Source: Actinomycetota bacterium (GTDB lineage Bacteria > Actinomycetota > Coriobacteriia > Anaerosomatales > Anaerosomataceae). Taken from it: a stretch of 64,000 nt of DNA. Below the pieces are notes generated by a model. It searched no databases. It saw only the letters and a program-made list of their open reading frames with translations, and was not told the origin of the DNA. Positions within the stretch are counted from its first letter, which is position 1. Each line of letters opens with the position of its first letter. This document shows, piece by piece, positions 1-64,000 of this stretch. Location: contig WSXY01000002.1 of NCBI GenBank assembly GCA_009773565.1, forward strand, positions 1-64,000. Reading direction: 5' to 3'. The translations under genes and the position numbers were made by a program.

Positions 1-188
1 AAGCGGCAAGAGGATAGAGCAATACGCAAGGGGAAGGACGAAGATCGAGCCCCGCCAGACTCAGTGCAAGAGGCTTTGCACTAACTTCTGCAATCAAGGA
101 TTCCGTGCGGCGCGCGGATTGTTGTGGACAGCGGCGCGGGTCGCTGGTAACATTTCGCGTGCTGTCTGCTAAGGCGGACAACACCCTC

Positions 189-265
189 GGGGGTGTAGCT
201 CAGTTGGTTAGAGCGCTGGCCTGTCAAGCCAGAGGTCGCGGGTTCGAGCCCCGTCACTCCCGCCA
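189..265 (+). tRNA. tRNA-Asp (GTC)
   Basis: A full cloverleaf is readable. The 7-bp acceptor stem GGGGGTG pairs with CACTCCC with one G-T pair, the D arm and T arm (GGTTCGAGCC region) are present, and the anticodon GTC is at 223-225 in the loop CTGTCAA. The CCA end is encoded at 263-265. It decodes aspartate GAC/GAT. The 188 bases before it hold no convincing gene; only a short inverted repeat AGTGCAA/TTGCACT at 63-82 is visible there. Confidence 0.97.
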
Positions 266-276
266 TAAGAACACCG

Positions 277-308
277 CAGGTCGAGAGGCGAACACGCCGC
301 TCGGCCTG
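277..308 (+). terminator. Terminator after tRNA-Asp
   Basis: The stem CAGGTCGAG/CTCGGCCTG (one G-T pair) encloses an inner GGCG/CGCC stem with loop AACA, and is followed by TTGCTATTT. It sits 11 bases after the tRNA CCA end, as expected for a tRNA terminator. Confidence 0.6.
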
Positions 309-352
309 TTGCTATTTGGGGTGATGTCAGACCCCCGTGATACGGTTCTTGC

Positions 353-1828
353 ATGAACACAAGACTCTCAAAGTCGCGCTTCCAGAAGGGCCTGCAGTGT
401 GAGCGAGCCCTGTGGCTGTCCGCGCACGAACCAGCGGCTGCTGGTCCCATCACGGAGTCTAAGCAGTGGATCTTCGATCAGGGCACGGAGGTCGGTCGCC
501 TCGCGCACGGTCTATTCCCTGGTGGAGTGGAGGTCACTGAGGACTATCGCCACCAGGCTCAAGCGGTCTCCACGACCACGCGTCTGGTATCTGAGGGTGT
601 GAGCGTCCTATACGAGCCGGCCTTCCTCTACGACGACGTCCTCGTGCGCGTGGACGCGCTCGTGCGTGCGGGCGAGTTCTGGGATCTCTATGAGGTCAAA
701 TCGTCGAGCAAGCTCAAGCCGGAGAACGTCACGGATGCCGCAGTGCAGACGTACGTGCTTGAGGGCGCGGGGCTTCGGGTCGGCCGGTCGTATGTGGTGC
801 ACCTCGACACTTCGTACGTGTACCAGGGCGGCGAGTACGATGTGACGAAGCTGTTTGCGGCCGAGGATGTGACCGAGGACGTTCGGTCGTTCATGCCGAC
901 GATCCCGGGACTTCTCGCGTCGTTCCGGGCGATGCTGGAGGGACCTGAGCCGGAGCTTCGCGTAGGCGCACACTGTCGCAAGCCCTACGAGTGCGACTTC
1001 ATCGATCGGTGTCATGCCTTCTTCCCGGCGGTGCATCCGATCACCAACCTGCCGTACCTTTCGGAGCGCTCGCTCCATGCACTGCTCGACATCGGCGTTA
1101 CCAGTATTCGCGAGATCCCCGACTCGTTCAGTCAACTCACGACGAATCAGGCTGAGACGGTTTCTGTCGTCAAGAAGGGCGAGCCACTTGTGCGTTCGGC
1201 GGAGCTCGCTGAGGCGCTTGGCGGACTCCAGTGGCCGGTCTACCACCTCGACTTCGAGACGATCAACCCGGCGCTACCGCTCTGGGTCGGAACGAGGCCC
1301 TACGAAGTGATCCCGTTCCAGTATTCCATCCACGTCCACCACGAGGATGGATCCTACGAGCATCGCGAGTACCTCCACACGGAGGGTACGGATCCACGTC
1401 GTGCGCTTACTGAGCGCATGCTTGCGGATCTGGGTGAAGCGGGCTCTGTCACGCACTACACCGGCTACGAGGTTCGGATACTCGAAGGTCTCGCACTCGC
1501 GCTGCCCGACCTGGCCAAGGGAATCACCTCGGTTCGGAAACGACTCTTCGACCTCGAGCCGGTCATCGGCACGTACACCAAGCATCCTGATGCGTGCGGG
1601 CGAACCAGCATCAAGTATGTGCTTCCTGCGTGGTGTCCGGACATGTCGTATTCGGGGCTTGCCATCGCCGATGGCCAGACCGCGAGTGTTCGCTACGTGA
1701 AAGCCGTGCGGGGGTTGGTGGAGCGTGACGTCGCCGAGCAGACGTACGCGGACCTGATCGAGTATTGCGGCCTGGACACGCTCGCCATGGTGCGCCTGCT
1801 TGAGACGCTCAGGGTGCTGGCGGTCTGA
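353..1828 (+). CDS. DUF2779 protein: Cas4/RecB-like nuclease fused to DEDD-type exonuclease-like domain
   Basis: The 491-residue protein has two parts. The N-terminal half looks like a PD-(D/E)XK nuclease of the RecB/Cas4 group, with an acidic residue at D101, the motif EVKSS at 114-118, and four cysteines arranged as in Cas4 [4Fe-4S] nucleases (C16, then C208, C214, C220 in HCRKPYEC and FIDRC). The C-terminal half carries HLDFET near residues 298-303, typical of DUF2779 and recalling the DxE of DEDD exonucleases. The role is probably DNA repair or nucleic-acid processing, but no substrate can be read from the sequence. It stands alone between tRNA-Asp and a lipoprotein gene, with no Cas genes nearby. 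The ATG at 353 has no strong ribosome-binding site. Confidence 0.85.
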   Translation: MNTRLSKSRFQKGLQCERALWLSAHEPAAAGPITESKQWIFDQGTEVGRLAHGLFPGGVEVTEDYRHQAQAVSTTTRLVSEGVSVLYEPAFLYDDVLVRVDALVRAGEFWDLYEVKSSSKLKPENVTDAAVQTYVLEGAGLRVGRSYVVHLDTSYVYQGGEYDVTKLFAAEDVTEDVRSFMPTIPGLLASFRAMLEGPEPELRVGAHCRKPYECDFIDRCHAFFPAVHPITNLPYLSERSLHALLDIGVTSIREIPDSFSQLTTNQAETVSVVKKGEPLVRSAELAEALGGLQWPVYHLDFETINPALPLWVGTRPYEVIPFQYSIHVHHEDGSYEHREYLHTEGTDPRRALTERMLADLGEAGSVTHYTGYEVRILEGLALALPDLAKGITSVRKRLFDLEPVIGTYTKHPDACGRTSIKYVLPAWCPDMSYSGLAIADGQTASVRYVKAVRGLVERDVAEQTYADLIEYCGLDTLAMVRLLETLRVLAV

Positions 1829-1926
1829 AGGACGTGTTAGGCCGCGCGTCGATAGTGACCGTAGCGCCTCGTCTTCTAGGATGTGCCACAATCGGGGCGT
1901 TCTGTCATCGGCAAAGGGGGATCGCG

Positions 1927-2619
1927 ATGCATCGTGTGCTGAGGTTCGTCTGCATTCTGGCGGCTGCCACGATTATCGCTGTGGGCATCGGCGGCTGTTC
2001 GTGCACTCCCGGCGGCTCAGGGTCGCCGACAGCAATCGCCCCATCTGGCACCACGCCGGATGCCGTCACTAGAACCTTTCTCGATGCTTCACGCAAGCAC
2101 GGCACACTGACGTTCGTCAGCGGCAAGGAGCAGAAAGAGGACAAGGTCGAGTACTGGTTCGACGGCAATCGATATCGCCTGACCTGGTACAACCCGGACG
2201 GCACCGAGCGGCTGCACATGATTAGCCCTGACGGTGAGAAGCTCTACTACTGCTATGTGGCCGAGAAGGTCTGCGCAATTTCCTACACGCTTCCCGAAAT
2301 GCATCAGTGGGTATTCAATGGGCCAGAGGGCTGGGAGCTTGGCGCTGGCGTTCCTGATGGTGACCTCACGGCGTACACCTACGATGCCAAGAAGCTGTGG
2401 GACATCGAGGGCGCAAGCCAGCAGTTCTATGTTGAGGATCTGGTCGTCTACGCGAACACAACACGAATCGCCAAGACAGTGACGCGAACCAATAGTCACA
2501 AGCCGGAATCCCCGGATGACCTCGTGACAAGTGAGTACCGGTTCGACGAACCCGAGATCGGGGGCGACATCCCCGCCAAGGTGTTCGATCTGCCTTATGA
2601 GATAGGCGACAAGCCGTAG
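1927..2619 (+). CDS. Predicted lipoprotein, LolA-like outer-face protein
   Basis: The start at 1927 is chosen because AAAGGGGG lies about 7 bases upstream and because it opens with a lipoprotein signal (basic MHR, hydrophobic stretch, lipobox VGIGGC). An in-frame ATG at 1834 would bury this signal. The 230-residue mature region is beta-rich by appearance and has phrases such as EYWFDGNRYRLTWYN, reminiscent of LolA/LppX-like lipoproteins. That family assignment is only a guess. It is anchored outside the membrane, and the function is unknown. Confidence 0.75.
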   Translation: MHRVLRFVCILAAATIIAVGIGGCSCTPGGSGSPTAIAPSGTTPDAVTRTFLDASRKHGTLTFVSGKEQKEDKVEYWFDGNRYRLTWYNPDGTERLHMISPDGEKLYYCYVAEKVCAISYTLPEMHQWVFNGPEGWELGAGVPDGDLTAYTYDAKKLWDIEGASQQFYVEDLVVYANTTRIAKTVTRTNSHKPESPDDLVTSEYRFDEPEIGGDIPAKVFDLPYEIGDKP

Positions 2620-2688
2620 TCTGTCCGCCCGATGCGCTCCAACCCGGTGGTTCGTCGAGCGGTAGCCTTCAGCAGATCTCGATTGCGG

Positions 2689-2913
2689 CTATGACTTCAG
2701 GACGAAGACCGCAAAGACACCCCATGCGGCGTGAAGAACTAATCCCGACAAGATGATCCAGGCGAGTCCTTTGTGCGTCTTCATGGACTTTCCGCCTCGA
2801 CGCTTGTTCACAAGCCAAAAGAGCGCGAGTGTCAGGATCAGAAGCACCAGGCCGGAAACGACCGACGTGAACATCGGCATACTGACGCCGAGAATCTGGG
2901 CACTCGTGTTCAT
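2689..2913 (-). CDS. Small two-helix membrane protein
   Basis: The product has 74 residues with two hydrophobic segments (about 14-35 and 50-72) separated by a basic loop NKRRGGKSMKTHKG, so both termini are probably outside. A GGGGGGTCCT ribosome-binding stretch precedes the ATG. I do not recognise the family. It lies alone on the minus strand between a lipoprotein gene and the LURP-like gene. Confidence 0.6.
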   Translation of the reverse strand: MNTSAQILGVSMPMFTSVVSGLVLLILTLALFWLVNKRRGGKSMKTHKGLAWIILSGLVLHAAWGVFAVFVLKS

Positions 2914-3080
2914 AGGACCCCCCGTGGGTTATTGCGTATGCACGCCTTCCGTGAGGTGTGCAGAGAGTACATACCCGACTGCTTGTGTCAGCGCTTGTTT
3001 CAGCATCTTTCGAGCCCACTAGTGGCGCAGCCCCTATGCTACCCTCGACACATCCGCTGTCGCTTCACGGGAGGCCCTTC

Positions 3081-3677
3081 ATGTCTACATCAGAGCTCTT
3101 CAACGCCGAGCGCTATCTGGTTCGTCGCAAGGTCTTCAAGCTCGCGGGTGGGGCGTTCCATGTATATGACCCGCAAGGCGCAGTCGTCGCCTATTCCGAG
3201 CAAAAGGCGTTCAAGCTCAAAGAGGATATCCGGGTGTTCGCCGATGAGAGCAAGACGCGTGAACTGCTCGTGATCCAGGCGCGTCAGATCATTGATTTCT
3301 CGGCCGCATACGATGTGACCGACAGCACTACGGGCGAGAAGGTCGGGGCGCTCCGTCGCTGCGGTGGCAAGTCGATACTCCGCGACGAGTGGTCAATCCT
3401 CGATGCGAGCGACACTGCAGTCGGAACCATCATCGAGGACTCGATGGGTTACGCGCTCATCCGGCGCCTTCTGACGAACCTCGTTCCCCAAAAGTACGAC
3501 ATCTTCTTCCCCGACGCGACGACCGGTCAGAAGATCGCGAACATGGACCAGGAGTTCAACCCGTTCGTGTACAAGCTGAATGTGGACCTCTCGACTGATC
3601 CGTCGAAGCAGTTTGATCGACGCCTGGCGGTATCGGCAGCAATCCTGCTTGCCGCAGTAGAAGGCCGCCAGAACTAG
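3081..3677 (+). CDS. LURP-one/Tubby-like (LOR family) protein
   Basis: A 198-residue protein. The ATG at 3081 follows GGGAGG and is preferred to an upstream in-frame start at 2958. The pattern FNAERYLVRRKVFKLAG at the N terminus, then short beta strands such as YDVTDSTTGEKVG and LRRCGGKSI, matches bacterial LURP-one-related proteins. These have a Tubby-like beta barrel and are suspected phospholipid scramblase-like or membrane-associated proteins of unknown role. No transmembrane segment is obvious. A short gap separates it from the cysteine-cluster gene downstream. Confidence 0.7.
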   Translation: MSTSELFNAERYLVRRKVFKLAGGAFHVYDPQGAVVAYSEQKAFKLKEDIRVFADESKTRELLVIQARQIIDFSAAYDVTDSTTGEKVGALRRCGGKSILRDEWSILDASDTAVGTIIEDSMGYALIRRLLTNLVPQKYDIFFPDATTGQKIANMDQEFNPFVYKLNVDLSTDPSKQFDRRLAVSAAILLAAVEGRQN

Positions 3678-3710
3678 GCACCCGGTCCCCACAACGACAT
3701 CGAAGGCTCC

Positions 3711-4124
3711 ATGACCGACTACGCCACCGACGAGTACGGTAACCCCGCCATCTGCCACGACTGCGGCGGGCTGTGCTGTGCGCTCTATCTCGCGCACGAC
3801 GAGAATGGCGAGTACATCGGCGAGGGTTGGCTGCCCGAGTACATCGACCTCTGGCTCGAACGTTTCGTGGCAAGTGGCGCACTACGTATTACCCAGACCG
3901 TGTATGCGGCCGGGAACGCAGGTGTTGAGCCGCTTCACGACCCCCGCCTCAGCCATCGGCCGACACCTGAGGGCGCCGCGTATCGCGCGACACTCCCCGG
4001 GTGGATTGACACCCGGAAGTGTCAGTTCTGCCATCCCGAGACAGGCTGTCTTCTACCTCACGAATACCGCGCGCCCATCTGCGGCGAATACCACTGCGAG
4101 TTGTGGGCGGTGGTGAGCGCGTGA
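3711..4124 (+). CDS. Small cysteine-cluster protein, YkgJ-like
   Basis: This 137-residue protein has an N-terminal CHDCGGLCC cluster and C-terminal cysteines in CQFCHPETGC and CGEYHC. Such spacing suggests a bound zinc or iron-sulfur site, as in YkgJ-type CxxCxxxCC proteins, though the fit is partial. It shares a 4-base GTGA overlap with the following LysE gene, so the two are probably translationally coupled. No specific function can be assigned. Confidence 0.65.
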   Translation: MTDYATDEYGNPAICHDCGGLCCALYLAHDENGEYIGEGWLPEYIDLWLERFVASGALRITQTVYAAGNAGVEPLHDPRLSHRPTPEGAAYRATLPGWIDTRKCQFCHPETGCLLPHEYRAPICGEYHCELWAVVSA

Positions 4125-4753
4125 GCTCATTCGCGGTGGCCGCGTCCGGTTTCGCGCTCGGCGCCAGTCTCATCATGGCCATCGGCGCGCAGAATGCCTT
4201 CGTCTTGCGTCAGGGTCTCCAGCGACAGCACGTCTTTGCTGTCGCAGCCATTTGCGCTGTCATCGACGCGACGCTCATCTCGCTTGGGGCCGGAGGATTT
4301 GGCGCTGTCGTGAGCTCGCATCCTACGATAACCGCGGTGGCGGCGTGGGGCGGCGTCGCGTTCCTCGCGGTGTACGGCGGTCGGTCGTTCCTTGCGGCTC
4401 TGCATCCCGGCTCGCTCGACAGCAGGGCCACTCGCGCGGAGAAGAAGGACACCTCACTCGGTGCCGTCGTATCGGCCACACTCGCTGTCAGCTTGCTTAA
4501 CCCGCACGTGTATCTGGATACCGTCGTCTTGCTCGGTAGCGTTGCGGCGCAGTACCCCGCAGGCGTCCGCATCTTCTTTGCCCTCGGCGCGATGAGCGCA
4601 TCGTTCGTCTGGTTCTTCTCGCTTGCGTACGGCGCGCGCCTGCTCGCACCGCTCTTCGCGCGCCCCATCGCGTGGCGCGTACTCGACGTACTCGTGGGCT
4701 GCATCATGTGGTGGATCGCGATCTCGCTCGCATTGGGGCAGCTTGCCGGGTGA
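4121..4753 (+). CDS. LysE/ArgO family amino-acid exporter
   Basis: The 210-residue membrane protein contains the family signature GAQNAFVLRQGL near its N terminus and about six hydrophobic segments. LysE-type proteins export basic amino acids such as lysine and arginine across the cytoplasmic membrane. The GTG at 4121 overlaps the previous stop codon (GTGA) and begins right before the first helix; an upstream in-frame ATG at 4019 would add a non-membrane tail. The substrate is inferred from the family only. Confidence 0.88.
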   Translation: MSSFAVAASGFALGASLIMAIGAQNAFVLRQGLQRQHVFAVAAICAVIDATLISLGAGGFGAVVSSHPTITAVAAWGGVAFLAVYGGRSFLAALHPGSLDSRATRAEKKDTSLGAVVSATLAVSLLNPHVYLDTVVLLGSVAAQYPAGVRIFFALGAMSASFVWFFSLAYGARLLAPLFARPIAWRVLDVLVGCIMWWIAISLALGQLAG

Positions 4754-4767
4754 CGTACACTGACCGC

Positions 4768-5226
4768 ATGAGAACACTCTTCATCGACGCCGACGCTTGC
4801 CCCGTCACCCGCGAGGCGATTTCGATCGCGCGCTCACACGGGATGCAGGTGGTTCTCGTCGCCAACGGCACGCAGAACTTCGAGCGTCACACGTCGCGCT
4901 CCGGGGTCGAGGGCGTGCAGGTCTCCGGCGGTCGTGACGCGGCGGACTTCGCGATCATCGAGCGGCTTGGCCCGGATGACGTTGTCGTCACGCAGGACAC
5001 CGGGCTTGCAGCGATGGTCCTCGGCAGAGGGGCGGGCGCAATCGGTCCGCGCGGCCGCATCTTCCATCTCGCGACCATCGACGCCGAGATGGAGGTCCGC
5101 CACGCCGAGCAGAAGCTCCGGCGCGCCGGCGGTCGGACCGGCGGACCATCGAAGTTCACCGACGAGGACCGCGAACATTTCGTCGAGCGGCTCGAGCGGC
5201 TCATCACGCAACCGGGTCGCTCCTAG
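4768..5226 (+). CDS. UPF0178 (YaiI/YqxD, DUF188) protein
   Basis: The 152-residue product starts MRTLFIDADACPV, the hallmark N terminus of the DUF188/YaiI family, a PIN-like fold protein with conserved aspartates (DADACP, GGRDAADFAI, TQDTGLA). It is widely conserved, but its role is not established. The start at 4768 is 15 bases after the LysE stop, suggesting co-transcription. Confidence 0.92.
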   Translation: MRTLFIDADACPVTREAISIARSHGMQVVLVANGTQNFERHTSRSGVEGVQVSGGRDAADFAIIERLGPDDVVVTQDTGLAAMVLGRGAGAIGPRGRIFHLATIDAEMEVRHAEQKLRRAGGRTGGPSKFTDEDREHFVERLERLITQPGRS

Positions 5227-5325
5227 CCGGGTGACAGTCCGGTGTCGGCGTTACCATTCTGGCACCATCACGCGCGCCCACCTGTGAGACTGGGACCACA
5301 GTGTCCCGGTGAAGGTGGAGGAGTA

Positions 5326-6003
5326 ATGCGGCCGAAAAGCGCTCGGGGTTTTCGTCGGACGGGCCCGTTTATCGTGCTCCTCGTGGTTGCTGCGGTCATC
5401 GTGTTCGTCATGGTCGGGTTCCCCGGGGGCCGCGTTCTCCTCGGACAGCTCATCGTGAGGGTCGATCCGCCGCCGGACACAGCCAGCCCGAAGGCGCACG
5501 ATTTCGCCGCGGCAGCAGCGAAACAGGTCGGCGTGACCGTCTCCTACGATGCTTCCTACGTGCAGCTCGCATATCCTGGCGGCGATGTCCCGTTGGAGAC
5601 CGGTGTGTGTACCGACGTTGTCGTGCGCGCGATGCGCGAGATGGGGACGGACCTGCAAGTCGAAATCCACGAAGACATGGCGGCAGCATTTGGTGAGTAT
5701 CCGCGCACGTGGGGTCTCAGCGAGCCCGATCCCAACATCGACCACCGCCGGGTGCCAAATCTGCGGGTCTACTTTGACCGACTCGGGAAATCGTTGCCGG
5801 TCACGAGCGTTGCGGCCGACTACCAGCCCGGCGATATCGTGACGTGGAAGATGCCGGGCGGCAGGCCGCACGTGGGAATCGTCTCGGAGAAGCAGGCATC
5901 CGGGGAGAATCGCTTCGCCATCATCCACAATGCCGGGCGCGGTACGAGGGTCGAGGATGTGCTATTCGCCTTCACGATCACGGGTCACTACCGGCCGTTT
6001 TAG
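5326..6003 (+). CDS. DUF1287 family exported protein
   Basis: The 225-residue product has an N-terminal membrane anchor (about residues 14-34) and an extracytoplasmic domain typical of DUF1287, an NlpC/P60-like papain fold. Visible motifs are ETGVCTDVVVRAMR (likely nucleophile Cys), GDIVTWKMPGGRPHVGIVS (likely His) and IIHNAGRG. It may act on the cell wall or a peptide substrate, but this is inferred. A strong GGTGGAGGAG ribosome-binding site sets the ATG at 5326. Confidence 0.85.
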   Translation: MRPKSARGFRRTGPFIVLLVVAAVIVFVMVGFPGGRVLLGQLIVRVDPPPDTASPKAHDFAAAAAKQVGVTVSYDASYVQLAYPGGDVPLETGVCTDVVVRAMREMGTDLQVEIHEDMAAAFGEYPRTWGLSEPDPNIDHRRVPNLRVYFDRLGKSLPVTSVAADYQPGDIVTWKMPGGRPHVGIVSEKQASGENRFAIIHNAGRGTRVEDVLFAFTITGHYRPF

Positions 6004-6043
6004 ATACCCCGGCAGCGTATTGTTTGGCGCGTCCCTTAGCTGG

Positions 6044-6082
6044 GGATTGTAACTATTGTTACGCAGTAGCGTGCCACAATCC
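6044..6082. promoter_or_regulatory. Nested inverted repeats upstream of the SDR gene
   Basis: GTAAC-tatt-GTTAC (6049-6062) lies inside a larger pair GGATTGT (6044-6050) and ACAATCC (6076-6082). It is in the 155-base gap before the dehydrogenase gene. It could be an operator or an RNA hairpin; nothing else in the gap identifies it. Confidence 0.35.
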
Positions 6083-6158
6083 GTCTGCACACTCCGGGTT
6101 CCGGCAGCCCAGATCACATGTGGCACGAACACAATCGTCGGAGTTGAAAGGGGTTCTC

Positions 6159-6923
6159 ATGAGACTCGAAGGTAAGGTAGCAGTCATCACCGGCGCTGGC
6201 TCGGGCATGGGGCGCGCAATGGCTGAGTTGTTCGCATCCGAAGGCGCCAAGATCGTCGCCGCGGACTGGAACCAGGAGTCCCTCGACGAGACGGTCGCAC
6301 TCGTGACCGGTGCAGGTGGCACCATCACCGGCGTCCAGGGAAACGTGGCCGACCAGGCGCAAGCCGAGTCGATCATCGACGCGGCTGTTGCGACGTACGG
6401 AACAATCGACGTTCTGTGTAACAACGCCGGCGTCATGGATACCAACCAGGGTGTGGCGGACGTCACGAACGAGATGTGGGATCGCGTCCTCGGCATCAAC
6501 CTGAACGGCCCGATGTACCTGTCACGCAAGGCGGTCCCGGTTCTTCTCGCCGGCGGGGGCGGTTCGATCATCAACACCGCATCGGTAGCCGGTGTGGGCG
6601 GCGGCGCGGCGGGTCTCGCGTACACAGTCTCCAAGCACGGCATCGTCGGCCTCACCAAGCAGACCGCGTTCCGATACGCGCAGGAGGGCATCCGCTGCAA
6701 CGCCATCGCGGCAGGTGCGGTCGAGACCAACATCATGCAGAGCGTTGACCCGACGAAGATGGATCCCGCCGGCAGCGCCCGCTGCAACACGTACTACGCT
6801 GCCATTCCCGGGCAGCTCAAGCCTGCGGACATCGCCAATCTGGCCCTGTTCCTCGCAAGCGACGAGTCAAGCAAGATCAACGGTGCGATCATTCCGGCCG
6901 ATGCCGGTTGGCTGAGCGCGTAG
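6159..6923 (+). CDS. Short-chain dehydrogenase/reductase
   Basis: This 254-residue classical SDR has the nucleotide-binding motif TGAGSGMGRA near residues 12-21, NNAG near 87-90, the catalytic YTVSK and a serine in NTASVAG. It uses NAD(H) or NADP(H) to interconvert an alcohol and a ketone. An acidic residue after the second strand (VAADWN) favours NAD. The start at 6159 follows GAAAGGGG. The ORF can be extended far upstream in frame, but the SDR fold begins at this ATG. The substrate is unknown. Confidence 0.93.
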   Translation: MRLEGKVAVITGAGSGMGRAMAELFASEGAKIVAADWNQESLDETVALVTGAGGTITGVQGNVADQAQAESIIDAAVATYGTIDVLCNNAGVMDTNQGVADVTNEMWDRVLGINLNGPMYLSRKAVPVLLAGGGGSIINTASVAGVGGGAAGLAYTVSKHGIVGLTKQTAFRYAQEGIRCNAIAAGAVETNIMQSVDPTKMDPAGSARCNTYYAAIPGQLKPADIANLALFLASDESSKINGAIIPADAGWLSA

Positions 6924-6943
6924 AGATCGAAGACCGCGCCGAG

Positions 6944-6977
6944 AAGGGGGTTGGGAGTTCATCGCCCGGCCCCCTTT
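6944..6977 (+). terminator. Terminator after the SDR gene
   Basis: AAGGGGG (6944-6950) pairs with CCCCCTT (6970-6976), with an inner GGG/CCC pair, and runs into TTT. It sits 20 bases after the dehydrogenase stop codon. Confidence 0.55.
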
Positions 6978-7034
6978 ACGATGCTAGAATCGCGTGAGAG
7001 CGTGTCGTCGGTTGGCCTCCAAGGGAGGGACCAC

Positions 7035-7764
7035 ATGAGCGATCAGTCGAGCTCCTATGCGCCCACAGCGCCGCGAATGGACGGGCAGACGCTTGCGTCC
7101 ACTCCCACACCCAAGAAGAAGCGCGGCTGTATGCTCACGCTGGCCGCGCTCGGGATTGTCTTGTTGTGTCTGGTCGCGGCTGTTGCCGCGGCGTACTTTG
7201 GACTCATTCCGCTTGGGAAGCCGCGTGACTTAGGGGTCCGCTACACCGAGAAGGACTACAACTCCGGTATCGCGAAGCTTGGAATGGACCGCTTCGAGAC
7301 CGGCTACGGAAAGCCGGTCGAAGGCACCGAGATGCGCTACAGCGGCTCCAAGGCGATCGATATTGAGCTGACTCAGGAAGGAAGTCTCGGCGCTGTTGTC
7401 GCTCCGGCATAGCCCGAGGTATCCGGTTTCAGACCTGCAGGTCCTCCTCAAAGACGGCAACGGAGCCGAGGCTTCCGGCATCGTGACGTACGCTGGTGTG
7501 AAGTACCCGGTGTATGTGAACGCCACCGCACAGCTCGCCGGACCCAAATCCGTATCCGCGCAGGCGTCATCGATCAACGTGTCAGGCGTCCAGCTTCCCG
7601 CGAAGTACTGGCCCCAGGCGCAATCGGCCGCCGTCGGCCTCATCAACGAGCGGCTCGCCCGTATGGACGGCCTCAATATCGAGAGTGCCTCGGTCGAGGC
7701 CGGGAAGTTGCACATCAAGGGCACCATCCCCGCGGTTGCCGAGCGTGTACCGGTGGGTCAGTGA
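7035..7764 (+). pseudogene. Membrane-anchored protein gene interrupted by a +1 frameshift
   Basis: The first reading frame (7035-7412) gives a proline/serine-rich cytoplasmic stretch, one transmembrane helix near residues 36-58, and the beginning of an outer domain, then stops. A different frame continues with good codon use to 7764. Removing one G in GAAGGAAG at about 7376-7384 joins them smoothly as ..LTQEEVSALLSL.. and yields a protein of about 242 residues. No slippery heptamer is evident, so this is either a recent mutation or an assembly error, not clearly programmed. The family is not recognised. The 3' end overlaps the next gene by GTGA. An extended -10 (TGC TAGAAT, 6982-6990) lies upstream. 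Confidence 0.75.
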
Positions 7765-8387
7765 GCCCTGAGGAGTCCAATGTCGAAGCCGCGTCGCGCC
7801 CCCGCGCGCGCGTTCGCGTGTTCGACGTGTGGGCGGTGGCGAACCTCGTCTTGCTCGCCGGAATGTCGTGGTACGTGTACCGCAAGGCTGACTATGAGTT
7901 CGGGCTCTATGCGGCCGTATTCATGGTCTCGGTCGCTTTCGCCTGGTGGTACCTGCGCAGATTCGAGTTTCCACTCTGGCTCCTCGCGCTTGTCGAGATC
8001 GGGATCCTCGCGCATTTCGCCGGCGGGCTGATTCACTTCGGACCCGGCAACCTGCGCCTCTATGACCACCGCTACTTCGATATCAGGTTCGATAAGTGGG
8101 TTCACTTCTACAACTCGGCCGTTCTCGCCACTGCGATCACGTACATCATCGACGGTGCGGGAGTCCGGCTCCGACGCGCCAAGGGCTTTGTCGTGGTGCT
8201 CATGATGCTCGGCGTCGGTGCCGTGTGGGAGATCGTCGAGTACACCGCGGTGATGAGCCTGGCGAGAACCGGCGTGGGCGACTATCACAACAACATGCGC
8301 GACCTCGTCGCGAACCTGGCCGGGAGCGTCACAGCGGCGACACTGGGCCGCTGGTGGACGGGGCGCGGTCCGGCCGGCAACAACTGA
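7761..8387 (+). CDS. DUF2238 (YjdF-like) membrane protein
   Basis: The 208-residue integral membrane protein has about six hydrophobic helices and the family motifs FDKWVHFYNS and WEIVEYT, with conserved His, Asp and Glu that may sit in the membrane. The function of DUF2238 is not known. The GTG start overlaps the stop of the preceding frameshifted gene, which argues that the two were an operon before the break. Confidence 0.8.
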   Translation: MSPEESNVEAASRPRARVRVFDVWAVANLVLLAGMSWYVYRKADYEFGLYAAVFMVSVAFAWWYLRRFEFPLWLLALVEIGILAHFAGGLIHFGPGNLRLYDHRYFDIRFDKWVHFYNSAVLATAITYIIDGAGVRLRRAKGFVVVLMMLGVGAVWEIVEYTAVMSLARTGVGDYHNNMRDLVANLAGSVTAATLGRWWTGRGPAGNN

Positions 8388-8416
8388 GTCGCTCGTCGAT
8401 GCAGCCCGTCTGGCGC

Positions 8417-9112
8417 CTATCGACCGTCGAACACTGCGGCGATGTGAGAGCCGTCGCAGAACGGCTTGTTCTTCGACTCTCCACAGCGGCAGAGCGTCAC
8501 GCGGTTGCGCACCTCGTAAGGCGTGCCATCCTCCGAGACGATCGGGATTCCTCCGCGCACCCAGAGCGCTCCGCTCACGCCGAGAGACGGATCCTCGATG
8601 AGCCAGATCGACGGCTCAAGCGCCGGCTCGTGCGGTTCGCCGGTCACCGCATCGCAGGTGACGTAGCGTCCCGAGGGACAGAGCGCCGCCTCTTCGTCGG
8701 CTAGATCGGAAACGCCCGGTTCGTCACAGCGGTTGATGAGGTTCCAGAGGCCGCCGGCGCGGTCGCAGAAGCGGGCTTCTGCGCACAACTGGCGGGCGTC
8801 GAGGAGCTTGAGGCCCGGGCCGTTTGTGCAAGACGCCTGCTCGGTGTAGGGTGCTCGCTCGGCGGTCTCGGTGCCGTCGAAGCCGTCCGCGAAGTGAGAG
8901 CCGTCGCAGAGCGGCTTGTTGCCGGACTTGCCACAGCGGCAGAGCGCGTACGTCTCGCCCGTCGGGACGCGCTCGATCTCGCGCCAGGCGACCGATTCTC
9001 CGGCGTCGTTCACGACGATTTCGCCGCGAGCGAGCGGGACGCCACCGGAAACGATGTACGGCCCGTTGGTGCGGACCACGATCTTCATCCCCTGCGCGGA
9101 CTCGAACATCAT
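8417..9112 (-). CDS. Dual CDGSH iron-sulfur protein with central ferredoxin-like (DUF1271) segment
   Basis: The 231-residue protein contains two CDGSH zinc-finger-like iron-sulfur motifs, CRCGKSGNKPLCDGSH near the N terminus and CRCGESKNKPFCDGSH at the C terminus. Each would bind a [2Fe-2S] cluster through three Cys and one His. A middle segment with CTNGPG, FCDRAGG and CPSGRYVTCD resembles the Fer4_19/DUF1271 divergent cluster domain. The role is probably electron transfer or redox sensing. The minus-strand ATG at 9112 follows GAGAGGATGGA. It is convergent with the DUF2238 gene, with only 29 bases between them. Confidence 0.9.
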   Translation of the reverse strand: MMFESAQGMKIVVRTNGPYIVSGGVPLARGEIVVNDAGESVAWREIERVPTGETYALCRCGKSGNKPLCDGSHFADGFDGTETAERAPYTEQASCTNGPGLKLLDARQLCAEARFCDRAGGLWNLINRCDEPGVSDLADEEAALCPSGRYVTCDAVTGEPHEPALEPSIWLIEDPSLGVSGALWVRGGIPIVSEDGTPYEVRNRVTLCRCGESKNKPFCDGSHIAAVFDGR

Positions 9113-9239
9113 TCCATCCTCTCGCGGTCGTCGATGTCTTCACGATACACCGTCCGTCGCATGCCGCTCAAAGACCCTTCATCACATGCCGAAGAACTCC
9201 TATGACAGCGTTATCGGCGCTCTTTTCGAGGAGATTCTT

Positions 9240-9398
9240 ATGGCACTCAGGCGGCACTTGAGCGAATTGCAGCGAGAGGCGCTCTGGAAGTGGCGCTGGC
9301 TCGGTTGGTCAAACGCCACGCCTGCGTTCAAGGCGAGCATCTATGTGCTTATCGTTGCGGCAGCCGTTGTGGCTGCGTTACCGATCTTGGTTCGCTGA
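9240..9398 (+). CDS. Small single-helix membrane protein
   Basis: A 52-residue ORF: an amphipathic, basic N-terminal half (LRRHLSELQREALWKWRW) then one hydrophobic helix (IYVLIVAAAVVAALPILV). GAGGAG precedes the ATG by six bases, and a strong terminator follows 24 bases after the stop, both of which support a real gene. An upstream in-frame ATG at 9187 is possible. The family is unknown. Confidence 0.6.
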   Translation: MALRRHLSELQREALWKWRWLGWSNATPAFKASIYVLIVAAAVVAALPILVR

Positions 9399-9422
9399 TT
9401 CGCGGAGTTCACAGACAAAGCC

Positions 9423-9450
9423 AGGGCGGCCCGTGGCGGGCCGCCCTTTT
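9423..9450 (+). terminator. Strong intrinsic terminator
   Basis: A perfect 10-bp stem AGGGCGGCCC/GGGCCGCCCT with loop GTGGC, followed by TTTT. It lies between the small membrane protein gene and the convergent CWB2 gene. Confidence 0.85.
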
Positions 9451-9476
9451 GCGTTGGCTTTAGTGCGTGCTGGTCA

Positions 9477-11147
9477 CTAGAAGCGCTGCATCATCGAGAA
9501 GATTAGTAGCGGCAGTGTCTCGACCGCGCCCGTGCCTCCGAAGACGAGGCCCTGCCCCGTTATCGGTGGCGATCCGGCCTCGTTGAAGAAGTCGGTCGCG
9601 CCCACTGGAAGGTCGAGGTATATATCGTAGATGTACGGTGAGAGTGAGGCCTTCGGAGTGAGGAGTAGCGGGTGAGCGTTGATTCCACACAGCACGCCTC
9701 CCGAAAGGGCGTCGGGGAAGTTCTCGCCTGAGGCAAGGCCGATGTGTGCGATAACGAGTCGATTCAGGCCGGCGGGGTTAGCTACCGTGCCGACGAACCC
9801 GTCATCAAGCGTACCCGGGCCCTTCTTGTCGCATGCCCAGAGGGCGATCTCCTTGGCTGTGTCATAGCGGGTTGATCCGGCGATGCGCAGCACGTGATCC
9901 GTGCCGCCGGCATGGACGGCGCACTGGTTGGCCACATTCGCGCTGACCGCTCCCGTGCCGCCAACGATGATGATGTCGGTCACGCCGATATCATCCATCG
10001 CCAACTCGGTCTCGGGGCTGAGTGAGTTTGTCGCCGTCAGGAAGACCGGCATGGAGTTCCATGCGGCAATCGGGGTGGCTGCCAGCGCGTCCGGGTAGTT
10101 GAATGCGTAGGCGACGATTGCGAATCGTCGGGGGATTCCGAGTTTAGTGTAGTTCTCCCTGGCAATCGCCACCGATGTCTTAATGCGGTCGTCTCCTGCG
10201 ACGCGCTTGACGACGAGCCCCGCGTTGATTGCCTGCACCTGCGCCTTGACGGTATCGGAGACGGCTCCTGTGCCGCCGAGAATGTAGACGTTCTTCGCTC
10301 CGGTTCGGATGATCTCGTTGCGAACGGCGGTGGGCAACGAGTTCTGAGGCGTGAGCAGAAGTGAGCCACCGTAGCCATTTGCGCTCACGAGCGCAGCGCC
10401 AGACAGCGCATCGGGGTAGGTGAGCGAGTTCGCGAGAAGTATCGTCCGCGACGTGATCGATGCAACGGGATAGGTCGTGAGCCCCTTCTTGCTGACCTCG
10501 ATAGCGGTGTTGATGCGGTCCGAGCCGGCGATTCGCTCGGATAGCGTCCTCTGGATCTTGAAGGTGTAGTAGCCGGCGTGGTTGGTGTAGCGGGTGCTCC
10601 CGTACGAGTAGTACGGCCGTACCCGCACCCAGTAGCGACCCGCTACCGAAGGAATGAACTCGGCGGCGGGGTTACGCGTGCCAAAGGAGTCATCGTCTTT
10701 CGCGATTGCGGCCGGGTCGAGCGTCCAGCCACCGCCGAACACGGGGTCGCCGATGGACGTACCGGTTGCGTACACCTCCACGACGAGGTCGATCTCGGTG
10801 TCGTAACTCACGGCCTCGATAAGGAACTTCACTTCGTCGATTGCGATCTCGTCAGCGGCTACGTCGAAGTAGTACCAGTCGACGTCACAGATGTTATCGA
10901 GCGCGTTGGTTATCGTGTGCGCCTGGGTGTAGAAGCCGTAGCCTGCTGCGGGAATTGCGCTAATCTGGTTTGCAGTAGCGGGGGCGTTGTCGGGCTCATA
11001 TGTGTCCGCGGGCGCGAGATTGGCCGCCGGCCGAATCCCTCGCACGTCCGGTGTCTTCGCGTCACCCGCAAACGACATCGCGGGAGAAATCGCGAGTGAG
11101 AGCAGAACCATGATTGCGAGGATCGCTCGCAGGTAACGCTTCCTCAT
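9477..11147 (-). CDS. Secreted surface protein with PPC-like domain and three CWB2 repeats
   Basis: The 556-residue precursor has a signal peptide (MRKRYLR.. to about residue 27). An N-terminal part resembles a pre-peptidase C-terminal (PPC) beta domain (DTYEPDNAPATA, DVDWYYFDV). Three cell-wall-binding type 2 repeats follow, each opening with RIAGSDRINTA-like phrases and containing GGTGAVS. CWB2 domains bind anionic wall polymers in Gram-positive bacteria, so this is probably a wall-anchored exoprotein with no obvious enzyme domain. The start at 11147 follows GGAGCTGATGGGGCA. It is divergent from the XRE/cupin gene. Confidence 0.92.
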   Translation of the reverse strand: MRKRYLRAILAIMVLLSLAISPAMSFAGDAKTPDVRGIRPAANLAPADTYEPDNAPATANQISAIPAAGYGFYTQAHTITNALDNICDVDWYYFDVAADEIAIDEVKFLIEAVSYDTEIDLVVEVYATGTSIGDPVFGGGWTLDPAAIAKDDDSFGTRNPAAEFIPSVAGRYWVRVRPYYSYGSTRYTNHAGYYTFKIQRTLSERIAGSDRINTAIEVSKKGLTTYPVASITSRTILLANSLTYPDALSGAALVSANGYGGSLLLTPQNSLPTAVRNEIIRTGAKNVYILGGTGAVSDTVKAQVQAINAGLVVKRVAGDDRIKTSVAIARENYTKLGIPRRFAIVAYAFNYPDALAATPIAAWNSMPVFLTATNSLSPETELAMDDIGVTDIIIVGGTGAVSANVANQCAVHAGGTDHVLRIAGSTRYDTAKEIALWACDKKGPGTLDDGFVGTVANPAGLNRLVIAHIGLASGENFPDALSGGVLCGINAHPLLLTPKASLSPYIYDIYLDLPVGATDFFNEAGSPPITGQGLVFGGTGAVETLPLLIFSMMQRF

Positions 11148-11234
11148 TGCCCCATCAGCTCCTTGCGCCGAGATGGTGTCCACCGGAGGTGTCCTGCACC
11201 AGACTTTACCCGCCGCCTAACGAGCGCTATCGCC

Positions 11235-11264
11235 TTCAGGGAAATGCCCCGCGCCGTGTATACT
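11235..11264 (+). promoter_or_regulatory. Promoter of the XRE/cupin gene
   Basis: TTCAGG (11235-11240), an 18-base spacer and TATACT (11259-11264) form a sigma-70-type promoter 53 bases before the regulator start. Confidence 0.5.
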
Positions 11265-11316
11265 TTCGACCACGCGGCCCGGGTCGCGCGATGTAGGGGA
11301 TATGAAGGGGGCTCTT

Positions 11317-11892
11317 ATGATCGACAACCGTATCGGCGCCAAACTCACGACGCTCCGCGAGTCGCTTGGGCTCTCGATCGACGAGCTTGCGGGACGAAGC
11401 GGCTGCGATGCCGCGACCATCGCGTGCCTCGAAAGTGGCGCGATTGCGCCGTCACTTGCGCCGCTCATCAAGCTCACGCGCGCTCTCGGCGTCCGTCTCG
11501 GCACGCTGCTCGACGACGATGCGAACGTCGGACCCGTCGTAACGCGCGCGGGTGAGGCCGAGCAGGTCGCGCGCCTCAAGAGTCTTGAGACCTCCTCTGA
11601 TGGCGGCGTTCTCGACTTCTTCTCGCTCGCGCAGGGCAAGACATCGCGTCACATGGAGCCGTTCGTCATCTCCGTGAATCCGGCGGAAGCCGGAGAGCAC
11701 AAGCTTTCGTCGCACGAGGGCGAGGAGTTCATCTTTGTCCTCGATGGCGAGATTGAGGTCGAGTACGGCAAGGACCTGCACGTGCTTGGAGTCGGCGACA
11801 GCATCTACTACGACTCGATCGTTCCTCACCAGGTCCGTGCGGCCGCCGCAGGCCCTGCACGTATTCTTGCCGTCGTGTACGCACCGGCGTAG
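11317..11892 (+). CDS. XRE-family regulator with C-terminal cupin domain
   Basis: The 191-residue protein has an N-terminal helix-turn-helix ([20 protein letters not shown] through [21 protein letters not shown]) and a C-terminal cupin_2 domain ([33 protein letters not shown]). This MPA-like architecture usually senses a small ligand through the cupin and controls adjacent metabolic genes. It is followed 11 bases later by the acyl-CoA ligase, so it probably regulates that ligase and the oxidoreductase genes. The ATG at 11317 follows GAAGGGGGC. Confidence 0.92.
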
Positions 11893-11902
11893 GGGGTCCT
11901 CG

Positions 11903-13582
11903 ATGCAGTTGCACACCGACCTCACTATCGGGCAGTACTTCGAGCGCACCGTGGCGCAAGACCCAAAGCGCGACTTTGTCGTGTATCCCGACCGCGACCT
12001 GCGCTGGAGCTACGGCGAATTCAACGAGCGCGTTGACCGGCTCGCCAAGGGTCTCCTCGCAATCGACATCCGCAAGGGCGACCACGTGGGCATCTGGGCG
12101 CGTAACGTGCCCGACTGGCTGACGTTCATGTTCGCGACCGCCAAGATCGGTGCGGTGCTTGTGACGGTCAACCCGGTCTACAAGAGCCACGAGCTTGCGT
12201 ACGTCATCAAGCAGTCGGACATGAAGGCGCTCGTCATCATCGATGCGTTTCGCGACGTCGACTACATCGAGATCATCCGCGGCATCATCCCCGAGGCCGC
12301 CACGCAGGAGCGCGGGCACCTCGACAGCGCCGAGTTCCCGATGCTCAAGTCGCTCATCTACATGGGTCCCGAGAAGCATCGCGGCTTCTACAACGTGCCG
12401 GAGCTCCTCATCCTTGGCGAGCACATGCCCGACGAGCCGCTCCGGTCGCTCACCGCGTCACTACACGCCGACGACGTCATCAACATGCAGTACACGTCGG
12501 GCACGACCGGCTTCCCCAAGGGCGTTATGCTCACGAGCACGAACATCCTCAACAACGGCTTCTACATCGGCGAGCGCCAGAAGTTCACCGCCGAGGACCG
12601 CGTGTGCCTGCCGGTGCCGCTCTTCCACTGTTTCGGGTGCGTGCTCGGTGTGCTCGCCGTGCTTACACACGGCGCGACGATGGTCATGGTCGAGAGTTTC
12701 GATCCGGTCATCGTGCTGGCGGCAGTGCAGAAGGAGCGCGCGACCGCACTCTACGGCGTGCCGACGATGTTCATTGCGGAGCTCGCGCATCCGATGTTCG
12801 ACATGTTCGACCTCACGAGCCTGCGCACCGGAATCATGGCCGGTTCGCCGTGCCCGATCGAGACGATGAAGCAGGTCATCGACAAGATGCACGCTTCCGA
12901 GATGACCATCTGCTACGGGCTCACCGAGGCCAGCCCGGTGTTCACGCAGACCACGACGGACGACACGCTCGAGCGCAAGTGCGAGACCGTCGGACGCAAG
13001 CACGACGAGGTCGAGGTGCGCGTCATCGACCCGGAGACCGGCGAGGACTGCCCGCCAGGCGTGCCGGGCGAGTACTGCTGTCGCGGCTACAACATCATGA
13101 AGGGCTACTACAAGATGCCCGAGGCGACAGCTGCTGCTATCGACAAGGATGGTTGGTTGCATTCGGGTGACGTCGGCACCGTCGACGAGCACGGCTACTA
13201 CCGCATCACCGGCCGCATCAAGGACATGATCATCCGCGGCGGCGAGAACATCTATCCGCGCGAGATCGAGGAGTTCCTCTACACGATGCCCGGCGTCGAA
13301 GACGCGCAGGTCGTTGGCGTGCCGGATGCGAAGTACGGCGAGGTGGTCGGTGCGTTCGTCCGGCGCGCTGCGGGCAGCGACATCACGGAAGGCGACGTGC
13401 AGGAGTATGCGCGCGCGCGGATGGCCCGCTACAAGGCGCCGAAGCACGTGTTCTTCGTCGACGAGTTCCCGCAGACGGCCAGCGGCAAGATCCAGAAGTA
13501 CAAGCTCCGCGACATGGCCGCCGAGGCGCTGGGACTCACCGACGTCAAGGTGTTTGCGAGCGAGGCTGAGACGAAGGCGTAG
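11903..13582 (+). CDS. AMP-forming acyl-CoA synthetase
   Basis: This 559-residue member of the ANL superfamily has the phosphate-binding P-loop [14 protein letters not shown], the motif CYGLTEASP, and the C-terminal hinge and lysine region [22 protein letters not shown] and ASGKIQK. It activates a carboxylic acid with ATP and attaches CoA. The acid may be a fatty, dicarboxylic or aryl acid. The position between an XRE/cupin regulator and a 2-oxoacid:ferredoxin oxidoreductase suggests the acyl-CoA made or used is linked to that enzyme. The ATG at 11903 follows AGGGGGTCC. Confidence 0.93.
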
Positions 13583-13644
13583 TCGGGTGGACACCCGCCT
13601 CTTGCGGTACCATGTCGTGCATGTCTGACGAACCGGGGGTGCGT

Positions 13645-14199
13645 ATGCACGAGATCCGTTGGCACGGCCGAGGCGGGCAAGGTGCCGTCACGTCTTCGAA
13701 GATTCTCGCCGAGGCGGCTTTCCGTAGCGGATGGAGCGGCGTCACCGCCGCACCGTCGTTCGGTGCCGAGCGGCGCGGCGCGCCCATCACCGCTTCCACA
13801 CGCATGGACCGCGAGCCGATCCGCATTCTCTCGCAGGTCACGACGCCCGATGTGGTCGTCGTTCTCGACGACTCACTCCTGGCCGTCGCCAACCCCGCAG
13901 CCGGTCTCAAGCCAGGCGGCGTCGTTATCGTGAACACGGTGCGCCCGCGCGCGGAGCTTGCGATTCCTGCGGACGTGCGTGTCGTGACTGCGGACGTGAC
14001 CGGCTCGGCTCTGGCGGCGGGCGTCGTTGTCGGCGGACAGCCGATGGTGAACACGGCGATTCTCGGCAGTATCGCGGCGGCAACGAAGCTGGTGACGCTT
14101 GAGAGTGTCGAGGCCGCGATTGCAGATGCATTCCCACCAGGGCCGGCGGCGAAGAACATCGAGGCCGCGCGCCTCGCCTTCCAGTGTACGAACGCGTGA
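13645..14199 (+). CDS. 2-oxoacid:ferredoxin oxidoreductase, gamma subunit
   Basis: The 184-residue product begins MHEIRWHGRGGQGAVTSSK, the typical PorC/PorG N terminus. It is the small gamma subunit of the four-subunit pyruvate/2-oxoacid:ferredoxin oxidoreductase. The ATG at 13645 is chosen for its GGGGGT upstream; ATGs at 13612 and 13621 are alternatives. It is the first gene of a tight four-gene set (gamma, delta, alpha, beta). Confidence 0.93.
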   Translation: MHEIRWHGRGGQGAVTSSKILAEAAFRSGWSGVTAAPSFGAERRGAPITASTRMDREPIRILSQVTTPDVVVVLDDSLLAVANPAAGLKPGGVVIVNTVRPRAELAIPADVRVVTADVTGSALAAGVVVGGQPMVNTAILGSIAAATKLVTLESVEAAIADAFPPGPAAKNIEAARLAFQCTNA

Positions 14200-14207
14200 G
14201 GAGCGAG

Positions 14208-14519
14208 ATGAGCGCACACGAGATATCGATGTCCCGCCCGAGCGTTGGCGAGGCCGGCGCCACGGGTGACTGGAGAAACGAGTACCCGGTTGTGGCCGCT
14301 GAGACGTGCGTCGCGGCCAAGCAAGGGAAGATCACCTGTCAGATCTGCTGGGCGCACTGCCCTGACGCGTGCATCGCGCAGGGTATGCCGCCGGTGATCG
14401 ACCTCACCTACTGCAAGGGTTGCGGCATCTGCGCCGAGGTCTGCCCGCATCACGCGATCGAGATGCGCCCCGAAGCGGCTCACGGCGTGTGCGCGCCAGC
14501 GGAAGGCGGTGTGAAATGA
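14208..14519 (+). CDS. 2-oxoacid:ferredoxin oxidoreductase, delta (2x[4Fe-4S] ferredoxin) subunit
   Basis: A 103-residue protein with ferredoxin cysteines. One set is standard (CKGCGICAEVCPHHAIEM); the other is spaced CQICWAHCPDACI. It passes electrons from the TPP site to ferredoxin. The start at 14208 follows GAGGAGCGAG, and the stop overlaps the alpha start (ATGA). Confidence 0.92.
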   Translation: MSAHEISMSRPSVGEAGATGDWRNEYPVVAAETCVAAKQGKITCQICWAHCPDACIAQGMPPVIDLTYCKGCGICAEVCPHHAIEMRPEAAHGVCAPAEGGVK

Positions 14520-15736
14520 CGACGAAGGTCATCACCGGCAACGAAGCCGCCGCCACCGCCGCAAAGCTCGCTCGTGTGCAAGTCATAGCGGCCTACCCGA
14601 TCACGCCGCAGTCGCCAGTTGTCGAGACGCTTTCGGCGTGGGTGGAGTCAGGCGAGCTACCCGCCGAGTTCGTGACGGTTGAAAGCGAGCACTCGGCTCT
14701 CACAGTCTGCATAACCGCATCCACCGTCGGGGCGCGCGTCTTCACCGCGACGTCGGCGAACGGCCTCGCGTACATGAACGAGCAGGTGTGGTGGGCGGCA
14801 GGCGCGCGGCTCCCGATCGTCATGTGCATCGCGAACCGCGCCATGGCCGCGCCGTGGAACGTCTTGAACGACCAGCAGGACTCCATGTCCGAGCGCGACG
14901 CCGGCTGGATCCAGCTCTATTGCCGCGACAACCAGGAGATCCTCGACACGACCATCCAGGCGTATCGCATCGCCGAGCGTCTCAACGTGCCGGTCATGGT
15001 GTGCTACGACGGCTTCTTGCTCTCGCACACCGTCATGCCGGTCGATGTCCCGTCGGCCGAGGAGATCGACGCGTTCCTGCCGCCGAGGACAGCCCCGCTG
15101 CAACTCGTCGATGCGAACGACCCGCGCAACATCGGCCCGGTCACCCTGGCCGACCCTCGCGCGGATGCGGACGGCGTCGTGCGGCCCGGCTACATGGAGT
15201 TCCGCGCGCTCCACCATGGCGCGCTTCTCGAAGCACTCGATGTCATCCCCGAGGTCGACGCCGAGTACGGCGCGGCCGTCGGACGCTCGTGGGGCGGCCT
15301 CACCTGGGAGTATCAGCTCGCTGACGCCGACGTCGCGCTTGTCGCGGCCGGTAGCCTCACGACGCAACTCACGCTCGCGGTCGAGGCGCTCCGGGCCGAA
15401 GGCGTGAAGGTCGGCGTGCTCGGCATCCGCGCGTATCGGCCGTTCCCGGCCGCCGAGCTTCGCGCACGCCTCGCGGGCAAGCAGCTCGCGGTCGTCTTTG
15501 ACAAGGCGCTCTCCTACGGCTACGAGGGTCCCATCGCGGGCGACCTCAAGGCCGCGCTCTTCACCGCCGAGAATTCCCCTGTCGTCTTCGGCTGCGTCTG
15601 CGGCATAGGCGGACGCGACGTCTCGCCCGAGAATCTCGCGGATGCGGCGCGTCGTGCTATCGCCGACCTCGACTCCGGGCTGCGTGACCGCACTCCCGAC
15701 TGGATCAACCTGCGGCCCGAGGGAGGCGCCCGATGA
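14516..15736 (+). CDS. 2-oxoacid:ferredoxin oxidoreductase, alpha subunit
   Basis: This 406-residue subunit starts KVITGNEAAATAAKLARV and has AAYPITPQSPVVE, the PorA pyrimidine-binding signature, followed by the EHSAL segment that supplies part of the TPP and CoA sites. The protein resembles pyruvate synthase PorA, but substrate preference (pyruvate, branched or aryl 2-oxoacid) cannot be settled by eye. It overlaps both the delta gene and the beta gene by four bases. Confidence 0.93.
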   Translation: MTTKVITGNEAAATAAKLARVQVIAAYPITPQSPVVETLSAWVESGELPAEFVTVESEHSALTVCITASTVGARVFTATSANGLAYMNEQVWWAAGARLPIVMCIANRAMAAPWNVLNDQQDSMSERDAGWIQLYCRDNQEILDTTIQAYRIAERLNVPVMVCYDGFLLSHTVMPVDVPSAEEIDAFLPPRTAPLQLVDANDPRNIGPVTLADPRADADGVVRPGYMEFRALHHGALLEALDVIPEVDAEYGAAVGRSWGGLTWEYQLADADVALVAAGSLTTQLTLAVEALRAEGVKVGVLGIRAYRPFPAAELRARLAGKQLAVVFDKALSYGYEGPIAGDLKAALFTAENSPVVFGCVCGIGGRDVSPENLADAARRAIADLDSGLRDRTPDWINLRPEGGAR

Positions 15737-16638
15737 CGCGCATCACCGAGCTTCCCACGACCGAGTACGTCCTTCCGGGCAACCGCGCGTGCGCCGGGTG
15801 CGGCATCGGCATCGCGCTCCGGGTCGTCACGAAGGCGCTCGACGGCAAGATGGTGATGACCGTGCCGGCGAGCTGCCTGACGGTCCTCGGCGGCATGTAT
15901 CCCACATCCTCGGTCAACGTGCCCTGGATCAACGTGGCGTTTCCGAGTACGGCCGCTGCGGCTGCAGGTGCCGCCGCGGGCCTGCGCGCGATGGGCAAGG
16001 CGGATGACATGACCGTGCTCGCGATGGCGGGCGACGGCGGCACGGGGGACATCGGCATCCAAGCGCTCTCCGGAGCGGCCGAGCGCAACGACGACTTCAT
16101 CTACCTGTGCTACGACAACGAGGCGTACATGAACACCGGTACGCAGCGCTCGGGCCTCACGCCCGCAGGCGCGCGCACGACCACCACGTGGGCGGGCAAG
16201 CGCGAGAACCCGAAGGACCTGCCGCGCATCATGGAGGCGCACAACATCCCCTATGTTGCGTCCACGTCTGCGGCGTACCCGACCGACGTCTTCGACAAGG
16301 TCGCCAAAGCGCGCGAGATCCACGGCCTGCGCTACATCCACATGAACACACCATGCCCGAGCGGCTGGAGCTTCGACCCGAAGGACACCGTCCGCCTCGG
16401 CAAGCTTGCCGTGGAGTGCGGGATCGTCGTGCTCTACGAGGTCGAGGACGGCGTCTTCCGACTCACTGGTCGGAGCGCGGCGCTCGCGAAGGCGGGTAAA
16501 GCGCTCACCCCGGTTGCCGAGTACATCGCCACGCAGGGCCGCTTCAAGGCGATGACCGCCGACGCGGTCGCCGAGGTCCAGGCCTGGGTCGACAAGCGCT
16601 GGGCGGGCTACGTCGCGCGGGAGCGCGCGGGGGAGTAG
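15733..16638 (+). CDS. 2-oxoacid:ferredoxin oxidoreductase, beta (TPP-binding) subunit
   Basis: The 301-residue protein has CAGCGIGIALRVV with cluster-type cysteines near the N terminus and the TPP/Mg site AGDGGTGDIGIQAL through CYDNEAYMNTG. It binds thiamine diphosphate and a [4Fe-4S] cluster and decarboxylates the 2-oxoacid, giving acyl-CoA, CO2 and reduced ferredoxin, or the reverse. It ends the operon and is followed by a terminator. Confidence 0.93.
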   Translation: MTRITELPTTEYVLPGNRACAGCGIGIALRVVTKALDGKMVMTVPASCLTVLGGMYPTSSVNVPWINVAFPSTAAAAAGAAAGLRAMGKADDMTVLAMAGDGGTGDIGIQALSGAAERNDDFIYLCYDNEAYMNTGTQRSGLTPAGARTTTTWAGKRENPKDLPRIMEAHNIPYVASTSAAYPTDVFDKVAKAREIHGLRYIHMNTPCPSGWSFDPKDTVRLGKLAVECGIVVLYEVEDGVFRLTGRSAALAKAGKALTPVAEYIATQGRFKAMTADAVAEVQAWVDKRWAGYVARERAGE

Positions 16639-16664
16639 GGTTAGGTTCTGGCAAGGTTCTGTTC

Positions 16665-16697
16665 AGGGCGGTCGGCGATACTCATGCCGGCCGCCCT
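16665..16697 (+). terminator. Terminator after the oxidoreductase operon
   Basis: A 12-bp stem AGGGCGGTCGGC/GCCGGCCGCCCT (one T-G pair) with a 9-base loop, 26 bases after the beta-subunit stop. The following T tract is weak (TTGCTTGT). Confidence 0.55.
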
Positions 16698-16770
16698 TGC
16701 TTGTGCGCTGAGCATGAACGTCTTACGATTAGGTCGAAAAGTAAGACGCTCTCCCGAGGAGGTGGCCCCT

Positions 16771-17043
16771 TTGCAGGTGACGATGTCGTCGAAGGGCCAG
16801 ATCGTGATTCCCGCCGATATTCGCAAGAAGTTCGGTTTCAAAGCCGGAGACAAACTCGAGCTCATGGAGTTCGCAGGCAAGCTCTACCTGTTTCGGCTAC
16901 CCGACGACCCCATCGCCGCAGCCTGTGGTGCCTATGCGGATCGTGGCATGACGATGAAGGACTTCGAGGACCTTCGGCGCGAGGATCTCGAGCTGGAGGA
17001 GGCCAAGTGGAAGCGGTACGAAAAGTGGGCGAGGAGAGGGTAG
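16771..17043 (+). CDS. AbrB/MazE-type antitoxin
   Basis: The 90-residue product opens with a SpoVT-AbrB swapped-hairpin domain (TMSSKGQIVIPADIRKKFG, FKAGDKLELMEF) and ends in a charged helix (DFEDLRREDLELEEAKWKRYEKWARRG) suited to binding a toxin. A TTG at 16771 is preferred because GAGGAGGTGG lies five bases before it; ATG 16783 is an alternative. It overlaps the PIN gene by 37 bases. It probably neutralises the PIN toxin and represses the pair. Confidence 0.82.
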   Translation: MQVTMSSKGQIVIPADIRKKFGFKAGDKLELMEFAGKLYLFRLPDDPIAAACGAYADRGMTMKDFEDLRREDLELEEAKWKRYEKWARRG

Positions 17044-17438
17044 TCCTCGACTCATGGGCCGTGATCGCGATGATCAATCGCGAGCCATGCTGGGAGATTG
17101 TGCGCGACACCTGCTACGCGGCCGCGCGCGCGGGTGTTCGGTTCCCTATGTGCACGGTCAACTGGTGCGAAGTGCTCTATGGTGTGCCTCGCAAGTTGCG
17201 AGGAGTGGCACCGGAGGACGTCGCCGAACTCATGCGTGGTCTTCCCATCGCGGTCATCGATGCCACCGAGGAGCTCAGCTCACGAGCAGCAGCGCTCAAG
17301 TTCGAGCACTCGATCTCGCTTGGCGATGCGTATGCGGCCGCGCTTGCCATGGCTCTCGGTGTACCGCTTCTCACGGGCGACCTCGAGTTCCGTGCGCTTG
17401 AACCTGGCCTTGCCGTACACTGGCTTCCGCGAGAATGA
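17007..17438 (+). CDS. PIN-domain toxin (VapC-like)
   Basis: The 143-residue protein has the PIN acidic residues: D in VVLDSWAVIA, E in NWCEVLYG, D in GDAYAAAL and D in LTGDLEFRAL. VapC toxins are Mg-dependent ribonucleases that cut tRNA or rRNA. The GTG start at 17007 has GGAGGAGG four bases upstream, inside the antitoxin gene, so translation is coupled. The target RNA is unknown. Confidence 0.88.
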   Translation: MEAVRKVGEERVVLDSWAVIAMINREPCWEIVRDTCYAAARAGVRFPMCTVNWCEVLYGVPRKLRGVAPEDVAELMRGLPIAVIDATEELSSRAAALKFEHSISLGDAYAAALAMALGVPLLTGDLEFRALEPGLAVHWLPRE

Positions 17439-17470
17439 ATCATTCGGAAACGGTTGCAGGGGGCTGAGGA

Positions 17471-18439
17471 GTGCACGTTTCGATCATCATCCCTGCGCTC
17501 AACGAGGCCGAGCGTCTGTCGGTGCTTCTTCTAGCTCTCAGCGAGCAGTCGGTTCCTGCACTCGAGATCATCGTGGCCGATGCCGGCTCGACCGATGACA
17601 CCCGCGCGATTGCGGACGCGGCCGGTTGCGTAGTCGTCGACGGCGGTATGCCGGGAGTTGGCCGCAACGCGGGTGCCGCCGTAGCCACCGGCGAACTCCT
17701 CCTCTTCCTCGATGCGGACGTCCGGCCCGAGCCCGACTTCCTGGCAGCAGCGACCGATGAGTTCGAACGATCCGGTTGTGTTGTCGCCACGTGCCTTATG
17801 GCGCCGCTCGAGGAAAGCGCGCTCAACACATTTCTCGCCGAGAGCGCCAACCTGTACCTCCAGGTGATGCGGCCCATCTCGCCGCACGCACCAGGCTCGT
17901 GCGTGCTGTGCTTGCGGTCGGTTCACGAGGCAATCGGCGGATTCGACGAGTCGCTTCTGCTCGCCGAGGATCACGATTACGTCCAGCGGGCGTCTGCCCG
18001 GGGCGGCTTCGCGGTCCTGACGGGTGTGTCGATGCCGACCTCGATGCGCCGTTTCGAGTCAGAAGGGCTCATCGCGCTCTCACTCAAGTACCTGTGGTCG
18101 GAGATGCACGCCATCACCGGCCGCCCGATTCGCGAGATTCCATTCGAGTACGAGTTCGGCGCGCATGCCCTGCCCGGGGCCGCGGACCCGCCATCACGTT
18201 TCGCGGAGGAGATTGCGCGCCTGCGCGCGCAACTACCTGACATCGGCGATCCCTTCGAGCATCTGAGCGCGCGTGCGCGGGAGTTCTTCGAAGACCTCGT
18301 CGAACGCAGCGATGCACGTGCGATGAGGCTACGGATCCGCGAGCTTCTCGACGCGTCGGATATCGCTGAGCTTGAGCGCTATCTGAGGAACCGCCTCCGC
18401 ATGTTCAAGACGAGTTATCGCCGGCGTGACGAGCGCTAA
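17471..18439 (+). CDS. Family 2 glycosyltransferase
   Basis: The 322-residue GT-A fold enzyme begins VSIIIPALNEAERL, with nucleotide-sugar motifs VADAGSTDDT and LFLDADVRP (DxD). EDHDYVQRA probably includes the catalytic base region. It is predicted cytoplasmic, with a basic C-terminal tail. It would transfer a sugar from a nucleotide donor to a lipid or polysaccharide acceptor. The GTG start is 32 bases after the PIN stop. The substrate cannot be read. Confidence 0.88.
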   Translation: MHVSIIIPALNEAERLSVLLLALSEQSVPALEIIVADAGSTDDTRAIADAAGCVVVDGGMPGVGRNAGAAVATGELLLFLDADVRPEPDFLAAATDEFERSGCVVATCLMAPLEESALNTFLAESANLYLQVMRPISPHAPGSCVLCLRSVHEAIGGFDESLLLAEDHDYVQRASARGGFAVLTGVSMPTSMRRFESEGLIALSLKYLWSEMHAITGRPIREIPFEYEFGAHALPGAADPPSRFAEEIARLRAQLPDIGDPFEHLSARAREFFEDLVERSDARAMRLRIRELLDASDIAELERYLRNRLRMFKTSYRRRDER

Positions 18440-18613
18440 CAGACGGCACGACCCACCCCGGTGCACAGTTCGATTCGCTATTCTCCGAGAAACGTGCCAT
18501 ACTCCCCTCAGACGGGTCAAAGAGACTCGGAGGATTGCGACGTGAGATGCCGCATTTCTAGCGGTAGTTCGCGTCGTTTGGTTTTGCCCCGCGGGGCGAG
18601 AGGACGGTTTCAA
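18440..18613 (+). promoter_or_regulatory. Long leader of the cold-shock gene
   Basis: No ORF is convincing in these 174 bases. CATACT at 18498-18503 may be a -10, giving an untranslated leader of about 100 bases. It contains CCGC-atttcta-GCGG and CCCCGCGGGG hairpins, the latter close to the ribosome-binding region. Long structured leaders that refold at low temperature are common for csp genes. Confidence 0.45.
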
Positions 18614-18817
18614 ATGGCTGAAGGTACAGTTAAGTGGTTCAACGCTGACAAGGGCTACGGTTTCATCTCTCGTGAGGATGGCGACGATCTGTTCGTCCAC
18701 TTCTCCGAGATCCAGGGCGACGGCTTCAAGACCCTCGACGAGGGCCAGAAGGTTTCGTTTGAGGAGACCACGGGCCAGAACGGCAAGCAGCAGGCGACCA
18801 AGGTCAGCGCCATCTAG
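18614..18817 (+). CDS. Cold-shock protein (CspA family)
   Basis: A 67-residue single CSD protein. The RNA-binding motifs KGYGFIS (RNP1) and LFVHFSEI (RNP2) are intact, and the length is standard. It binds single-stranded RNA and DNA and melts RNA structure in the cytoplasm. In-frame codons upstream extend to 18461, but the family N terminus is [10 protein letters not shown] at 18614. Confidence 0.97.
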
Positions 18818-18826
18818 TTTCGGCGC

Positions 18827-19364
18827 TTACGGTTTCTGCAGAAGGGCGATCCCATCGGGGTCGCCCTTCATGCGTTTCACGGCAGCCTTCTTGCGGATGA
18901 CGAGGAGCGCAACCGCTGCACCGACGAGAGCGATGCCGATTGCCGCCAGGGCCGCGTAGAGGAACGTATCGGTCTTCGGCGCTGCGAAGAGCAACGTCAT
19001 CACGAAGCCGAGGATGCCGACCGACCCGAATCCGATGCCGGGTCCGCGCCCGAGTCGGGCGCCGGCGAGGAGCAGGATCGCGGAGACGGCCAGACCGAAC
19101 CAGGCGGTGCCGGTCGCCAGCTCGTTGGCAGTAGAGCTTGCGAAGATGGTCTCGGCATACAGGCCGACTCCAATTGCGAGGCAGCCCATGCTCCAGGCCT
19201 CGTTGAGCGGTCGAAGGAATCCGCGCTCGGCTAGCACAAGCCACGCAAGCCCGAGCCAGAAGAAGACCGTGCCTACGGGTTCTGATCGCGTCCGCTTGCT
19301 CCTCGGACAGGATTCCGTCAGCGAGCCATGCGGTGAGGTTCTGCTCGAGTGTCGGTTCGCTCAC
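18827..19364 (-). pseudogene. Frameshifted membrane protein gene (DUF2157-like N terminus)
   Basis: The start is a GTG at 19364 after GGGGGAACCC, giving SEPTLEQNLTAWLADGIL then SEEQADAIR, which looks like the N-terminal helix of DUF2157-type proteins. Just after this, near 19280, the frame must change to reach VGTVFFWLGLAWLVLAERG and a run of about four transmembrane helices ending at 18827. Neither frame alone makes a sensible protein: the first frame continues as arginine-rich nonsense. This is either a decayed gene or a sequencing or assembly error. Confidence 0.7.
18842..18868. terminator. Bidirectional hairpin between convergent genes
   Basis: AAGGGCGATCCC/GGGGTCGCCCTT forms a 12-bp stem (one T-G pair) with a 3-base loop, 24 bases after the csp stop. 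It lies inside the 3' end of the opposite, frameshifted gene. Confidence 0.45.
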
Positions 19365-19511
19365 GGCGGGTTCCCCCAGAATCCCGGGCGCCACAATGCG
19401 CCTCCGTCTTGAGAGTACGGCAACCCGACTCGCGGGCACACACAAGAAAGTGGGGTTTTGGCCCGCTCGTCGCTGATACACTCATAGCCACAACCGACCA
19501 AGGAGGCCGCT

Positions 19512-19700
19512 ATGCCGATTGTTCACATCCACATGTTCGAGGGCCGGAGTGTCGACCAGAAGCGCGAACTCGTGCGAACCGTCACCGACGCGATCGTGAA
19601 CTCCGTTGCAACCGCGCCCGAGAACGTCCACATCGTCATCCACGATATGGCGAAGCACGACTATGGCGATGCCGGGAAGCTCGGCTGCGACGCTCAATAG
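19512..19700 (+). CDS. 4-oxalocrotonate tautomerase family protein
   Basis: The 62-residue protein starts MPIVHIHMFEGR, giving the catalytic Pro1 after Met removal, and has the helix DQKRELVRTVTDAIV. The length is typical of the small tautomerases, which assemble as hexamers and tautomerise enol-keto acids. AAGGAGG lies before the ATG. The natural substrate is unknown. It is followed 24 bases later by the M20 peptidase gene. Confidence 0.92.
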   Translation: MPIVHIHMFEGRSVDQKRELVRTVTDAIVNSVATAPENVHIVIHDMAKHDYGDAGKLGCDAQ

Positions 19701-19724
19701 CCCGAGATTCTACGAGGAGAGTCC

Positions 19725-21071
19725 ATGCCTGCTTCCGATAACGTGCGCGCCGCAATCCACGATGGCATGCCGAGACTGATTGACGACCTGCGGGCGCTTG
19801 TTGCAATCCCGTCAATCGCGTTCCCTGGTTTTGATGAGGCGCCCGTGCTCGAGGCGGCCGAGTTGACCGCGATGCTTCTTCTCGAGGCCGGCTGCGTGGT
19901 GCGCATGATCGACCTGCCGGGCGGCCCGCCGGCCATCTTCGGCGAGATTCCTGCGCCGCCCGGTGCGCCGACCGTGCTGCTGTACGCGCACTACGACATT
20001 CAGCCACCCGGCGATGACGCCGACTGGTACTCGCCACCCTTCGAGCTGACCGAGCGCGCGGGCCGCCTCTACGGACGCGGGGCGGCCGACAACAAGGCGG
20101 GCATCTGCATGCACCTTGCGGCGCTTCGTGCCTTCGACGGGAAGCCGCCAGTAGGCATCAAGGTGCTCGTGGAGGGCGAGGAGGAGACCGGGCGCAGCGG
20201 ACTTGAGGAGTATGTGGCCGATCACGCTGACGTCATCGCGGCGGATGTGATCGTGGTCGCGGATATGGGGAACTGGCGGGTCGGTGAGCCGACGCTCATC
20301 ACCTCGCTCCGCGGCGTGGCCGACGCGGTTGTCGAAGTTTCGACACTTGCCGGACCCGTTCACAGCGGTGCGATGGGCGGGCCGGCACCGGATGCGCTTA
20401 TGGCGCTCATTCGGGCGCTGGCCACGCTGCAGCATGATGATGGTAGCGTTGCGCTTGAGGGTCTTGTCTCGAGTGACTGGGCCGGCCTCGACCTTTCGGA
20501 GCACGAATACCGGCAGGACGCGGGCATTCTCGAGGGGGTCGACCTCACCGGCACCGGTACGGTCGGCAGTAGGCTCTGGAGCAAGACGTCGGTGAACGTC
20601 ATCGGAATCGATGTGCCGGATGTCGTCCGTTCTCGCAACGCGCTCGTGCATATGGCCCGCGCGAAGGTGAGCCTGCGTTACCCGCCCCAGCAAGACGGTG
20701 CAGCCGCGCGCGAGGCGCTCGTCAGGCATCTTGAGCGGGCGGTGCCGTGGAATGCACGCGTGACGGTGACGCCGGGTGTGGCCGGACCCGGCTTTGCTAC
20801 CCCCTCCAATGGTCCGGCGGTGGCTTCAGCACGTCTGGCGCTCGAAGAGGCCTACGGCAAGCCGTCGGTCGATAAGGGAAGCGGCGGATCGATTCCGCTC
20901 GTACGAGCGTTCGCCGACGCGCTTCCTGGCGCCGAGGTCATCTTGTGGGGCACCGAGGAGCCTGCATGTGCAATGCACGCGCCCAACGAGAGCGTCGACA
21001 TTGGCGAACTAGAGCGCGCTTCGCTTGCACAAGCGCTGCTGCTCGTGCATCTCGGGAGTGAGTCGGGCTGA
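19725..21071 (+). CDS. M20 family metallopeptidase (dipeptidase-like)
   Basis: This 448-residue enzyme has the two-zinc ligand motifs of the M20 family: YAHYDIQPPGD (His and Asp), YGRGAADNKAG (bridging Asp), EGEEETGRSGLEE (catalytic Glu then ligand Glu), VADMGNW (Asp) and the late MHAPNES (His). An inserted lid domain (residues 190-330) is present. It hydrolyses dipeptides or N-acyl amino acids in the cytoplasm. GAGGAG precedes the start. Confidence 0.94.
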   Translation: MPASDNVRAAIHDGMPRLIDDLRALVAIPSIAFPGFDEAPVLEAAELTAMLLLEAGCVVRMIDLPGGPPAIFGEIPAPPGAPTVLLYAHYDIQPPGDDADWYSPPFELTERAGRLYGRGAADNKAGICMHLAALRAFDGKPPVGIKVLVEGEEETGRSGLEEYVADHADVIAADVIVVADMGNWRVGEPTLITSLRGVADAVVEVSTLAGPVHSGAMGGPAPDALMALIRALATLQHDDGSVALEGLVSSDWAGLDLSEHEYRQDAGILEGVDLTGTGTVGSRLWSKTSVNVIGIDVPDVVRSRNALVHMARAKVSLRYPPQQDGAAAREALVRHLERAVPWNARVTVTPGVAGPGFATPSNGPAVASARLALEEAYGKPSVDKGSGGSIPLVRAFADALPGAEVILWGTEEPACAMHAPNESVDIGELERASLAQALLLVHLGSESG

Positions 21072-21086
21072 GCGAGGCCGGGTACA

Positions 21087-21115
21087 TTGAGGGTTGAAGC
21101 GCACCTGACTATAGG
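21087..21115 (+). promoter_or_regulatory. Promoter of the second CWB2 gene
   Basis: TTGAGG (21087-21092), a 17-base spacer and TATAGG (21110-21115) match a housekeeping promoter, 31 bases before the proposed start. Confidence 0.5.
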
Positions 21116-21145
21116 GCGAACCAGCCGCGCTACGCTGGAGATCGG

Positions 21146-23092
21146 TTGGTGTTTAGCGTGAACGTACGAAGCCAAACGCGAGTCACGGCCATGCTCGCCG
21201 CTGCCGTTGCACTGTCGCTGTTGGTGGCGACGGTGCCGGCTGTGGCCCTCGAAGCGTCGGTCGTCCCACGCAGCCAGGCCCGGCTGCCGCAGTCGATCGT
21301 TCAGCCGCAGCGTCATCTACCAAGTGGTATCCGGACGCTCGCTGCCGACGACGACATCCCGGGTATCCCGCTGCCCGTATCACCCTTCATGGGTTGGCTC
21401 AACACGACCGACGTCAGTGACGTCTACTCGGTCTATCTCGGGGTGGGCGACACGCTTTCTGTGAGTATCACGGGGCCGGCAAACACGTACATGGATGTTG
21501 ATCTCTATCAGCCCGGCTCCACGACCATCTTCAATGCAACTAACGTCATCTACACGACGGACTCAGTCGAGCGGTCGTATGTCTACCCGTTTGGCTTTGA
21601 CTTCAAGGTTGATCCCTCGCAGGGCTATTCGCCGGGCACCTACTACCTTGATGCCTGGTTCGGCGCAGGAGGCGGCGCGTACACGGTCACCTGGCGAATC
21701 ATCCCGGAAGATGGCGACAACGACATCCCTGATGCGCTCCCGCTCCTTGCATCTCCGCTGGTGGGATGGGCGACCTCCGCGTGGTTGTGGGGATACCCCG
21801 ATACGCGGCCCCCGGACCGGCTTAAATGGAAATCGGCATATCCCGGCACATTGGTCGACGGCTCCGATGTGCGCTCGATTGATCTGGCAGAGGGTGATCA
21901 GCTCATTGCTACGGTCAGCACCACCGACCGCGACCTGGGTATGGAGCTCTTGCTGTATCCACCGCACGCGAGCAACGTCAACACCGACACGTACGTCTAC
22001 TATGACGACGCGCGTGTCGCTTCGACGAACCTCGCCAGCGTCGCAATGCCCGAGTCGCTCAATTTCGTTGTGCCTCCGGGCGGAGCGGGCGGGTACTTCC
22101 TTTCCGCGGAGGCATGGGCTGGTAGTGGTGACTACACGCTGACCTGGAGTACGAACCAGAACGCGGTCGTACGCATGAGCGGTGCCACGCGATATGAGAC
22201 CGGCCAGGCAATCGTTCGGAGCACTTCGCACGAGAGCACGGTCGCGATTCTCGCGAGCGGAGCGGGTTACGCCGATGCGCTGTCCGCGGCGGGGCTCGCC
22301 GGTGCGTACAACGCACCACTATTGCTGACGAGTGCCACCGAGCTCCCTGATGCCGTCTCGGTGCAGCTTGTCGAGATGGGCGTCGAGAAGGTCATCATCG
22401 TTGGCGGAACCGGCGCCGTGAGCGCGGGGGTCGCTACAACGCTTGTTGATGGTGGATTCATCGTTGAACGGCTCGCAGGCGTGAGTCGATACGCGACGTC
22501 AGCGGCGTGCGCGACGGCTGTACACGCGCTTGTGGGCACGACGGATGCGTTTGTTGTGCGCGGTGACAGTTTCGCCGATGCGTTGGCGGTTTCACCCTTT
22601 GCGTACACGCAGAAGGCCCCGGTGTTACTCACGGAACCAGCATCGCTTCCCACCACGATCAGTGCGTTTCTCGAGACCAATGACGTGGTCAATGTCTACA
22701 TCGCGGGTGGCACGGGCGCGGTTTCCTCCGGTGTGGCTTCCGCAATCGACCGCCTCAATGGCGGTGCCACCATGGTCGAAAGAGTTGCCGGTAAGGACCG
22801 CTATGAGACCGCTCGTGATGTAGCAGATTTCGGTGTCGGGAAGGGTTGGAACAGCTACGCGTTCGTTGGCGTGTCGACCGGTGCGAACTTCCCCGACGCG
22901 CTTGCGGGCGGTGTGGCGTGTGGTCGCATGGGTGGCGTGTTGCTACTCACGACTCCTACAACACTTTCGCCGCCGGCTTCGGCCGCCATCGCCGCCAACA
23001 AGGCGACTATCGAGCGAGTGGGAGTGTTTGGTGGTACGGGTGCGCTGAGTCTGGGTGTGTTCGCCGCGATTAGGAACCTGCTGACGTTCTGA
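21146..23092 (+). CDS. Secreted protein with two PPC-like domains and three CWB2 repeats
   Basis: The 648-residue precursor has a signal peptide (to about residue 35), two beta-rich segments of pre-peptidase C-terminal type (DVYSVYLGVGDTL, VRSIDLAEGDQLIAT), then three CWB2 repeats opening RMSGATRYET, RLAGVSRYATS and RVAGKDRYETA, each with GGTGAVS or GGTGALS. Like the 9477-11147 protein, it is predicted to bind the cell wall through the repeats. The start codon is TTG 21146 or GTG 21149 after GGAG. Confidence 0.92.
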   Translation: MVFSVNVRSQTRVTAMLAAAVALSLLVATVPAVALEASVVPRSQARLPQSIVQPQRHLPSGIRTLAADDDIPGIPLPVSPFMGWLNTTDVSDVYSVYLGVGDTLSVSITGPANTYMDVDLYQPGSTTIFNATNVIYTTDSVERSYVYPFGFDFKVDPSQGYSPGTYYLDAWFGAGGGAYTVTWRIIPEDGDNDIPDALPLLASPLVGWATSAWLWGYPDTRPPDRLKWKSAYPGTLVDGSDVRSIDLAEGDQLIATVSTTDRDLGMELLLYPPHASNVNTDTYVYYDDARVASTNLASVAMPESLNFVVPPGGAGGYFLSAEAWAGSGDYTLTWSTNQNAVVRMSGATRYETGQAIVRSTSHESTVAILASGAGYADALSAAGLAGAYNAPLLLTSATELPDAVSVQLVEMGVEKVIIVGGTGAVSAGVATTLVDGGFIVERLAGVSRYATSAACATAVHALVGTTDAFVVRGDSFADALAVSPFAYTQKAPVLLTEPASLPTTISAFLETNDVVNVYIAGGTGAVSSGVASAIDRLNGGATMVERVAGKDRYETARDVADFGVGKGWNSYAFVGVSTGANFPDALAGGVACGRMGGVLLLTTPTTLSPPASAAIAANKATIERVGVFGGTGALSLGVFAAIRNLLTF

Positions 23093-23158
23093 GCACTCAT
23101 CCAGGCAGTCTCGGGAATACCCGTTCTTGGAGCAACACCGACCGCTCGAGAGGAACCC

Positions 23159-25849
23159 GTGAAGCGACGCATCCTGTTCTGGGTAGCACTTGCGGCCGCG
23201 GTCTGGCTTGTCGCGACGCATACCGCCGACATCACACGGCTGTGGCAGGTCATGCGAGGGGGCGACCCGCGCTGGCTCGTCGGTGCGGCACTGCTACAGG
23301 TGGCGTACTACGCCTTCTACATCTGGACGTTCAAGGCGTCATTCGAGGCGGTCGGCATCCAGCGACCGTACGGGGAGCTTGCCCCGGTCGTCCTCGGCAG
23401 TATCTTCGTGAATGTCGTCACACCGACCGGCGGCACGGCGGGCCCGGCACTCGTCGTGGATGACGCGGTTCGCCGCGGGCACTCGCCGGCAGGGTCCGCC
23501 GCCGCGATGGTACTTACGCAGGTGGTCGACTTCGCCTCGTTTGCGGTCATCATGACGGCCGGCTTCATCTACCTGGGCGTCTCCGGACGTCTCAAGGCCT
23601 ACGAGGTCGCCGCCGCCGCAGTGCTCATCGCACTCATCGCACTCTTTGCCGGGGCGCTCGTGCTTGCGTTCGTGCGCCCGTCCGCGTTCGTGCGCGTGCT
23701 CGGGTGGGTCGCGCGTCGCGTGCGCGGTGTGTGGGGCCTCGCGAAGCGCCCGTCACCGCTCGCCGACGACTGGGCCGAGCGAACCGCAGCCGAGTTCACC
23801 GCGTCTGCACGCATGCTTGCCGAGCGCCCGCGGGGGGTCGTGAAGGCGGGTGTCATCGGCGTCGCGGGGTACGGGCTCGACCTGCTCGGGCTCATGGCGG
23901 TGGGCTTCGCCTTTGGCTGGGACAAGCCGGGGTCGCTGCTCGCGGCGTACGCCGTCGGTGTACTCGTGTGGATCGTCTCGATCGTGCCGCAAGGGATCGG
24001 CGTCGTCGAGGGCGCCATCGCGGTCGTCCTCGTCTCGTTTGGCGCGGCGCTCCCGCAGGCGACTGCGATCTCGCTGGTGTTCCGCGGCATGAGCTTCTGG
24101 CTGCCCCTCCTGCTCGGGTTCTTGCTGCTACGCCGGGTGAGCACGTTCCAGCCGGCGCGCCGCTCCGAGGGTGCCGAGACGTTCGCTGTGCGGGCGGCCG
24201 CAGTGATGGCCGCGCTGGTCGGCGTGATCGACGTGCTCTCCGCGGTCACGCCAAGCATCCGCGCGCGTGTGCTGGCGCTCGAGGCGTACCTGCCGGTTCA
24301 CGTTCACTACGGGCATCTCTCGGCGGCGATCGCCGGACTGGGCCTCATCTTCCTTTCGCGTGGTCTGTGGCGCCGCAAGCGGAGTGCGTGGGTACTCGCC
24401 GTGGTTCTGCTCGCCACATCGGTCATAAGCCACCTTGTGAAGGGTCTCGACTACGAGGAGGCGATGATCAGTGGCGCATTCCTGGTGTGGCTGCTCACCG
24501 AGCATGCAGCGTTTCACGCTCGGCCGGACGGACCGTCGCTCATGCAGGGTCTGCGCGTTCTTGCGGCCGCAGCGATAGGTACGGTCGCATACGGCACCGC
24601 CGGATTCTACCTACTGGACCGGCACTACGCCCTGAACTTCGGGTTATGGGCGGCCGTCAGGCAGACTGTCGTGATGTTCACCCAGTTCTACGACCCGGGA
24701 CTCGCGCCGCTGACGCGCTTCGGCAGGTTCTTCGCCGACTCGATCTATATCGTCGGCATCATCGCCTTTGGATACGCGGTCGTCATGCTCCTGCGGCCGG
24801 TGCTGCTCCGCGCGCCGTCGACGCCTGCCGAGCAGGAGCATGCCACCGGCATCGTCGAGCGGTGGGGGTGCTCGTCGCTCGCGGCCATGACGCTGCTGCC
24901 CGACAAGACGTATCACTTCAGCCCCGGCGGCTCGGTAATCGCCTACGCGCTCGAGAACGGCTTCGCGCTCTCGCTTGGCGACCCGATCGGTCCGCCCGGG
25001 GACTTCGGCGCCGCGATCGCCGACTTCAAGGCGGTGTGCAGCCGAAACGGATGGACGCCGATTTTCTACCAGACGCTTCCCGACGACCTCCCGGCGTACG
25101 AGGCCGCCGGCTTCAAGTCGATCAAGGTCGGCCACGAAGCGGTGATCGATCTCACGACGTTTTCGATGGCCGGCGGCGGGTCCCGGAAGAACATGCGCAA
25201 CCGGATCAAACGCCTGGAAGAGGAAGGCTACTCGGCAGTCGTACACGACCCGCCGATCGCTCCCGCTCTTATGCGCGAGCTCAAAGCCGTGAGCGATGGC
25301 TGGCTGACGAGAATGCACGGAACCGAGCAGCGCTACTCGCTCGGCTGGTTCCTGCCCGAGTACATCTCCTCGTGTCCGATCATGACCGTTCATGCGCCCG
25401 ACGGGCGCGTCGTGGCGTTCGCAAACATCCTCAGCGAGTATCAGCGTCCGGAGAGCACGATTGACCTCATGCGCCACCTTCCGGAGGCGCCGAGCGGGAC
25501 GATGGACTTCATGTTCGTTCGGCTGCTCGAGTGGTGTCGGGAGCTGGAGGGCTGTGAGTCCTTCAACCTGGGTTTGAGCCCGCTCGCGGACGTGGGCCGC
25601 GAGACTGGTGATCCGGCAGCCGAGAAGGTCCTGCGGCTTGTCTACGACCACATCGGTCAGTTCTACAACTTCCAGGGCCTCCACTCGTATAAGGAGAAGT
25701 TCGACCCGAGGTGGGAGCCACGGTATCTCGTGTTCCCGAACTCCGCCGATCTGCCCGGCGTGTTCTACGCGCTCGTGAGTGCCGACACCGGCGAAGGGGT
25801 AGTGATGAGCTACCTCAAGAACGCACTACGGAAGCTGCGGACAGCGTAG
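23159..25849 (+). CDS. mprF: MprF-like flippase/aminoacyl-phosphatidylglycerol synthase
   Basis: This 896-residue protein has a long N-terminal membrane part (about a dozen helices, residues 1-540) of the UPF0104 flippase type with VNVVTPTGGTAGPA and IVPQGIGVVEG. A C-terminal DUF2156 GNAT-like domain (about 560-890) has FSPGGSVIAYALENGFALSLGDPIG-like motifs and SRKNMRNRIKRLEEEGY. In MprF the C-terminal domain moves an amino acid from aminoacyl-tRNA to phosphatidylglycerol, and the membrane part flips the lipid, lowering envelope charge and resisting cationic peptides. The GTG start follows GAGGAACCC. Whether lysine or alanine is used cannot be read. Confidence 0.9.
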   Translation: MKRRILFWVALAAAVWLVATHTADITRLWQVMRGGDPRWLVGAALLQVAYYAFYIWTFKASFEAVGIQRPYGELAPVVLGSIFVNVVTPTGGTAGPALVVDDAVRRGHSPAGSAAAMVLTQVVDFASFAVIMTAGFIYLGVSGRLKAYEVAAAAVLIALIALFAGALVLAFVRPSAFVRVLGWVARRVRGVWGLAKRPSPLADDWAERTAAEFTASARMLAERPRGVVKAGVIGVAGYGLDLLGLMAVGFAFGWDKPGSLLAAYAVGVLVWIVSIVPQGIGVVEGAIAVVLVSFGAALPQATAISLVFRGMSFWLPLLLGFLLLRRVSTFQPARRSEGAETFAVRAAAVMAALVGVIDVLSAVTPSIRARVLALEAYLPVHVHYGHLSAAIAGLGLIFLSRGLWRRKRSAWVLAVVLLATSVISHLVKGLDYEEAMISGAFLVWLLTEHAAFHARPDGPSLMQGLRVLAAAAIGTVAYGTAGFYLLDRHYALNFGLWAAVRQTVVMFTQFYDPGLAPLTRFGRFFADSIYIVGIIAFGYAVVMLLRPVLLRAPSTPAEQEHATGIVERWGCSSLAAMTLLPDKTYHFSPGGSVIAYALENGFALSLGDPIGPPGDFGAAIADFKAVCSRNGWTPIFYQTLPDDLPAYEAAGFKSIKVGHEAVIDLTTFSMAGGGSRKNMRNRIKRLEEEGYSAVVHDPPIAPALMRELKAVSDGWLTRMHGTEQRYSLGWFLPEYISSCPIMTVHAPDGRVVAFANILSEYQRPESTIDLMRHLPEAPSGTMDFMFVRLLEWCRELEGCESFNLGLSPLADVGRETGDPAAEKVLRLVYDHIGQFYNFQGLHSYKEKFDPRWEPRYLVFPNSADLPGVFYALVSADTGEGVVMSYLKNALRKLRTA

Positions 25850-25863
25850 CCGCGTCGTGCTTC

Positions 25864-25892
25864 TTGATAAATCCACGTGCGTTCGCTACAGT
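25864..25892 (+). promoter_or_regulatory. Promoter of tRNA-Phe
   Basis: TTGATA (25864-25869), a 17-base spacer and TACAGT (25887-25892), 15 bases before the tRNA 5' end. Confidence 0.65.
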
Positions 25893-25907
25893 CTTTCAGC
25901 ACGACAT

Positions 25908-25983
25908 GGCCAGGTAGCTCAGTTGGTAGAGCAGGGGACTGAAAATTCCCGTGTCGGCGGTTCAAGTCCGTCTCTGGCCACCA
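25908..25983 (+). tRNA. tRNA-Phe (GAA)
   Basis: The acceptor stem GGCCAGG/TCTGGCC has one G-T pair at its base, the anticodon GAA is at 25941-25943 in loop CTGAAAA, the T stem is GGCGG/CCGTC, and CCA is encoded. Everything from the second base of the anticodon stem onward is repeated at 27142-27203, so this tRNA is the left end of an island. Confidence 0.97.
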
Positions 25984-25996
25984 TAGCTAACGCGAA
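25935..25996 (+). repeat. Direct repeat, left copy (attL-like)
   Basis: It covers tRNA-Phe from position 28 to the CCA end plus ATAGCTAACGCGAA. It differs from the right copy at 25973 (T versus G) and 25988 (C versus T). Confidence 0.9.
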
Positions 25997-26023
25997 AGCC
26001 TCACCAGAAACGGTGGGGCTTTC
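25994..26023 (+). terminator. Terminator after tRNA-Phe (island side)
   Basis: GAAAGCCTCACC/GGTGGGGCTTTC is a 12-bp stem (one T-G pair) with loop AGAAAC, followed by TTCT. Confidence 0.7.
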
Positions 26024-26135
26024 TTCTACCCTGACCTGGGAATTTGATATCCCCGTACTACGTCTTCGATTCCGTTCCGAGTGGCCGCTCTTCACTTGAT
26101 GTTGTCTCGGTGGCAAGAGTCCCATTCCTGTGAGC

Positions 26136-26171
26136 ACCACATAATGTGGTAATGTGACCACACATTGTGGT
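26136..26171. promoter_or_regulatory. Tandem palindromic operators
   Basis: ACCACATAATGTGGT (26136-26150) is a perfect 15-bp palindrome. ACCACACATTGTGGT (26157-26171) has the same 6-bp arms. Their centres, 26143 and 26164, are 21 bp apart, two helical turns, so two dimers could bind on one face. They lie 35 bases before the winged-helix gene, which probably binds here and represses itself. Confidence 0.72.
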
Positions 26172-26205
26172 AGTATTACGTCAGTCTAACAGTGAGGTCA
26201 GTGCT

Positions 26206-26544
26206 GTGAATCCGGTACTCGAGGCCATATTCGGCAATCGATCAGCCGTGCAAGTGCTGCTGTTCCTGGAAGCCTATGGGTCGGGGTATGCGTCGCGTAT
26301 CGCAACCACCTATGAGGTGCCGGTTATGGCGGTGCAAAGGCAGCTGCGTCGTCTAGAGGCCGACGGCGTACTACTCAGCCGCACGGTGGGTAAGACCCGC
26401 GTGTTCGAGTTCAATATGCGTATCCCAACGGTTCGCAATCTACGCCAGTTCCTGAGTGCTGAACTCGAGCAGCTGCCAGAGGCGGACATCAAGCGATACT
26501 ACCGACAGCGACAGCGTCCACGTCGCAGTGGCAAGCAGCTGTAG
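26206..26544 (+). CDS. Winged-helix regulator, candidate antitoxin
   Basis: The 112-residue protein has an ArsR-like winged helix: GNRSAVQVLLFLEAYGSG, recognition region VPVMAVQRQLRRLEADGVLL and wing RTVGKTRVFEFN, then a helical, very basic tail (YYRQRQRPRRSGKQ). The GTG at 26206 follows GAGG by eight bases. An upstream in-frame GTG at 26167 lies inside the operator and is less likely. The next gene begins three bases after its stop. In AbiE systems a winged-helix antitoxin autoregulates the operon through inverted repeats; this protein is shorter than AbiEi, so the comparison is by logic, not proven homology. Confidence 0.82.
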   Translation: MNPVLEAIFGNRSAVQVLLFLEAYGSGYASRIATTYEVPVMAVQRQLRRLEADGVLLSRTVGKTRVFEFNMRIPTVRNLRQFLSAELEQLPEADIKRYYRQRQRPRRSGKQL

Positions 26545-26547
26545 CCA

Positions 26548-27090
26548 ATGCGAGGGATCACAGGCGAAACCACGATGCAGGAGTTGGCTGTGTTGGTGAG
26601 CCAGACACTTGAGCGCGCCGGCGTCACAGCCACGCTGTCTGGTGGTGGCGCTGTGTCCGTGTACAGCGACAACGAGTACCAGAGTCATGACCTCGACTTC
26701 GTTTCATCGGAACGGTTGAAGACCATCGGTGATGCGATCATGCCACTAGGCTTCCGGCGAGTTGGCAAGGCACGACAGTTCGAGCATCCCGACACACAGT
26801 GGTATGTGGAGTTTCCGCCCGGGCCACTTGCTTTCGGTGAGACGGTCATCGCCAGTGACGAGGCCCCCGTTCTGGAGACCGAATACGGTCTGTTGCGGAT
26901 TATCACGCCAACACACTGCGTCATGGATCGCATCGCGGCGTACGTCTATTGGCAAGATAACCAGTCCCTGAATCAGGCTGCGATGGTTGCGAATCGTCAG
27001 AATGTGGACTGGTTGGCACTGTATGAATGGGCCAAGCGAGACGGCATCGATACCGTAATTATCGACAAGCTCAAAGCCACAGTGACGTAA
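26548..27090 (+). CDS. DUF6036/AbiEii-like nucleotidyltransferase, candidate toxin
   Basis: The 180-residue protein has the minimal nucleotidyltransferase pattern: LSGGGAVSVYSDNEYQSHDLDFVS, giving the GG motif and the DLD metal-binding aspartates, followed by a helical C-terminal part (TPTHCVMDRIAAYVYW, NRQNVDWLALYEWAK). NTases of this group modify tRNA or proteins, or act as toxins in AbiE and MNT/HEPN pairs. Which nucleotide or target applies here is unknown. The start may be 26548 or the ATG at 26575; neither has a strong ribosome-binding site, consistent with coupling to the upstream gene. Confidence 0.82.
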   Translation: MRGITGETTMQELAVLVSQTLERAGVTATLSGGGAVSVYSDNEYQSHDLDFVSSERLKTIGDAIMPLGFRRVGKARQFEHPDTQWYVEFPPGPLAFGETVIASDEAPVLETEYGLLRIITPTHCVMDRIAAYVYWQDNQSLNQAAMVANRQNVDWLALYEWAKRDGIDTVIIDKLKATVT

Positions 27091-27141
27091 GACATACGTG
27101 AAATCGACACTAGAAATCATGCATCCACCAGCAAGAATGCT

Positions 27142-27203
27142 GGGACTGAAAATTCCCGTGTCGGCGGTTCAAGTCCGTCGCTGGCCACCATAGTTAACGC
27201 GAA
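27142..27203 (+). repeat. Direct repeat, right copy (attR-like tRNA-Phe fragment)
   Basis: It is a copy of tRNA-Phe positions 28-76 plus 14 bases. The 5' half of a tRNA is absent, so it is not a working gene. An inverted repeat CCAGCA-agaa-TGCTGG (27128-27143) touches its left edge and could be part of the recombination site. Confidence 0.9.
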
Positions 27204-27233
27204 GGGTCGCATCCAATGGGCGCGACCCTTTTT
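27202..27233 (+). terminator. Terminator after the tRNA-Phe fragment
   Basis: AAGGGTCGC/GCGACCCTT with an 11-base loop, followed by TTTTT. It is probably the terminator of the tRNA-Phe gene before island insertion. Confidence 0.8.
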
Positions 27234-27358
27234 GCCGGGTGGATGGTGTCCGGCTGTATCGGCGTCGGGGGTATACTGCGAGCAGTAGGGATTGGAGCGC
27301 TCTTCCGATGCTTCACAGGAACGGCGCCCGGGATTCGGCCCTCGGGTCGGGGGGACGC

Positions 27359-30300
27359 GTGACTAATACCGATAGGCGAGATCCGTCGAAGACAAGACGG
27401 GCTGAGGATGCCACCAAAGGCGCACGGGAGAGCGCGCAGTTGGCAGACGCCGCTATGGCCCTACTCGGCTGCAAGACCCCCGATGATGTCTACCAGGTCA
27501 TCGGCGACTTCATGGCCCTGCTCGTGCCAGAGGCCATCATCATCGTCAACGCGGCAACAGAGGATACGGATTGGCTCATCACCCGCACAGTTACGGGGGC
27601 GAGTGAGTCTATGCTGCAAAAGGCCGCTGACATCTTCGGATTCCAGATTATCGATAGGCGATCGGCGGTCCTCCCTGAGTTTCGTGATGCGATGCTCAGC
27701 GGCGTACTGTCGATTATTGCTGGCGGATTCACTGAACTCATGCCGAAAGTCGTCCCGCGCGCGATTGCGGAGGTTGGCGCCAAAGCATTCGGTATTCACG
27801 ACGTCTTCGCTATCGGGATCGCCGACGGCGACAGCGCTCTAGGAAACGTCATTGTCCTCACTCGAACGCCCGGGGCCGACCCGTCGACGCATATCATCGA
27901 ATCTTTCGCCCGACACTGCTATTCGGCACTGGCGGGCATTCATAGAAATCAAGAACTGGCTGAGGCCGCCGAGAGCAACACCCTCGTTCTCAGGAACATG
28001 TCCGAGGGGCTCGCGCTTCACGAGATCATCCTCGATGAAGCCGGAGTGCCATGCGACTATCGGTTCCTCGCCGTCAATCCGGCCTTTGAGGCGACGACCG
28101 GCCTCCGCTCAGAGGACATTATCGGCAAGACGGTACGCGAGGTGCTGCCGAACATCGAACCGAGCTGGATAGCTCGCTACGGGGCCGTTGCGATGACCGG
28201 CGTGCCCGCGACGTTCGAGGATTATTCGGCCGAGCTTGGCAAGCATTACGAGATCAAAGCCTACTCTCCAAAACCGGGGCAGTTTGTTTCCGTTGGTTCG
28301 GATATCACTGAACGAAAGAGAAGTGAAGAACAGACGGAGAAGGCCCAGTTGCTTCTCTCCTCCAGCCTTGAGAGCCAACGAGGAACGATACTCTTCTCTA
28401 TCGACCCGGAGTATCGGTACCTGTACTTCAACGCGGCCCATGCCGAGGTCATGCAGTTCGCGTACGGACAGACAATACAGGCTGGCGACTGCGTTCTCGA
28501 TCACATCACTTCGGAAGAGGACCGGGTTGTCGCAAAGGACAACTACGACCGTGCATTGGGCGGCGAGTCGCATTCGAACATACGGGAGTACGGCGACGTT
28601 GAAGTGGCGTACTACGAGAGCTTCTTCAACCCCATCGTTGATGACGCGGGTACGATCATCGGTGCCACCGGGATGGCCAGAGACATCACCGAGCGGATGC
28701 GGGCCGAGCACGAACTGCGACAACAGCTGCGGGATATTACCGAGCTCAAGCGGGTTCAGGATGAGCTGAATCACACGCTGGCTCGTCGCGAGCAGATGAT
28801 AAGCGCTCTCCTGGATGCGATCACCGAATCCGCGCTCATGTTGAGCCTCGATGGTGAGATCCTTGCCATCAACGCGACTGCCGCAAGGCGGATTGGTGGA
28901 GATACGCCGGCCGAGTTCATGGGGAAGAACGTGTGGGAAATCCTTCCTTCTGATGTTGCGGCAAGCCGTCGCGCGATAATCGAACAGGTCATGAAGAGCG
29001 GCGAGTCAGCCCGGTTTGAGGACGTTCGCCTAGGCCGCCGTATGCTCAACTCTGCTTACCCCGTAACTGTTGACGGTCGCGTAACGGAGGTCGCGATCTT
29101 CGGCTACGACCTGACCGAGCTTGAGGAGCGCACGCAGGCCCTGCGCGAGAGCGAGGAGAAGTACAGGTCGCTGTTCGCCTCGATCGACCAGGGGTTTGCG
29201 CTCCACGAGATAACCACCGATGCGGATGGCACGCCTGTCGACTACGTCTACCTTGACCTCAACGAAAGCTACACGAAATTGCTGGGAGTCTCTCGCGATG
29301 CTATTGGCAAGCGTATCCGAGAAGTGATGCCGCAGGTTGAGGAGTACTGGATCAAGAACTTCGGTGAAGTTGCACTGACGGGCATACCGAGCTACTACGA
29401 GAACTACCTGGAAACCACGGGGCGGTTCTATTCCACATACGCGTATTCGCCGCAGAAGAACCAGTTTGCGGTGCTTGTAACGGATATCTCAGAGCGCAGG
29501 GCGGCCGAGGAAGCACTACGCGAGAATGAGAAGAAATATCGCACGATTACCGAGAGCATCAGTGACGTTGTCTGGGTTCTTGACCCTGAGACACTCCGGT
29601 TTCTTTATGTAAGTCCATCCGTTGAGAAGCTCAGAGGATTCACTCCCGACGAGGTGCGCGCCGAGCCGCTGGATGCTGCCTTGACGTCGGAGGGTAGAGA
29701 TCATGTGCGGGCGCTTCTCTCGGGTCGAGTCAAGAAATGCCTTGCTGGCGAGCCGCTACCGAGGCACTCCTACACAGAGGAGATTCAACAACCATGCAAA
29801 GATGGTTCGCTTGTGTGGACTGAGGTTGTGACCAGCTACCACCTGAACGAGTCAACCGGACGCGTGGAAGTACACGGAGTCACGCGGGATATCACCGAGC
29901 GAAAGCGCGCGGAAGACGAGATCCGGCGCCTCAACGAGGATCTCGAGCAGCGCGTACAGGAGCGAACCTCAGAGCTCACCAGGTCGAATGCGGAACTCGC
30001 CGAGGCCACGCACGCCAAGAGCGACTTCCTCGCGTCGATGAGCCACGAGCTTCGGACGCCACTCAACTCGATCATCGGCTTCTCTGGACTGCTCCTGAAG
30101 GGTCTCGCCGGGCCATTGAACGACGAACAAGAGATCCAGATCGGCATGGTGAACTCGTCCGGCAAGCACCTACTTTCACTCGTCGATGACATCCTCGACC
30201 TCACCAAGATCGAATCGGGAAAGGTCGCTGCGGTGTTCGAGGAGTTCGAGGTGAGGCCGCTCGCCGAGGGCGTCATGGAAATGGTGCGCCCGTTGGCTGA

Positions 30301-30709
30301 CGCCAAGGGCATCGAACTCACACTCACCTGCCAGCCAGGAACGGATCAACTCAGGTCGGATCATCGCTTTGTGAGTCAGATTCTAACCAACCTCCTTGGC
30401 AATGCGATTAAGTTCACGGGCTCTGGCTCCGTCTCACTCACCATTTCCGTCGAGCGTGAGCACATGTCTTTCGCGGTCGTTGACACAGGCCGCGGTATCC
30501 CCGCATCTGAGGCACCGCACGTAATCGAGGAATTCTATCAGGCCGAGCCGATGGGTGAGGCGAAGAACCAGGGCACCGGCCTCGGGCTCGCCATTTCCTC
30601 TCGACTTGCGGCGATGATCGGCGCAACGATCGATGTTGCGAGTGAGGTCCACGTGGGATCCAGGTTCACTCTTCGTGTTCCGTGCAGCCTGGATTTCAAC
30701 ATCATGTAG
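27359..30709 (+). CDS. Multi-PAS sensor histidine kinase
   Basis: The protein is 1116 residues with no clear transmembrane segment, so it is probably cytoplasmic. A GAF-like N-terminal region (about 20-200) is followed by five PAS-type segments (about 208-319, 331-452, 478-590, 600-715, 723-850), several ending in the PAC signature DITERKRAE. A short coiled coil, HisKA with SMSHELRTPLNSIIGFS (phosphorylated His near 896) and a HATPase_c domain (NAIKFTG, DTGRGI, GTGLGL) come next. The first and fourth PAS segments are close copies. No receiver domain and no adjacent response regulator are present. GTG 27359 after GGGGGG is preferred; ATG 27308 is an alternative. TATACT at 27269-27274 may be its -10. 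Confidence 0.93.
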   Translation: MTNTDRRDPSKTRRAEDATKGARESAQLADAAMALLGCKTPDDVYQVIGDFMALLVPEAIIIVNAATEDTDWLITRTVTGASESMLQKAADIFGFQIIDRRSAVLPEFRDAMLSGVLSIIAGGFTELMPKVVPRAIAEVGAKAFGIHDVFAIGIADGDSALGNVIVLTRTPGADPSTHIIESFARHCYSALAGIHRNQELAEAAESNTLVLRNMSEGLALHEIILDEAGVPCDYRFLAVNPAFEATTGLRSEDIIGKTVREVLPNIEPSWIARYGAVAMTGVPATFEDYSAELGKHYEIKAYSPKPGQFVSVGSDITERKRSEEQTEKAQLLLSSSLESQRGTILFSIDPEYRYLYFNAAHAEVMQFAYGQTIQAGDCVLDHITSEEDRVVAKDNYDRALGGESHSNIREYGDVEVAYYESFFNPIVDDAGTIIGATGMARDITERMRAEHELRQQLRDITELKRVQDELNHTLARREQMISALLDAITESALMLSLDGEILAINATAARRIGGDTPAEFMGKNVWEILPSDVAASRRAIIEQVMKSGESARFEDVRLGRRMLNSAYPVTVDGRVTEVAIFGYDLTELEERTQALRESEEKYRSLFASIDQGFALHEITTDADGTPVDYVYLDLNESYTKLLGVSRDAIGKRIREVMPQVEEYWIKNFGEVALTGIPSYYENYLETTGRFYSTYAYSPQKNQFAVLVTDISERRAAEEALRENEKKYRTITESISDVVWVLDPETLRFLYVSPSVEKLRGFTPDEVRAEPLDAALTSEGRDHVRALLSGRVKKCLAGEPLPRHSYTEEIQQPCKDGSLVWTEVVTSYHLNESTGRVEVHGVTRDITERKRAEDEIRRLNEDLEQRVQERTSELTRSNAELAEATHAKSDFLASMSHELRTPLNSIIGFSGLLLKGLAGPLNDEQEIQIGMVNSSGKHLLSLVDDILDLTKIESGKVAAVFEEFEVRPLAEGVMEMVRPLADAKGIELTLTCQPGTDQLRSDHRFVSQILTNLLGNAIKFTGSGSVSLTISVEREHMSFAVVDTGRGIPASEAPHVIEEFYQAEPMGEAKNQGTGLGLAISSRLAAMIGATIDVASEVHVGSRFTLRVPCSLDFNIM

Positions 30710-30810
30710 GCTGTCGCCCGTGCCGTTCGTCGGCTACTCCGTGCTCTCACTTTGGAATCGGTGCCGCCGGTGGTATCGTCGGACGTGGGGGCGGGAGGAC
30801 GCAGGCAGTC

Positions 30811-32931
30811 ATGTCACGCGTACGCGAGGACTACTGGACCGAGGCACCGTTGTGGCTGAAGGCCATCGTGGTCGCTGTCGCATTTCTGGCCGCCGCGGAG
30901 CTAGGGAATGCGCTCTCCGTGCAACAGCAGTTCTCCACGTTCTGGCCGCCGTCCGGCGTGTTGCTCGTGTTGCTGGTCTTTGCCAATCCCCGTGAATGGC
31001 CGTGGCTCCTGGTCGCTGCCGCTTCGGCGAACATTGGTTCGGACCTCATGCACGACCGCGCTCTGGTCGTGAGCATGGGCTTCTCGGTGGCAAACTGTGT
31101 GGAAGCGACGCTTGGTGCTGCGTTGATCAGGCGGTTTATGGGAGCGCGGGCCGTGCTTGGTACCCGTCGCAATGTGGTCGTGTTCACGCTGCTGGCGGCC
31201 GGTGTCGCCCCCGCGTTCGGTGCATCGATCGGAACAGTCGTGCTTTCAATGGCGTATGGTGCCGACCCCTGGTGGCGTACGTGGGTCACGTGGTGGTCGG
31301 GTGACGCGCTTGGGATTCTCACCGTCGGTGCGTTCGGCCTTGCACTGGCCGAGGTTGACCGGCGCCGTCGACGCGGCGAGCCTTCGCTCGCGCTGCCGGG
31401 ACGGAGTACGACGTTTCTCGCCCTCCTCGTCGGCACGGCCCTGATCGGTCATTGGTTCGTCGTCGAGCTGGGTCCGCTCTCAGGGTGGAAGTTCATCTTC
31501 TTGCTGCCGGCACTTCTTGCTGCGGCCTCGTTTGGACCCTCTGGCGCGGCCGCGACGGGCCTCGTGCTGACAGTCTCAACAGTCGTGGGACTGGTGGCGC
31601 GCTGGAGCAAGGTGTTTGTTGTCACGGGCGCAGCGAGCGGCGAGGTTGTCGCTTTGCAGGCGTTTCTCGCGGTGGTGGTCTTCGTTCAGCTCTACATTTC
31701 GGCTTCGATTGAAGAGGCAAAGGTTGCCGAGGAAGCCGCCGGTGTCGTCGCGGAGAAGTATCGAGTCTTGCTTGAGACACTTCCGATTGGGGTCTCCATC
31801 TCGGATGACACCGGGATGATCATCGAGACGAGCGAACATGCTGCTGACATTCTCGGCGTGTCAGCCGAGGTGCACAGGCAACGCGAGGCCCGGGGGGCGG
31901 AGTGGCAGATTCTCTGGCCCGATGAATCTGCGAAGCCTTCGGAGGAGTGGACCTCGACACGGGCCCTGGCGAGCCAATCCAGCGAGCGGGCGCAGGAGGG
32001 AATCATCCGGCCCGACGGCTCGGTAGTTTGGCTGGATGTCAGTGCTTCGCCCATACCGATTCCCGGCTATGGCGTGGCTATCACGTACCAAGACGTGACC
32101 GAGGACGTGGCGACTCGCCGGTTGCTCGTCGCGAGTGAGCAGCGTCTCCTGGATGCCGCAGCTCAGCTCGAGGCTGAGGTTGCAGAGCGCACCGCCGAAC
32201 TGCAGAACACGAACGAAGAATTGCTTGAAGCATCGAAGGCCAAGAGTCGCTTCCTCGCCAATATGAGTCACGAGTTGCGAACCCCGTTGAACTCGATCAT
32301 CGGCTTCTCGGACCTCCTGGCGAAAGGTCTTGCCGGTCCGCTGACCGAAGAGCAGTCCAAGCAGTTGGGGATGATCAATAGTTCAGGCAAGCATCTGCTC
32401 GGGCTGGTGAACGATGTCCTTGATCTGGAGCGTATCGAGACCGGACACGAAGTCGTAGAAGCCGCCTTGTTTGATCTGTGCGCACTTGCGGAGGACGTAC
32501 GTGCTGCCCTCGAGCCCCAGGCGCTCGCGAAAGGGATAGCACTCAACATCGCTACACATGACGTGCCGTTCGAATTGTGCTCAGACAGACCAAAAGTGAA
32601 GCAGGTGTTGTTGAACCTCGTTGACAATGCTGTGAAATTCACCGATGCGGGCGAGGTGAGGGTCTTGTGCGTGGCCGATGGGCGGGGAGTTTCTCTGATC
32701 GTGACCGATAGCGGAATCGGCATACGTCCCGAGGATCTCGATCGCGTCCTGGACGATTTTCATCAGATCGACCGTTCGGACGGGCTGAAGCCGGGGGGTA
32801 CCGGGCTCGGTCTTTCGATCTCGAAGCGGCTCACCACGATGCTGGGCGGCCAGCTTACGGTAGAGAGCGACTTCGGGCGCGGTTCGACCTTCAGGGTGTG
32901 GCTACCGAATCTACCCGAAGAGTCGTCCTAG
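30811..32931 (+). CDS. MASE1-domain sensor histidine kinase
   Basis: The 706-residue membrane kinase has an N-terminal MASE1-type sensor with about eight helices (residues 10-300; motif STFWPPSGVLLVLLV), one PAS domain (about 310-430), a coiled coil, HisKA with NMSHELRTPLNSIIGFS (His near 485) and HATPase_c (NAVKFTD, DSGIGI, GTGLGLSIS). Its kinase core is strikingly similar to those of the 27359 and 35172 genes. The start at 30811 is placed before the first helix. TTGGAA (30752) and TATCGT (30774) may be a promoter. Confidence 0.92.
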   Translation: MSRVREDYWTEAPLWLKAIVVAVAFLAAAELGNALSVQQQFSTFWPPSGVLLVLLVFANPREWPWLLVAAASANIGSDLMHDRALVVSMGFSVANCVEATLGAALIRRFMGARAVLGTRRNVVVFTLLAAGVAPAFGASIGTVVLSMAYGADPWWRTWVTWWSGDALGILTVGAFGLALAEVDRRRRRGEPSLALPGRSTTFLALLVGTALIGHWFVVELGPLSGWKFIFLLPALLAAASFGPSGAAATGLVLTVSTVVGLVARWSKVFVVTGAASGEVVALQAFLAVVVFVQLYISASIEEAKVAEEAAGVVAEKYRVLLETLPIGVSISDDTGMIIETSEHAADILGVSAEVHRQREARGAEWQILWPDESAKPSEEWTSTRALASQSSERAQEGIIRPDGSVVWLDVSASPIPIPGYGVAITYQDVTEDVATRRLLVASEQRLLDAAAQLEAEVAERTAELQNTNEELLEASKAKSRFLANMSHELRTPLNSIIGFSDLLAKGLAGPLTEEQSKQLGMINSSGKHLLGLVNDVLDLERIETGHEVVEAALFDLCALAEDVRAALEPQALAKGIALNIATHDVPFELCSDRPKVKQVLLNLVDNAVKFTDAGEVRVLCVADGRGVSLIVTDSGIGIRPEDLDRVLDDFHQIDRSDGLKPGGTGLGLSISKRLTTMLGGQLTVESDFGRGSTFRVWLPNLPEESS

Positions 32932-33015
32932 GGTCTGTTTCGGGGCGACAACCTCATGTGTTTCTTGTGAGGGACTGGTAGTGAGGGTGTTGCGCTTGTT
33001 ACAGTGCAACCCGAT

Positions 33016-33306
33016 ATGAACAATTTCCTCAGATACTTCTTGATCGTTTTGGTGCTTGTCGTCGCCGTGTTCGTTCTTGCGGTGTGCGCCGATGGACTCA
33101 CTTCCGTTTGTTCTCACGGTTGCTGTAGCGGCGCAGATCGTTTCCGACCGCTGTGGCGTCTTGCGCAGAAGTTGCTCGGGGCGTGCGTATCGGCTCTTTC
33201 GTTCGGGCTCTTGGTGTTCGCCCTCGCATCCCGGGGGTTCCACTCGGCGCTTACGTCGGTCGTACCCGCCCCTGCACTGGCACGGATCTCGGCTCTGAGA
33301 ATCTGA
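33016..33306 (+). CDS. Small Cys-rich membrane protein
   Basis: A 96-residue ORF with two hydrophobic segments (about 7-27 and 58-78) and a connecting loop rich in cysteine (CADGLTSVCSHGCCSGADR). If the loop is outside, it could bind metal or form disulfides. No ribosome-binding site is clear, so the gene is only moderately supported. It sits directly before a gene whose product ends in a metal-binding-like domain. Confidence 0.45.
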   Translation: MNNFLRYFLIVLVLVVAVFVLAVCADGLTSVCSHGCCSGADRFRPLWRLAQKLLGACVSALSFGLLVFALASRGFHSALTSVVPAPALARISALRI

Positions 33307-33358
33307 GCGCCGGCGGCAATTGCGGTTGTTGTTGTTGAACCCCAGGGCAGGAGATCCC

Positions 33359-34558
33359 ATGCGTCGTTCGTTCACTCTCGTTCTTGTAGCCACAGCCTTC
33401 GTTTTGACGACTCTCAGCGCCACAGTTGCCTTCGCGGCGCCTGTCGCGTGGCAGAGTATCGACGTAACACTGCACTCAGAGTCGGCAGAGTCCCGAATGC
33501 TTGTGTCCGGCACGCTGCCTGAAACCGTGTCGCTTCCCGCCGAAGCGGAACTCTCCGTTCCGGCCGGCTCTGCGTTCATGTGGATCGGGGAGATTCTCGG
33601 AGGCGATCCTTCGGCGGATCCGGAGCTGAAGTACACCAAGACCACCATCGGGGAGCTTGATGTATACCGCTTCACGTTGACGAAGTCGCGTACGGCTCAG
33701 GTCGAGATTCCGGCTCCCATCAAACAGGTCATCAACGGGTCAGCATATACCTTGGCACTCAAGTGGACGTCCGCGCAGGATGTCCCCGAGGTCCGGCTGA
33801 TTGCGCGCGTGCCGCAGGGCGCTCAGGTCGCAGCGCCGGTGGAAGGTGCGGCGCTACAGCCCGGTGAGGCGGGCTACAGCTACTACGTCAAGACGATCAA
33901 GGGCGTGAAGGCAGGGCAACCACTGGATCTCACATTTGATTACACACTGCCTGCAGTGCCTGCGACGGCGGCGACGCCTGGCACCAACCCGATCGTTCCG
34001 CTTGTGTTGGTGCTGTTCGTCATCGCGGTCGCTGCGCTCGTTGTAGTTTCGGTGCGGCGTAAGCCAGCGGAAGAATCATCGGATGGCGAGCAGAGCGTGA
34101 TTACAGGAGCGGCGGACACGCAGGTGGAGTTCTCCGACGAGGAGCAGTTCTCTGAGGCCTCCCCGGAAACACAGTTGAGCAGGCCGGCGGGAGCCAGCAA
34201 GCGGATGTTGATCACTGCGGTGGTCATCGGGACACTGATCGTTGCTGCTTTCATCGTTGTGGGGCAAACGACGAAGCCGAAGCTCGTCGGCGACACCATC
34301 ACCCGGACGTTCTCGCCGGGCGAGCCGTGCCTTACGTCGACGCTTGCCGTCACGGCACCGAAGAACGCCGACCCGAATAAGACGGCCGAGAAACTGTTTG
34401 GGGCACTCGGACCGCTCGGCGGCATGAATATCGCAACCTACAACGTTAAGACGCAGAGCGTCGAGGTTGGTTTCTGTGAGTCGAAGACATCCGAGGCCGC
34501 GGTTCGGCAGGCACTTGCTGCTACCGGACTCGTCGCAGCAGAAGCACCCGCCCCGTAG
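33359..34558 (+). CDS. Exported membrane protein with C-terminal HMA-like domain
   Basis: The 399-residue protein has a signal peptide (to about 28), a beta-rich outer domain, a transmembrane helix near 210-230, an acidic cytoplasmic linker (SSDGEQSVITGAADTQ), a second helix near 285-305, and a C-terminal segment reading GGMNIATYNVKTQSVEVGF with EAAVRQALAATG. That is the strand-helix pattern of heavy-metal-associated domains, with one Cys in GEPCLTS and one in GFCESK but no CxxC. GGGCAGGAGA precedes the ATG. The role is unknown; metal or thiol sensing is a guess. Confidence 0.72.
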   Translation: MRRSFTLVLVATAFVLTTLSATVAFAAPVAWQSIDVTLHSESAESRMLVSGTLPETVSLPAEAELSVPAGSAFMWIGEILGGDPSADPELKYTKTTIGELDVYRFTLTKSRTAQVEIPAPIKQVINGSAYTLALKWTSAQDVPEVRLIARVPQGAQVAAPVEGAALQPGEAGYSYYVKTIKGVKAGQPLDLTFDYTLPAVPATAATPGTNPIVPLVLVLFVIAVAALVVVSVRRKPAEESSDGEQSVITGAADTQVEFSDEEQFSEASPETQLSRPAGASKRMLITAVVIGTLIVAAFIVVGQTTKPKLVGDTITRTFSPGEPCLTSTLAVTAPKNADPNKTAEKLFGALGPLGGMNIATYNVKTQSVEVGFCESKTSEAAVRQALAATGLVAAEAPAP

Positions 34559-34572
34559 CATCAGCGGCCGGG

Positions 34573-35019
34573 TCAGCCGTTCAGGTCTGGCCCGGCCGGC
34601 TCCGGAGCTTCGGCAACGCGTGTGGGAACGCGAGACACCATGACGGTTCCGATGACCGCGCAACTGAGAACCAGCACCTTCGCCCAGAGTGCGGGCACGA
34701 AGAACAGGGCTGAAGCGCCGCAGGTCAGCCACATCATCGACACAGCGATTACCTTCGAGCGGAGCGGCATTCCTTTGCCGGACAGGAAGTCCCGAACGTA
34801 CGGGCCGAGGATCCGGTGCTGCAGAAGCCATGTGTGTGCTCGCTCGCTGCTCCGGTAGAAGCACCACGCTGCAATGAGCAGGAATGTGGTTGTGGGCATA
34901 CCCGGTACGAACACGCCGATGAACCCCAGCACGACGCACGCCCAGCCGAAACCAAGGAGCAGCCATCTCGGAAAGCGCCCTCTGCGGGGCTCGCTGGTAG
35001 CTGTCGGTTGTTCATCCAC
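34573..35019 (-). CDS. DUF454 (YbaN-like) inner membrane protein
   Basis: The 148-residue membrane protein has four helices and the DUF454 motifs LGFIGVFVPGMPTTTFLL, CFYRSSERAHTWLLQH and GPYVRDF. The family is widespread and its function unknown. It is on the minus strand, convergent with the HMA-like gene and divergent from the following kinase gene. Confidence 0.92.
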   Translation of the reverse strand: MDEQPTATSEPRRGRFPRWLLLGFGWACVVLGFIGVFVPGMPTTTFLLIAAWCFYRSSERAHTWLLQHRILGPYVRDFLSGKGMPLRSKVIAVSMMWLTCGASALFFVPALWAKVLVLSCAVIGTVMVSRVPTRVAEAPEPAGPDLNG

Positions 35020-35171
35020 TGTGCGTCCCTCGGATTGATGTGTAGCGACTATCAGAGGAGTGTAGCGCGACGCAGCGCTGCATCACATCTCTGGTCGATT
35101 CTCCTCTGGTTGTTTGTTCGGCGTACAGGCACTATGGAGACGTCGTAGAACAACAAAGATGGGGTGGGGGA

Positions 35172-37040
35172 GTGTACGTTCTCGACTTCAGGACCGTCTT
35201 CACGAGTCATGTGATCACGACCGCACTGTGTGCGATCGTGATCACATCGCTGTGGCTGAAGAATCGTCAACGTTTCACGGGGCTCAATCTCTGGGCTGTC
35301 CACTTCTGGATGCAGTTCGTAGCTCTCGTGCTCATCCTTCTCCGTGGAGTGGTGCCGGATCTGCTCTCCATAGTGGTCGCCAACACGCTTGTCATCGCGG
35401 GGTTGGTGCTGCTCATCATCGGGCTCGAACGCTATCTAGACTGTCGGGGGATGCGGATTCAGAACTACGCGTACGTTGTGTTGTTTGCGGGGATTCACAC
35501 GTATTTCTCGGTCGTCCAGCCTGATCTGATGGCGCGGAATATCAATTCTTCGTTTGGTCTAGCGTTTCTGTGTGCTCAGGCGGTCTGGCTCTTGCGGTAC
35601 AGGGTGGGACCCGGGATTCGACCCGACACACTGATGGCTGCAATCGTCTGCGCTGCCTATGGCCTGCTCAGCACGGTCCGAATCGGTGCAGAGCTGATGC
35701 TGCCGGCGGTCAGCGATCTATTTCAATCTGGGCTATTCGAGTCGTTCGTTATCTTGTCATACCAGACACTGTCGGTAAGCCTTACGTTCGCGCTCGTCCT
35801 CATGGTGAACGGGCGACTGCGGGCGACTCTCAAATCCGAGATCATCGAGCGTGCGGCCACAGTGGACGCCCTGCGGCTGAGCGAGCGTAAGTTCTCGACG
35901 GCGTTCCATACGTCTCCCGATGCAGTGAACATCAATCGCCTTTCCGATGGGCTCTTTGTTGAGGCGAATGAGGGTTTCACCAAGCTGACCGGCTATTCAC
36001 GCGAAGATGTCGAGGGTCGATCGTCGCAGGATATCGAGATATGGGCTGATGCGGGAGACCGTGATCGTCTGGTGGGGATGCTTCGATCTGACGGGGTGGT
36101 CAATAACTTCGAAGCACGGTTCCGGCGCAAGGATGGCACCTTCACCATCGCGCTCATGTCGGCCCAGGTCGTCGATGTCGACGGTGAGCCGTGCATCCTT
36201 TCCGTGACGAGGGACATTTCTGAGCGGAAGCAGGCCGAGGAGGAGATTGTACGGCTCAATCAGAGCCTCGAGGCCCGGGTTCAGGAACGAACCGAGGAAC
36301 TAACTGCTACGAATGAAGAACTTACCGAATCCAATACCCGACTGGACGAAGCTACCCGTGCGAAGAGTGACTTTCTGGCATCGATGAGTCATGAGCTTCG
36401 CACGCCGCTCAATTCCATCATCGGCTTCTCGGAGATTCTTGCGCGGGGGATGGCAGGTGCCCTCGAGCCGGAGCAAGAGAAGCAGGTCAGAATGATCCAC
36501 TCTTCAGGCAAGCACCTGCTTGAACTGGTGAATGAAGTGCTCGATCTGACCGCAGTCGAAGCCGGTCGCATGAAAGTTGAACACAAGTGTATCGATGTGT
36601 CCGAACTCGTCGGCACGGTCGTTGAGTCGCTCGCGCCGCTTGCTGCCGAGAAGAATCTCGATCTCACCTGGGAGGTGGTTCCCGAGGCGAAATCACTCGT
36701 GTCGGATCGGACGCGTCTCGAGCAGGTCATCTTCAACGTCCTCGGCAATGCCATCAAGTTCACCGATCACGGACAGGTCGGGTTACGAGTCTCCAGAATC
36801 GCTGACGAGGTCATCTTCACCTTCGCCGACACGGGGCGAGGAATAGCGAAGACAGACATCGATCGCGTTTTTGAAGAGTTCTATCAAGTCGAGCGTCGTG
36901 ACATCGCGAAGTCTGAAGGTACCGGACTGGGACTGACCGTTTCAAGACGGCTCGTGGAGTTGCTCAACGGTACGATCGAAGTCGAGAGCTCATTGGCCAA
37001 GGGGTCGACGTTCGTGGTCCGAATCCCGGCCCAACCGTAG
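35172..37040 (+). CDS. Membrane-bound PAS sensor histidine kinase
   Basis: The 622-residue kinase starts with about seven transmembrane helices (1-215), followed by a PAS/PAC domain (about 238-355, ending in RDISERKQAEE), a coiled coil, HisKA with SMSHELRTPLNSIIGFS (His near 404) and HATPase_c (NAIKFTD, DTGRGI, GTGLGLTVS). The GTG start follows GGGGTGGGGGA. It is the third kinase in 10 kb with nearly the same core. No cognate regulator is adjacent. Confidence 0.92.
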   Translation: MYVLDFRTVFTSHVITTALCAIVITSLWLKNRQRFTGLNLWAVHFWMQFVALVLILLRGVVPDLLSIVVANTLVIAGLVLLIIGLERYLDCRGMRIQNYAYVVLFAGIHTYFSVVQPDLMARNINSSFGLAFLCAQAVWLLRYRVGPGIRPDTLMAAIVCAAYGLLSTVRIGAELMLPAVSDLFQSGLFESFVILSYQTLSVSLTFALVLMVNGRLRATLKSEIIERAATVDALRLSERKFSTAFHTSPDAVNINRLSDGLFVEANEGFTKLTGYSREDVEGRSSQDIEIWADAGDRDRLVGMLRSDGVVNNFEARFRRKDGTFTIALMSAQVVDVDGEPCILSVTRDISERKQAEEEIVRLNQSLEARVQERTEELTATNEELTESNTRLDEATRAKSDFLASMSHELRTPLNSIIGFSEILARGMAGALEPEQEKQVRMIHSSGKHLLELVNEVLDLTAVEAGRMKVEHKCIDVSELVGTVVESLAPLAAEKNLDLTWEVVPEAKSLVSDRTRLEQVIFNVLGNAIKFTDHGQVGLRVSRIADEVIFTFADTGRGIAKTDIDRVFEEFYQVERRDIAKSEGTGLGLTVSRRLVELLNGTIEVESSLAKGSTFVVRIPAQP

Positions 37041-37076
37041 CGTCGCGCTCGGGTAGCGGGACTGCCAGCAGACGTG

Positions 37077-37088
37077 CTGGTATCATCG
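37077..37088 (+). promoter_or_regulatory. Extended -10-like element CTGGTATCATCG
   Basis: TGG followed by TATCAT resembles an extended -10. The identical 12-mer occurs before the ROK gene at 42331-42342, and a near match (TGGTATCGTCG) before the MASE1 kinase. No good -35 is visible. Confidence 0.4.
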
Positions 37089-37143
37089 TAGGCTCCGGAT
37101 GCCGGAGAACCGGGTGGGAACCCCTGTCCGCACGGGAGGCGTA

Positions 37144-38316
37144 GTGCTTCGGTCTGCGAGATTCGCTCCGATGCGCATCGCGACGATGCTTCTGCTCGCC
37201 GCGCTCATCGCCATGCCCGGCGTTACGAACGCCGCGCCGTCTACCCTCAAGGCAAAGGAAGCCGAGCGTACGGCCGCACTCGCTGAGCTCGAGGCGCTTG
37301 AGACCCGACTGAACACCCAGATGACGCAGTACGTCGACATCAGCCGCAGAATCGAAGTCGCGAGACTTGAGTTTTCTGACGCGACGACCCGGGTTGCAGA
37401 GGCGGACGTCCAGCTACAACAGGCAAAGGCCGCGCTCGAGGATCGCGTCGTGCAGCTCTATTGCGGCGGTCGCGTCGGGCTCATCGAGGTGCTCTTCGCC
37501 GCAGAATCAATACAGGATCTCATGAATCGGGCGAACTACCTCACGCTCGTTGGGCGGCACGACACCCGGCTTATCGAAGAGATGCGTATCGCACGCCAGC
37601 AAAGCGAGTGGGAGCAGAAAGAGCTCTTTAGCCGGGTCGATCAGCTCACACAACTGCAGATTGAGGCGGATACCCGGCGGGCTGATATTGAGAACGCCAT
37701 CGATGCCCAGCAGCTGAAGGCGACCGAACTTGGCGAGGACATTGCACGTCTCATGAGGTTGCGGGCGGGCAGTGCACCCGACGGTTCATTCTCGCCCGAC
37801 ACAGTGATCTCAGACGCGAACTTCCGTGACGTGGGGTCAATGACCGCTGCCGACATTCAGGAGTTCCTCGATGAGCAGCCGGGAACCCTCGGCTCGTATA
37901 GCGCCCTCGACTATGACGGCCGCACGAAGACCGCCGCGCAGATGATCGCAGAGGCATCTACGTACTGGAAGATATCGCCCAAGGTCATTCTCGTGAAGCT
38001 CCAGAAGGAACAGTCACTTCTCGCAAAGGCCAACCCGTCTCAGACGGCATACGACTGGGCCATGGGGTGCGGAAAGGCTGACAGTCGCACGTACTACGAA
38101 TACCAGGGCTTTGGGAAGCAGATCTGGTGGGGAGCACAGAAGCTCGATAAGAATGCGCAGCCGTGGTATCCGGGTATCGAGATGATCATCAACGGCAGCC
38201 TCGTGCTGCCCACGAATGAGGCGACCTACTCGCTCTACAAATACACGCCGCACCTTCGCGGCACGACATCGTTCTGGATGCTCTATTGGCGGTACTTCGG
38301 AGACCCGCTCTCCTAG
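37144..38316 (+). CDS. Secreted coiled-coil protein with lysozyme-like C-terminal domain
   Basis: The 390-residue precursor has a signal peptide (to about 33), a long coiled coil (about 35-205) like those of FtsX/PcsB-activated wall hydrolases, and a C-terminal domain with ISPKVILVKLQKEQSLL, YDWAMGCG and YQGFGKQIWWGA. The Glu in KEQSLL recalls the catalytic Glu of lytic transglycosylases, so a murein-degrading role is plausible but unproven. GTG 37144 follows GGGAGGCGTA. A CTGGTATCATCG extended -10-like element is at 37077-37088. Confidence 0.75.
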   Translation: MLRSARFAPMRIATMLLLAALIAMPGVTNAAPSTLKAKEAERTAALAELEALETRLNTQMTQYVDISRRIEVARLEFSDATTRVAEADVQLQQAKAALEDRVVQLYCGGRVGLIEVLFAAESIQDLMNRANYLTLVGRHDTRLIEEMRIARQQSEWEQKELFSRVDQLTQLQIEADTRRADIENAIDAQQLKATELGEDIARLMRLRAGSAPDGSFSPDTVISDANFRDVGSMTAADIQEFLDEQPGTLGSYSALDYDGRTKTAAQMIAEASTYWKISPKVILVKLQKEQSLLAKANPSQTAYDWAMGCGKADSRTYYEYQGFGKQIWWGAQKLDKNAQPWYPGIEMIINGSLVLPTNEATYSLYKYTPHLRGTTSFWMLYWRYFGDPLS

Positions 38317-38328
38317 GACAGCGGGTCT
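38301..38328. terminator. Hairpin between convergent genes
   Basis: AGACCCGCT/AGCGGGTCT, a perfect 9-bp stem, has the stop codon of the coiled-coil gene in its loop. No T tract follows. Confidence 0.4.
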
Positions 38329-38358
38329 GAAGGAGCGCTTGATCGAGGGCGATCTTCC

Positions 38359-39840
38359 CTAGAGGTACTGCCAGACGTCTTCGATGCCGGCCTCAGCCGC
38401 GGGTATGCAGTCAGTGATCGAGAGCGAGAACGTCCCGCTTTCTTCTGAGATGAGTCGCAGGTCCACGGTCTCCGGCTGCTCGAGCCAGCGCCCGGCCTGA
38501 TCGATAAGTCGCCTGATGCGGGGGCGAAGCAGGTCATCGCGGTTCACGCGGAAGACGACACCCGTGGTCCCGTCATTCATCGTCACGACAGCACCCATCG
38601 GGTAGATGCCGAGCATTGCGACAAGCGCCTTCGTGATACTCGGGTCATACGCCTTGTTCCGACCCTGCATGAGCACGGCGAGCGCTTTGTCCGGACGGAT
38701 CTCGCGACGAAACGGACGTCGGGTCGTCATCGCGTCGTATGCATCGCACAGCGCCACTATCTTGCTGAACAGGTGCTGCTCGGACGGTGCACTGACCTCG
38801 GGATAGCCCTGCATGTCGTGGCGCTGGTGGTGCTCGTAGGCTACGACCATCGGCATCTGGTCGACGAGCTGGATGCGCTTCAGCAGGTCCGCACCTTCAC
38901 TGGCGTGGCTCTTTACGATCTGCCACTCGTCGGCAGACAGCGGGCCCTCCTTGTTGAGAATCCCTTCGGGTATCCGCACCTTGCCGAGGTCGTACAGCAG
39001 CGCCGAGAGCCCGAGTGACTTGAGCGACTCCGCATCAAGGCCGAGCGTGGCGCCGAGTGAGAGCGAGAGGATGCACACGTTGATCGAGTGATTGAGCGTG
39101 TAGTCGTCATGGCTCCGGATTGCAGTCAGGCCGAGAACTGCAGCGGGATCCTTGAACAGGTTGTCGAGGAGGTTGCCGACGAGGTTCTGTAGCGGTCCGA
39201 CCTCGAAGACTTTGCCGAGTTTCACCTGCGTCTCGACGTCGCGCATGATCGTGACGCCCTTGTCGTAATCCTGCCGGGCCTCAAGCTTGTTCTGGCGTTC
39301 CTCGGCTTCTTTGACGGCCGAGTCAAGATCAGTGGTTTCGGCTAGCTTGACCGCAGTCGCACCCTTGCTCTCGAGATACTCACGCGACTTGCCGATTTCG
39401 GAGATGCTGCTTTCGTTCATCAGGCCAACCAGTGCGACCGCATCATTCTCGCTGAAGGCATAGTCGAGCGTGACCGCCGAGACCTCATGTGCGAGCAAGT
39501 CGACGATGAGTTTGCGATACGTGACGCTTTCCTCGGGCAGGACGTGGTCCTCGATGAAGAGCGTCCCCTTGTAGACGTTGATGGTCACGTCCTCAAAGCC
39601 GAGGGCCATCACGGCGCTTACGGCGGCGACAAAGTCGGCGTTCGACTGCATCACGAGTGGGTGGGACGCCGGGTAGAGCGACGCGTTCGTCTGAGCCACG
39701 GCGAAGGTTCGTGCCAGATCGCGGGCGCGTTCAAGCCGCTTTGCCGTCGCGAATGGCGTTCTGCTCGCCGGCTGGGCCAGTGAGGCTATCTCCTCGTTCG
39801 TTTCGAGACGCTCCTCGTTGCTGCGGGTCTCATCGGTCAC
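38359..39840 (-). CDS. HD-GYP domain protein with Tyr-Asp in place of His-Asp
   Basis: The 493-residue protein has an N-terminal domain of about 110 residues (NASLYPASHPLV.., TINVYKGTLFIEDHV) shared with the upstream HEAT-repeat gene, then a linker and an HD-GYP domain. HD-GYP motifs are NHSINVCILSL, LLYDLGKVRIPEGIL, HHQRHDMQGYP and CDAYDAMTTRR, followed by AYDPSITKALVAMLGIYP. The normal His of the LLHDxGK metal site is Tyr. HD-GYP proteins hydrolyse cyclic di-GMP or related dinucleotides; loss of a ligand may reduce activity or make this a binding protein. The start is 26 bases after the HEAT gene stop, so they form an operon. Confidence 0.9.
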   Translation of the reverse strand: MTDETRSNEERLETNEEIASLAQPASRTPFATAKRLERARDLARTFAVAQTNASLYPASHPLVMQSNADFVAAVSAVMALGFEDVTINVYKGTLFIEDHVLPEESVTYRKLIVDLLAHEVSAVTLDYAFSENDAVALVGLMNESSISEIGKSREYLESKGATAVKLAETTDLDSAVKEAEERQNKLEARQDYDKGVTIMRDVETQVKLGKVFEVGPLQNLVGNLLDNLFKDPAAVLGLTAIRSHDDYTLNHSINVCILSLSLGATLGLDAESLKSLGLSALLYDLGKVRIPEGILNKEGPLSADEWQIVKSHASEGADLLKRIQLVDQMPMVVAYEHHQRHDMQGYPEVSAPSEQHLFSKIVALCDAYDAMTTRRPFRREIRPDKALAVLMQGRNKAYDPSITKALVAMLGIYPMGAVVTMNDGTTGVVFRVNRDDLLRPRIRRLIDQAGRWLEQPETVDLRLISEESGTFSLSITDCIPAAEAGIEDVWQYL

Positions 39841-39866
39841 GCGGGCATCTCCCCTCGATGGTCATG

Positions 39867-41654
39867 CTATGAACTCTCAAGGAGCGAGAGCGTCCGTTGG
39901 GCAAGGTAGCGCAACTCACGATTCTTCTTGCCGATAACAAAGCGCCGTCGTGCCATCCGTGTGAGAACACTTCTGGCCTGAGCAGGACGCATAAGTTCCA
40001 GGCTCCTTAAGACTTCTTTCTTAAGCTCGTAGTTCCTTTCGAAAAGGTAGACCTCTTCGAGTAAACGGAGGAGTGCGGGCAGCGCCTCCACGCGATTTGC
40101 GCGTCCTATCTCGCGTGCCGCGATGCGCCGGGTCTGTGGATCCCAGTGCGCGAGTGCGCGCTGGAGCATCGATGCGCTTTCTTTGCCGGGCATGTCGGCG
40201 AGCGCGGTGATTGCCGCCGCGCGAACGCCGCCGTCGAGGTGGTCGAGCGCCTGGCTGATGACGGGCGTCAGTCGTTTGTCGCGGAGCGAGACGAGAAGCT
40301 CGACGACGATTGCCGAACGCTCAGGCGTGCCGGTGCGCAGCACGCGCGCGGCGACCGGGCCGACGATCTCTGCGAGCCGCCCGGTCTCGGTTGCGAGGTA
40401 CGCGCGGGCGTCTGCAGGCGCGTTCACGTACGCTTCGAGGATTTCCTCGGCGAGCGAGGTTCGGACGCTCGATACGCCCATACTCAGCGCCGGGTTGGAC
40501 GCGAGCTGCGCGAGCAGCACAAAAGCCGCGCCGAGACCAGCGTAGACGTGGCGCTCCAGAGCCGTTCGCACGGCGTCCCCGATGGCGATTACCGACTCCT
40601 CGGTGGGTCGTGCTGCGGCGACCTGGAGTGTCGTGGAGAGAGCCTTGGAGGCGAGTTGCGCCGGCGTGGAAGCAGCCACGAGCGTCTCGACATGCTCCTG
40701 GTCGCTCTCGCTGTACTCGGCGACCTCGGCCACGATGCCCGGCGCGTCCGCTTCTGCGGGCACGCCGCGCTCCTGATCGCTTTGCGGCGAGGGTCGCAGA
40801 AGGGCTGCGAGCTCCCGTGCCACTTCAGGTGGAATCTCGATGGCACCAAGAAGAGAATCGGGCGCCTCGCCCGCGCTTGTTGCGACAAGCTTGAGGAGCC
40901 GCGCGAGAGCAGCGGGCTGCATCTGCGCGATCGCGTCGAGCATGCCCTTCATGGGCTTCGCCCCGTTGCCGGGGAGCATGGCGGCCGAGACGACCCGCAC
41001 GCGCGTCGCTTCATCGAGGCGCAGCAGCGCTTCACCGATGCGTCTCGCGGCAAGATCCTGCGCTGCGGCTTCGTATCCGCCTATCGCACCCGCGATGTCG
41101 TCACGATCATGTCCGCTCGCAACCCATGCATCGACAGCCGTCTGAAGCTCGCTCGCGATATCGTCGAGCGGCGCAGCGGTCAGATCCATTCCGAGGATTC
41201 CCGATTCGCTTGAGACGCGGAGCGACACTTCGACGAGAGCGATATTGCGGACACCCGCCTGGATGAGTGCGGCTCGCGCACCGCCGCCTCCGCGAACCGT
41301 CTTCGCGTCCGCACCGAGGATGTCGAGGAATGCCCCGACCTCGCTTGTGGTGGCGCCGGACGCGATGATGAGCTGACCGACCTGGAGCGCGTGGAGTGCC
41401 TCTGCGAGCGCCGCAATCTGCGTCTGTCCTGCACCGACTGAGACGTCACCGAGCAAGAAGCGCTCGCGGTCGACGCGTAGTTGCAGCGCGCCTGCGGCAG
41501 TCAAGGAGTGGCTGGTCTCTGCGAAGCGCGCAATCGCGTCTTCGCGCATCGGGCTTGAAACCGGATACAGCCGGACGGCGTTCGCCGCGACAGAGAGCAG
41601 GCGCAGAAGCTGCTCCGCGCGCGCGACCGGGCTGTTGCCGCCCGATACGTCCAC
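39867..41654 (-). CDS. HEAT-repeat protein with shared N-terminal domain
   Basis: The 595-residue protein opens with a domain of about 110 residues (NAVRLYPVSSPM.., LRVDRERFLLGDV, then a hydrophobic helix pair) that aligns with the N terminus of the HD-GYP protein. The rest is helical and alanine-rich, ending in recognisable HEAT repeats (DGGVRAAAITALADMPG, DPQTRRIAAREIGRANR). HEAT repeats are scaffolds for protein binding. GTG 41654 after GAAGGGGGAACA is chosen over an ATG at 41750. It is probably co-transcribed with the HD-GYP gene. Confidence 0.85.
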   Translation of the reverse strand: MDVSGGNSPVARAEQLLRLLSVAANAVRLYPVSSPMREDAIARFAETSHSLTAAGALQLRVDRERFLLGDVSVGAGQTQIAALAEALHALQVGQLIIASGATTSEVGAFLDILGADAKTVRGGGGARAALIQAGVRNIALVEVSLRVSSESGILGMDLTAAPLDDIASELQTAVDAWVASGHDRDDIAGAIGGYEAAAQDLAARRIGEALLRLDEATRVRVVSAAMLPGNGAKPMKGMLDAIAQMQPAALARLLKLVATSAGEAPDSLLGAIEIPPEVARELAALLRPSPQSDQERGVPAEADAPGIVAEVAEYSESDQEHVETLVAASTPAQLASKALSTTLQVAAARPTEESVIAIGDAVRTALERHVYAGLGAAFVLLAQLASNPALSMGVSSVRTSLAEEILEAYVNAPADARAYLATETGRLAEIVGPVAARVLRTGTPERSAIVVELLVSLRDKRLTPVISQALDHLDGGVRAAAITALADMPGKESASMLQRALAHWDPQTRRIAAREIGRANRVEALPALLRLLEEVYLFERNYELKKEVLRSLELMRPAQARSVLTRMARRRFVIGKKNRELRYLAQRTLSLLESS

Positions 41655-41777
41655 TGTTCCCCCTTCGGTCGCCGGAGTGCTTCCGGCGCATTGGCCCAAG
41701 CGGTAATCTTCGGGTGCGCGAGGTATCACACCGAGGCTATTTGTGATCACTGCGCGCGCCGATATGTATATGGTACC

Positions 41778-41783
41778 TATAAT
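41778..41783 (+). promoter_or_regulatory. Consensus -10 before the ImmA-like gene
   Basis: TATAAT, a perfect -10 box, is 30 bases before the start. No clear -35 is seen at the expected distance, so an activator may be needed. Confidence 0.5.
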
Positions 41784-41812
41784 GAGGGTAGTTCGTGCGA
41801 TAGGGAGTGAAG

Positions 41813-42307
41813 TTGGCCCTCAGAAGTGACAACTACTATCGGGAGCTAGCGGCTCAGGCTGTGCGTGACGCGCACATCGAGGAGCCGCCAGTACCGCCGA
41901 CCGCGATTGCGGCCAAACTCGGCGTCCCGATTGTGGAGTTGCCGTTCCCGTCGTGGTTCACCGCAGCACTCGTCTATGAGGACGGTATGCCGGCGATCCT
42001 CCTCAACAGCACCAAAGAGGAGGCGACCCGGCGCTCAGGAGTCGGCCATCTTCTCGGACATCTGCTCATCGTGCTGGACGACCAGAGTGCCGGGTATCCC
42101 AAGGAGGGTCTGACCTACCACCGGGATGCGGACTTCTTGTCCGAGGAACTTGAGATACCAAGCTTCATGGTCATCGATCAGGCGCAGAAGTGGTTCAATG
42201 ACTACCGCTATCTGGCACGGCTCTTCGGTGTGAGCGAGAAGCGCATGCTCGATAAGATGCATGCCCTGGGGATCCTCAAGAACCGCGGCCTGCTGTGGGA
42301 CTACTGA
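41813..42307 (+). CDS. ImmA/IrrE-like protein lacking the catalytic glutamate
   Basis: The 164-residue protein has the layout of DUF955/ImmA-IrrE metallopeptidases: N-terminal helix, PPVPPTAIAAKLGVPIVELPF, the metal-site helix, RDADFLSEELEIP, and a C-terminal LARLFGVSEKRMLDKMHALG helix pair. Where active members have HExGH this one reads HLLGH, so the two His ligands remain but the catalytic Glu is Leu. It is probably inactive as a protease and could be a sensor or decoy. TTG 41813 has GGGAG at good spacing; GTG 41807 is an alternative. Confidence 0.75.
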   Translation: MALRSDNYYRELAAQAVRDAHIEEPPVPPTAIAAKLGVPIVELPFPSWFTAALVYEDGMPAILLNSTKEEATRRSGVGHLLGHLLIVLDDQSAGYPKEGLTYHRDADFLSEELEIPSFMVIDQAQKWFNDYRYLARLFGVSEKRMLDKMHALGILKNRGLLWDY

Positions 42308-42330
42308 CGTCGCTTCGCACAGGCGCCCTA

Positions 42331-42342
42331 CTGGTATCATCG
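42331..42342 (+). promoter_or_regulatory. Extended -10-like element CTGGTATCATCG
   Basis: The same 12-mer as at 37077. It lies 61 bases before the ROK start, with TATCAT as the -10 hexamer. Confidence 0.4.
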
Positions 42343-42402
42343 GAGCGACCGCGCCCGGACTGAATCGATGCGGGTCGTGTGCTATCTCGTACTGGAGGGG
42401 CA

Positions 42403-43377
42403 ATGCGAACAACGTATGCCGTTGGAGTGGACGTCGGGGGAACGAGAATCGCCGCCGGCCTTGTCGAGCGCAAGGGCCGCGTCGTCACCGAGACGAAGGT
42501 TCTCACTCCCAAGAACGGCCCGTTTGCGGTCGTTGACGCGATCATCGAGCTCATCACAGAGACAATTGCGGGTGCGCATCCGTCGGAGATCGCCGGTGTC
42601 GGCATCGGCTTGCCCGCCCAGATCGACTTCCAGAAGCAGTCGGTCGAGTTCTGCACGAACCTGCCGCTTGCAGGTGTTGATGTGCGTTCGCTCATCATGT
42701 CGCGCATCCGCCAGGACGTTACCCTCGACAACGATGGTCATTGCGCAGGAATCGGGGAGTCGCGATTCGGTGCCGCAAAGGGCGTGCGCGACTTTGTGAT
42801 GATCACACTCGGTACCGGCGTCGGCGGTGCGCTCCTGCTCGACGGCGAGCCGTACCGGGGTTCCCGGGGCCTCGGTGGCGAGATCGGCCACATGGTTGTG
42901 CGCCTGGACGGCCCTCCGTGCCCCTGTGGGGGCTTCGGACACATCGAATCGTATCTGGGGCGCCCGGCCATTGCCGCACGTGGCAGAGAGGCTGCCCGCG
43001 CGTACAGCGGCGAGGCGATACGCTCTCGTGCCGGAGGAGACGCCGACGCGGTCACGGCCGAACATGTCGTCCAGGCAGCGCTTGCCGGCGACGAGATTGC
43101 CCGCGGCATATTGCTCGCAGCCGGGGACATCCTCGGTGAGGCGCTCGTCGGAATCGTCAACCTACTCAACCCGCGCCTTATCGTGGTCGGCGGCGGAATC
43201 GGTGAGTCAGCCGATATGCTCGTCACCCGAGCGGCAGAGGTTATCGCCGAGAAGGCACTTGCGGGTCGGCGTGACGTGAAGCTCGTTCAGGCGCAGCTCG
43301 GCAACGACGCCGGAGTTCTCGGCGCAGCAGCACTGGCGTTCGATGAGCATGACAGCCGGGAGGGACTCCACCGATGA
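42403..43377 (+). CDS. ROK family sugar kinase (glucokinase-like)
   Basis: The 324-residue kinase has the ATP motif VGVDVGGTRIAAGLV, the catalytic Asp in LDNDGHCAG, GTGVGGALLLDGE, GEIGHMVV and the zinc motif CPCGGFGHIE, in which the usual third Cys is His. ROK kinases phosphorylate glucose or other hexoses with ATP. No DNA-binding domain is present, so it is an enzyme and not a repressor. GGAGGGG precedes the ATG. It overlaps the DUF362 gene by ATGA. Confidence 0.92.
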   Translation: MRTTYAVGVDVGGTRIAAGLVERKGRVVTETKVLTPKNGPFAVVDAIIELITETIAGAHPSEIAGVGIGLPAQIDFQKQSVEFCTNLPLAGVDVRSLIMSRIRQDVTLDNDGHCAGIGESRFGAAKGVRDFVMITLGTGVGGALLLDGEPYRGSRGLGGEIGHMVVRLDGPPCPCGGFGHIESYLGRPAIAARGREAARAYSGEAIRSRAGGDADAVTAEHVVQAALAGDEIARGILLAAGDILGEALVGIVNLLNPRLIVVGGGIGESADMLVTRAAEVIAEKALAGRRDVKLVQAQLGNDAGVLGAAALAFDEHDSREGLHR

Positions 43378-44489
43378 GCGGCAAATCAGTCGTCTACTTT
43401 GCGCCGATGCGCTCCAAGATGAAGCGCAGCATGATTGGCCGTGCCGGTGCGCTTCTTGAGCGTGCCGGCCTCAAGGAAGCTATCTTCGACAAAGACCTCG
43501 TGGCGGTGAAGCTCCACTTCGGAGAAGAGGGGAACACGGGGTTCGTCCAGCCAGTCCACGTGCGAGAGGTCGTTCGGCGCATCAAGGCTGCCGGCGGTCG
43601 GCCGTTTCTCACCGACGCGAACACGCTCTACCGCGGGCAACGCGCGAACGCGGTCGATCATCTCGAATGCGCGCTCCACAATGGCTTTTCGTACGCCACG
43701 ATCGAGGCACCGCTCGTCATCGCCGATGGCCTTGATGGCCGCGATGCCGTCGACGTTCCGATTCCGAACGGACGGCATTTCGAGACCGTTCGCATCGGCT
43801 CAGCTGCGGTCTACGCGGACGCAATGGTGGTCGTTACGCACGTGAAGGGTCACGAGGCGACCGGCTTTGGCGGCGCGCTCAAGAACGTGGGCATGGGGCT
43901 CGGCTGCCGTTCCGCGAAGCAGCGCATGCACGCGGACTTTCGACCTGAAGTGACCGCCGAGACATGCACGGCCTGTAAGCGCTGTGTGCAGTGGTGTCCG
44001 GTCGGCGCCATCACAATCGGCCCGGGTAAGGTCGCGGTCGTCGACTATGAGGTTTGTTACGGCTGCGGCGAGTGTGTGGCCGCGTGCCCGTACAGCGCCA
44101 TCGCCACGCAGTGGAAGACGACACCAGATGCTCTTCAGGAGAAGATCGTCGAGCATGTGGCCGGTGCGGTTGCGGGCAAGGACAACAAGGTGCTCTATCT
44201 GTCGTTCGTCACGGCCGTGTCGCCCGACTGTGATTGCTGGAACTTCTCGGATGCGCCCATCGTCCCGGATATCGGCGTCCTGGCCTCAACGGACATCGTT
44301 GCGATTGATCAGGCGGCATACGACCTTGTGAGCGCTGCGACCGGTCTGATTGGATCTCGCGGCGAGGGTATGGGTGCAGGTACGGATAAGTTCACGGCGA
44401 TCACCGGCGTCGACGGGACGCATGCGATCGCGTATGCACAAGAGATGGGGCTCGGCTCTCGTGAGTACGAGCTCGTGACCGTAGAGTAG
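43374..44489 (+). CDS. DUF362 ferredoxin-type protein
   Basis: The 371-residue protein has an N-terminal and C-terminal DUF362 region (VAVKLHFGEEGNTGFVQP, THVKGHEATGFGGALKNVGMG) around two [4Fe-4S] motifs, CTACKRCVQWCPVGAI and CYGCGECVAACPYSAI. DUF362 proteins are frequent in anaerobes; the function is not settled. It is coupled by overlap to the ROK kinase gene. Confidence 0.93.
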   Translation: MSGKSVVYFAPMRSKMKRSMIGRAGALLERAGLKEAIFDKDLVAVKLHFGEEGNTGFVQPVHVREVVRRIKAAGGRPFLTDANTLYRGQRANAVDHLECALHNGFSYATIEAPLVIADGLDGRDAVDVPIPNGRHFETVRIGSAAVYADAMVVVTHVKGHEATGFGGALKNVGMGLGCRSAKQRMHADFRPEVTAETCTACKRCVQWCPVGAITIGPGKVAVVDYEVCYGCGECVAACPYSAIATQWKTTPDALQEKIVEHVAGAVAGKDNKVLYLSFVTAVSPDCDCWNFSDAPIVPDIGVLASTDIVAIDQAAYDLVSAATGLIGSRGEGMGAGTDKFTAITGVDGTHAIAYAQEMGLGSREYELVTVE

Positions 44490-44524
44490 CCGCGCACGTC
44501 CGAACCGACCCGAGGGGGATCACA

Positions 44525-45664
44525 GTGGACTACTTCGAGATAGTCAAACGTGGTTGGAATATCACCTGGAAGTACAAGGCCTTGTGGATTCTGGGCTTCT
44601 TCGTCGGCGGAAGTGGCGGCGGTGGAGGGAGCTACGGCTCCGGTTCCGGCACGGGCGGTTCAGGATCCGGCCCCTCAAATCCGTTTGCCGGTGTCGAGAC
44701 GTGGTTCACCGAGAACCTGGTCCTCGTGATGGTCATCGCCGCATTCCTGGCGGTTCTCGGCGTCGTCATGTGGATTCTTTCGGTTGCTGCTCAGGGCGGT
44801 CTCGTCCATCTGGTCAACGAGGCCGAGGAGAATCGGCCGGTTACGCTGCGTGACGGATGGGCCGTCGGCTTCCGCTATTGGGGTCGGACGTTCATGATCG
44901 GACTCGTTCTCGGACTGCCGTTCGTTGTGCTGTTCGTCGTACTTGCGCTGCTCGTCGGTGGATCGGTGCTCGGGCTTACCGCTACAGGCTCCGGAGAGCC
45001 ATTCGGTCCCGGTACGCTTGCCGGGCTGGGTGGGCTTGGCGGTCTCTGTTGCGGGCTGCCCATCTTCTTCGTACTCATCTTCGTCGCCGCGCTTGTCATA
45101 GGCATCATTTCGTCACTCGCCATCCGTTATGGCGTTCTGCAGGATGTCACCTTTGGACAGGCCATCGCGAAAGGCTGGAGCGACCTGCGGAGTAAGCGCG
45201 GCGCGTTCGTATTCTGGCTGGTCATGCTCATACCTGGCTTTGTCTACTCGGCGGTCATCGGTGTTGTCGCGGCGATCTTCGCGGTGCCTGCGGTGCTCAT
45301 GATCATGGCCGACAAGATCGTTTCGGGTGCTGCCATCCTCGTCATCCTCGTCTTCGTTCTCATGCTGCCGGGTGCCGTTTACGGGACGTTCGTGTCGGCG
45401 TGTTGGACGGTATTCTTCCGCCGGATGAACGGGCTCGGCATTCCGGCGCCGGCGCAGCAGGTTCCCGCCTACCCCGATCAGTCGCTTCCGGCCCCGCCGG
45501 CACCGTATATGCCGACGCCCCCGGCGTACGAGGCGCCAGCGCCCACGGCACCCCCGGCCTACGATCCCCCGGCACCCACAGCGTTCGAGCCCCCGGCCTA
45601 CGAAGCGCCGGTGTCTCCAGCACCGCCAGCGCCGCCCGCTCCGGAGCCGCCAGCCGATGCCTGA
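44525..45664 (+). CDS. Polytopic membrane protein with Pro-rich C-terminal tail
   Basis: The 379-residue protein begins VDYFEIVKRGWNITWKYKALW, as in DUF7544/glycerophosphodiester-type membrane proteins, then a Gly/Ser-rich loop (GGSGGGGGSYGSG) and about six helices. The last 75 residues are low-complexity Pro/Ala/Tyr (PPAYEAPAPTAPPAY), a likely flexible cytoplasmic or wall-spanning tail. The function is unknown. GAGGGGG precedes the GTG start. It overlaps rsmI by eight bases. Confidence 0.78.
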   Translation: MDYFEIVKRGWNITWKYKALWILGFFVGGSGGGGGSYGSGSGTGGSGSGPSNPFAGVETWFTENLVLVMVIAAFLAVLGVVMWILSVAAQGGLVHLVNEAEENRPVTLRDGWAVGFRYWGRTFMIGLVLGLPFVVLFVVLALLVGGSVLGLTATGSGEPFGPGTLAGLGGLGGLCCGLPIFFVLIFVAALVIGIISSLAIRYGVLQDVTFGQAIAKGWSDLRSKRGAFVFWLVMLIPGFVYSAVIGVVAAIFAVPAVLMIMADKIVSGAAILVILVFVLMLPGAVYGTFVSACWTVFFRRMNGLGIPAPAQQVPAYPDQSLPAPPAPYMPTPPAYEAPAPTAPPAYDPPAPTAFEPPAYEAPVSPAPPAPPAPEPPADA

Positions 45665-46493
45665 CGTCGGCCGATTGCTCGTCTGCGCGACGCCGATAGG
45701 TAACCTCGGCGACGTGACGTTGCGGGTGCTTGACGTGCTTCGCTCGGCGGATGTGATCCTCGCTGAGGACACGCGGGTCACACGTAAGTTGCTTGCGCGG
45801 TACGACCTGCATACGCCGCTCGAGCGGTATGACGAGGCGACTGCGGCGGTTCGCACGCCTGTCGTCGTTGAGCGCATCGCGTCAGGCGCGACAGTGGCAC
45901 TTGTGAGCGATGCGGGCACCCCGGGGATATCGGATCCGGGTGCGCGACTCGTGGATGCCGCGCTCACTGCCGGGCTGCCCGTTGAGGTGCTTCCCGGTGC
46001 GTCGGCAATCGTCACGGCGCTCGTTGCAAGCGGGCTTCCCACACATGCCTTCTACTTCGGGGGCTTTCTCCCGCGGAAGGCGGGAGAGTTGCGGCGGGCG
46101 CTCGCAGGGCTCGCAGGGCTCGATGCGACGCTCGTCTTCTACGAGTCGCCCCGGCGGACGGCTGCGTCTGTTGCTGCTGTCGCCGAGGTCTTTCCGGGGC
46201 GCCAGGCTGCAATGGCACGCGAACTCACCAAGTTGCACGAAGAGGTGCTGCGTGGAACCACTGGAGAGCTCGCCCGGGCACTTGAGGGTCGCGAGCTCAA
46301 GGGCGAGGTCGTGCTGCTGGTCGGGCCGCCCGTGGCAGATGAGACGCCGGTTGTCGAAGACGACACAATAGCTGCGGCCGTGAATGCGCTCGTGGTAGCG
46401 GGCGTGTCTCGCAAGGACGCGGTCAAGCGGGTGTCCGAAGGCCTCGGGGTGCCACGCAATGACGTTTACCGGATAGCTCTCCGGAGCGAATGA
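45657..46493 (+). CDS. rsmI: 16S rRNA (cytidine-1402 2'-O)-methyltransferase
   Basis: The 278-residue member of the tetrapyrrole-methylase fold has VCATPIGNLGDVTLRVLDVL, AEDTRVTRKLLARY, VSDAGTPGISDPG and FGGFLPRK, all classic RsmI motifs. It uses S-adenosylmethionine to methylate the ribose of C1402 in the ribosomal P site. It heads the conserved rsmI-abrB-metG-tatD block. The stop codon lies in the loop of a hairpin. Confidence 0.96.
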   Translation: MPDVGRLLVCATPIGNLGDVTLRVLDVLRSADVILAEDTRVTRKLLARYDLHTPLERYDEATAAVRTPVVVERIASGATVALVSDAGTPGISDPGARLVDAALTAGLPVEVLPGASAIVTALVASGLPTHAFYFGGFLPRKAGELRRALAGLAGLDATLVFYESPRRTAASVAAVAEVFPGRQAAMARELTKLHEEVLRGTTGELARALEGRELKGEVVLLVGPPVADETPVVEDDTIAAAVNALVVAGVSRKDAVKRVSEGLGVPRNDVYRIALRSE

Positions 46494-46503
46494 TTCGCTC
46501 CGG
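46481..46503. terminator. Hairpin with the rsmI stop codon in its loop
   Basis: CCGGAGCGAA/TTCGCTCCGG is a perfect 10-bp stem, and the 3-base loop TGA is the rsmI stop. It separates rsmI from the convergent abrB gene. No strong T tract is present. Confidence 0.45.
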
Positions 46504-46520
46504 ATTCATCGCGGCGCGTG

Positions 46521-46766
46521 TTAGCGCTGCTTCTTGATCTCCGCGACGCAGGATCCGCAGACCGGGCGGTCTTTCACCATGCTGATGTCGTCCCGTTTCC
46601 CACAGAACATGCACGCCTCGCGGAACTTCTCGAGAATGACCCGCTCGCCTTCGACGGAGATCGACATCGGGTCCTTGACGGCGATGCCAAGTGTCCGACG
46701 GAGCTCCATCGGGATCACGATACGACCGAGGTCATCGACGCGCCGGACGATTCCAGTGTCACCCAT
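46521..46766 (-). CDS. abrB: AbrB-type transition regulator with C-terminal zinc-knuckle
   Basis: The 81-residue protein has an N-terminal SpoVT-AbrB domain (GIVRRVDDLGRIVIPMELRRTLG, DPMSISVEGERVIL) and a C-terminal CxxC...CxxC pair (ACMFCGKRD, PVCGSC) that probably binds zinc. In Bacillus AbrB represses stationary-phase genes; here the position beside metG matches Bacillus, but the gene is on the opposite strand. ATG 46766 follows AAAGGCAGGATGAC. Confidence 0.92.
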   Translation of the reverse strand: MGDTGIVRRVDDLGRIVIPMELRRTLGIAVKDPMSISVEGERVILEKFREACMFCGKRDDISMVKDRPVCGSCVAEIKKQR

Positions 46767-46900
46767 GTCATCCTGCCTTTCAGCGAAGGATTCATCGCGC
46801 ACCTGCGTGCGCTATGATTGTTTACTCGAATCAGCATCGCACACTTCCATAAATGCCCACGTATGCCGTTCGCATAACCACCGATGGAGCCAAGTGACCC

Positions 46901-48463
46901 ATGAGCGATACAACATTCTACGTCACGACCCCGATCTACTACGTGAACGCCGAGCCGCACCTTGGTACCGCGTACACAACCATCGCGGCTGACGCCATCG
47001 CGCGGTACCGCCGGATGACCGGTCACGACGTCATGTTCCTCACCGGCCTCGACGAACACGGGCAGAAGATAGCACAAGCTGCCGAGGAGAACGGCATGGA
47101 GCCGCAGGCGTGGGTCGATGCGGTTGCACCCAAGTTCAAGGACGCCTGGGCGATGCTCGGCATCAGCAACGACGACTTCATTCGCACGACCGAGGAGCGT
47201 CACAAGCGCGGCGTCCAGGCATTCTGGCAAGAGCTCCACGATCGTGGCGAGATCTACCAGGGCAGCTACGAGGGCTGGTACTGCGTTCCCGACGAGACGT
47301 ACTGGGCCGAAGATGACCTCGCCGAAGGCATGTGCCCTCAATGTGGCCGCGCCGTCGAGTTCGTGCGCGAGGACAACTGGTTCTTCCGCCTCTCGGCATA
47401 CCAGGACCGGCTCCTTGAGTTTTACGATGCGCGCGAGGCTGAAGGTCGCCCGTTCGTTCAGCCGGAGACGCGCCGCAACGAGGTCATGTCCTTCGTGAAG
47501 GGCGGCCTGCGGGATCTCTCGATCTCACGCACGACGTTCTCGTGGGGTGTGCCGCTGCCATTCGCGCCTGAGCACGTCACGTACGTGTGGATCGATGCGC
47601 TCCTCAACTACATCACCGCGCTCGGGTATGGCAGTGACGATCACGAGAAGTTCGACCGCTTCTGGCCCGCCGACTACCACTTTGTCGGCAAGGACATCAT
47701 CCGCTTCCACTGCGTCATCTGGCCGGCGATGCTCATGGCCGCGGGCATCGAGCCGCCGCAGAGCGTCTTTGCGCACGGCTTCCTGCTCACCAAGGGCGAG
47801 AAGATGAGCAAGTCCAAGGGAAACGCACAGACGCCCGCCTCACTTGTCGAGCGCTTCGGCGTCGACGCATATCGCTACTATTTCCTGCGTGATGTGCAGT
47901 TCGGCCACGACGGTTCGATCTCGCTTGAGTCGATGGTCCAGCGCTACAACGGCGATCTTGCCAACGACTGGGGCAACCTCGTTTCTCGCCTGCTCAATAT
48001 GACCGAGAAGTACCTCGGCGGTATCACGCCCGAGCCGTCCTCGACGGACTGCGAGACCGACGCGGACTGCACGCTCCGGTCGCTCGCCGGTTTCTTACCC
48101 GAGAAGTACGAGGCCGCGATGCAGCGACTCGACTATTGCGCCGCGCTCGAGGCCGCGTGGGATGTGATCAAAGACGCCAATCGCTACATCGAGAACGAAG
48201 CACCGTGGAATCTCGAGAAGGCGGGGGAGACCGCGCGTCTCGAGACCGTGCTCTATAACGCGCTCGAGGCCGTGCGAATCGCCGCGCTCTTCACCGCGCC
48301 CGTGATGCCGAACACCTCGGCCGAGGTCTGGCGCCGTCTCGGTCTCGGGGATATCTCGGCGGTCACCGATGTCGTCGCCGAGGCGACCTGGGGACGGCTA
48401 CCCGCAGGGCTGACTGTGACCAAGGGCGACGCGCTCTTCCCGCGCATCTACGAGGAGGCGTAA
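46901..48463 (+). CDS. metG: Methionyl-tRNA synthetase
   Basis: This 520-residue class I synthetase has the HIGH variant HLGTAYTT, FLTGLDEHGQK, a connective segment with MCPQCGRAVE, WIDALLNYI and the KMSKSKGN loop. It lacks the C-terminal dimerisation/tRNA-binding extension found in longer bacterial forms. It charges tRNA-Met with methionine. TATGAT at 46813-46818 may be its -10. Confidence 0.97.
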   Translation: MSDTTFYVTTPIYYVNAEPHLGTAYTTIAADAIARYRRMTGHDVMFLTGLDEHGQKIAQAAEENGMEPQAWVDAVAPKFKDAWAMLGISNDDFIRTTEERHKRGVQAFWQELHDRGEIYQGSYEGWYCVPDETYWAEDDLAEGMCPQCGRAVEFVREDNWFFRLSAYQDRLLEFYDAREAEGRPFVQPETRRNEVMSFVKGGLRDLSISRTTFSWGVPLPFAPEHVTYVWIDALLNYITALGYGSDDHEKFDRFWPADYHFVGKDIIRFHCVIWPAMLMAAGIEPPQSVFAHGFLLTKGEKMSKSKGNAQTPASLVERFGVDAYRYYFLRDVQFGHDGSISLESMVQRYNGDLANDWGNLVSRLLNMTEKYLGGITPEPSSTDCETDADCTLRSLAGFLPEKYEAAMQRLDYCAALEAAWDVIKDANRYIENEAPWNLEKAGETARLETVLYNALEAVRIAALFTAPVMPNTSAEVWRRLGLGDISAVTDVVAEATWGRLPAGLTVTKGDALFPRIYEEA

Positions 48464-48480
48464 GGGCAACCGCCCGCGCC

Positions 48481-49332
48481 ATGCAAGATATCCTTCACGC
48501 GCTACCCGACCTCGGTTCGCCGACCGCAGACTCCCACGCGCATCTCGATATGCTCGAGGATCCCGCCGCGGCGCTCGCGAATGCCGCGCTAGCGGGTATC
48601 GTTCTCGTGGCGACGGTTGTCGACCTCACCGAGAACGAGCGCACCTTCGCCGAACTCGATGGCTGGCTTGCTGCCGCCCGCGACCGGCTTGCCGCGGCGG
48701 GTCGACCGGAGTTGACGCCCCCGGAGGTCCGCATCGTGGTGGGCGCGCACCCGCACAACGCGAGCGCGTTCACGCCCGCGGTCGCGCGTCGCATGCGCGA
48801 GGCTGCAACGTGGCCGCGCGTGGCGGCGTTTGGCGAGCTCGGCCTCGACTATCACTACGACCACTCACCCCGCGAGGTCCAGCAGGCGTCGTTCCGTGAG
48901 CAGCTCGACCTTGCGAACGAGCTCGGTCTCCCGGTTATCGTCCACCTTCGCGAGGCGCACGAAGACGGGCTACAGATCCTTCGTGACGTCGGTGTGCCCG
49001 CCGCAGGATGCGTTCTTCATTGCTTTACCGAAGATGCTCCGACCGCAGAGCGATTCCTCGAACTTGGCTGTTACGTCTCCTTTGCGGGGCCGGTGACCTT
49101 CAAGAAGGCCGAGGCGATCCGCGACGCTGCGCGTATCACGCCACTCGATCGCCTTCTCGTCGAGACGGATTGCCCGTTTCTTGCGCCGGAGCCGTTCCGG
49201 GGTCGCAAGAACGAGCCGGCCTTCACCACGCTCAATGCCGCAGCGGTTGCGGTCGCGAAGGGTGTCGCGCCCCATGAGGTCGCAGCCGCGGCGCTCGCTA
49301 ATGCGCGACGTCTGTACGTTCGAGGAGAGTGA
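48481..49332 (+). CDS. tatD: TatD family hydrolase
   Basis: The 283-residue metal-dependent TIM-barrel hydrolase has ADSHAHLDML, the metal Glu in FGELGLDYHYD, IVHLREAHED, VLHCFTED and VETDCPFLAPEPFRGRKNEP. TatD proteins act as DNases and in DNA or D-aminoacyl-tRNA quality control. It is 17 bases after metG, matching the conserved order metG-tatD. Confidence 0.95.
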   Translation: MQDILHALPDLGSPTADSHAHLDMLEDPAAALANAALAGIVLVATVVDLTENERTFAELDGWLAAARDRLAAAGRPELTPPEVRIVVGAHPHNASAFTPAVARRMREAATWPRVAAFGELGLDYHYDHSPREVQQASFREQLDLANELGLPVIVHLREAHEDGLQILRDVGVPAAGCVLHCFTEDAPTAERFLELGCYVSFAGPVTFKKAEAIRDAARITPLDRLLVETDCPFLAPEPFRGRKNEPAFTTLNAAAVAVAKGVAPHEVAAAALANARRLYVRGE

Positions 49333-49334
49333 CG

Positions 49335-49928
49335 ATGGACGCCCCGCTCGTTCTCGGCATCGCTGGCAGCCCGCGTCGCAACGGCAATAGCGAGCAGCTC
49401 CTTGACGCATGCCTCGCGGGGGCGGCTGACGGAGGAGCGCGGGTTCAGAAGCTTGTCGTCACCGACTATGCGATCGAACCCTGTCGCGGCTGCAATTCGT
49501 GCTCGCTCACGGGTGAGTGCGTCATCCACGATCGGATGCATGAGGTCTATGCAGCGATCGACTCAGCACAGGCGATCGTTGTGGCAAGCCCGGTCTTCTT
49601 CGCGACGGTTCCTGGCGTGCTCAAGGTCCTCATCGACCGCATGCAGCCGTACTGGGCGCGCACGCACGTGCTCAAGCAACCGCGTCCCGTCCGCCGCCCC
49701 GGCGCACTCCTACTCGTGAGAAGTGGTGGCGACCCGTACGGCTTCGTTGCCGCCGAATACACGATCAAGAGCGTGTTCGCGGTTCTTGGCATCGACCTTG
49801 TCGGCGAGATGAAGGTGACAGGGCTGGACTCAGCGAGTGACGTGATCCGTCAGCCTGATGATCTCGTTCACGCTCGCGAACTCGGTGTGCAGGTAGCGAC
49901 TGCTGCGCTCTTAACGCTCGGGGACTGA
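49335..49928 (+). CDS. NADPH-dependent FMN reductase / flavodoxin-fold protein
   Basis: The 197-residue protein has a flavodoxin-like FMN site (GIAGSPRRNGNSEQLLDA, ASPVFFATVPGVLKVLIDR) and a Cys pair CRGCNSCSLTGEC typical of iron-sulfur flavoproteins. It probably binds FMN and perhaps a [4Fe-4S] cluster and transfers electrons. ATG 49335 has GAGGAG seven bases upstream. It is an insertion in the tatD-yabE order, since neither Bacillus nor Mycobacterium has a gene like this here. Confidence 0.88.
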   Translation: MDAPLVLGIAGSPRRNGNSEQLLDACLAGAADGGARVQKLVVTDYAIEPCRGCNSCSLTGECVIHDRMHEVYAAIDSAQAIVVASPVFFATVPGVLKVLIDRMQPYWARTHVLKQPRPVRRPGALLLVRSGGDPYGFVAAEYTIKSVFAVLGIDLVGEMKVTGLDSASDVIRQPDDLVHARELGVQVATAALLTLGD

Positions 49929-49937
49929 AACATTTCC

Positions 49938-49978
49938 GATGAACGGCGCACGGTCCTACTCGGGGCGCGCCGTTCGTC
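49938..49978 (+). terminator. Possible terminator after the flavin reductase
   Basis: GATGAACGGCGC/GCGCCGTTCGTC is a 12-bp stem (one T-G pair) with a 17-base loop. No T tract is seen, but a promoter starts right after it. Confidence 0.4.
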
Positions 49979-50007
49979 AGGTGAGGCTGTCTGAAGGCGC
50001 TGTTTCG

Positions 50008-50036
50008 TTGTTGCCAAGTTGTTGCTCGGCTATAAT
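50008..50036 (+). promoter_or_regulatory. Promoter of the yabE-like gene
   Basis: TTGTTG (50008-50013), a 17-base spacer and a consensus TATAAT (50031-50036). Confidence 0.65.
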
Positions 50037-50084
50037 CGGACGCGTTCGCGCACTACCGAAATGCTCCCGACGCGAAAGGGCTTT

Positions 50085-51158
50085 ATGAGAAAGCCGGCAC
50101 ATCCGGCCCGTCTCCTGAAGACCCCATACATCATCCTCGTACTCATCGCAGCTCTCGTCGTACCAGTAAGCGCATCCGGATTCGTTTGGGCCAGGAAAGG
50201 CGTCACCGTCGTCGTTGACGGAACGACTGCCTATTACAAGACACAAGCCGATACCGTCGCCGATGTCCTCGATGAGGCTTCGGTTGTCGTCGGTGTGCAT
50301 GATGTCGTCAGCCCCGCACTCGACTCGACCGTCGATGATGGCTCCACGGTTGTTGTCCGACACTCTATCCCCGTGAGCATAGATTGCAACGGCGATGTTC
50401 TTGCGCTTGATGTCGTTGGTACCACTGTCGCGGACGCGCTTGTGGCAGGGGGACTTGACCCGTCGCTCGGGCTGAATGTCTCACCTGCGGTGGAAGAGCC
50501 GCTTCGCAAGAACATGACGATCGTCGCCAAAGACGTCTTCCTCCGCATCAGCCAGGAAGAGGTGGAGATCCCATTTGACGTTATCGAGCGTCCGGATCCC
50601 ACACTCCTTGCCGGTCAACGGGCGATCTTCACTCCGGGAACACCCGGGCGCGCACTCCGCGTATACGAGATCGTGGTGACCGGCGGAGTCGAGGGCACGC
50701 GGTACGTGAAGGCTGAGCAGGTTCTCTTGGAGCCGGTGGCCGAGGTTGTGGCCGTTGGCATCAAGAAGGCTGCACCACGAATCCTTGTCGCCGCAAAGAA
50801 GATGCACGTAGCACCCAGGCCATCAGCAGCACCTGCAAGTGGTCAGAAGTTGACTTTCAGGTCGACCGCGTACACCCCGTGGGATGCCGGGTGCGGTGGC
50901 ATTTCCGTCATCGAGCGCAAACTCAGGGCGTACGCTGTGCCAAGCGGCTGGGGTATCGTCGCTGTCGATCCGCGGGTCATTCCGCTCGGGACGAAGGTCT
51001 ACGTCAGCGGCTACGGCTATGCGATCGCGGCTGACACAGGTGGCGCCATCAAGGGCAACATCGTGGACGTCTGCTTCTGGGCCGGCGGGGAAGCGGCGTC
51101 GCGTCACGCCGCCATTCATTGGGGACGCAAGAGCGTCACCATCACCATCATCAAGTAG
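50085..51158 (+). CDS. yabE: YabE-like protein: DUF348 repeats, G5 and 3D domains
   Basis: The 357-residue precursor has a membrane anchor near 13-33, two DUF348 repeats (GVTVVVDGTTAYYKT.., IPVSIDCNGDVLALDVVG), a G5-like domain (FDVIERPDPTLLAGQRA) and a C-terminal 3D domain (STAYTPWDAGC, GIVAVDPRVIPLGTKVYVSG, ADTGGAIKGNIVDVCF). The 3D domain has the MltA-like double-psi barrel with catalytic Asp residues, so it is a peptidoglycan hydrolase related to Rpf/YabE. ATG 50085 follows GAAAGGGC. Confidence 0.92.
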   Translation: MRKPAHPARLLKTPYIILVLIAALVVPVSASGFVWARKGVTVVVDGTTAYYKTQADTVADVLDEASVVVGVHDVVSPALDSTVDDGSTVVVRHSIPVSIDCNGDVLALDVVGTTVADALVAGGLDPSLGLNVSPAVEEPLRKNMTIVAKDVFLRISQEEVEIPFDVIERPDPTLLAGQRAIFTPGTPGRALRVYEIVVTGGVEGTRYVKAEQVLLEPVAEVVAVGIKKAAPRILVAAKKMHVAPRPSAAPASGQKLTFRSTAYTPWDAGCGGISVIERKLRAYAVPSGWGIVAVDPRVIPLGTKVYVSGYGYAIAADTGGAIKGNIVDVCFWAGGEAASRHAAIHWGRKSVTITIIK

Positions 51159-51168
51159 AAGAGGCCGG

Positions 51169-52035
51169 ATGGCCCACTCCGAACTGGCCACGCCGTCGGC
51201 AACGGTCGCTGTCTTGCGACGCCACGGGCTCTGGACCAAGAAATCGCTTGGACAGCACTTTCTCGTCGACGACAACGTCGTGGGTCGTATCATCACGCTT
51301 GCTGCTTTGACCGGCCAGGAGCACGTTCTCGAGGTCGGACCGGGTATCGGTACGCTGACACTCGCACTCTGCCACGCCGCTGGCGAGGTCACTGCGGTTG
51401 AACGGGACGGGCGCCTTCTCGGCATTCTCGGCGAGATGGCCGAGAAGTGCGGCAACCTTCATGTCATAGCGGGCGATGCCCTGGAGATCACAGAGGCGGA
51501 CTTCGATGGTCCGAGAGGTCTACCGACCTCCCTGGTCGCGAACCTGCCGTATTCGGTCGCGGCGACGCTCGTGCTTCGATTCTTCGAGATACTCCCGTCG
51601 CTCCGGTCTGCCACCGTCATGGTGCAGGCCGAGGTGGCGGACCGTATGATGGCCGTCCCCGGGACGAAAGAGTACGGTTCCTACACCATCAAGCTGGCGT
51701 TGCGTGCACGGCACACCGGACGATTCTCGGTCGCTCCCACGTGCTTCCTGCCGCCGCCGCGCGTGGACTCGGCCGTCCTGCGCCTCGAGCGGCTCGATTC
51801 AACCGCACCCGAAGAGGCGATCGTCCGCGCTGCCCGTGCGGCAGACGCCTCCTTCTCACAGCGCCGCAAGACGCTCCGGAATTCGCTCTCAAGCGCCCTC
51901 GGAGTGCCCGCAGCAGAGATCGAGTCCGTGCTCGCGGCGGTTGGCATCGATGCGGGTCTCCGAGCGGAGACGCTACTGCCCGAATCGTTCCTCGCGATCG
52001 GCGCCGAATTGCATAAACACAGCCTCCTACCTTGA
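51169..52035 (+). CDS. ksgA: 16S rRNA (adenine-1518/1519 N6) dimethyltransferase
   Basis: The 288-residue enzyme has SLGQHFLVDDNVVG, EVGPGIGTLTLAL, AVERDGRL and NLPYSVAATLVLRF (the NLPY catalytic motif). It dimethylates two adjacent adenosines of 16S rRNA using S-adenosylmethionine. It lies 10 bases after the yabE-like gene. RNase M5 (rnmV), which sits between these in Bacillus, is absent. Confidence 0.97.
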   Translation: MAHSELATPSATVAVLRRHGLWTKKSLGQHFLVDDNVVGRIITLAALTGQEHVLEVGPGIGTLTLALCHAAGEVTAVERDGRLLGILGEMAEKCGNLHVIAGDALEITEADFDGPRGLPTSLVANLPYSVAATLVLRFFEILPSLRSATVMVQAEVADRMMAVPGTKEYGSYTIKLALRARHTGRFSVAPTCFLPPPRVDSAVLRLERLDSTAPEEAIVRAARAADASFSQRRKTLRNSLSSALGVPAAEIESVLAAVGIDAGLRAETLLPESFLAIGAELHKHSLLP

Positions 52036-52060
52036 GTTTTGCCAAATCTTAAGGTATACT
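52032..52060 (+). promoter_or_regulatory. Promoter of veg
   Basis: TTGAGT (52032-52037), a 17-base spacer and TATACT (52055-52060). The promoter starts at the ksgA stop codon. Bacillus veg also has its own very strong promoter. Confidence 0.75.
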
Positions 52061-52083
52061 CACGACCTCTCTAGGAGGAATCT

Positions 52084-52365
52084 ATGGATGGTATGAACCA
52101 GACTGAGGTCGTCGGTCGCATCCGCACCGATCTCGAAAGCCTCATGGGAAGCAGGATGCGTCTTCGCGCCAATATGGGCCGCTCAAAGATCATGGAGCGC
52201 GAGGGCGTGCTCGAGCAGACCCACCCGGCACTGTTCGTTCTCAAGATCGAAGAGAAGCGCGGTCGTACGGCACGCGTCTCGTACAGTTACGTGGACATCC
52301 TCACCGGCACAGTCGAGCTGACCGACTGCGATTCCGGCGAGTGTGTGTTCCCCTGGCTCAACTAA
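52084..52365 (+). CDS. veg: Veg protein
   Basis: The 93-residue protein matches Veg: VGRIRTDLESLMGSRMRLRANMGRSKI, then REGVLEQTHPALFVL and SYSYVDILTGTVEL. In Bacillus Veg influences biofilm genes and is highly expressed. A strong AGGAGGAATCT ribosome-binding site and a terminator frame it as a single-gene unit. Confidence 0.95.
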   Translation: MDGMNQTEVVGRIRTDLESLMGSRMRLRANMGRSKIMEREGVLEQTHPALFVLKIEEKRGRTARVSYSYVDILTGTVELTDCDSGECVFPWLN

Positions 52366-52390
52366 CAGGATTCGTCGATTCGATCCATTC

Positions 52391-52428
52391 GCGCGGGGAT
52401 GCCTCAGGCTCCCCGCGCGTCGCTTTTT
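52391..52428 (+). terminator. Terminator after veg
   Basis: GCGCGGGGA/TCCCCGCGC with an inner GCC-tca-GGC, followed by GTCGCTTTTT. It is just upstream of ispE. Confidence 0.8.
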
Positions 52429-52437
52429 GGAGAGCCG

Positions 52438-53340
52438 ATGCTGACTGATCACGTGACCCTTATCTCACCTGGCAAGGTGAACCTGTTCCTCGAGGTGGGA
52501 GTACGGCGTCCGGACGGCTATCACGACGTCGCGACTGTTCTGCAGGCGCTTGATGAGCGCGCTGCAGATGTCGTCGAGATGGCGCCTGCTGACGCGCTGG
52601 CTGTGACCTGCGTGCCCGATATCGGCGTGTCGGCGGAGGATAATCTCGCGACCCGCGCGCTTGTGCTTCTTGGCGAGGTCGCCGGTCGCACCCCTGCGTT
52701 CGCCGTCACGCTCCATAAGCGCCTGCCCGCTGCTGCCGGCCTCGGTGGCGCCAGTTCGAATGCCGCAGCTGTTCTCGTCGGCGCCTGCCGATTCTGGGGT
52801 CTCGATCCCGCGTCCGGGGAGGTTCTCGGTATCGCTCGCTCACTTGGCGCTGACGTCCCGTTCTTCATCGAAGGCGGCACGGCGCTGTACACCGGTCGCG
52901 GCGACGTGCTCGCCCGCCGGTTGCCAACGAATGCCCTTGCGCTCGTGCTCATCAACCCTGGCGAGCCCGTCAGCACTGCTGCAGCGTACGCGCACTTCGA
53001 CCGACGCCTACGAGGGCCGGCCCGCGACGTGACGACCATGTTGGAGGCGCTTCAGTCCGGCGACTCCTCGGCCGTCGCGTCTGCGCTTGCCAACAACCTC
53101 GGGGAAGTGGCTGTTGAGATCGCACCATCCGTCGGCGAGGCACGTTCGTTCCTGCGGCAGGCACCGGGTGTCCTCGGCGCACTTGTGGCGGGTAGCGGAT
53201 CGACCGTCTTCGGAATCTGCGAGGATCAGACCAGCGCTGAGGACGTGGCACGCGAGGCTTCGACGCGAGAGGGCTGGTGGTCGGTCGCGACGTGCGCGTC
53301 TTCGACCGGCGTTCGTTTCGTCACCCCGGAAGGAAGATAA
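52438..53340 (+). CDS. ispE: 4-diphosphocytidyl-2-C-methyl-D-erythritol kinase
   Basis: The 300-residue GHMP kinase has SPGKVNLFLEV (catalytic Lys region), GYHDV and the ATP loop LPAAAGLGGASSNAAA, plus the late GALVAGSGSTVFG. It performs the ATP-dependent phosphorylation step of the MEP isoprenoid pathway. ATG 52438 after TTGGAGAG is preferred to an ATG at 52399 that lies inside the veg terminator. Confidence 0.96.
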   Translation: MLTDHVTLISPGKVNLFLEVGVRRPDGYHDVATVLQALDERAADVVEMAPADALAVTCVPDIGVSAEDNLATRALVLLGEVAGRTPAFAVTLHKRLPAAAGLGGASSNAAAVLVGACRFWGLDPASGEVLGIARSLGADVPFFIEGGTALYTGRGDVLARRLPTNALALVLINPGEPVSTAAAYAHFDRRLRGPARDVTTMLEALQSGDSSAVASALANNLGEVAVEIAPSVGEARSFLRQAPGVLGALVAGSGSTVFGICEDQTSAEDVAREASTREGWWSVATCASSTGVRFVTPEGR

Positions 53341-53427
53341 CTCTGCCCCAACCTCGCCATTTCGCAGGGATTGTACTGCGGCGTGTCGAAGATAGGGCAG
53401 AAGCTCGGTTCGTTTGGGGAGACGAAG

Positions 53428-53724
53428 ATGGAAATCACAAAAGTCACACTGCGGCCCGTCGCCATGAACAAGGTGTGCGCGATCGCTAGCATCGTCATCG
53501 ATGATGAGTTCGTCGTGCATGACCTGAGGGTCGTCAATGGCGACAAGGGGCTCTTTGTCGCGATGCCGTCGCGTAAGCTTCCGAGTGGCGAGTTCCGCGA
53601 TATCTGCCACCCGATCAACACCGACGCTCGCCACATCATCCAGGATGCTGTCATCAAGCAGTTCGATGAGGATGGCGGGCTCGTAGCGTTCAATGCCGCC
53701 GCGGAGGCGCTCGAGCAGGCCTGA
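53428..53724 (+). CDS. spoVG: SpoVG RNA-binding regulator
   Basis: The 98-residue protein begins MEITKVTLRPV and has the SpoVG core IVIDDEFVVHDLRVV, LFVAMPSRKLPSGEFRDICHPIN. SpoVG is a small DNA- or RNA-binding regulator, and in Bacillus is a target of AbrB repression. Both are in this window. GGGGAGACGAAG precedes the ATG. Confidence 0.96.
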   Translation: MEITKVTLRPVAMNKVCAIASIVIDDEFVVHDLRVVNGDKGLFVAMPSRKLPSGEFRDICHPINTDARHIIQDAVIKQFDEDGGLVAFNAAAEALEQA

Positions 53725-53750
53725 TCGTCGCGCCCGACCCCCGCTGACTG

Positions 53751-53759
53751 TGATATACT
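53751..53759 (+). promoter_or_regulatory. Extended -10 before tRNA-Gln
   Basis: TGATATACT: TG, one base, then TATACT. It is 57 bases before the tRNA. No good -35 is apparent. Confidence 0.45.
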
Positions 53760-53816
53760 CCCCTGCGCCCGCTACGCGACGTTCTGCGGCGCGTGCGCGC
53801 GTGAAGCACACGACGA

Positions 53817-53891
53817 TGGGGCGTAGCCAAGCGGCAAGGCAGGGGCCTTTGGAGCCTCCATTCGTAGGTTCGAATCCTACCGCCCCAGCCA
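53817..53891 (+). tRNA. tRNA-Gln (TTG)
   Basis: The acceptor stem TGGGGCG/CGCCCCA is perfect, the anticodon stem is GGGGC/GCCTC, the loop CTTTGGA places the anticodon TTG at 53849-53851, and CCA is encoded. A tRNA-Gln just before glmU is also familiar in Mycobacterium. Confidence 0.95.
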
Positions 53892-53916
53892 CGAATCGAC
53901 CGGGGAGACGCCCCGT

Positions 53917-55317
53917 ATGACGCGAAAGGTGCCAATGGGCGCGGCAGCACTCATCCTCGCTGCGGGCGAGGGCACCCGTATGAAATCCGCCCTTCCAAAG
54001 GTCGCGCACCGTATCCTTGGCGCGCCGCTCGTTCGCTACGTCGTGGACGCGGCCAGATCCGCCGGATGCGATCGTATCGTTGTTGTGACCGGACACGGCG
54101 CCGAGGCAGTCGAGCTGCTCGTTGACGGAGAGCCCTGCGTTCGTCAGGAGAAGCGACTCGGTACGGGGCACGCCGTCATGAGTGCGAGCGAAGCGCTCTC
54201 GGGTCTGACGGGATCTCTCGTCGTGCTTTCGGGCGACTCTCCCTTGCTGCGCGCCGAGACGATACGCCGTCTGGTTGACGCCCGCGAGACCTCCGGTGCA
54301 GCCGCGATCGTCCTCACGACTGTGCTTGAGGATCCAACCGGCTACGGTCGCATCGTCCGCGATGTCGATGGGCGCCTTGAGGCGATCGTCGAGCACAAGG
54401 ACCTCACGTCCGACCAGCTGTCGATCACCGAGACCAACACGGGAACCTACTGCTTCGACGCCGAGGTGCTCTTCACGCATCTCACGCGCCTCGGCAACGA
54501 GAACTCGCAGGGTGAGTACTACCTGACTGACATGATCGCCCTGTTGCGCGCAGAAGGCCTTGTTGTAGACGACATCGCCGCTGCGGAATCCACGGAGACA
54601 CTCGGCGTCAACAGCCGCGTGCAACTGGCCGAGGCTGCGAAGGTCATGCAATCGCGAATCAACAACGAACACATGCTTGCCGGTGTCACGATGACCGACC
54701 CCAACCTCGTTTGGATCGCGCCGTCGGTAGTGATCGGGCGTGACGTGGTACTCGAGCCGATGACGTTCCTTCTCGGCAGCACGACTGTTGCGGACGGGTG
54801 CACTATCGGCCCGGATTCACGCATCACCGATTCGAGAATCGCCCGTGAGGCCGTGGTGGATTCCTCCGTGGTCACCGGTGCCGTCGTCGGCGTCGGCGCG
54901 ACCGTCGGTCCGCGCGCGTACCTGCGTCCGGGTACCGTGCTCGATGCACGTGCGCGCGTCGGCACGAGTGTCGAGATCAAGAACACGACCATCGGGGAAG
55001 GTTCGAAAGTGCCCCATTTGTCGTATATCGGCGATGCTACCGTCGGAAAGGACGTCAACATCGGCGCGGGTACGATAACCTGTAACTACGATGGCGCCCT
55101 GAAACACCGAACAGTCATCGGGGATGGAGCGTTCGTTGGCTCCGATACGATGCTTGTGGCGCCCGTGACGATCGGAGAAGGTGCGATCACCGGGGCGGGA
55201 AGCGCGATCGCGAAGGACGTCCCGGCAGGGGCGCTCGGCGTAGAGCGGTGTGAGCAGAAGAACGTGGACGGCTGGGCGACGCGAAAACGTGCCGCCAAGA
55301 AAACTGACCAGGAGTAG
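53917..55317 (+). CDS. glmU: Bifunctional GlcNAc-1-P uridyltransferase / glucosamine-1-P acetyltransferase
   Basis: The 466-residue enzyme has an N-terminal pyrophosphorylase domain (LILAAGEGTRMKSALPKV, LGTGHAVMSA, ETNTGTYCFDAE) and a C-terminal left-handed beta helix with hexapeptide repeats (IGPDSRITDSRIA, NIGAGTITCNYDG, HRTVIGDGAFVGSD). It makes UDP-GlcNAc for peptidoglycan. ATG 53917 is used; ATG 53935 is possible. Confidence 0.97.
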   Translation: MTRKVPMGAAALILAAGEGTRMKSALPKVAHRILGAPLVRYVVDAARSAGCDRIVVVTGHGAEAVELLVDGEPCVRQEKRLGTGHAVMSASEALSGLTGSLVVLSGDSPLLRAETIRRLVDARETSGAAAIVLTTVLEDPTGYGRIVRDVDGRLEAIVEHKDLTSDQLSITETNTGTYCFDAEVLFTHLTRLGNENSQGEYYLTDMIALLRAEGLVVDDIAAAESTETLGVNSRVQLAEAAKVMQSRINNEHMLAGVTMTDPNLVWIAPSVVIGRDVVLEPMTFLLGSTTVADGCTIGPDSRITDSRIAREAVVDSSVVTGAVVGVGATVGPRAYLRPGTVLDARARVGTSVEIKNTTIGEGSKVPHLSYIGDATVGKDVNIGAGTITCNYDGALKHRTVIGDGAFVGSDTMLVAPVTIGEGAITGAGSAIAKDVPAGALGVERCEQKNVDGWATRKRAAKKTDQE

Positions 55318-55333
55318 GGGAGCGATCACGATC

Positions 55334-56296
55334 ATGGCCGAGATTGGCAAGCGTTTGATGGTGTTCGCGGGCTCGCATAACCGCGAGCTTTCGGAGGGCA
55401 TCGCCCGGCATCTGGGAATCGAGCTTGGGAACCTGAAGCTCAGCCATTTCGCCAACGGCGAAATCTACGTCCGGTACCTGGAGAGCGTCCGCGGTGCGGA
55501 TGTGTTCCTCGTGCAGTCGATGACCCAGCCGGTGAACGCCTCCATCATGGAGCTGCTCATCATGATCGATGCGGCCAAGCGGGCCAGCGCACGCACCATC
55601 ACGGCGGTCGTCCCGCACTACGCCTACGCGCGCCAGGACAAGAAGTCGGCCGCACGCGAGCCGATCACGGCGAAGCTCGTGGCAGACCTGCTCACAACAG
55701 CCGGTGCTGACCGTGTCATCGCGATGGACCTTCACCAGGGCCAGATCCAGGGCTTCTTCAATCTCCCGGTCAATCACCTGACCGCGCTGCCGATTCTCGC
55801 CGACTACTTCGAGAGCCTGCACCTCGAGAACATCGCGGTCGTCTCGCCGGATGTCGGTCGCGTGAAGGCCGGCAAGAAGCTTGCAGACATGCTCGGCGCA
55901 AGCCTCGCGATCATGCACAAGGGCCGTCCCGAGCATAACGTGGCAGAGATCACGCACGTCATCGGCGATGTCGCAGGCAAGACCTGCATCATCGGTGACG
56001 ATATGATCGACACCGCCGGCTCGATCACCGAAGGCGCAAAGGCGCTGATGGTCAAGGGTGCGAAGGCCGTTTATGTGACGGCGACGCACGGCATCTTCTC
56101 TCCTCCGGCGTTTGACCGCATCGATGCGGCTCCCATCGTCGAGGTCGTCATAACGAATACCCTCGAGGTGCCCGAGGAGCGTCAGCACGGCAAGATCAAG
56201 GTCTTGTCCGTTGCTCCGCTGATCGCGCACGCGATTCAGAACGTGTATAACGACGAGTCAGTTTCAGAACTGTTCGACCCGGAGTTCCAGCTTTAG
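55334..56296 (+). CDS. prs: Ribose-phosphate pyrophosphokinase
   Basis: The 320-residue PRPP synthetase has MVFAGSHNRELSEGIARHLG, PHYAYARQDKKSAAREPI, the metal/ATP motif MDLHQGQIQGFF, VSPDVGRVKAGKKLADM and the PRPP loop IIGDDMIDTAGS. It makes PRPP from ribose 5-phosphate and ATP. It is 16 bases after glmU. Confidence 0.97.
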   Translation: MAEIGKRLMVFAGSHNRELSEGIARHLGIELGNLKLSHFANGEIYVRYLESVRGADVFLVQSMTQPVNASIMELLIMIDAAKRASARTITAVVPHYAYARQDKKSAAREPITAKLVADLLTTAGADRVIAMDLHQGQIQGFFNLPVNHLTALPILADYFESLHLENIAVVSPDVGRVKAGKKLADMLGASLAIMHKGRPEHNVAEITHVIGDVAGKTCIIGDDMIDTAGSITEGAKALMVKGAKAVYVTATHGIFSPPAFDRIDAAPIVEVVITNTLEVPEERQHGKIKVLSVAPLIAHAIQNVYNDESVSELFDPEFQL

Positions 56297-56350
56297 ACCA
56301 ATCGTGCGGACCGGATGATCCGGCCGCGCAGAAATGAAGGGACACAGCAC

Positions 56351-56983
56351 ATGACCGAAACCATCAAGATCGCTGCAGAGCGACGCACCGTCGTCGGTAA
56401 GAGCAGCAAGCATCTTGCCCACGAGGGCAGGGTTCCCGCCGTTATCTACGGCGTTGGCGTCAAGTCGGAGTCGTTGTCACTGAACAAGCATGACTTCGCT
56501 CAGATCCTCGTTCACAGCGGTATCGGATCGACCGTTTTCAAGCTTGTCATCGACGACGACAAGCCCGTGAATGTCATGGTCAAGGAACTGAAGCACGATG
56601 TTCTCAAGGGAACCATCGAGCACGTCGACTTCTGGGCCATCAACATGAAGGCGACCGTCTCCACCTCGGTCCCGATCAACTTCGTCGGCTCCGCTGCTGG
56701 CGAGAAGACCGGTGGCGTCATGGTGCACGAGATGCGCGAAGTCAACATCGAGGCACTTCCGATGGACCTTCCCGAGCATGTCGATGTCGATGTGAGCGCC
56801 CTTGAGGTTGGCGAGTCGCTGCACGTACGCGACCTGACCGCTCCGGCTGGCGTCACGATTCTCGACGATGCAGACACCATCGTGTGCGCCGTCATGGCAC
56901 CCGCGAAGGAAGAGGAAGAGCTTGTCTCCACGGAGGTCACTGAGCCTGCGCTCATCGGCGAGGATGCCGAAGACAAGGCGTAG
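56351..56983 (+). CDS. rplY: 50S ribosomal protein L25, CTC form
   Basis: The 210-residue protein has the L25 domain that binds 5S rRNA (RTVVGKSSKHLAHEGRVPAVIYG) and the C-terminal TL5 beta domain (VPINFVGSAAGEKTGGVMV), with an acidic tail. The Ctc form is associated with general stress. ATG 56351 follows GAAGGGACAC. Confidence 0.96.
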   Translation: MTETIKIAAERRTVVGKSSKHLAHEGRVPAVIYGVGVKSESLSLNKHDFAQILVHSGIGSTVFKLVIDDDKPVNVMVKELKHDVLKGTIEHVDFWAINMKATVSTSVPINFVGSAAGEKTGGVMVHEMREVNIEALPMDLPEHVDVDVSALEVGESLHVRDLTAPAGVTILDDADTIVCAVMAPAKEEEELVSTEVTEPALIGEDAEDKA

Positions 56984-56992
56984 GATCCCCGA

Positions 56993-57559
56993 ATGACGAT
57001 GCTCGTTGTAGGACTCGGCAACCCGGGACCAGAATACGCCCGGACACGGCATAACGCCGGCTTCATGGCCGTCGATCTGCTCGCCGAGAACCTGCGCGTT
57101 TCCTACTGGAAGGATCAGTCGGGAGCGAAGGTAGCACATGCACGTTTCGGCGAAGATGAGCTGATCCTCGCCAAGCCGCAGACGTTCATGAACATCTCGG
57201 GCAAGTCCGTGCAGAAGATCATGGATGAGTATGAGCTGGAGCCCTCCGAGATCGTTGTCGTCCACGATGACATCGATCTGCCGGAGGGCTCCGTTCGTGT
57301 AAAGCGCGGGGGCGGTCACGGCGGGCACAACGGTCTTCGTTCGGTGAACGAGCAGCTTGGCAGTGGCGACTACGTCCGCGTCCGCGTGGGTGTCGGTCGC
57401 CCTCCCGGGCGCAAGGATGCCGCGGACTTTGTCCTCGAGCCGGTTCGCGGCGAGGCGGCTGAGCGCCTCGACGGCATCATTCCGACAGCTGCCCAGGCAG
57501 TCCTGCACGTGCTTGAGCACGGAGTGGATTCGGCGATGCGGGAGTATAACGCGGACTGA
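56993..57559 (+). CDS. pth: Peptidyl-tRNA hydrolase
   Basis: The 188-residue enzyme has VVGLGNPGPEYARTRHNAGFM (catalytic His in RHNAG), KPQTFMNISGKSV, VVHDDIDLP and GGGHGGHNGLRS. It recycles peptidyl-tRNA by cleaving its ester bond. It is nine bases after rplY and ends the conserved block. Confidence 0.97.
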   Translation: MTMLVVGLGNPGPEYARTRHNAGFMAVDLLAENLRVSYWKDQSGAKVAHARFGEDELILAKPQTFMNISGKSVQKIMDEYELEPSEIVVVHDDIDLPEGSVRVKRGGGHGGHNGLRSVNEQLGSGDYVRVRVGVGRPPGRKDAADFVLEPVRGEAAERLDGIIPTAAQAVLHVLEHGVDSAMREYNAD

Positions 57560-57599
57560 GGCGCGGAAGCTGCGCGAACGCGTTCGCCGACGGGTAGGA

Positions 57600-58820
57600 T
57601 CAGTCGACGTACTTCATCGGATTGACCGGGGTACCGTTCACGCGCACCTCGAAGTGCAGGTGCGGGCCCGTCGAGTAGCCCGTCGAGCCAACGGTTCCGA
57701 TGCGATCGCCCTTGGAGACGCGTTGACCGGTGGAAACCTTGATGCCACCGGCCGGCTGGTGTGCGTACAGGGTCGTGACGCCGTTACCGTGGTTGATGAT
57801 GACCGTGTAGCCGTATCCTCCGCGCCAGCCCGCCGAGAGGACCGTCCCGCCGCCCGCGGCGACAATAGCAGCCCCTCCGATCGCGGTGCCGTCGGCCTTT
57901 CGCCCGATATCGATACCGCTGTGGTTCTCGCGACCGTGGAACGGGCAGATGCGCGGACCGAACGGTGACGAGATCCGGAAGTAGCCGGGAACCGGCCAGG
58001 CCATGACGCCCGAGTAGTACCCCGAGCCGGTGCCGTAAAGCTCCCGGGCGATCTTCGCGGACTCGGCATCTTCAGCCTCGGCGAGGGCGCGAAGGCGAGC
58101 GGCTTCCTTCTTGTTTGAAGCGAAGAGCGCGGATTTCTCATTCTCCGCAGCCTGCTGATCCGCGAGCCGCGCTTTGCGCTGCGACCTGAGACCGAGCAGA
58201 CGGTCTTCCTCAGCCTTCGCCTCGGCCCGCTTCGTGTCCACCGCCTCAAGGGTCCGGTTCAGCTCACTCTTTACCTTGTCCAGCGAGAGACGCGTTTCCT
58301 TCAGCTGAGTGGCGTTTTCCTGGTTCTGCGTCATGACCCGCTGTGCGAGCGCCGTGCGGGCGATGAGGTCCTCGATATCGTTGCTGCTGAGCAGCATCTC
58401 GAGGAAGAAGAGGTCGCCTTGCTTGTAGGTCTCCTGCATACGGGCTGCGAGCAAGGCTTCTTCGCTATCGCACTCGGCCTGTGTCGCATCGATCTCGGCC
58501 TGCTTCAGGGTGACTTCACCGCGAAGCCCGTCGACCTCGAGCTGTAGCTTGTCGGTTCGCAGGCTGGCTGCACCGATGTCATCAGCAAGGGCAGCGATGT
58601 CCTTCTCGATTGCCGTCATGCGAACTTCGAGCGCTTCGATGTCGATGGCGAGCTTCGCTGCGGCGGCTTCAGCGGCCTTCGCTGCGGCGCGTGCGTCAGC
58701 AGCAGCCTTCTCGTGCGCCTGGAGATCGCTCTTCGTCGCTGCCTGCGCCAGGGGTGCGGCAAGCAACGAGAGAGAAAGGACAATGAGGATGAAGGTACCG
58801 GCAGCGCTTCTGCGTCTCAT
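57600..58820 (-). CDS. M23 family peptidoglycan endopeptidase with coiled coil
   Basis: The 406-residue precursor has a signal peptide (to about 25), a long coiled coil (about 30-250), and a LytM domain with zinc ligands in NHSGIDIG and GPHLHFEV. It resembles EnvC/PcsB-like wall-splitting enzymes that FtsEX activates. ATG 58820 follows GGAGGA; in-frame codons up to 59090 run into the neighbouring gene and are rejected. Confidence 0.95.
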   Translation of the reverse strand: MRRRSAAGTFILIVLSLSLLAAPLAQAATKSDLQAHEKAAADARAAAKAAEAAAAKLAIDIEALEVRMTAIEKDIAALADDIGAASLRTDKLQLEVDGLRGEVTLKQAEIDATQAECDSEEALLAARMQETYKQGDLFFLEMLLSSNDIEDLIARTALAQRVMTQNQENATQLKETRLSLDKVKSELNRTLEAVDTKRAEAKAEEDRLLGLRSQRKARLADQQAAENEKSALFASNKKEAARLRALAEAEDAESAKIARELYGTGSGYYSGVMAWPVPGYFRISSPFGPRICPFHGRENHSGIDIGRKADGTAIGGAAIVAAGGGTVLSAGWRGGYGYTVIINHGNGVTTLYAHQPAGGIKVSTGQRVSKGDRIGTVGSTGYSTGPHLHFEVRVNGTPVNPMKYVD

Positions 58821-58968
58821 GCTGTGTATCCTCCGGGGCGGCTCAATGCCCAAAAATCGCTTCCGCCGGAAGGCGCTTTCAAGAGCAAGGATACCCGCCT
58901 GATGGGTATACTGCAACGTAGGTACTGCCGGAGGAGCGTACCGCGTAGCAGAAAGAAGGATGATCAGC

Positions 58969-59358
58969 ATGTCCGATGATTTCCAGGGAGCACCTCCTGC
59001 ACCCGAGGCTCCGCAGGCTCCGCCGATGGCAGCCCCCATGGGCGATGCCTCCGGTCCCGCGAGCGACAACAGCAAGATGCTGGCCGCCATCGGCTACGTC
59101 ATCTGGCCGGTTGCTCTCATCGCCATTCTCATTGAGCCTTACAAGAACGAGAAGTGGGTTAAGTCGCACGCCGTGCAGGCCCTGGCGCTGAATCTTGTGA
59201 TCTACGTGCTGTCTGCTGTCACGACGCCGATCTTCGGCCTCGGGATCCTCGTCGGCATCGGCGGGTTCGTGTATTCGATCCTGCTTGCCGTGAAGGCATG
59301 GAATGGCGAGAGCATTGAGGTCCCGATGATCTACGGCTTCGTTAAGTCCTACATCTAG
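58969..59358 (+). CDS. DUF4870-like small membrane protein
   Basis: The 129-residue protein has a Pro/Ala-rich N-terminal tail (GAPPAPEAPQAPPMAAP) and about three helices with YVIWPVALIAILIE and KWVKSHAVQALALN, typical of DUF4870/Tic20-like proteins. The function is unknown. GAAGG precedes ATG 58969; ATG 58960 is an alternative. TATACT at 58907-58912 may be its -10. Confidence 0.85.
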   Translation: MSDDFQGAPPAPEAPQAPPMAAPMGDASGPASDNSKMLAAIGYVIWPVALIAILIEPYKNEKWVKSHAVQALALNLVIYVLSAVTTPIFGLGILVGIGGFVYSILLAVKAWNGESIEVPMIYGFVKSYI

Positions 59359-59365
59359 TCCCGGG

Positions 59366-60391
59366 TCACTCGCCGCTCTTCTCGGCGAGTGAGATACCCG
59401 TATCCGCAGGGGCGGGCGCGAGATGCGTCCGCCCCTCGCCGTCTACGATGTAGCAGCCAAGCCTGTGCTCCTTAGCGTAGGCGAGGGCTGCGTCGGGCCC
59501 TTCGACAAAGAGCGCGGTCGACAGGATGTCGCTGTCGAGGCCCGAGAAGCGCCCGACGATCGTGAGCGAGCGTGTCCCGCGGGCGGGAGTGCCTGTCTTC
59601 GGGTCGAGAATGTGGTGGTAGCGTACCCCGTCACGCTCGAAGAACTGCTGGTAGTCGCCCGAGGTGGAGAGGGCCCCGTCGTGGCGCCACTCGGCGACGG
59701 CGAGGATCACGCCAGGCTGGCGCGGGTCCTCGACGCCAACCCGCCAGGGTTCGCCGTCGGGCTTCTCGCCGAGCGTCACCGTCGTGCTGCCCGCGCTTAC
59801 GATTGCGGCTGTGACGTCATCCGTGTAGTCGAGCATCTCACGCGCGCGGTCGAGCGCGAGGCCCTTTGCTGCGCCGCCGAAGTCGAGGCCGGGGACGGCA
59901 TAGGAGCTCGAGATGCCCACGAACCGGAACATCTCGCCCTTTCGCTCGGGCACGGAGGCCGTTTGAAGCGCCGCGCCCAGTTCACCAGGCGTCGGCACCC
60001 GATTCGCACCGCCGAAGTCATAGAGCTTCACGACGCCGAGCAGGTACGGTGAGAACTCGCCGTCAATAGCGAGGACCTGGAGCCGGTCAAGAACGTCGAC
60101 CGCATCGTACGGAAGCGTGTTCCACTGGAAGGGTGTGCGATTCACGGCCGCAATCGCCGAGGTGGTGCTGTAGGAGTTCAACGCCTGTTCGACCATATCG
60201 ATTTGCTGGAACGCTTCGTCAATCGTGGCGCGCACGGCGTACTCACTCGAACCGTACGCCTCGATCGTGACCATCGTCCCTAGTGCGGGGCGACTTACAC
60301 GAACTGGTTCGTCGCGGCTCCCACACCCCGCAGGCGCGAGCAACGCCATCGCGAGGAGCACGGCGAGCGCGATTCGGGTGATGGTGCGCAT
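59366..60391 (-). CDS. apbE: FAD:protein FMN transferase (ApbE), lipoprotein form
   Basis: The 341-residue lipoprotein (lipobox LAPAGC) has ApbE motifs: ALGTMVTIEAYG, VPGLDFGGAAKGLALDRA and ILDPKTGTPAR, with the metal-binding Asp in GLDSDILSTALF. It attaches FMN to a Thr in target proteins outside the membrane, such as NqrC or RnfG. No such target gene is in the window. It is divergent from nfnA. Confidence 0.95.
   Translation of the reverse strand: MRTITRIALAVLLAMALLAPAGCGSRDEPVRVSRPALGTMVTIEAYGSSEYAVRATIDEAFQQIDMVEQALNSYSTTSAIAAVNRTPFQWNTLPYDAVDVLDRLQVLAIDGEFSPYLLGVVKLYDFGGANRVPTPGELGAALQTASVPERKGEMFRFVGISSSYAVPGLDFGGAAKGLALDRAREMLDYTDDVTAAIVSAGSTTVTLGEKPDGEPWRVGVEDPRQPGVILAVAEWRHDGALSTSGDYQQFFERDGVRYHHILDPKTGTPARGTRSLTIVGRFSGLDSDILSTALFVEGPDAALAYAKEHRLGCYIVDGEGRTHLAPAPADTGISLAEKSGE
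59367..59391. terminator. Hairpin between convergent genes
   Basis: CACTCGCCG/CGGCGAGTG, a 9-bp stem with a 7-base loop, overlaps the apbE 3' end. There is no clear T tract. Confidence 0.4.
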
Positions 60392-60472
60392 GGTCCCTCT
60401 CGTTCATCGGCAGTGCCGCTAGTATACTGGTCGGCACGCGCGCGAGCATCGCTCCCGGCAGGAAGGCACTCC

Positions 60473-61312
60473 ATGTTCCCGATCGTCTATCAACGGCAAC
60501 TCTCGGCGTCTGTCTTCGAGATGGGCGTGACGGCTCCGGCTATCGCCCGCAAGGCGCGCGCCGGTCAGTTCCTCATGCTGCGTGTCGACGAGCACGGCGA
60601 GCGCATCCCGCTGACGTTCAGCGACTGGTCCGCCGAGGAGGGTTGGGTCCGCTTCATCTTCATGCGCGTCGGCAAGACGACGCACCAGCTCTCGCACCTC
60701 GTGGCGGGCGACTCGCTTGTCGACGTCGTTGGTCCGCTCGGAGTGGCGACGCACGTGGAAGGTCTCGGGCGCGTTGCGGTCATGGGCGGCGGCGTGGGCG
60801 CGGCGGTCGCGTACCCGGTCGCGCGCGCGATGGCCGAGGCGGGCGCGGAGGTCACCGTCATCCTCGGCGCGCGTAACCGTGAGCTGCTGATACTAGAAGA
60901 CGAGTTCCGTGCGCTGCCGATCAAGGAGCTCATCGTGATGACCGACGACGGCTCGGCCGGCGAGAAGGGTCTCGTCACCGCGCCGCTCAAGCGGCTCTGC
61001 GAGGCGGGCGAGATCGACTCCAGCATGGCGATCGGTCCGGCGATCATGATGAAGTTCTGCGCGGCTACCACAAAGGAATTCGACGTCCCTATCACGGTGT
61101 CGCTCAACCCGATCATGGTCGACGGAACGGGCATGTGCGGCGCGTGTCGCGTAAGCGTCGGCGGCGAGACGAAGTTCGGCTGCGTCGATGGTCCCGATTT
61201 CGACGGTCACGCCGTGGACTTCGAGCAGCTCATGAGCCGCCAGCGCGTCTACTCGGATATCGAGCGCGAGGCCGACGCCGACTTCTCGAAGGAGTGCTCA
61301 TGTCACCTGTAG
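60473..61312 (+). CDS. nfnA: NfnA-type ferredoxin-NADP reductase subunit
   Basis: The 279-residue subunit has an FAD domain (KARAGQFLMLRVD, IPLTFSDWS), an NAD-binding domain (VAVMGGGVGAAVAYPVARAM) and a C-terminal [2Fe-2S] motif (DGTGMCGACRVSVGG, FGCVDGPDFDGH). It pairs with the following gene, as in NfnAB or sulfide dehydrogenase. AGGAAGGCAC precedes ATG 60473. TATACT at 60423-60428 may be its -10. Confidence 0.9.
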   Translation: MFPIVYQRQLSASVFEMGVTAPAIARKARAGQFLMLRVDEHGERIPLTFSDWSAEEGWVRFIFMRVGKTTHQLSHLVAGDSLVDVVGPLGVATHVEGLGRVAVMGGGVGAAVAYPVARAMAEAGAEVTVILGARNRELLILEDEFRALPIKELIVMTDDGSAGEKGLVTAPLKRLCEAGEIDSSMAIGPAIMMKFCAATTKEFDVPITVSLNPIMVDGTGMCGACRVSVGGETKFGCVDGPDFDGHAVDFEQLMSRQRVYSDIEREADADFSKECSCHL

Positions 61313-62745
61313 AGGACGCTGCGGCAGAGAAGCCCCGCCACAGGCCCTCGCGGGCCCCGCGTACGCCCATGCCCGAGCGTGACGCGCGCGAGCGCGCGAT
61401 GACGTTCGACGAGGTCGGCCTCGGCTACACCGAGGAGATGGCGGTCGCCGAGGCGAACCGTTGCATCCAGTGCAAGAACCCGACGTGCATCGAAGGGTGT
61501 CCGGTCAACATCGACATCAAGTCGTTCATCGCCGGCATCATCGAGGGCGACTACACCCGGGCGATCGCTGTGCTCAAGGAGCGCAATGCGCTACCGGCCG
61601 TCTGCGGCCGTGTATGCCCGCAGGAGGAGCAATGCGAGGCTTCCTGTGTATTGGCGCGCAAGGGCGAGCCGGTGGCCATAGGGCGCCTTGAGCGCTGGCT
61701 TGGCGACTTCGACCTGTCGTGCGACCTCGAACACCGGTGTGCGCCGGTTGTCGGTGAGCCGAGCGGTAGGCGGGTGGCGGTCGTGGGCTCGGGCCCAGCT
61801 GGCCTCGCGTGTGCGGGCGAACTGCGACGCTTCGGGCATGCGGTGACGGTCTTCGAGTCGCTCCACGCACCCGGCGGCGTTCTCACCTACGGTATCCCGG
61901 AGTTCCGGCTCCCGAAGGCGATCGTGCAGGCGGAGATCGAGATGCTCGAAGTCATGGGCGTCGAGCTCGTTACCGACGTCGTTGTCGGCGCCACATACAC
62001 GCTCGATGATCTCCTCGGCGAGGAGGGTTTTGACGCCGTGTTCGTCGGCAATGGCGCGGGGCTTCCGATGTTTCTCGGCGTACCTGGCGAGAACCTCAAC
62101 GGCGTGTACAGCGCGAACGAGTTCCTCACGCGTGTGAACCTCATGAAGGCCTACGAGTTCCCTACGTACGACACGCCGGTTGCACGCGGGCGCAAAGTCG
62201 CCGTCGTTGGCGGCGGCAACGTCGCAATGGACGCGGCGCGTACGGCCAAGCGCCTCGGTGCCGAGGAGGTCTTCCTCGTGTATCGCCGCTCGGAGGACGA
62301 GATGCCGGCGCGGCGAGAAGAGGTCCACCACGCGCGCGAGGAAGGCATCGAGTTCAAGATGCTGTGCTCGCCAGCGGAGATCGTGGGTCGCGACGGGTTC
62401 GTGACCGGCATGGTCGCCACGCGCATGGAGCTCACCGAGCCCGATGCGAGCGGACGGCGGGCGCCGGTCTGCGTTCTGGACTCGGATTTCACGATCGAGT
62501 GCGACACCGTGATCATCGCGCTTGGCACGCGGGCGAATCCGCTTCTCTCGCAGACAACGCCGGACCTCGAGGTGTCTTCGCGCGGCTATATCGTCACTGA
62601 TGAGGATGGCGCGACCAACAAGCCCGGCGTTTTTGCGGGTGGCGACATCGTCACGGGATCGGCGACGGTCATCCTTGCGATGGGTGCGGGAAAGAAGGCC
62701 GCGCAGGCGATCGACCGTTGGTTGGATGCGACGAAGCGCAGCTAG
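61300..62745 (+). CDS. nfnB: NfnB-type NADPH:ferredoxin oxidoreductase / glutamate synthase small-subunit homologue
   Basis: The 481-residue subunit has N-terminal [4Fe-4S] clusters (NRCIQCKNPTCIEGCPVNID, VCGRVCPQEEQCEASC), then FAD (VGSGPAGLACAGELRR) and NAD(P) (VVGGGNVAMDAARTAKRLG) domains and a late GVFAGGDIVTGSATV. In Nfn it uses NADPH to reduce ferredoxin and NAD by flavin-based bifurcation. The start overlaps nfnA by 13 bases with GAAGGAG. It is annotated as Nfn on the basis of the pairing. Confidence 0.9.
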   Translation: MSPVEDAAAEKPRHRPSRAPRTPMPERDARERAMTFDEVGLGYTEEMAVAEANRCIQCKNPTCIEGCPVNIDIKSFIAGIIEGDYTRAIAVLKERNALPAVCGRVCPQEEQCEASCVLARKGEPVAIGRLERWLGDFDLSCDLEHRCAPVVGEPSGRRVAVVGSGPAGLACAGELRRFGHAVTVFESLHAPGGVLTYGIPEFRLPKAIVQAEIEMLEVMGVELVTDVVVGATYTLDDLLGEEGFDAVFVGNGAGLPMFLGVPGENLNGVYSANEFLTRVNLMKAYEFPTYDTPVARGRKVAVVGGGNVAMDAARTAKRLGAEEVFLVYRRSEDEMPARREEVHHAREEGIEFKMLCSPAEIVGRDGFVTGMVATRMELTEPDASGRRAPVCVLDSDFTIECDTVIIALGTRANPLLSQTTPDLEVSSRGYIVTDEDGATNKPGVFAGGDIVTGSATVILAMGAGKKAAQAIDRWLDATKRS

Positions 62746-62831
62746 GTACTCTCGGCGGTTCATGGGTTATACTCTGTGGCACAATGGGCAGATGAGCGGC
62801 ACAAAGACCGTTCGTCCGGAAGTGGGTGGCA

Positions 62832-63581
62832 ATGGCTGCGGAAGAACTCATCAACGTCCTATGCGTTGATGATGATGTCTCCATCGTCGAGATGATCAAG
62901 ATGGGTCTCGAGAACGACGGGATGCACGTGCTCTCGGCGGGAGACGGCGCAGAGGCGCTCGAGGTGCTCGCGGCCGAGCCGGTCGATGTCATCCTGCTCG
63001 ACATCATGATGCCCCGGGTGGACGGCTGGATGGCTCTGATGGAGATTCGCAACAACCCCCTCACTGCGGACATCCCGGTCATCATGCTGACCGCGAAGAC
63101 CCAGGACCTTGCGAAGATCCTCGCGTTCAAGCAGGGCGTTCAGCAGTACGTCACCAAGCCGTTCAACCTCATGGAGCTTTCCGCACGGGTCAGGAGTCTG
63201 ACCAGGAACCGCCCCCGTGCCGCTATCGGTGGCCCGGGCGGGGAGAGCGATTTCCGCAAACTCGCCGTTCGCAAGGGCGGTCGCACCGTTTTGCTCAATC
63301 TCGACGATATCGTCTATATCTCGGCAAAGAACAAGTCGACCTATGTGCATACGTACGAGAACCAGTACCTTGTCGACCTCACGCTGACAGAGCTCGAAGC
63401 GAAGTTCCTCAAAGAGACATTCGAGCGGGTACATCGGTCATACATGGTCAACCTGAACAAGGTCAAGGAGATACTCCGCGTCGACGGGGCGTACGTGGTG
63501 GTCGTGACTGATCGCGACGAGACGCAGATCCCGGTAGCCCGACGCCAGGTTCGCGACTTCCGGGGATCGGTGGGCATCTGA
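62832..63581 (+). CDS. Response regulator with LytTR DNA-binding domain
   Basis: The 249-residue protein has a receiver (VLCVDDDVSIVEM, phospho-Asp in ILLDIMMPRVDGW, MLTAKT, YVTKPFNLMEL) and a C-terminal LytTR domain (DDIVYISAKNKSTYVHT, FERVHRSYMVNLNKVKEI, IPVARRQV). LytTR regulators often control surface and envelope genes. No kinase is adjacent; the three kinases at 27-37 kb are far away. ATG 62832 is chosen; GTG 62826 is an alternative. Confidence 0.93.
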   Translation: MAAEELINVLCVDDDVSIVEMIKMGLENDGMHVLSAGDGAEALEVLAAEPVDVILLDIMMPRVDGWMALMEIRNNPLTADIPVIMLTAKTQDLAKILAFKQGVQQYVTKPFNLMELSARVRSLTRNRPRAAIGGPGGESDFRKLAVRKGGRTVLLNLDDIVYISAKNKSTYVHTYENQYLVDLTLTELEAKFLKETFERVHRSYMVNLNKVKEILRVDGAYVVVVTDRDETQIPVARRQVRDFRGSVGI

Positions 63582-64000
63582 TGCTGCGGTGGCGTCGCGG
63601 ATCCGTAGCGCTTGTCGCTCTCGCCCTTATCACCACCTTCGCGCTACCGCTTCCGGCGGTTGCGGTACGTACGCTCGGACTCAGCACGGGTAAGTTCGAG
63701 TTCACCGTCGCTGCGGGCCAGAAGGGCAGCGGCGAGGTTGTCGTCATGAACAGCGGCGATGAGCCGCTCCAGGTGCTCATCTATGCGGCAAACCAGAAGA
63801 TCGACGCAAAGGGCCAGGCCGAGTATGTAGTGCCGAGCCCTGAAGATACGAACGCAATCACGAATGCCGCCTCGTGGCTTCGTCTGACGATCGATGCCGA
63901 GCAGAAGGCGCTCGGGAATACGCCGTACATCGACCTCAAGCCAGGACAGCGGGTGCCGGTCCACTTCGAGTTCGAGGTACCCGATGGTGTGCCGCCAGGT
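63581..64000 (+). CDS. Exported protein, DUF916/WxL-interacting-like N terminus (partial)
   Basis: Only the first 140 residues are in the window. There is a signal peptide (to about 27), then a beta-rich domain with FTVAAGQKGSGEVVVMNSGD and YIDLKPGQRVPVHFEFEVPD, as in extracellular domains such as DUF916 of WxL-interacting proteins. The start overlaps the LytTR gene stop by one base (TGATG). The C-terminal part is beyond the edge. Confidence 0.7.
   Translation, partial: MLRWRRGSVALVALALITTFALPLPAVAVRTLGLSTGKFEFTVAAGQKGSGEVVVMNSGDEPLQVLIYAANQKIDAKGQAEYVVPSPEDTNAITNAASWLRLTIDAEQKALGNTPYIDLKPGQRVPVHFEFEVPDGVPPG

Follow-up and report, generated by a model that had tools for sequence, protein, structure and literature searches.

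The window analysed here, a stretch of 64,000 nucleotides from an Actinomycetota bacterium of the order Anaerosomatales, raises the question of what joins two neighbouring genes, one coding for an HD-GYP protein and the other for a HEAT-repeat protein, whose N-termini look alike. The two minus-strand ORFs follow one another in tandem, adjacent and co-directional as the sequence-only reading had them, with the HEAT gene upstream and a gap of 26 nt between the two. The HEAT-repeat protein (HT1; 39867..41654, -) has 595 residues counted from a GTG start at 41654, and an alternative GTG at 41750 on the same strand would extend it to 627. The HD-GYP protein (HD1; 38359..39840, -) has 493 residues and also begins with GTG, preceded by GAGGGGAG; a purine-rich stretch precedes the start of each gene. 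Pfam assigned HT1 to the HEAT repeats (HEAT_2, 41.5 bits vs a curated cut-off of 27.7), recognised at residues 496-570 (39945..40169, -; E=1.7e-10), and its C-terminal part resembles HEAT_2/PBS-lyase HEAT repeat proteins (PF13646), whereas its N-terminal domain lies outside that family. In HD1, residues 241-402 (38635..39120, -) matched HD_5 (E=1.6e-23) and the protein also matched PF01966 (E=8.4e-12); its closest solved relative by sequence is PmGH (PDB 4mcw, 4mdz, 4me4; PMC4159591), with an E-value of 6.8e-25 for 4mcw. The C-terminal region beyond the HD-GYP domain (residues 412-493; 38362..38607, -) consists of predicted beta strands and has no Pfam match.

The two N-termini are homologous. 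Aligned as profiles of 20 orthologues each, those of HT1 and HD1 gave an hhalign probability of 96.9 (E 1.5e-10, 135 columns), while the controls, reversed profiles and three slices of the HEAT body of the same protein, remained at a probability of 0.4 or less. A profile built from the HD-GYP N-termini only found every HEAT N-terminus (E<=1.4e-6; best unrelated ORF of 2787, E=1.0), and one built from the HEAT N-termini only found every HD-GYP protein (E<=1.3e-8; best unrelated ORF of 2787, 0.13). Since these reciprocal searches and the controls separate cleanly, the similarity is not due to chance, and the lack of profile similarity that the sequence-only reading named as its refutation was not observed. 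The LYPxSxP pattern pointed out in both N-termini is literally there, as LYPASHP in HD1 (residues 55-61; 39658..39678, -) and as LYPVSSP in HT1 (residues 29-35; 41550..41570, -), and L55, Y56, P57, H60, and P61 of HD1 are invariant in an alignment of 20 sequences. The common N-terminal domain proposed from the sequence is thus confirmed, although it extends over about 135-150 residues and not the roughly 110 first suggested. It covers residues 9-142 of HT1 (41229..41630, -) and 33-168 of HD1 (39337..39744, -).

The AlphaFold models, aligned separately, present the same order of elements in both proteins: two helices, a beta hairpin, a helix, a strand, two or three helices, and a final strand. 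This set is slightly richer than the strand pair and terminal helix pair originally described. In HT1, whose domain core has a pLDDT of ~97, the helices span residues 9-29, 35-51, 78-89, 103-114, 117-122, and 126-132 and the strands 57-61, 66-68, 71-73, 92-97, and 138-142; in HD1, the helices are at 33-55, 61-79, 106-117, 131-141, and 149-158 and the strands at 84-90, 93-96, 120-126, and 164-168. The LYP residues lie at the turn joining the first two helices. The domain belongs to no family that we found in Pfam, NCBIfam, or the PDB: Pfam gave no match over its cut-off in the N-terminus of either window protein, no consistent family emerged from Pfam on 29+29 N-domains or from NCBIfam on 51, PDB sequence searches with the N-domain profiles returned nothing significant, and Foldseek with the confident HT1 model gave no hit in the PDB or BFVD with an E-value under 0.7. 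DUF3391 was considered as its identity and rejected (10.4-14.1 bits vs a cut-off of 27.8, with coverage only beyond the domain core).

The genome contains three such HEAT-HD-GYP pairs, the one in the window (pair 1) and two others on another contig (pairs 2 and 3), which are divergently oriented ~6 kb apart. The six proteins all share the N-domain, with a probability of 96 or more in 15/15 profile comparisons. Pair 1 was found in 20/20 relatives examined for it and pairs 2 and 3 in 20/20 examined for them, always co-directional and with the HEAT gene first, and start/stop overlaps of 4 nt are common within the pairs of these relatives (the few large overlaps between HEAT and HD-GYP genes are an artefact of taking the longest start). 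The surroundings of pair 1 are also conserved in most relatives, including an M78-like protein, a ROK kinase, DUF362, and DUF7544, as well as rsmI and metG, both recognised by sequence. This inheritance together with conserved neighbours within the order is what would be expected if the domain reflected nothing but common origin, with the genes kept side by side by vertical descent and no joint function at present. However, the pair persists across phyla in differing neighbourhoods and frequently with overlapping stop and start codons, for which vertical inertia is insufficient, and we regard this explanation as highly improbable.

Outside the order, an adjacent pair on one strand with the HEAT gene first was found in 28/28 loci examined, counting as HEAT the partners in L254 and L260, which the full-length profile tagged as HD owing to their N-domain. 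The same adjacent pair occurs at loci labelled Oligoflexia (L157), Stahlbacteria (L158), and TA06 (L160) and in a MAG labelled Slackia (L156). The N-domain was detected in 47 of the 296 Actinomycetota genomes drawn and, among those listed from this draw, it was absent from genomes of the same class belonging to other orders. In the phylum that contains a Deltaproteobacteria-labelled genome, 67/148 genomes code for the domain and, among the matches listed, 43/64 genomes had two same-strand matches 1.2-2.7 kb apart; the 18 loci fetched from this phylum, picked for looking paired, all showed the HEAT gene followed by the HD-GYP gene (the HD domain of one of them, L298, was recognised by Pfam). 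Trees of the HD and HEAT partners are similar, recovering the same main groups and placing L156 beside pair 1 in both, although the HEAT tree was built quickly and its deep branches are weak. When plasmids were searched with a member from the Deltaproteobacteria-labelled genomes, no place covered 80% of it, and only HD-GYP domains were matched.

In L158 (1617-5018) and L160 (4545-7897, +), folP and a gene for a CdaA-like diadenylate cyclase, recognised by eye, lie downstream of the pair. A link to c-di-AMP was considered from this arrangement and dropped, as the other neighbourhoods examined gave it no support.

The N-domain was also found in other architectures. GGDEF-AAA_16-N-domain-HEAT proteins are present in Actinomycetota (L220:3524-7693, -; L221:6591-10451, +), and GGDEF-AAA_16-HEAT proteins with tandem N-domains in the Deltaproteobacteria-labelled phylum (L312:2553-6893, -; L313:2030-6271, +). 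These fusions in two distant groups tie the domain to c-di-GMP. There are, besides, stand-alone proteins of ~800-1200 aa with the N-domain and HEAT repeats but no HD-GYP neighbour; hence, the domain is not strictly dependent on an HD-GYP partner. The sequence-only reading had proposed a common module carried by a signalling domain and by a scaffold that work in one pathway. The search suggested there for the domain on other proteins was positive for GGDEF, HD, and HEAT alike and, considering the three paralogous pairs, their presence in other phyla, the similar trees, and the GGDEF fusions, this part of the proposal holds well; as a whole the interpretation is partly supported, with sensor and docking module both putative roles of the domain.

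A sensor would recognise one cue, a small molecule or a protein, in both partners, which could then act in parallel with no need for contact. A globular N-terminal domain attached to several outputs (HEAT, HD-GYP, and GGDEF-AAA-HEAT) is how an ordinary sensory domain behaves, and there is a near-invariant Tyr at the turn between helices 1 and 2. Nevertheless, the domain is internal in the long fusions, between AAA and HEAT, its columns average 22% identity, the LYP turn being the exception to this variability, conserved residues that would line a pocket are not obvious, and the regular pairing of two genes that carry it fits partner binding better, which makes a sensor rather unlikely. The reading that we prefer, to which we give about even odds (a probability of roughly 0.5), is that this unnamed domain serves in docking or dimerisation, so that a HEAT scaffold and an HD-GYP switch are coupled through it, the copy in the window being a probable c-di-GMP receptor.

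The HD-GYP domains of the three pairs were compared over 21 proteins each, using the residue numbering of PmGH. In pair 2, H189, H221, D222, K225, H250, H276, H277, D305, GYP, and R314 are kept in 21/21 and a Tyr occupies the E185 position; these residues match the Y/F subfamily as defined with PmGH (PMC4159591). Pair 1 retains the equivalents of D183, H189, D222, K225, H250, H276, H277, Y285, R314, and D305. The GYP motif (residues 345-347 of HD1; 38800..38808, -) and R314 are invariant in it, and K317 is an Arg in 21/21, so that the c-di-GMP contacts count as kept; the E185 equivalent is a Tyr, again as in the Y/F subfamily. What chiefly sets the window copy apart from pair 2 is the HD histidine. 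The equivalent of H221, a metal ligand in PmGH, is a Tyr in 21/21 pair 1 proteins, and the motif reads YD (Y283-D284 of HD1; 38989..38994, -). The HD-GYP label given to this gene is therefore right for the family (HD_5) but not for the HD motif itself. In a second set of loci, partly overlapping in genomes with the first, LLYD(L/I)GK was present in 39/40; this pattern would miss L156, which reads LLYDLGT. Pair 3 (L044:2942-4264, +, and orthologues) keeps most metal ligands, although D305 is Asn in 5/21 and the D183, Y285, R314, and K317 positions vary; this variation affects the Tyr of its GYP motif (Y/W/F/V) and the Arg/Lys contacts to c-di-GMP, hinting at a different ligand. The Glu following HH is replaced in all groups.

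Given that the HD histidine is a Tyr in all orthologues, HD1 is probably not a working phosphodiesterase, as far as its residues indicate. The change is not decay, since neither pair 1 protein has a part more conserved than the HD-GYP domain (80-92% identity per 50-residue block). Tyrosine is able to act as a metal ligand, and HD1 might for that reason still hydrolyse c-di-GMP or act on another nucleotide; the invariance of the other ligands and catalytic residues, and a degree of conservation that is typical of an enzyme, would agree with such activity. Against it, the H221A substitution essentially abolished the activity of PmGH (PMC4159591), and PA2572, a YN-GYP protein of Pseudomonas aeruginosa, is reported to have no detectable c-di-GMP-degrading activity and to be regulatory all the same (PMC3411652). 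Moreover, the change to Tyr is a fixed one, shared by pair 1 and by L156, its sister, whereas 25 of the 26 other pairs compared have His, L156 being the only exception. We thus consider a working enzyme with an unusual ligand improbable, more so than a sensory N-domain.

The precedent closest to a receptor is DvhD of Desulfovibrio vulgaris, a metal-free, inactive HD-GYP protein that works as a c-di-GMP switch, in which the HD motif is SQ and binding of c-di-GMP alters the helical segments preceding the domain (PMC13090378). The matches to PDB 9rbz and 9rc0 appear to correspond to this protein. The loss of an essential metal ligand, by which a receptor of this type can be recognised, is found in HD1 as the replacement of H221 by Tyr. 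DvhD and HD1 have in common the HD-GYP fold and the loss of the HD motif, and the helical segments before the domain in DvhD may have a counterpart in the helix predicted for HD1. However, DvhD carries a periplasmic dCache domain and a PAS domain and has lost both HD (SQ) and HH, while HD1 has lost only the HD histidine and has the new N-domain and a HEAT partner. PA2572 likewise has a Tyr at the HD histidine but differs in having a receiver domain and in having lost the Asp too, and the accessible part of its description mentions no HEAT partner (PMC3411652). PmGH has all eight metal ligands, whereas HD1 is without E185 (a Tyr, Y/F subfamily-like) and H221. By analogy with the loss of activity in PmGH H221A, regulation by the inactive PA2572, and the metal-free switching of DvhD, HD1 can be seen as a candidate c-di-GMP receptor.

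On the docking reading, the window genes would belong to a widespread type of c-di-GMP signalling module made up of two proteins, in which the N-domain most likely joins the HEAT and HD-GYP proteins to each other, or dimerises exchangeably. In the HD-GYP partner, the N-domain is predicted to sit on a long helical stalk running to the HD-GYP domain; in HD1, this helix spans residues 174-207 (39220..39321, -), modelled at pLDDT ~56-82 within a full-length AlphaFold model that is poor across the HD-GYP half. With its HD histidine fixed as Tyr and the other residues kept, the HD-GYP domain of HD1 would most likely bind c-di-GMP without hydrolysing it, and we infer that binding would move the stalk and thereby alter whatever the HEAT scaffold holds. 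Pair 2, with its catalytic residues intact, would be a hydrolase, and pair 3, in which the c-di-GMP contacts are lost, may answer another signal. A bolder reading, which we offer tentatively and would not bet on, is that c-di-GMP modules with this domain form a new family, their HEAT scaffolds and HD-GYP proteins assembling through it, and that the Anaerosomatales pairs divide the work, with pair 2 as eraser, pair 1 as reader, and pair 3 responding to an altered ligand; the reader would then have arisen by a single, order-wide His-to-Tyr change. As the three paralogous pairs differ in defined active-site residues, the question of eraser versus reader is directly testable.

The genome codes for 10 GGDEF domains and six MshEN domains; no PilZ domain was found in it or in any of the genomes of the order searched (41/41). 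If the receptor reading is true, HD1 would be a candidate receptor for an order with diguanylate cyclase domains but no PilZ detected, although, considering the six MshEN domains, other c-di-GMP receptors probably exist besides it. Among c-di-GMP enzymes, HD-GYP proteins form a major class, and a description of the HEAT/HD-GYP pair, or of a conserved HEAT partner sharing their N-domain, was not found in a literature search that had most subscription journals outside its reach. The pair represents a variant of HD-GYP signalling in which the domain is unnamed and the HEAT partner apparently undescribed; if the receptor reading is right, it would add a c-di-GMP receptor/scaffold system across several phyla.

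A relative of the HD-GYP partner along its whole length, in which the HD motif is wholly absent, was found in a Deltaproteobacteria-labelled genome (L244:1432-2871, +); the HEAT relative (L238) lies on another contig. Next to pair 1, a convergent gene codes for a PcsB-like coiled-coil protein (window 37099-38316, +) that was matched in the loci of only 4/20 relatives. The divergent neighbour on the other side, an ImmA/IrrE-like Peptidase_M78 protein (window 41807-42307, +), is kept in 20/20; its HExxH motif is without the catalytic Glu in every aligned sequence (HLLGH in the window copy), and hence it is probably not a peptidase.
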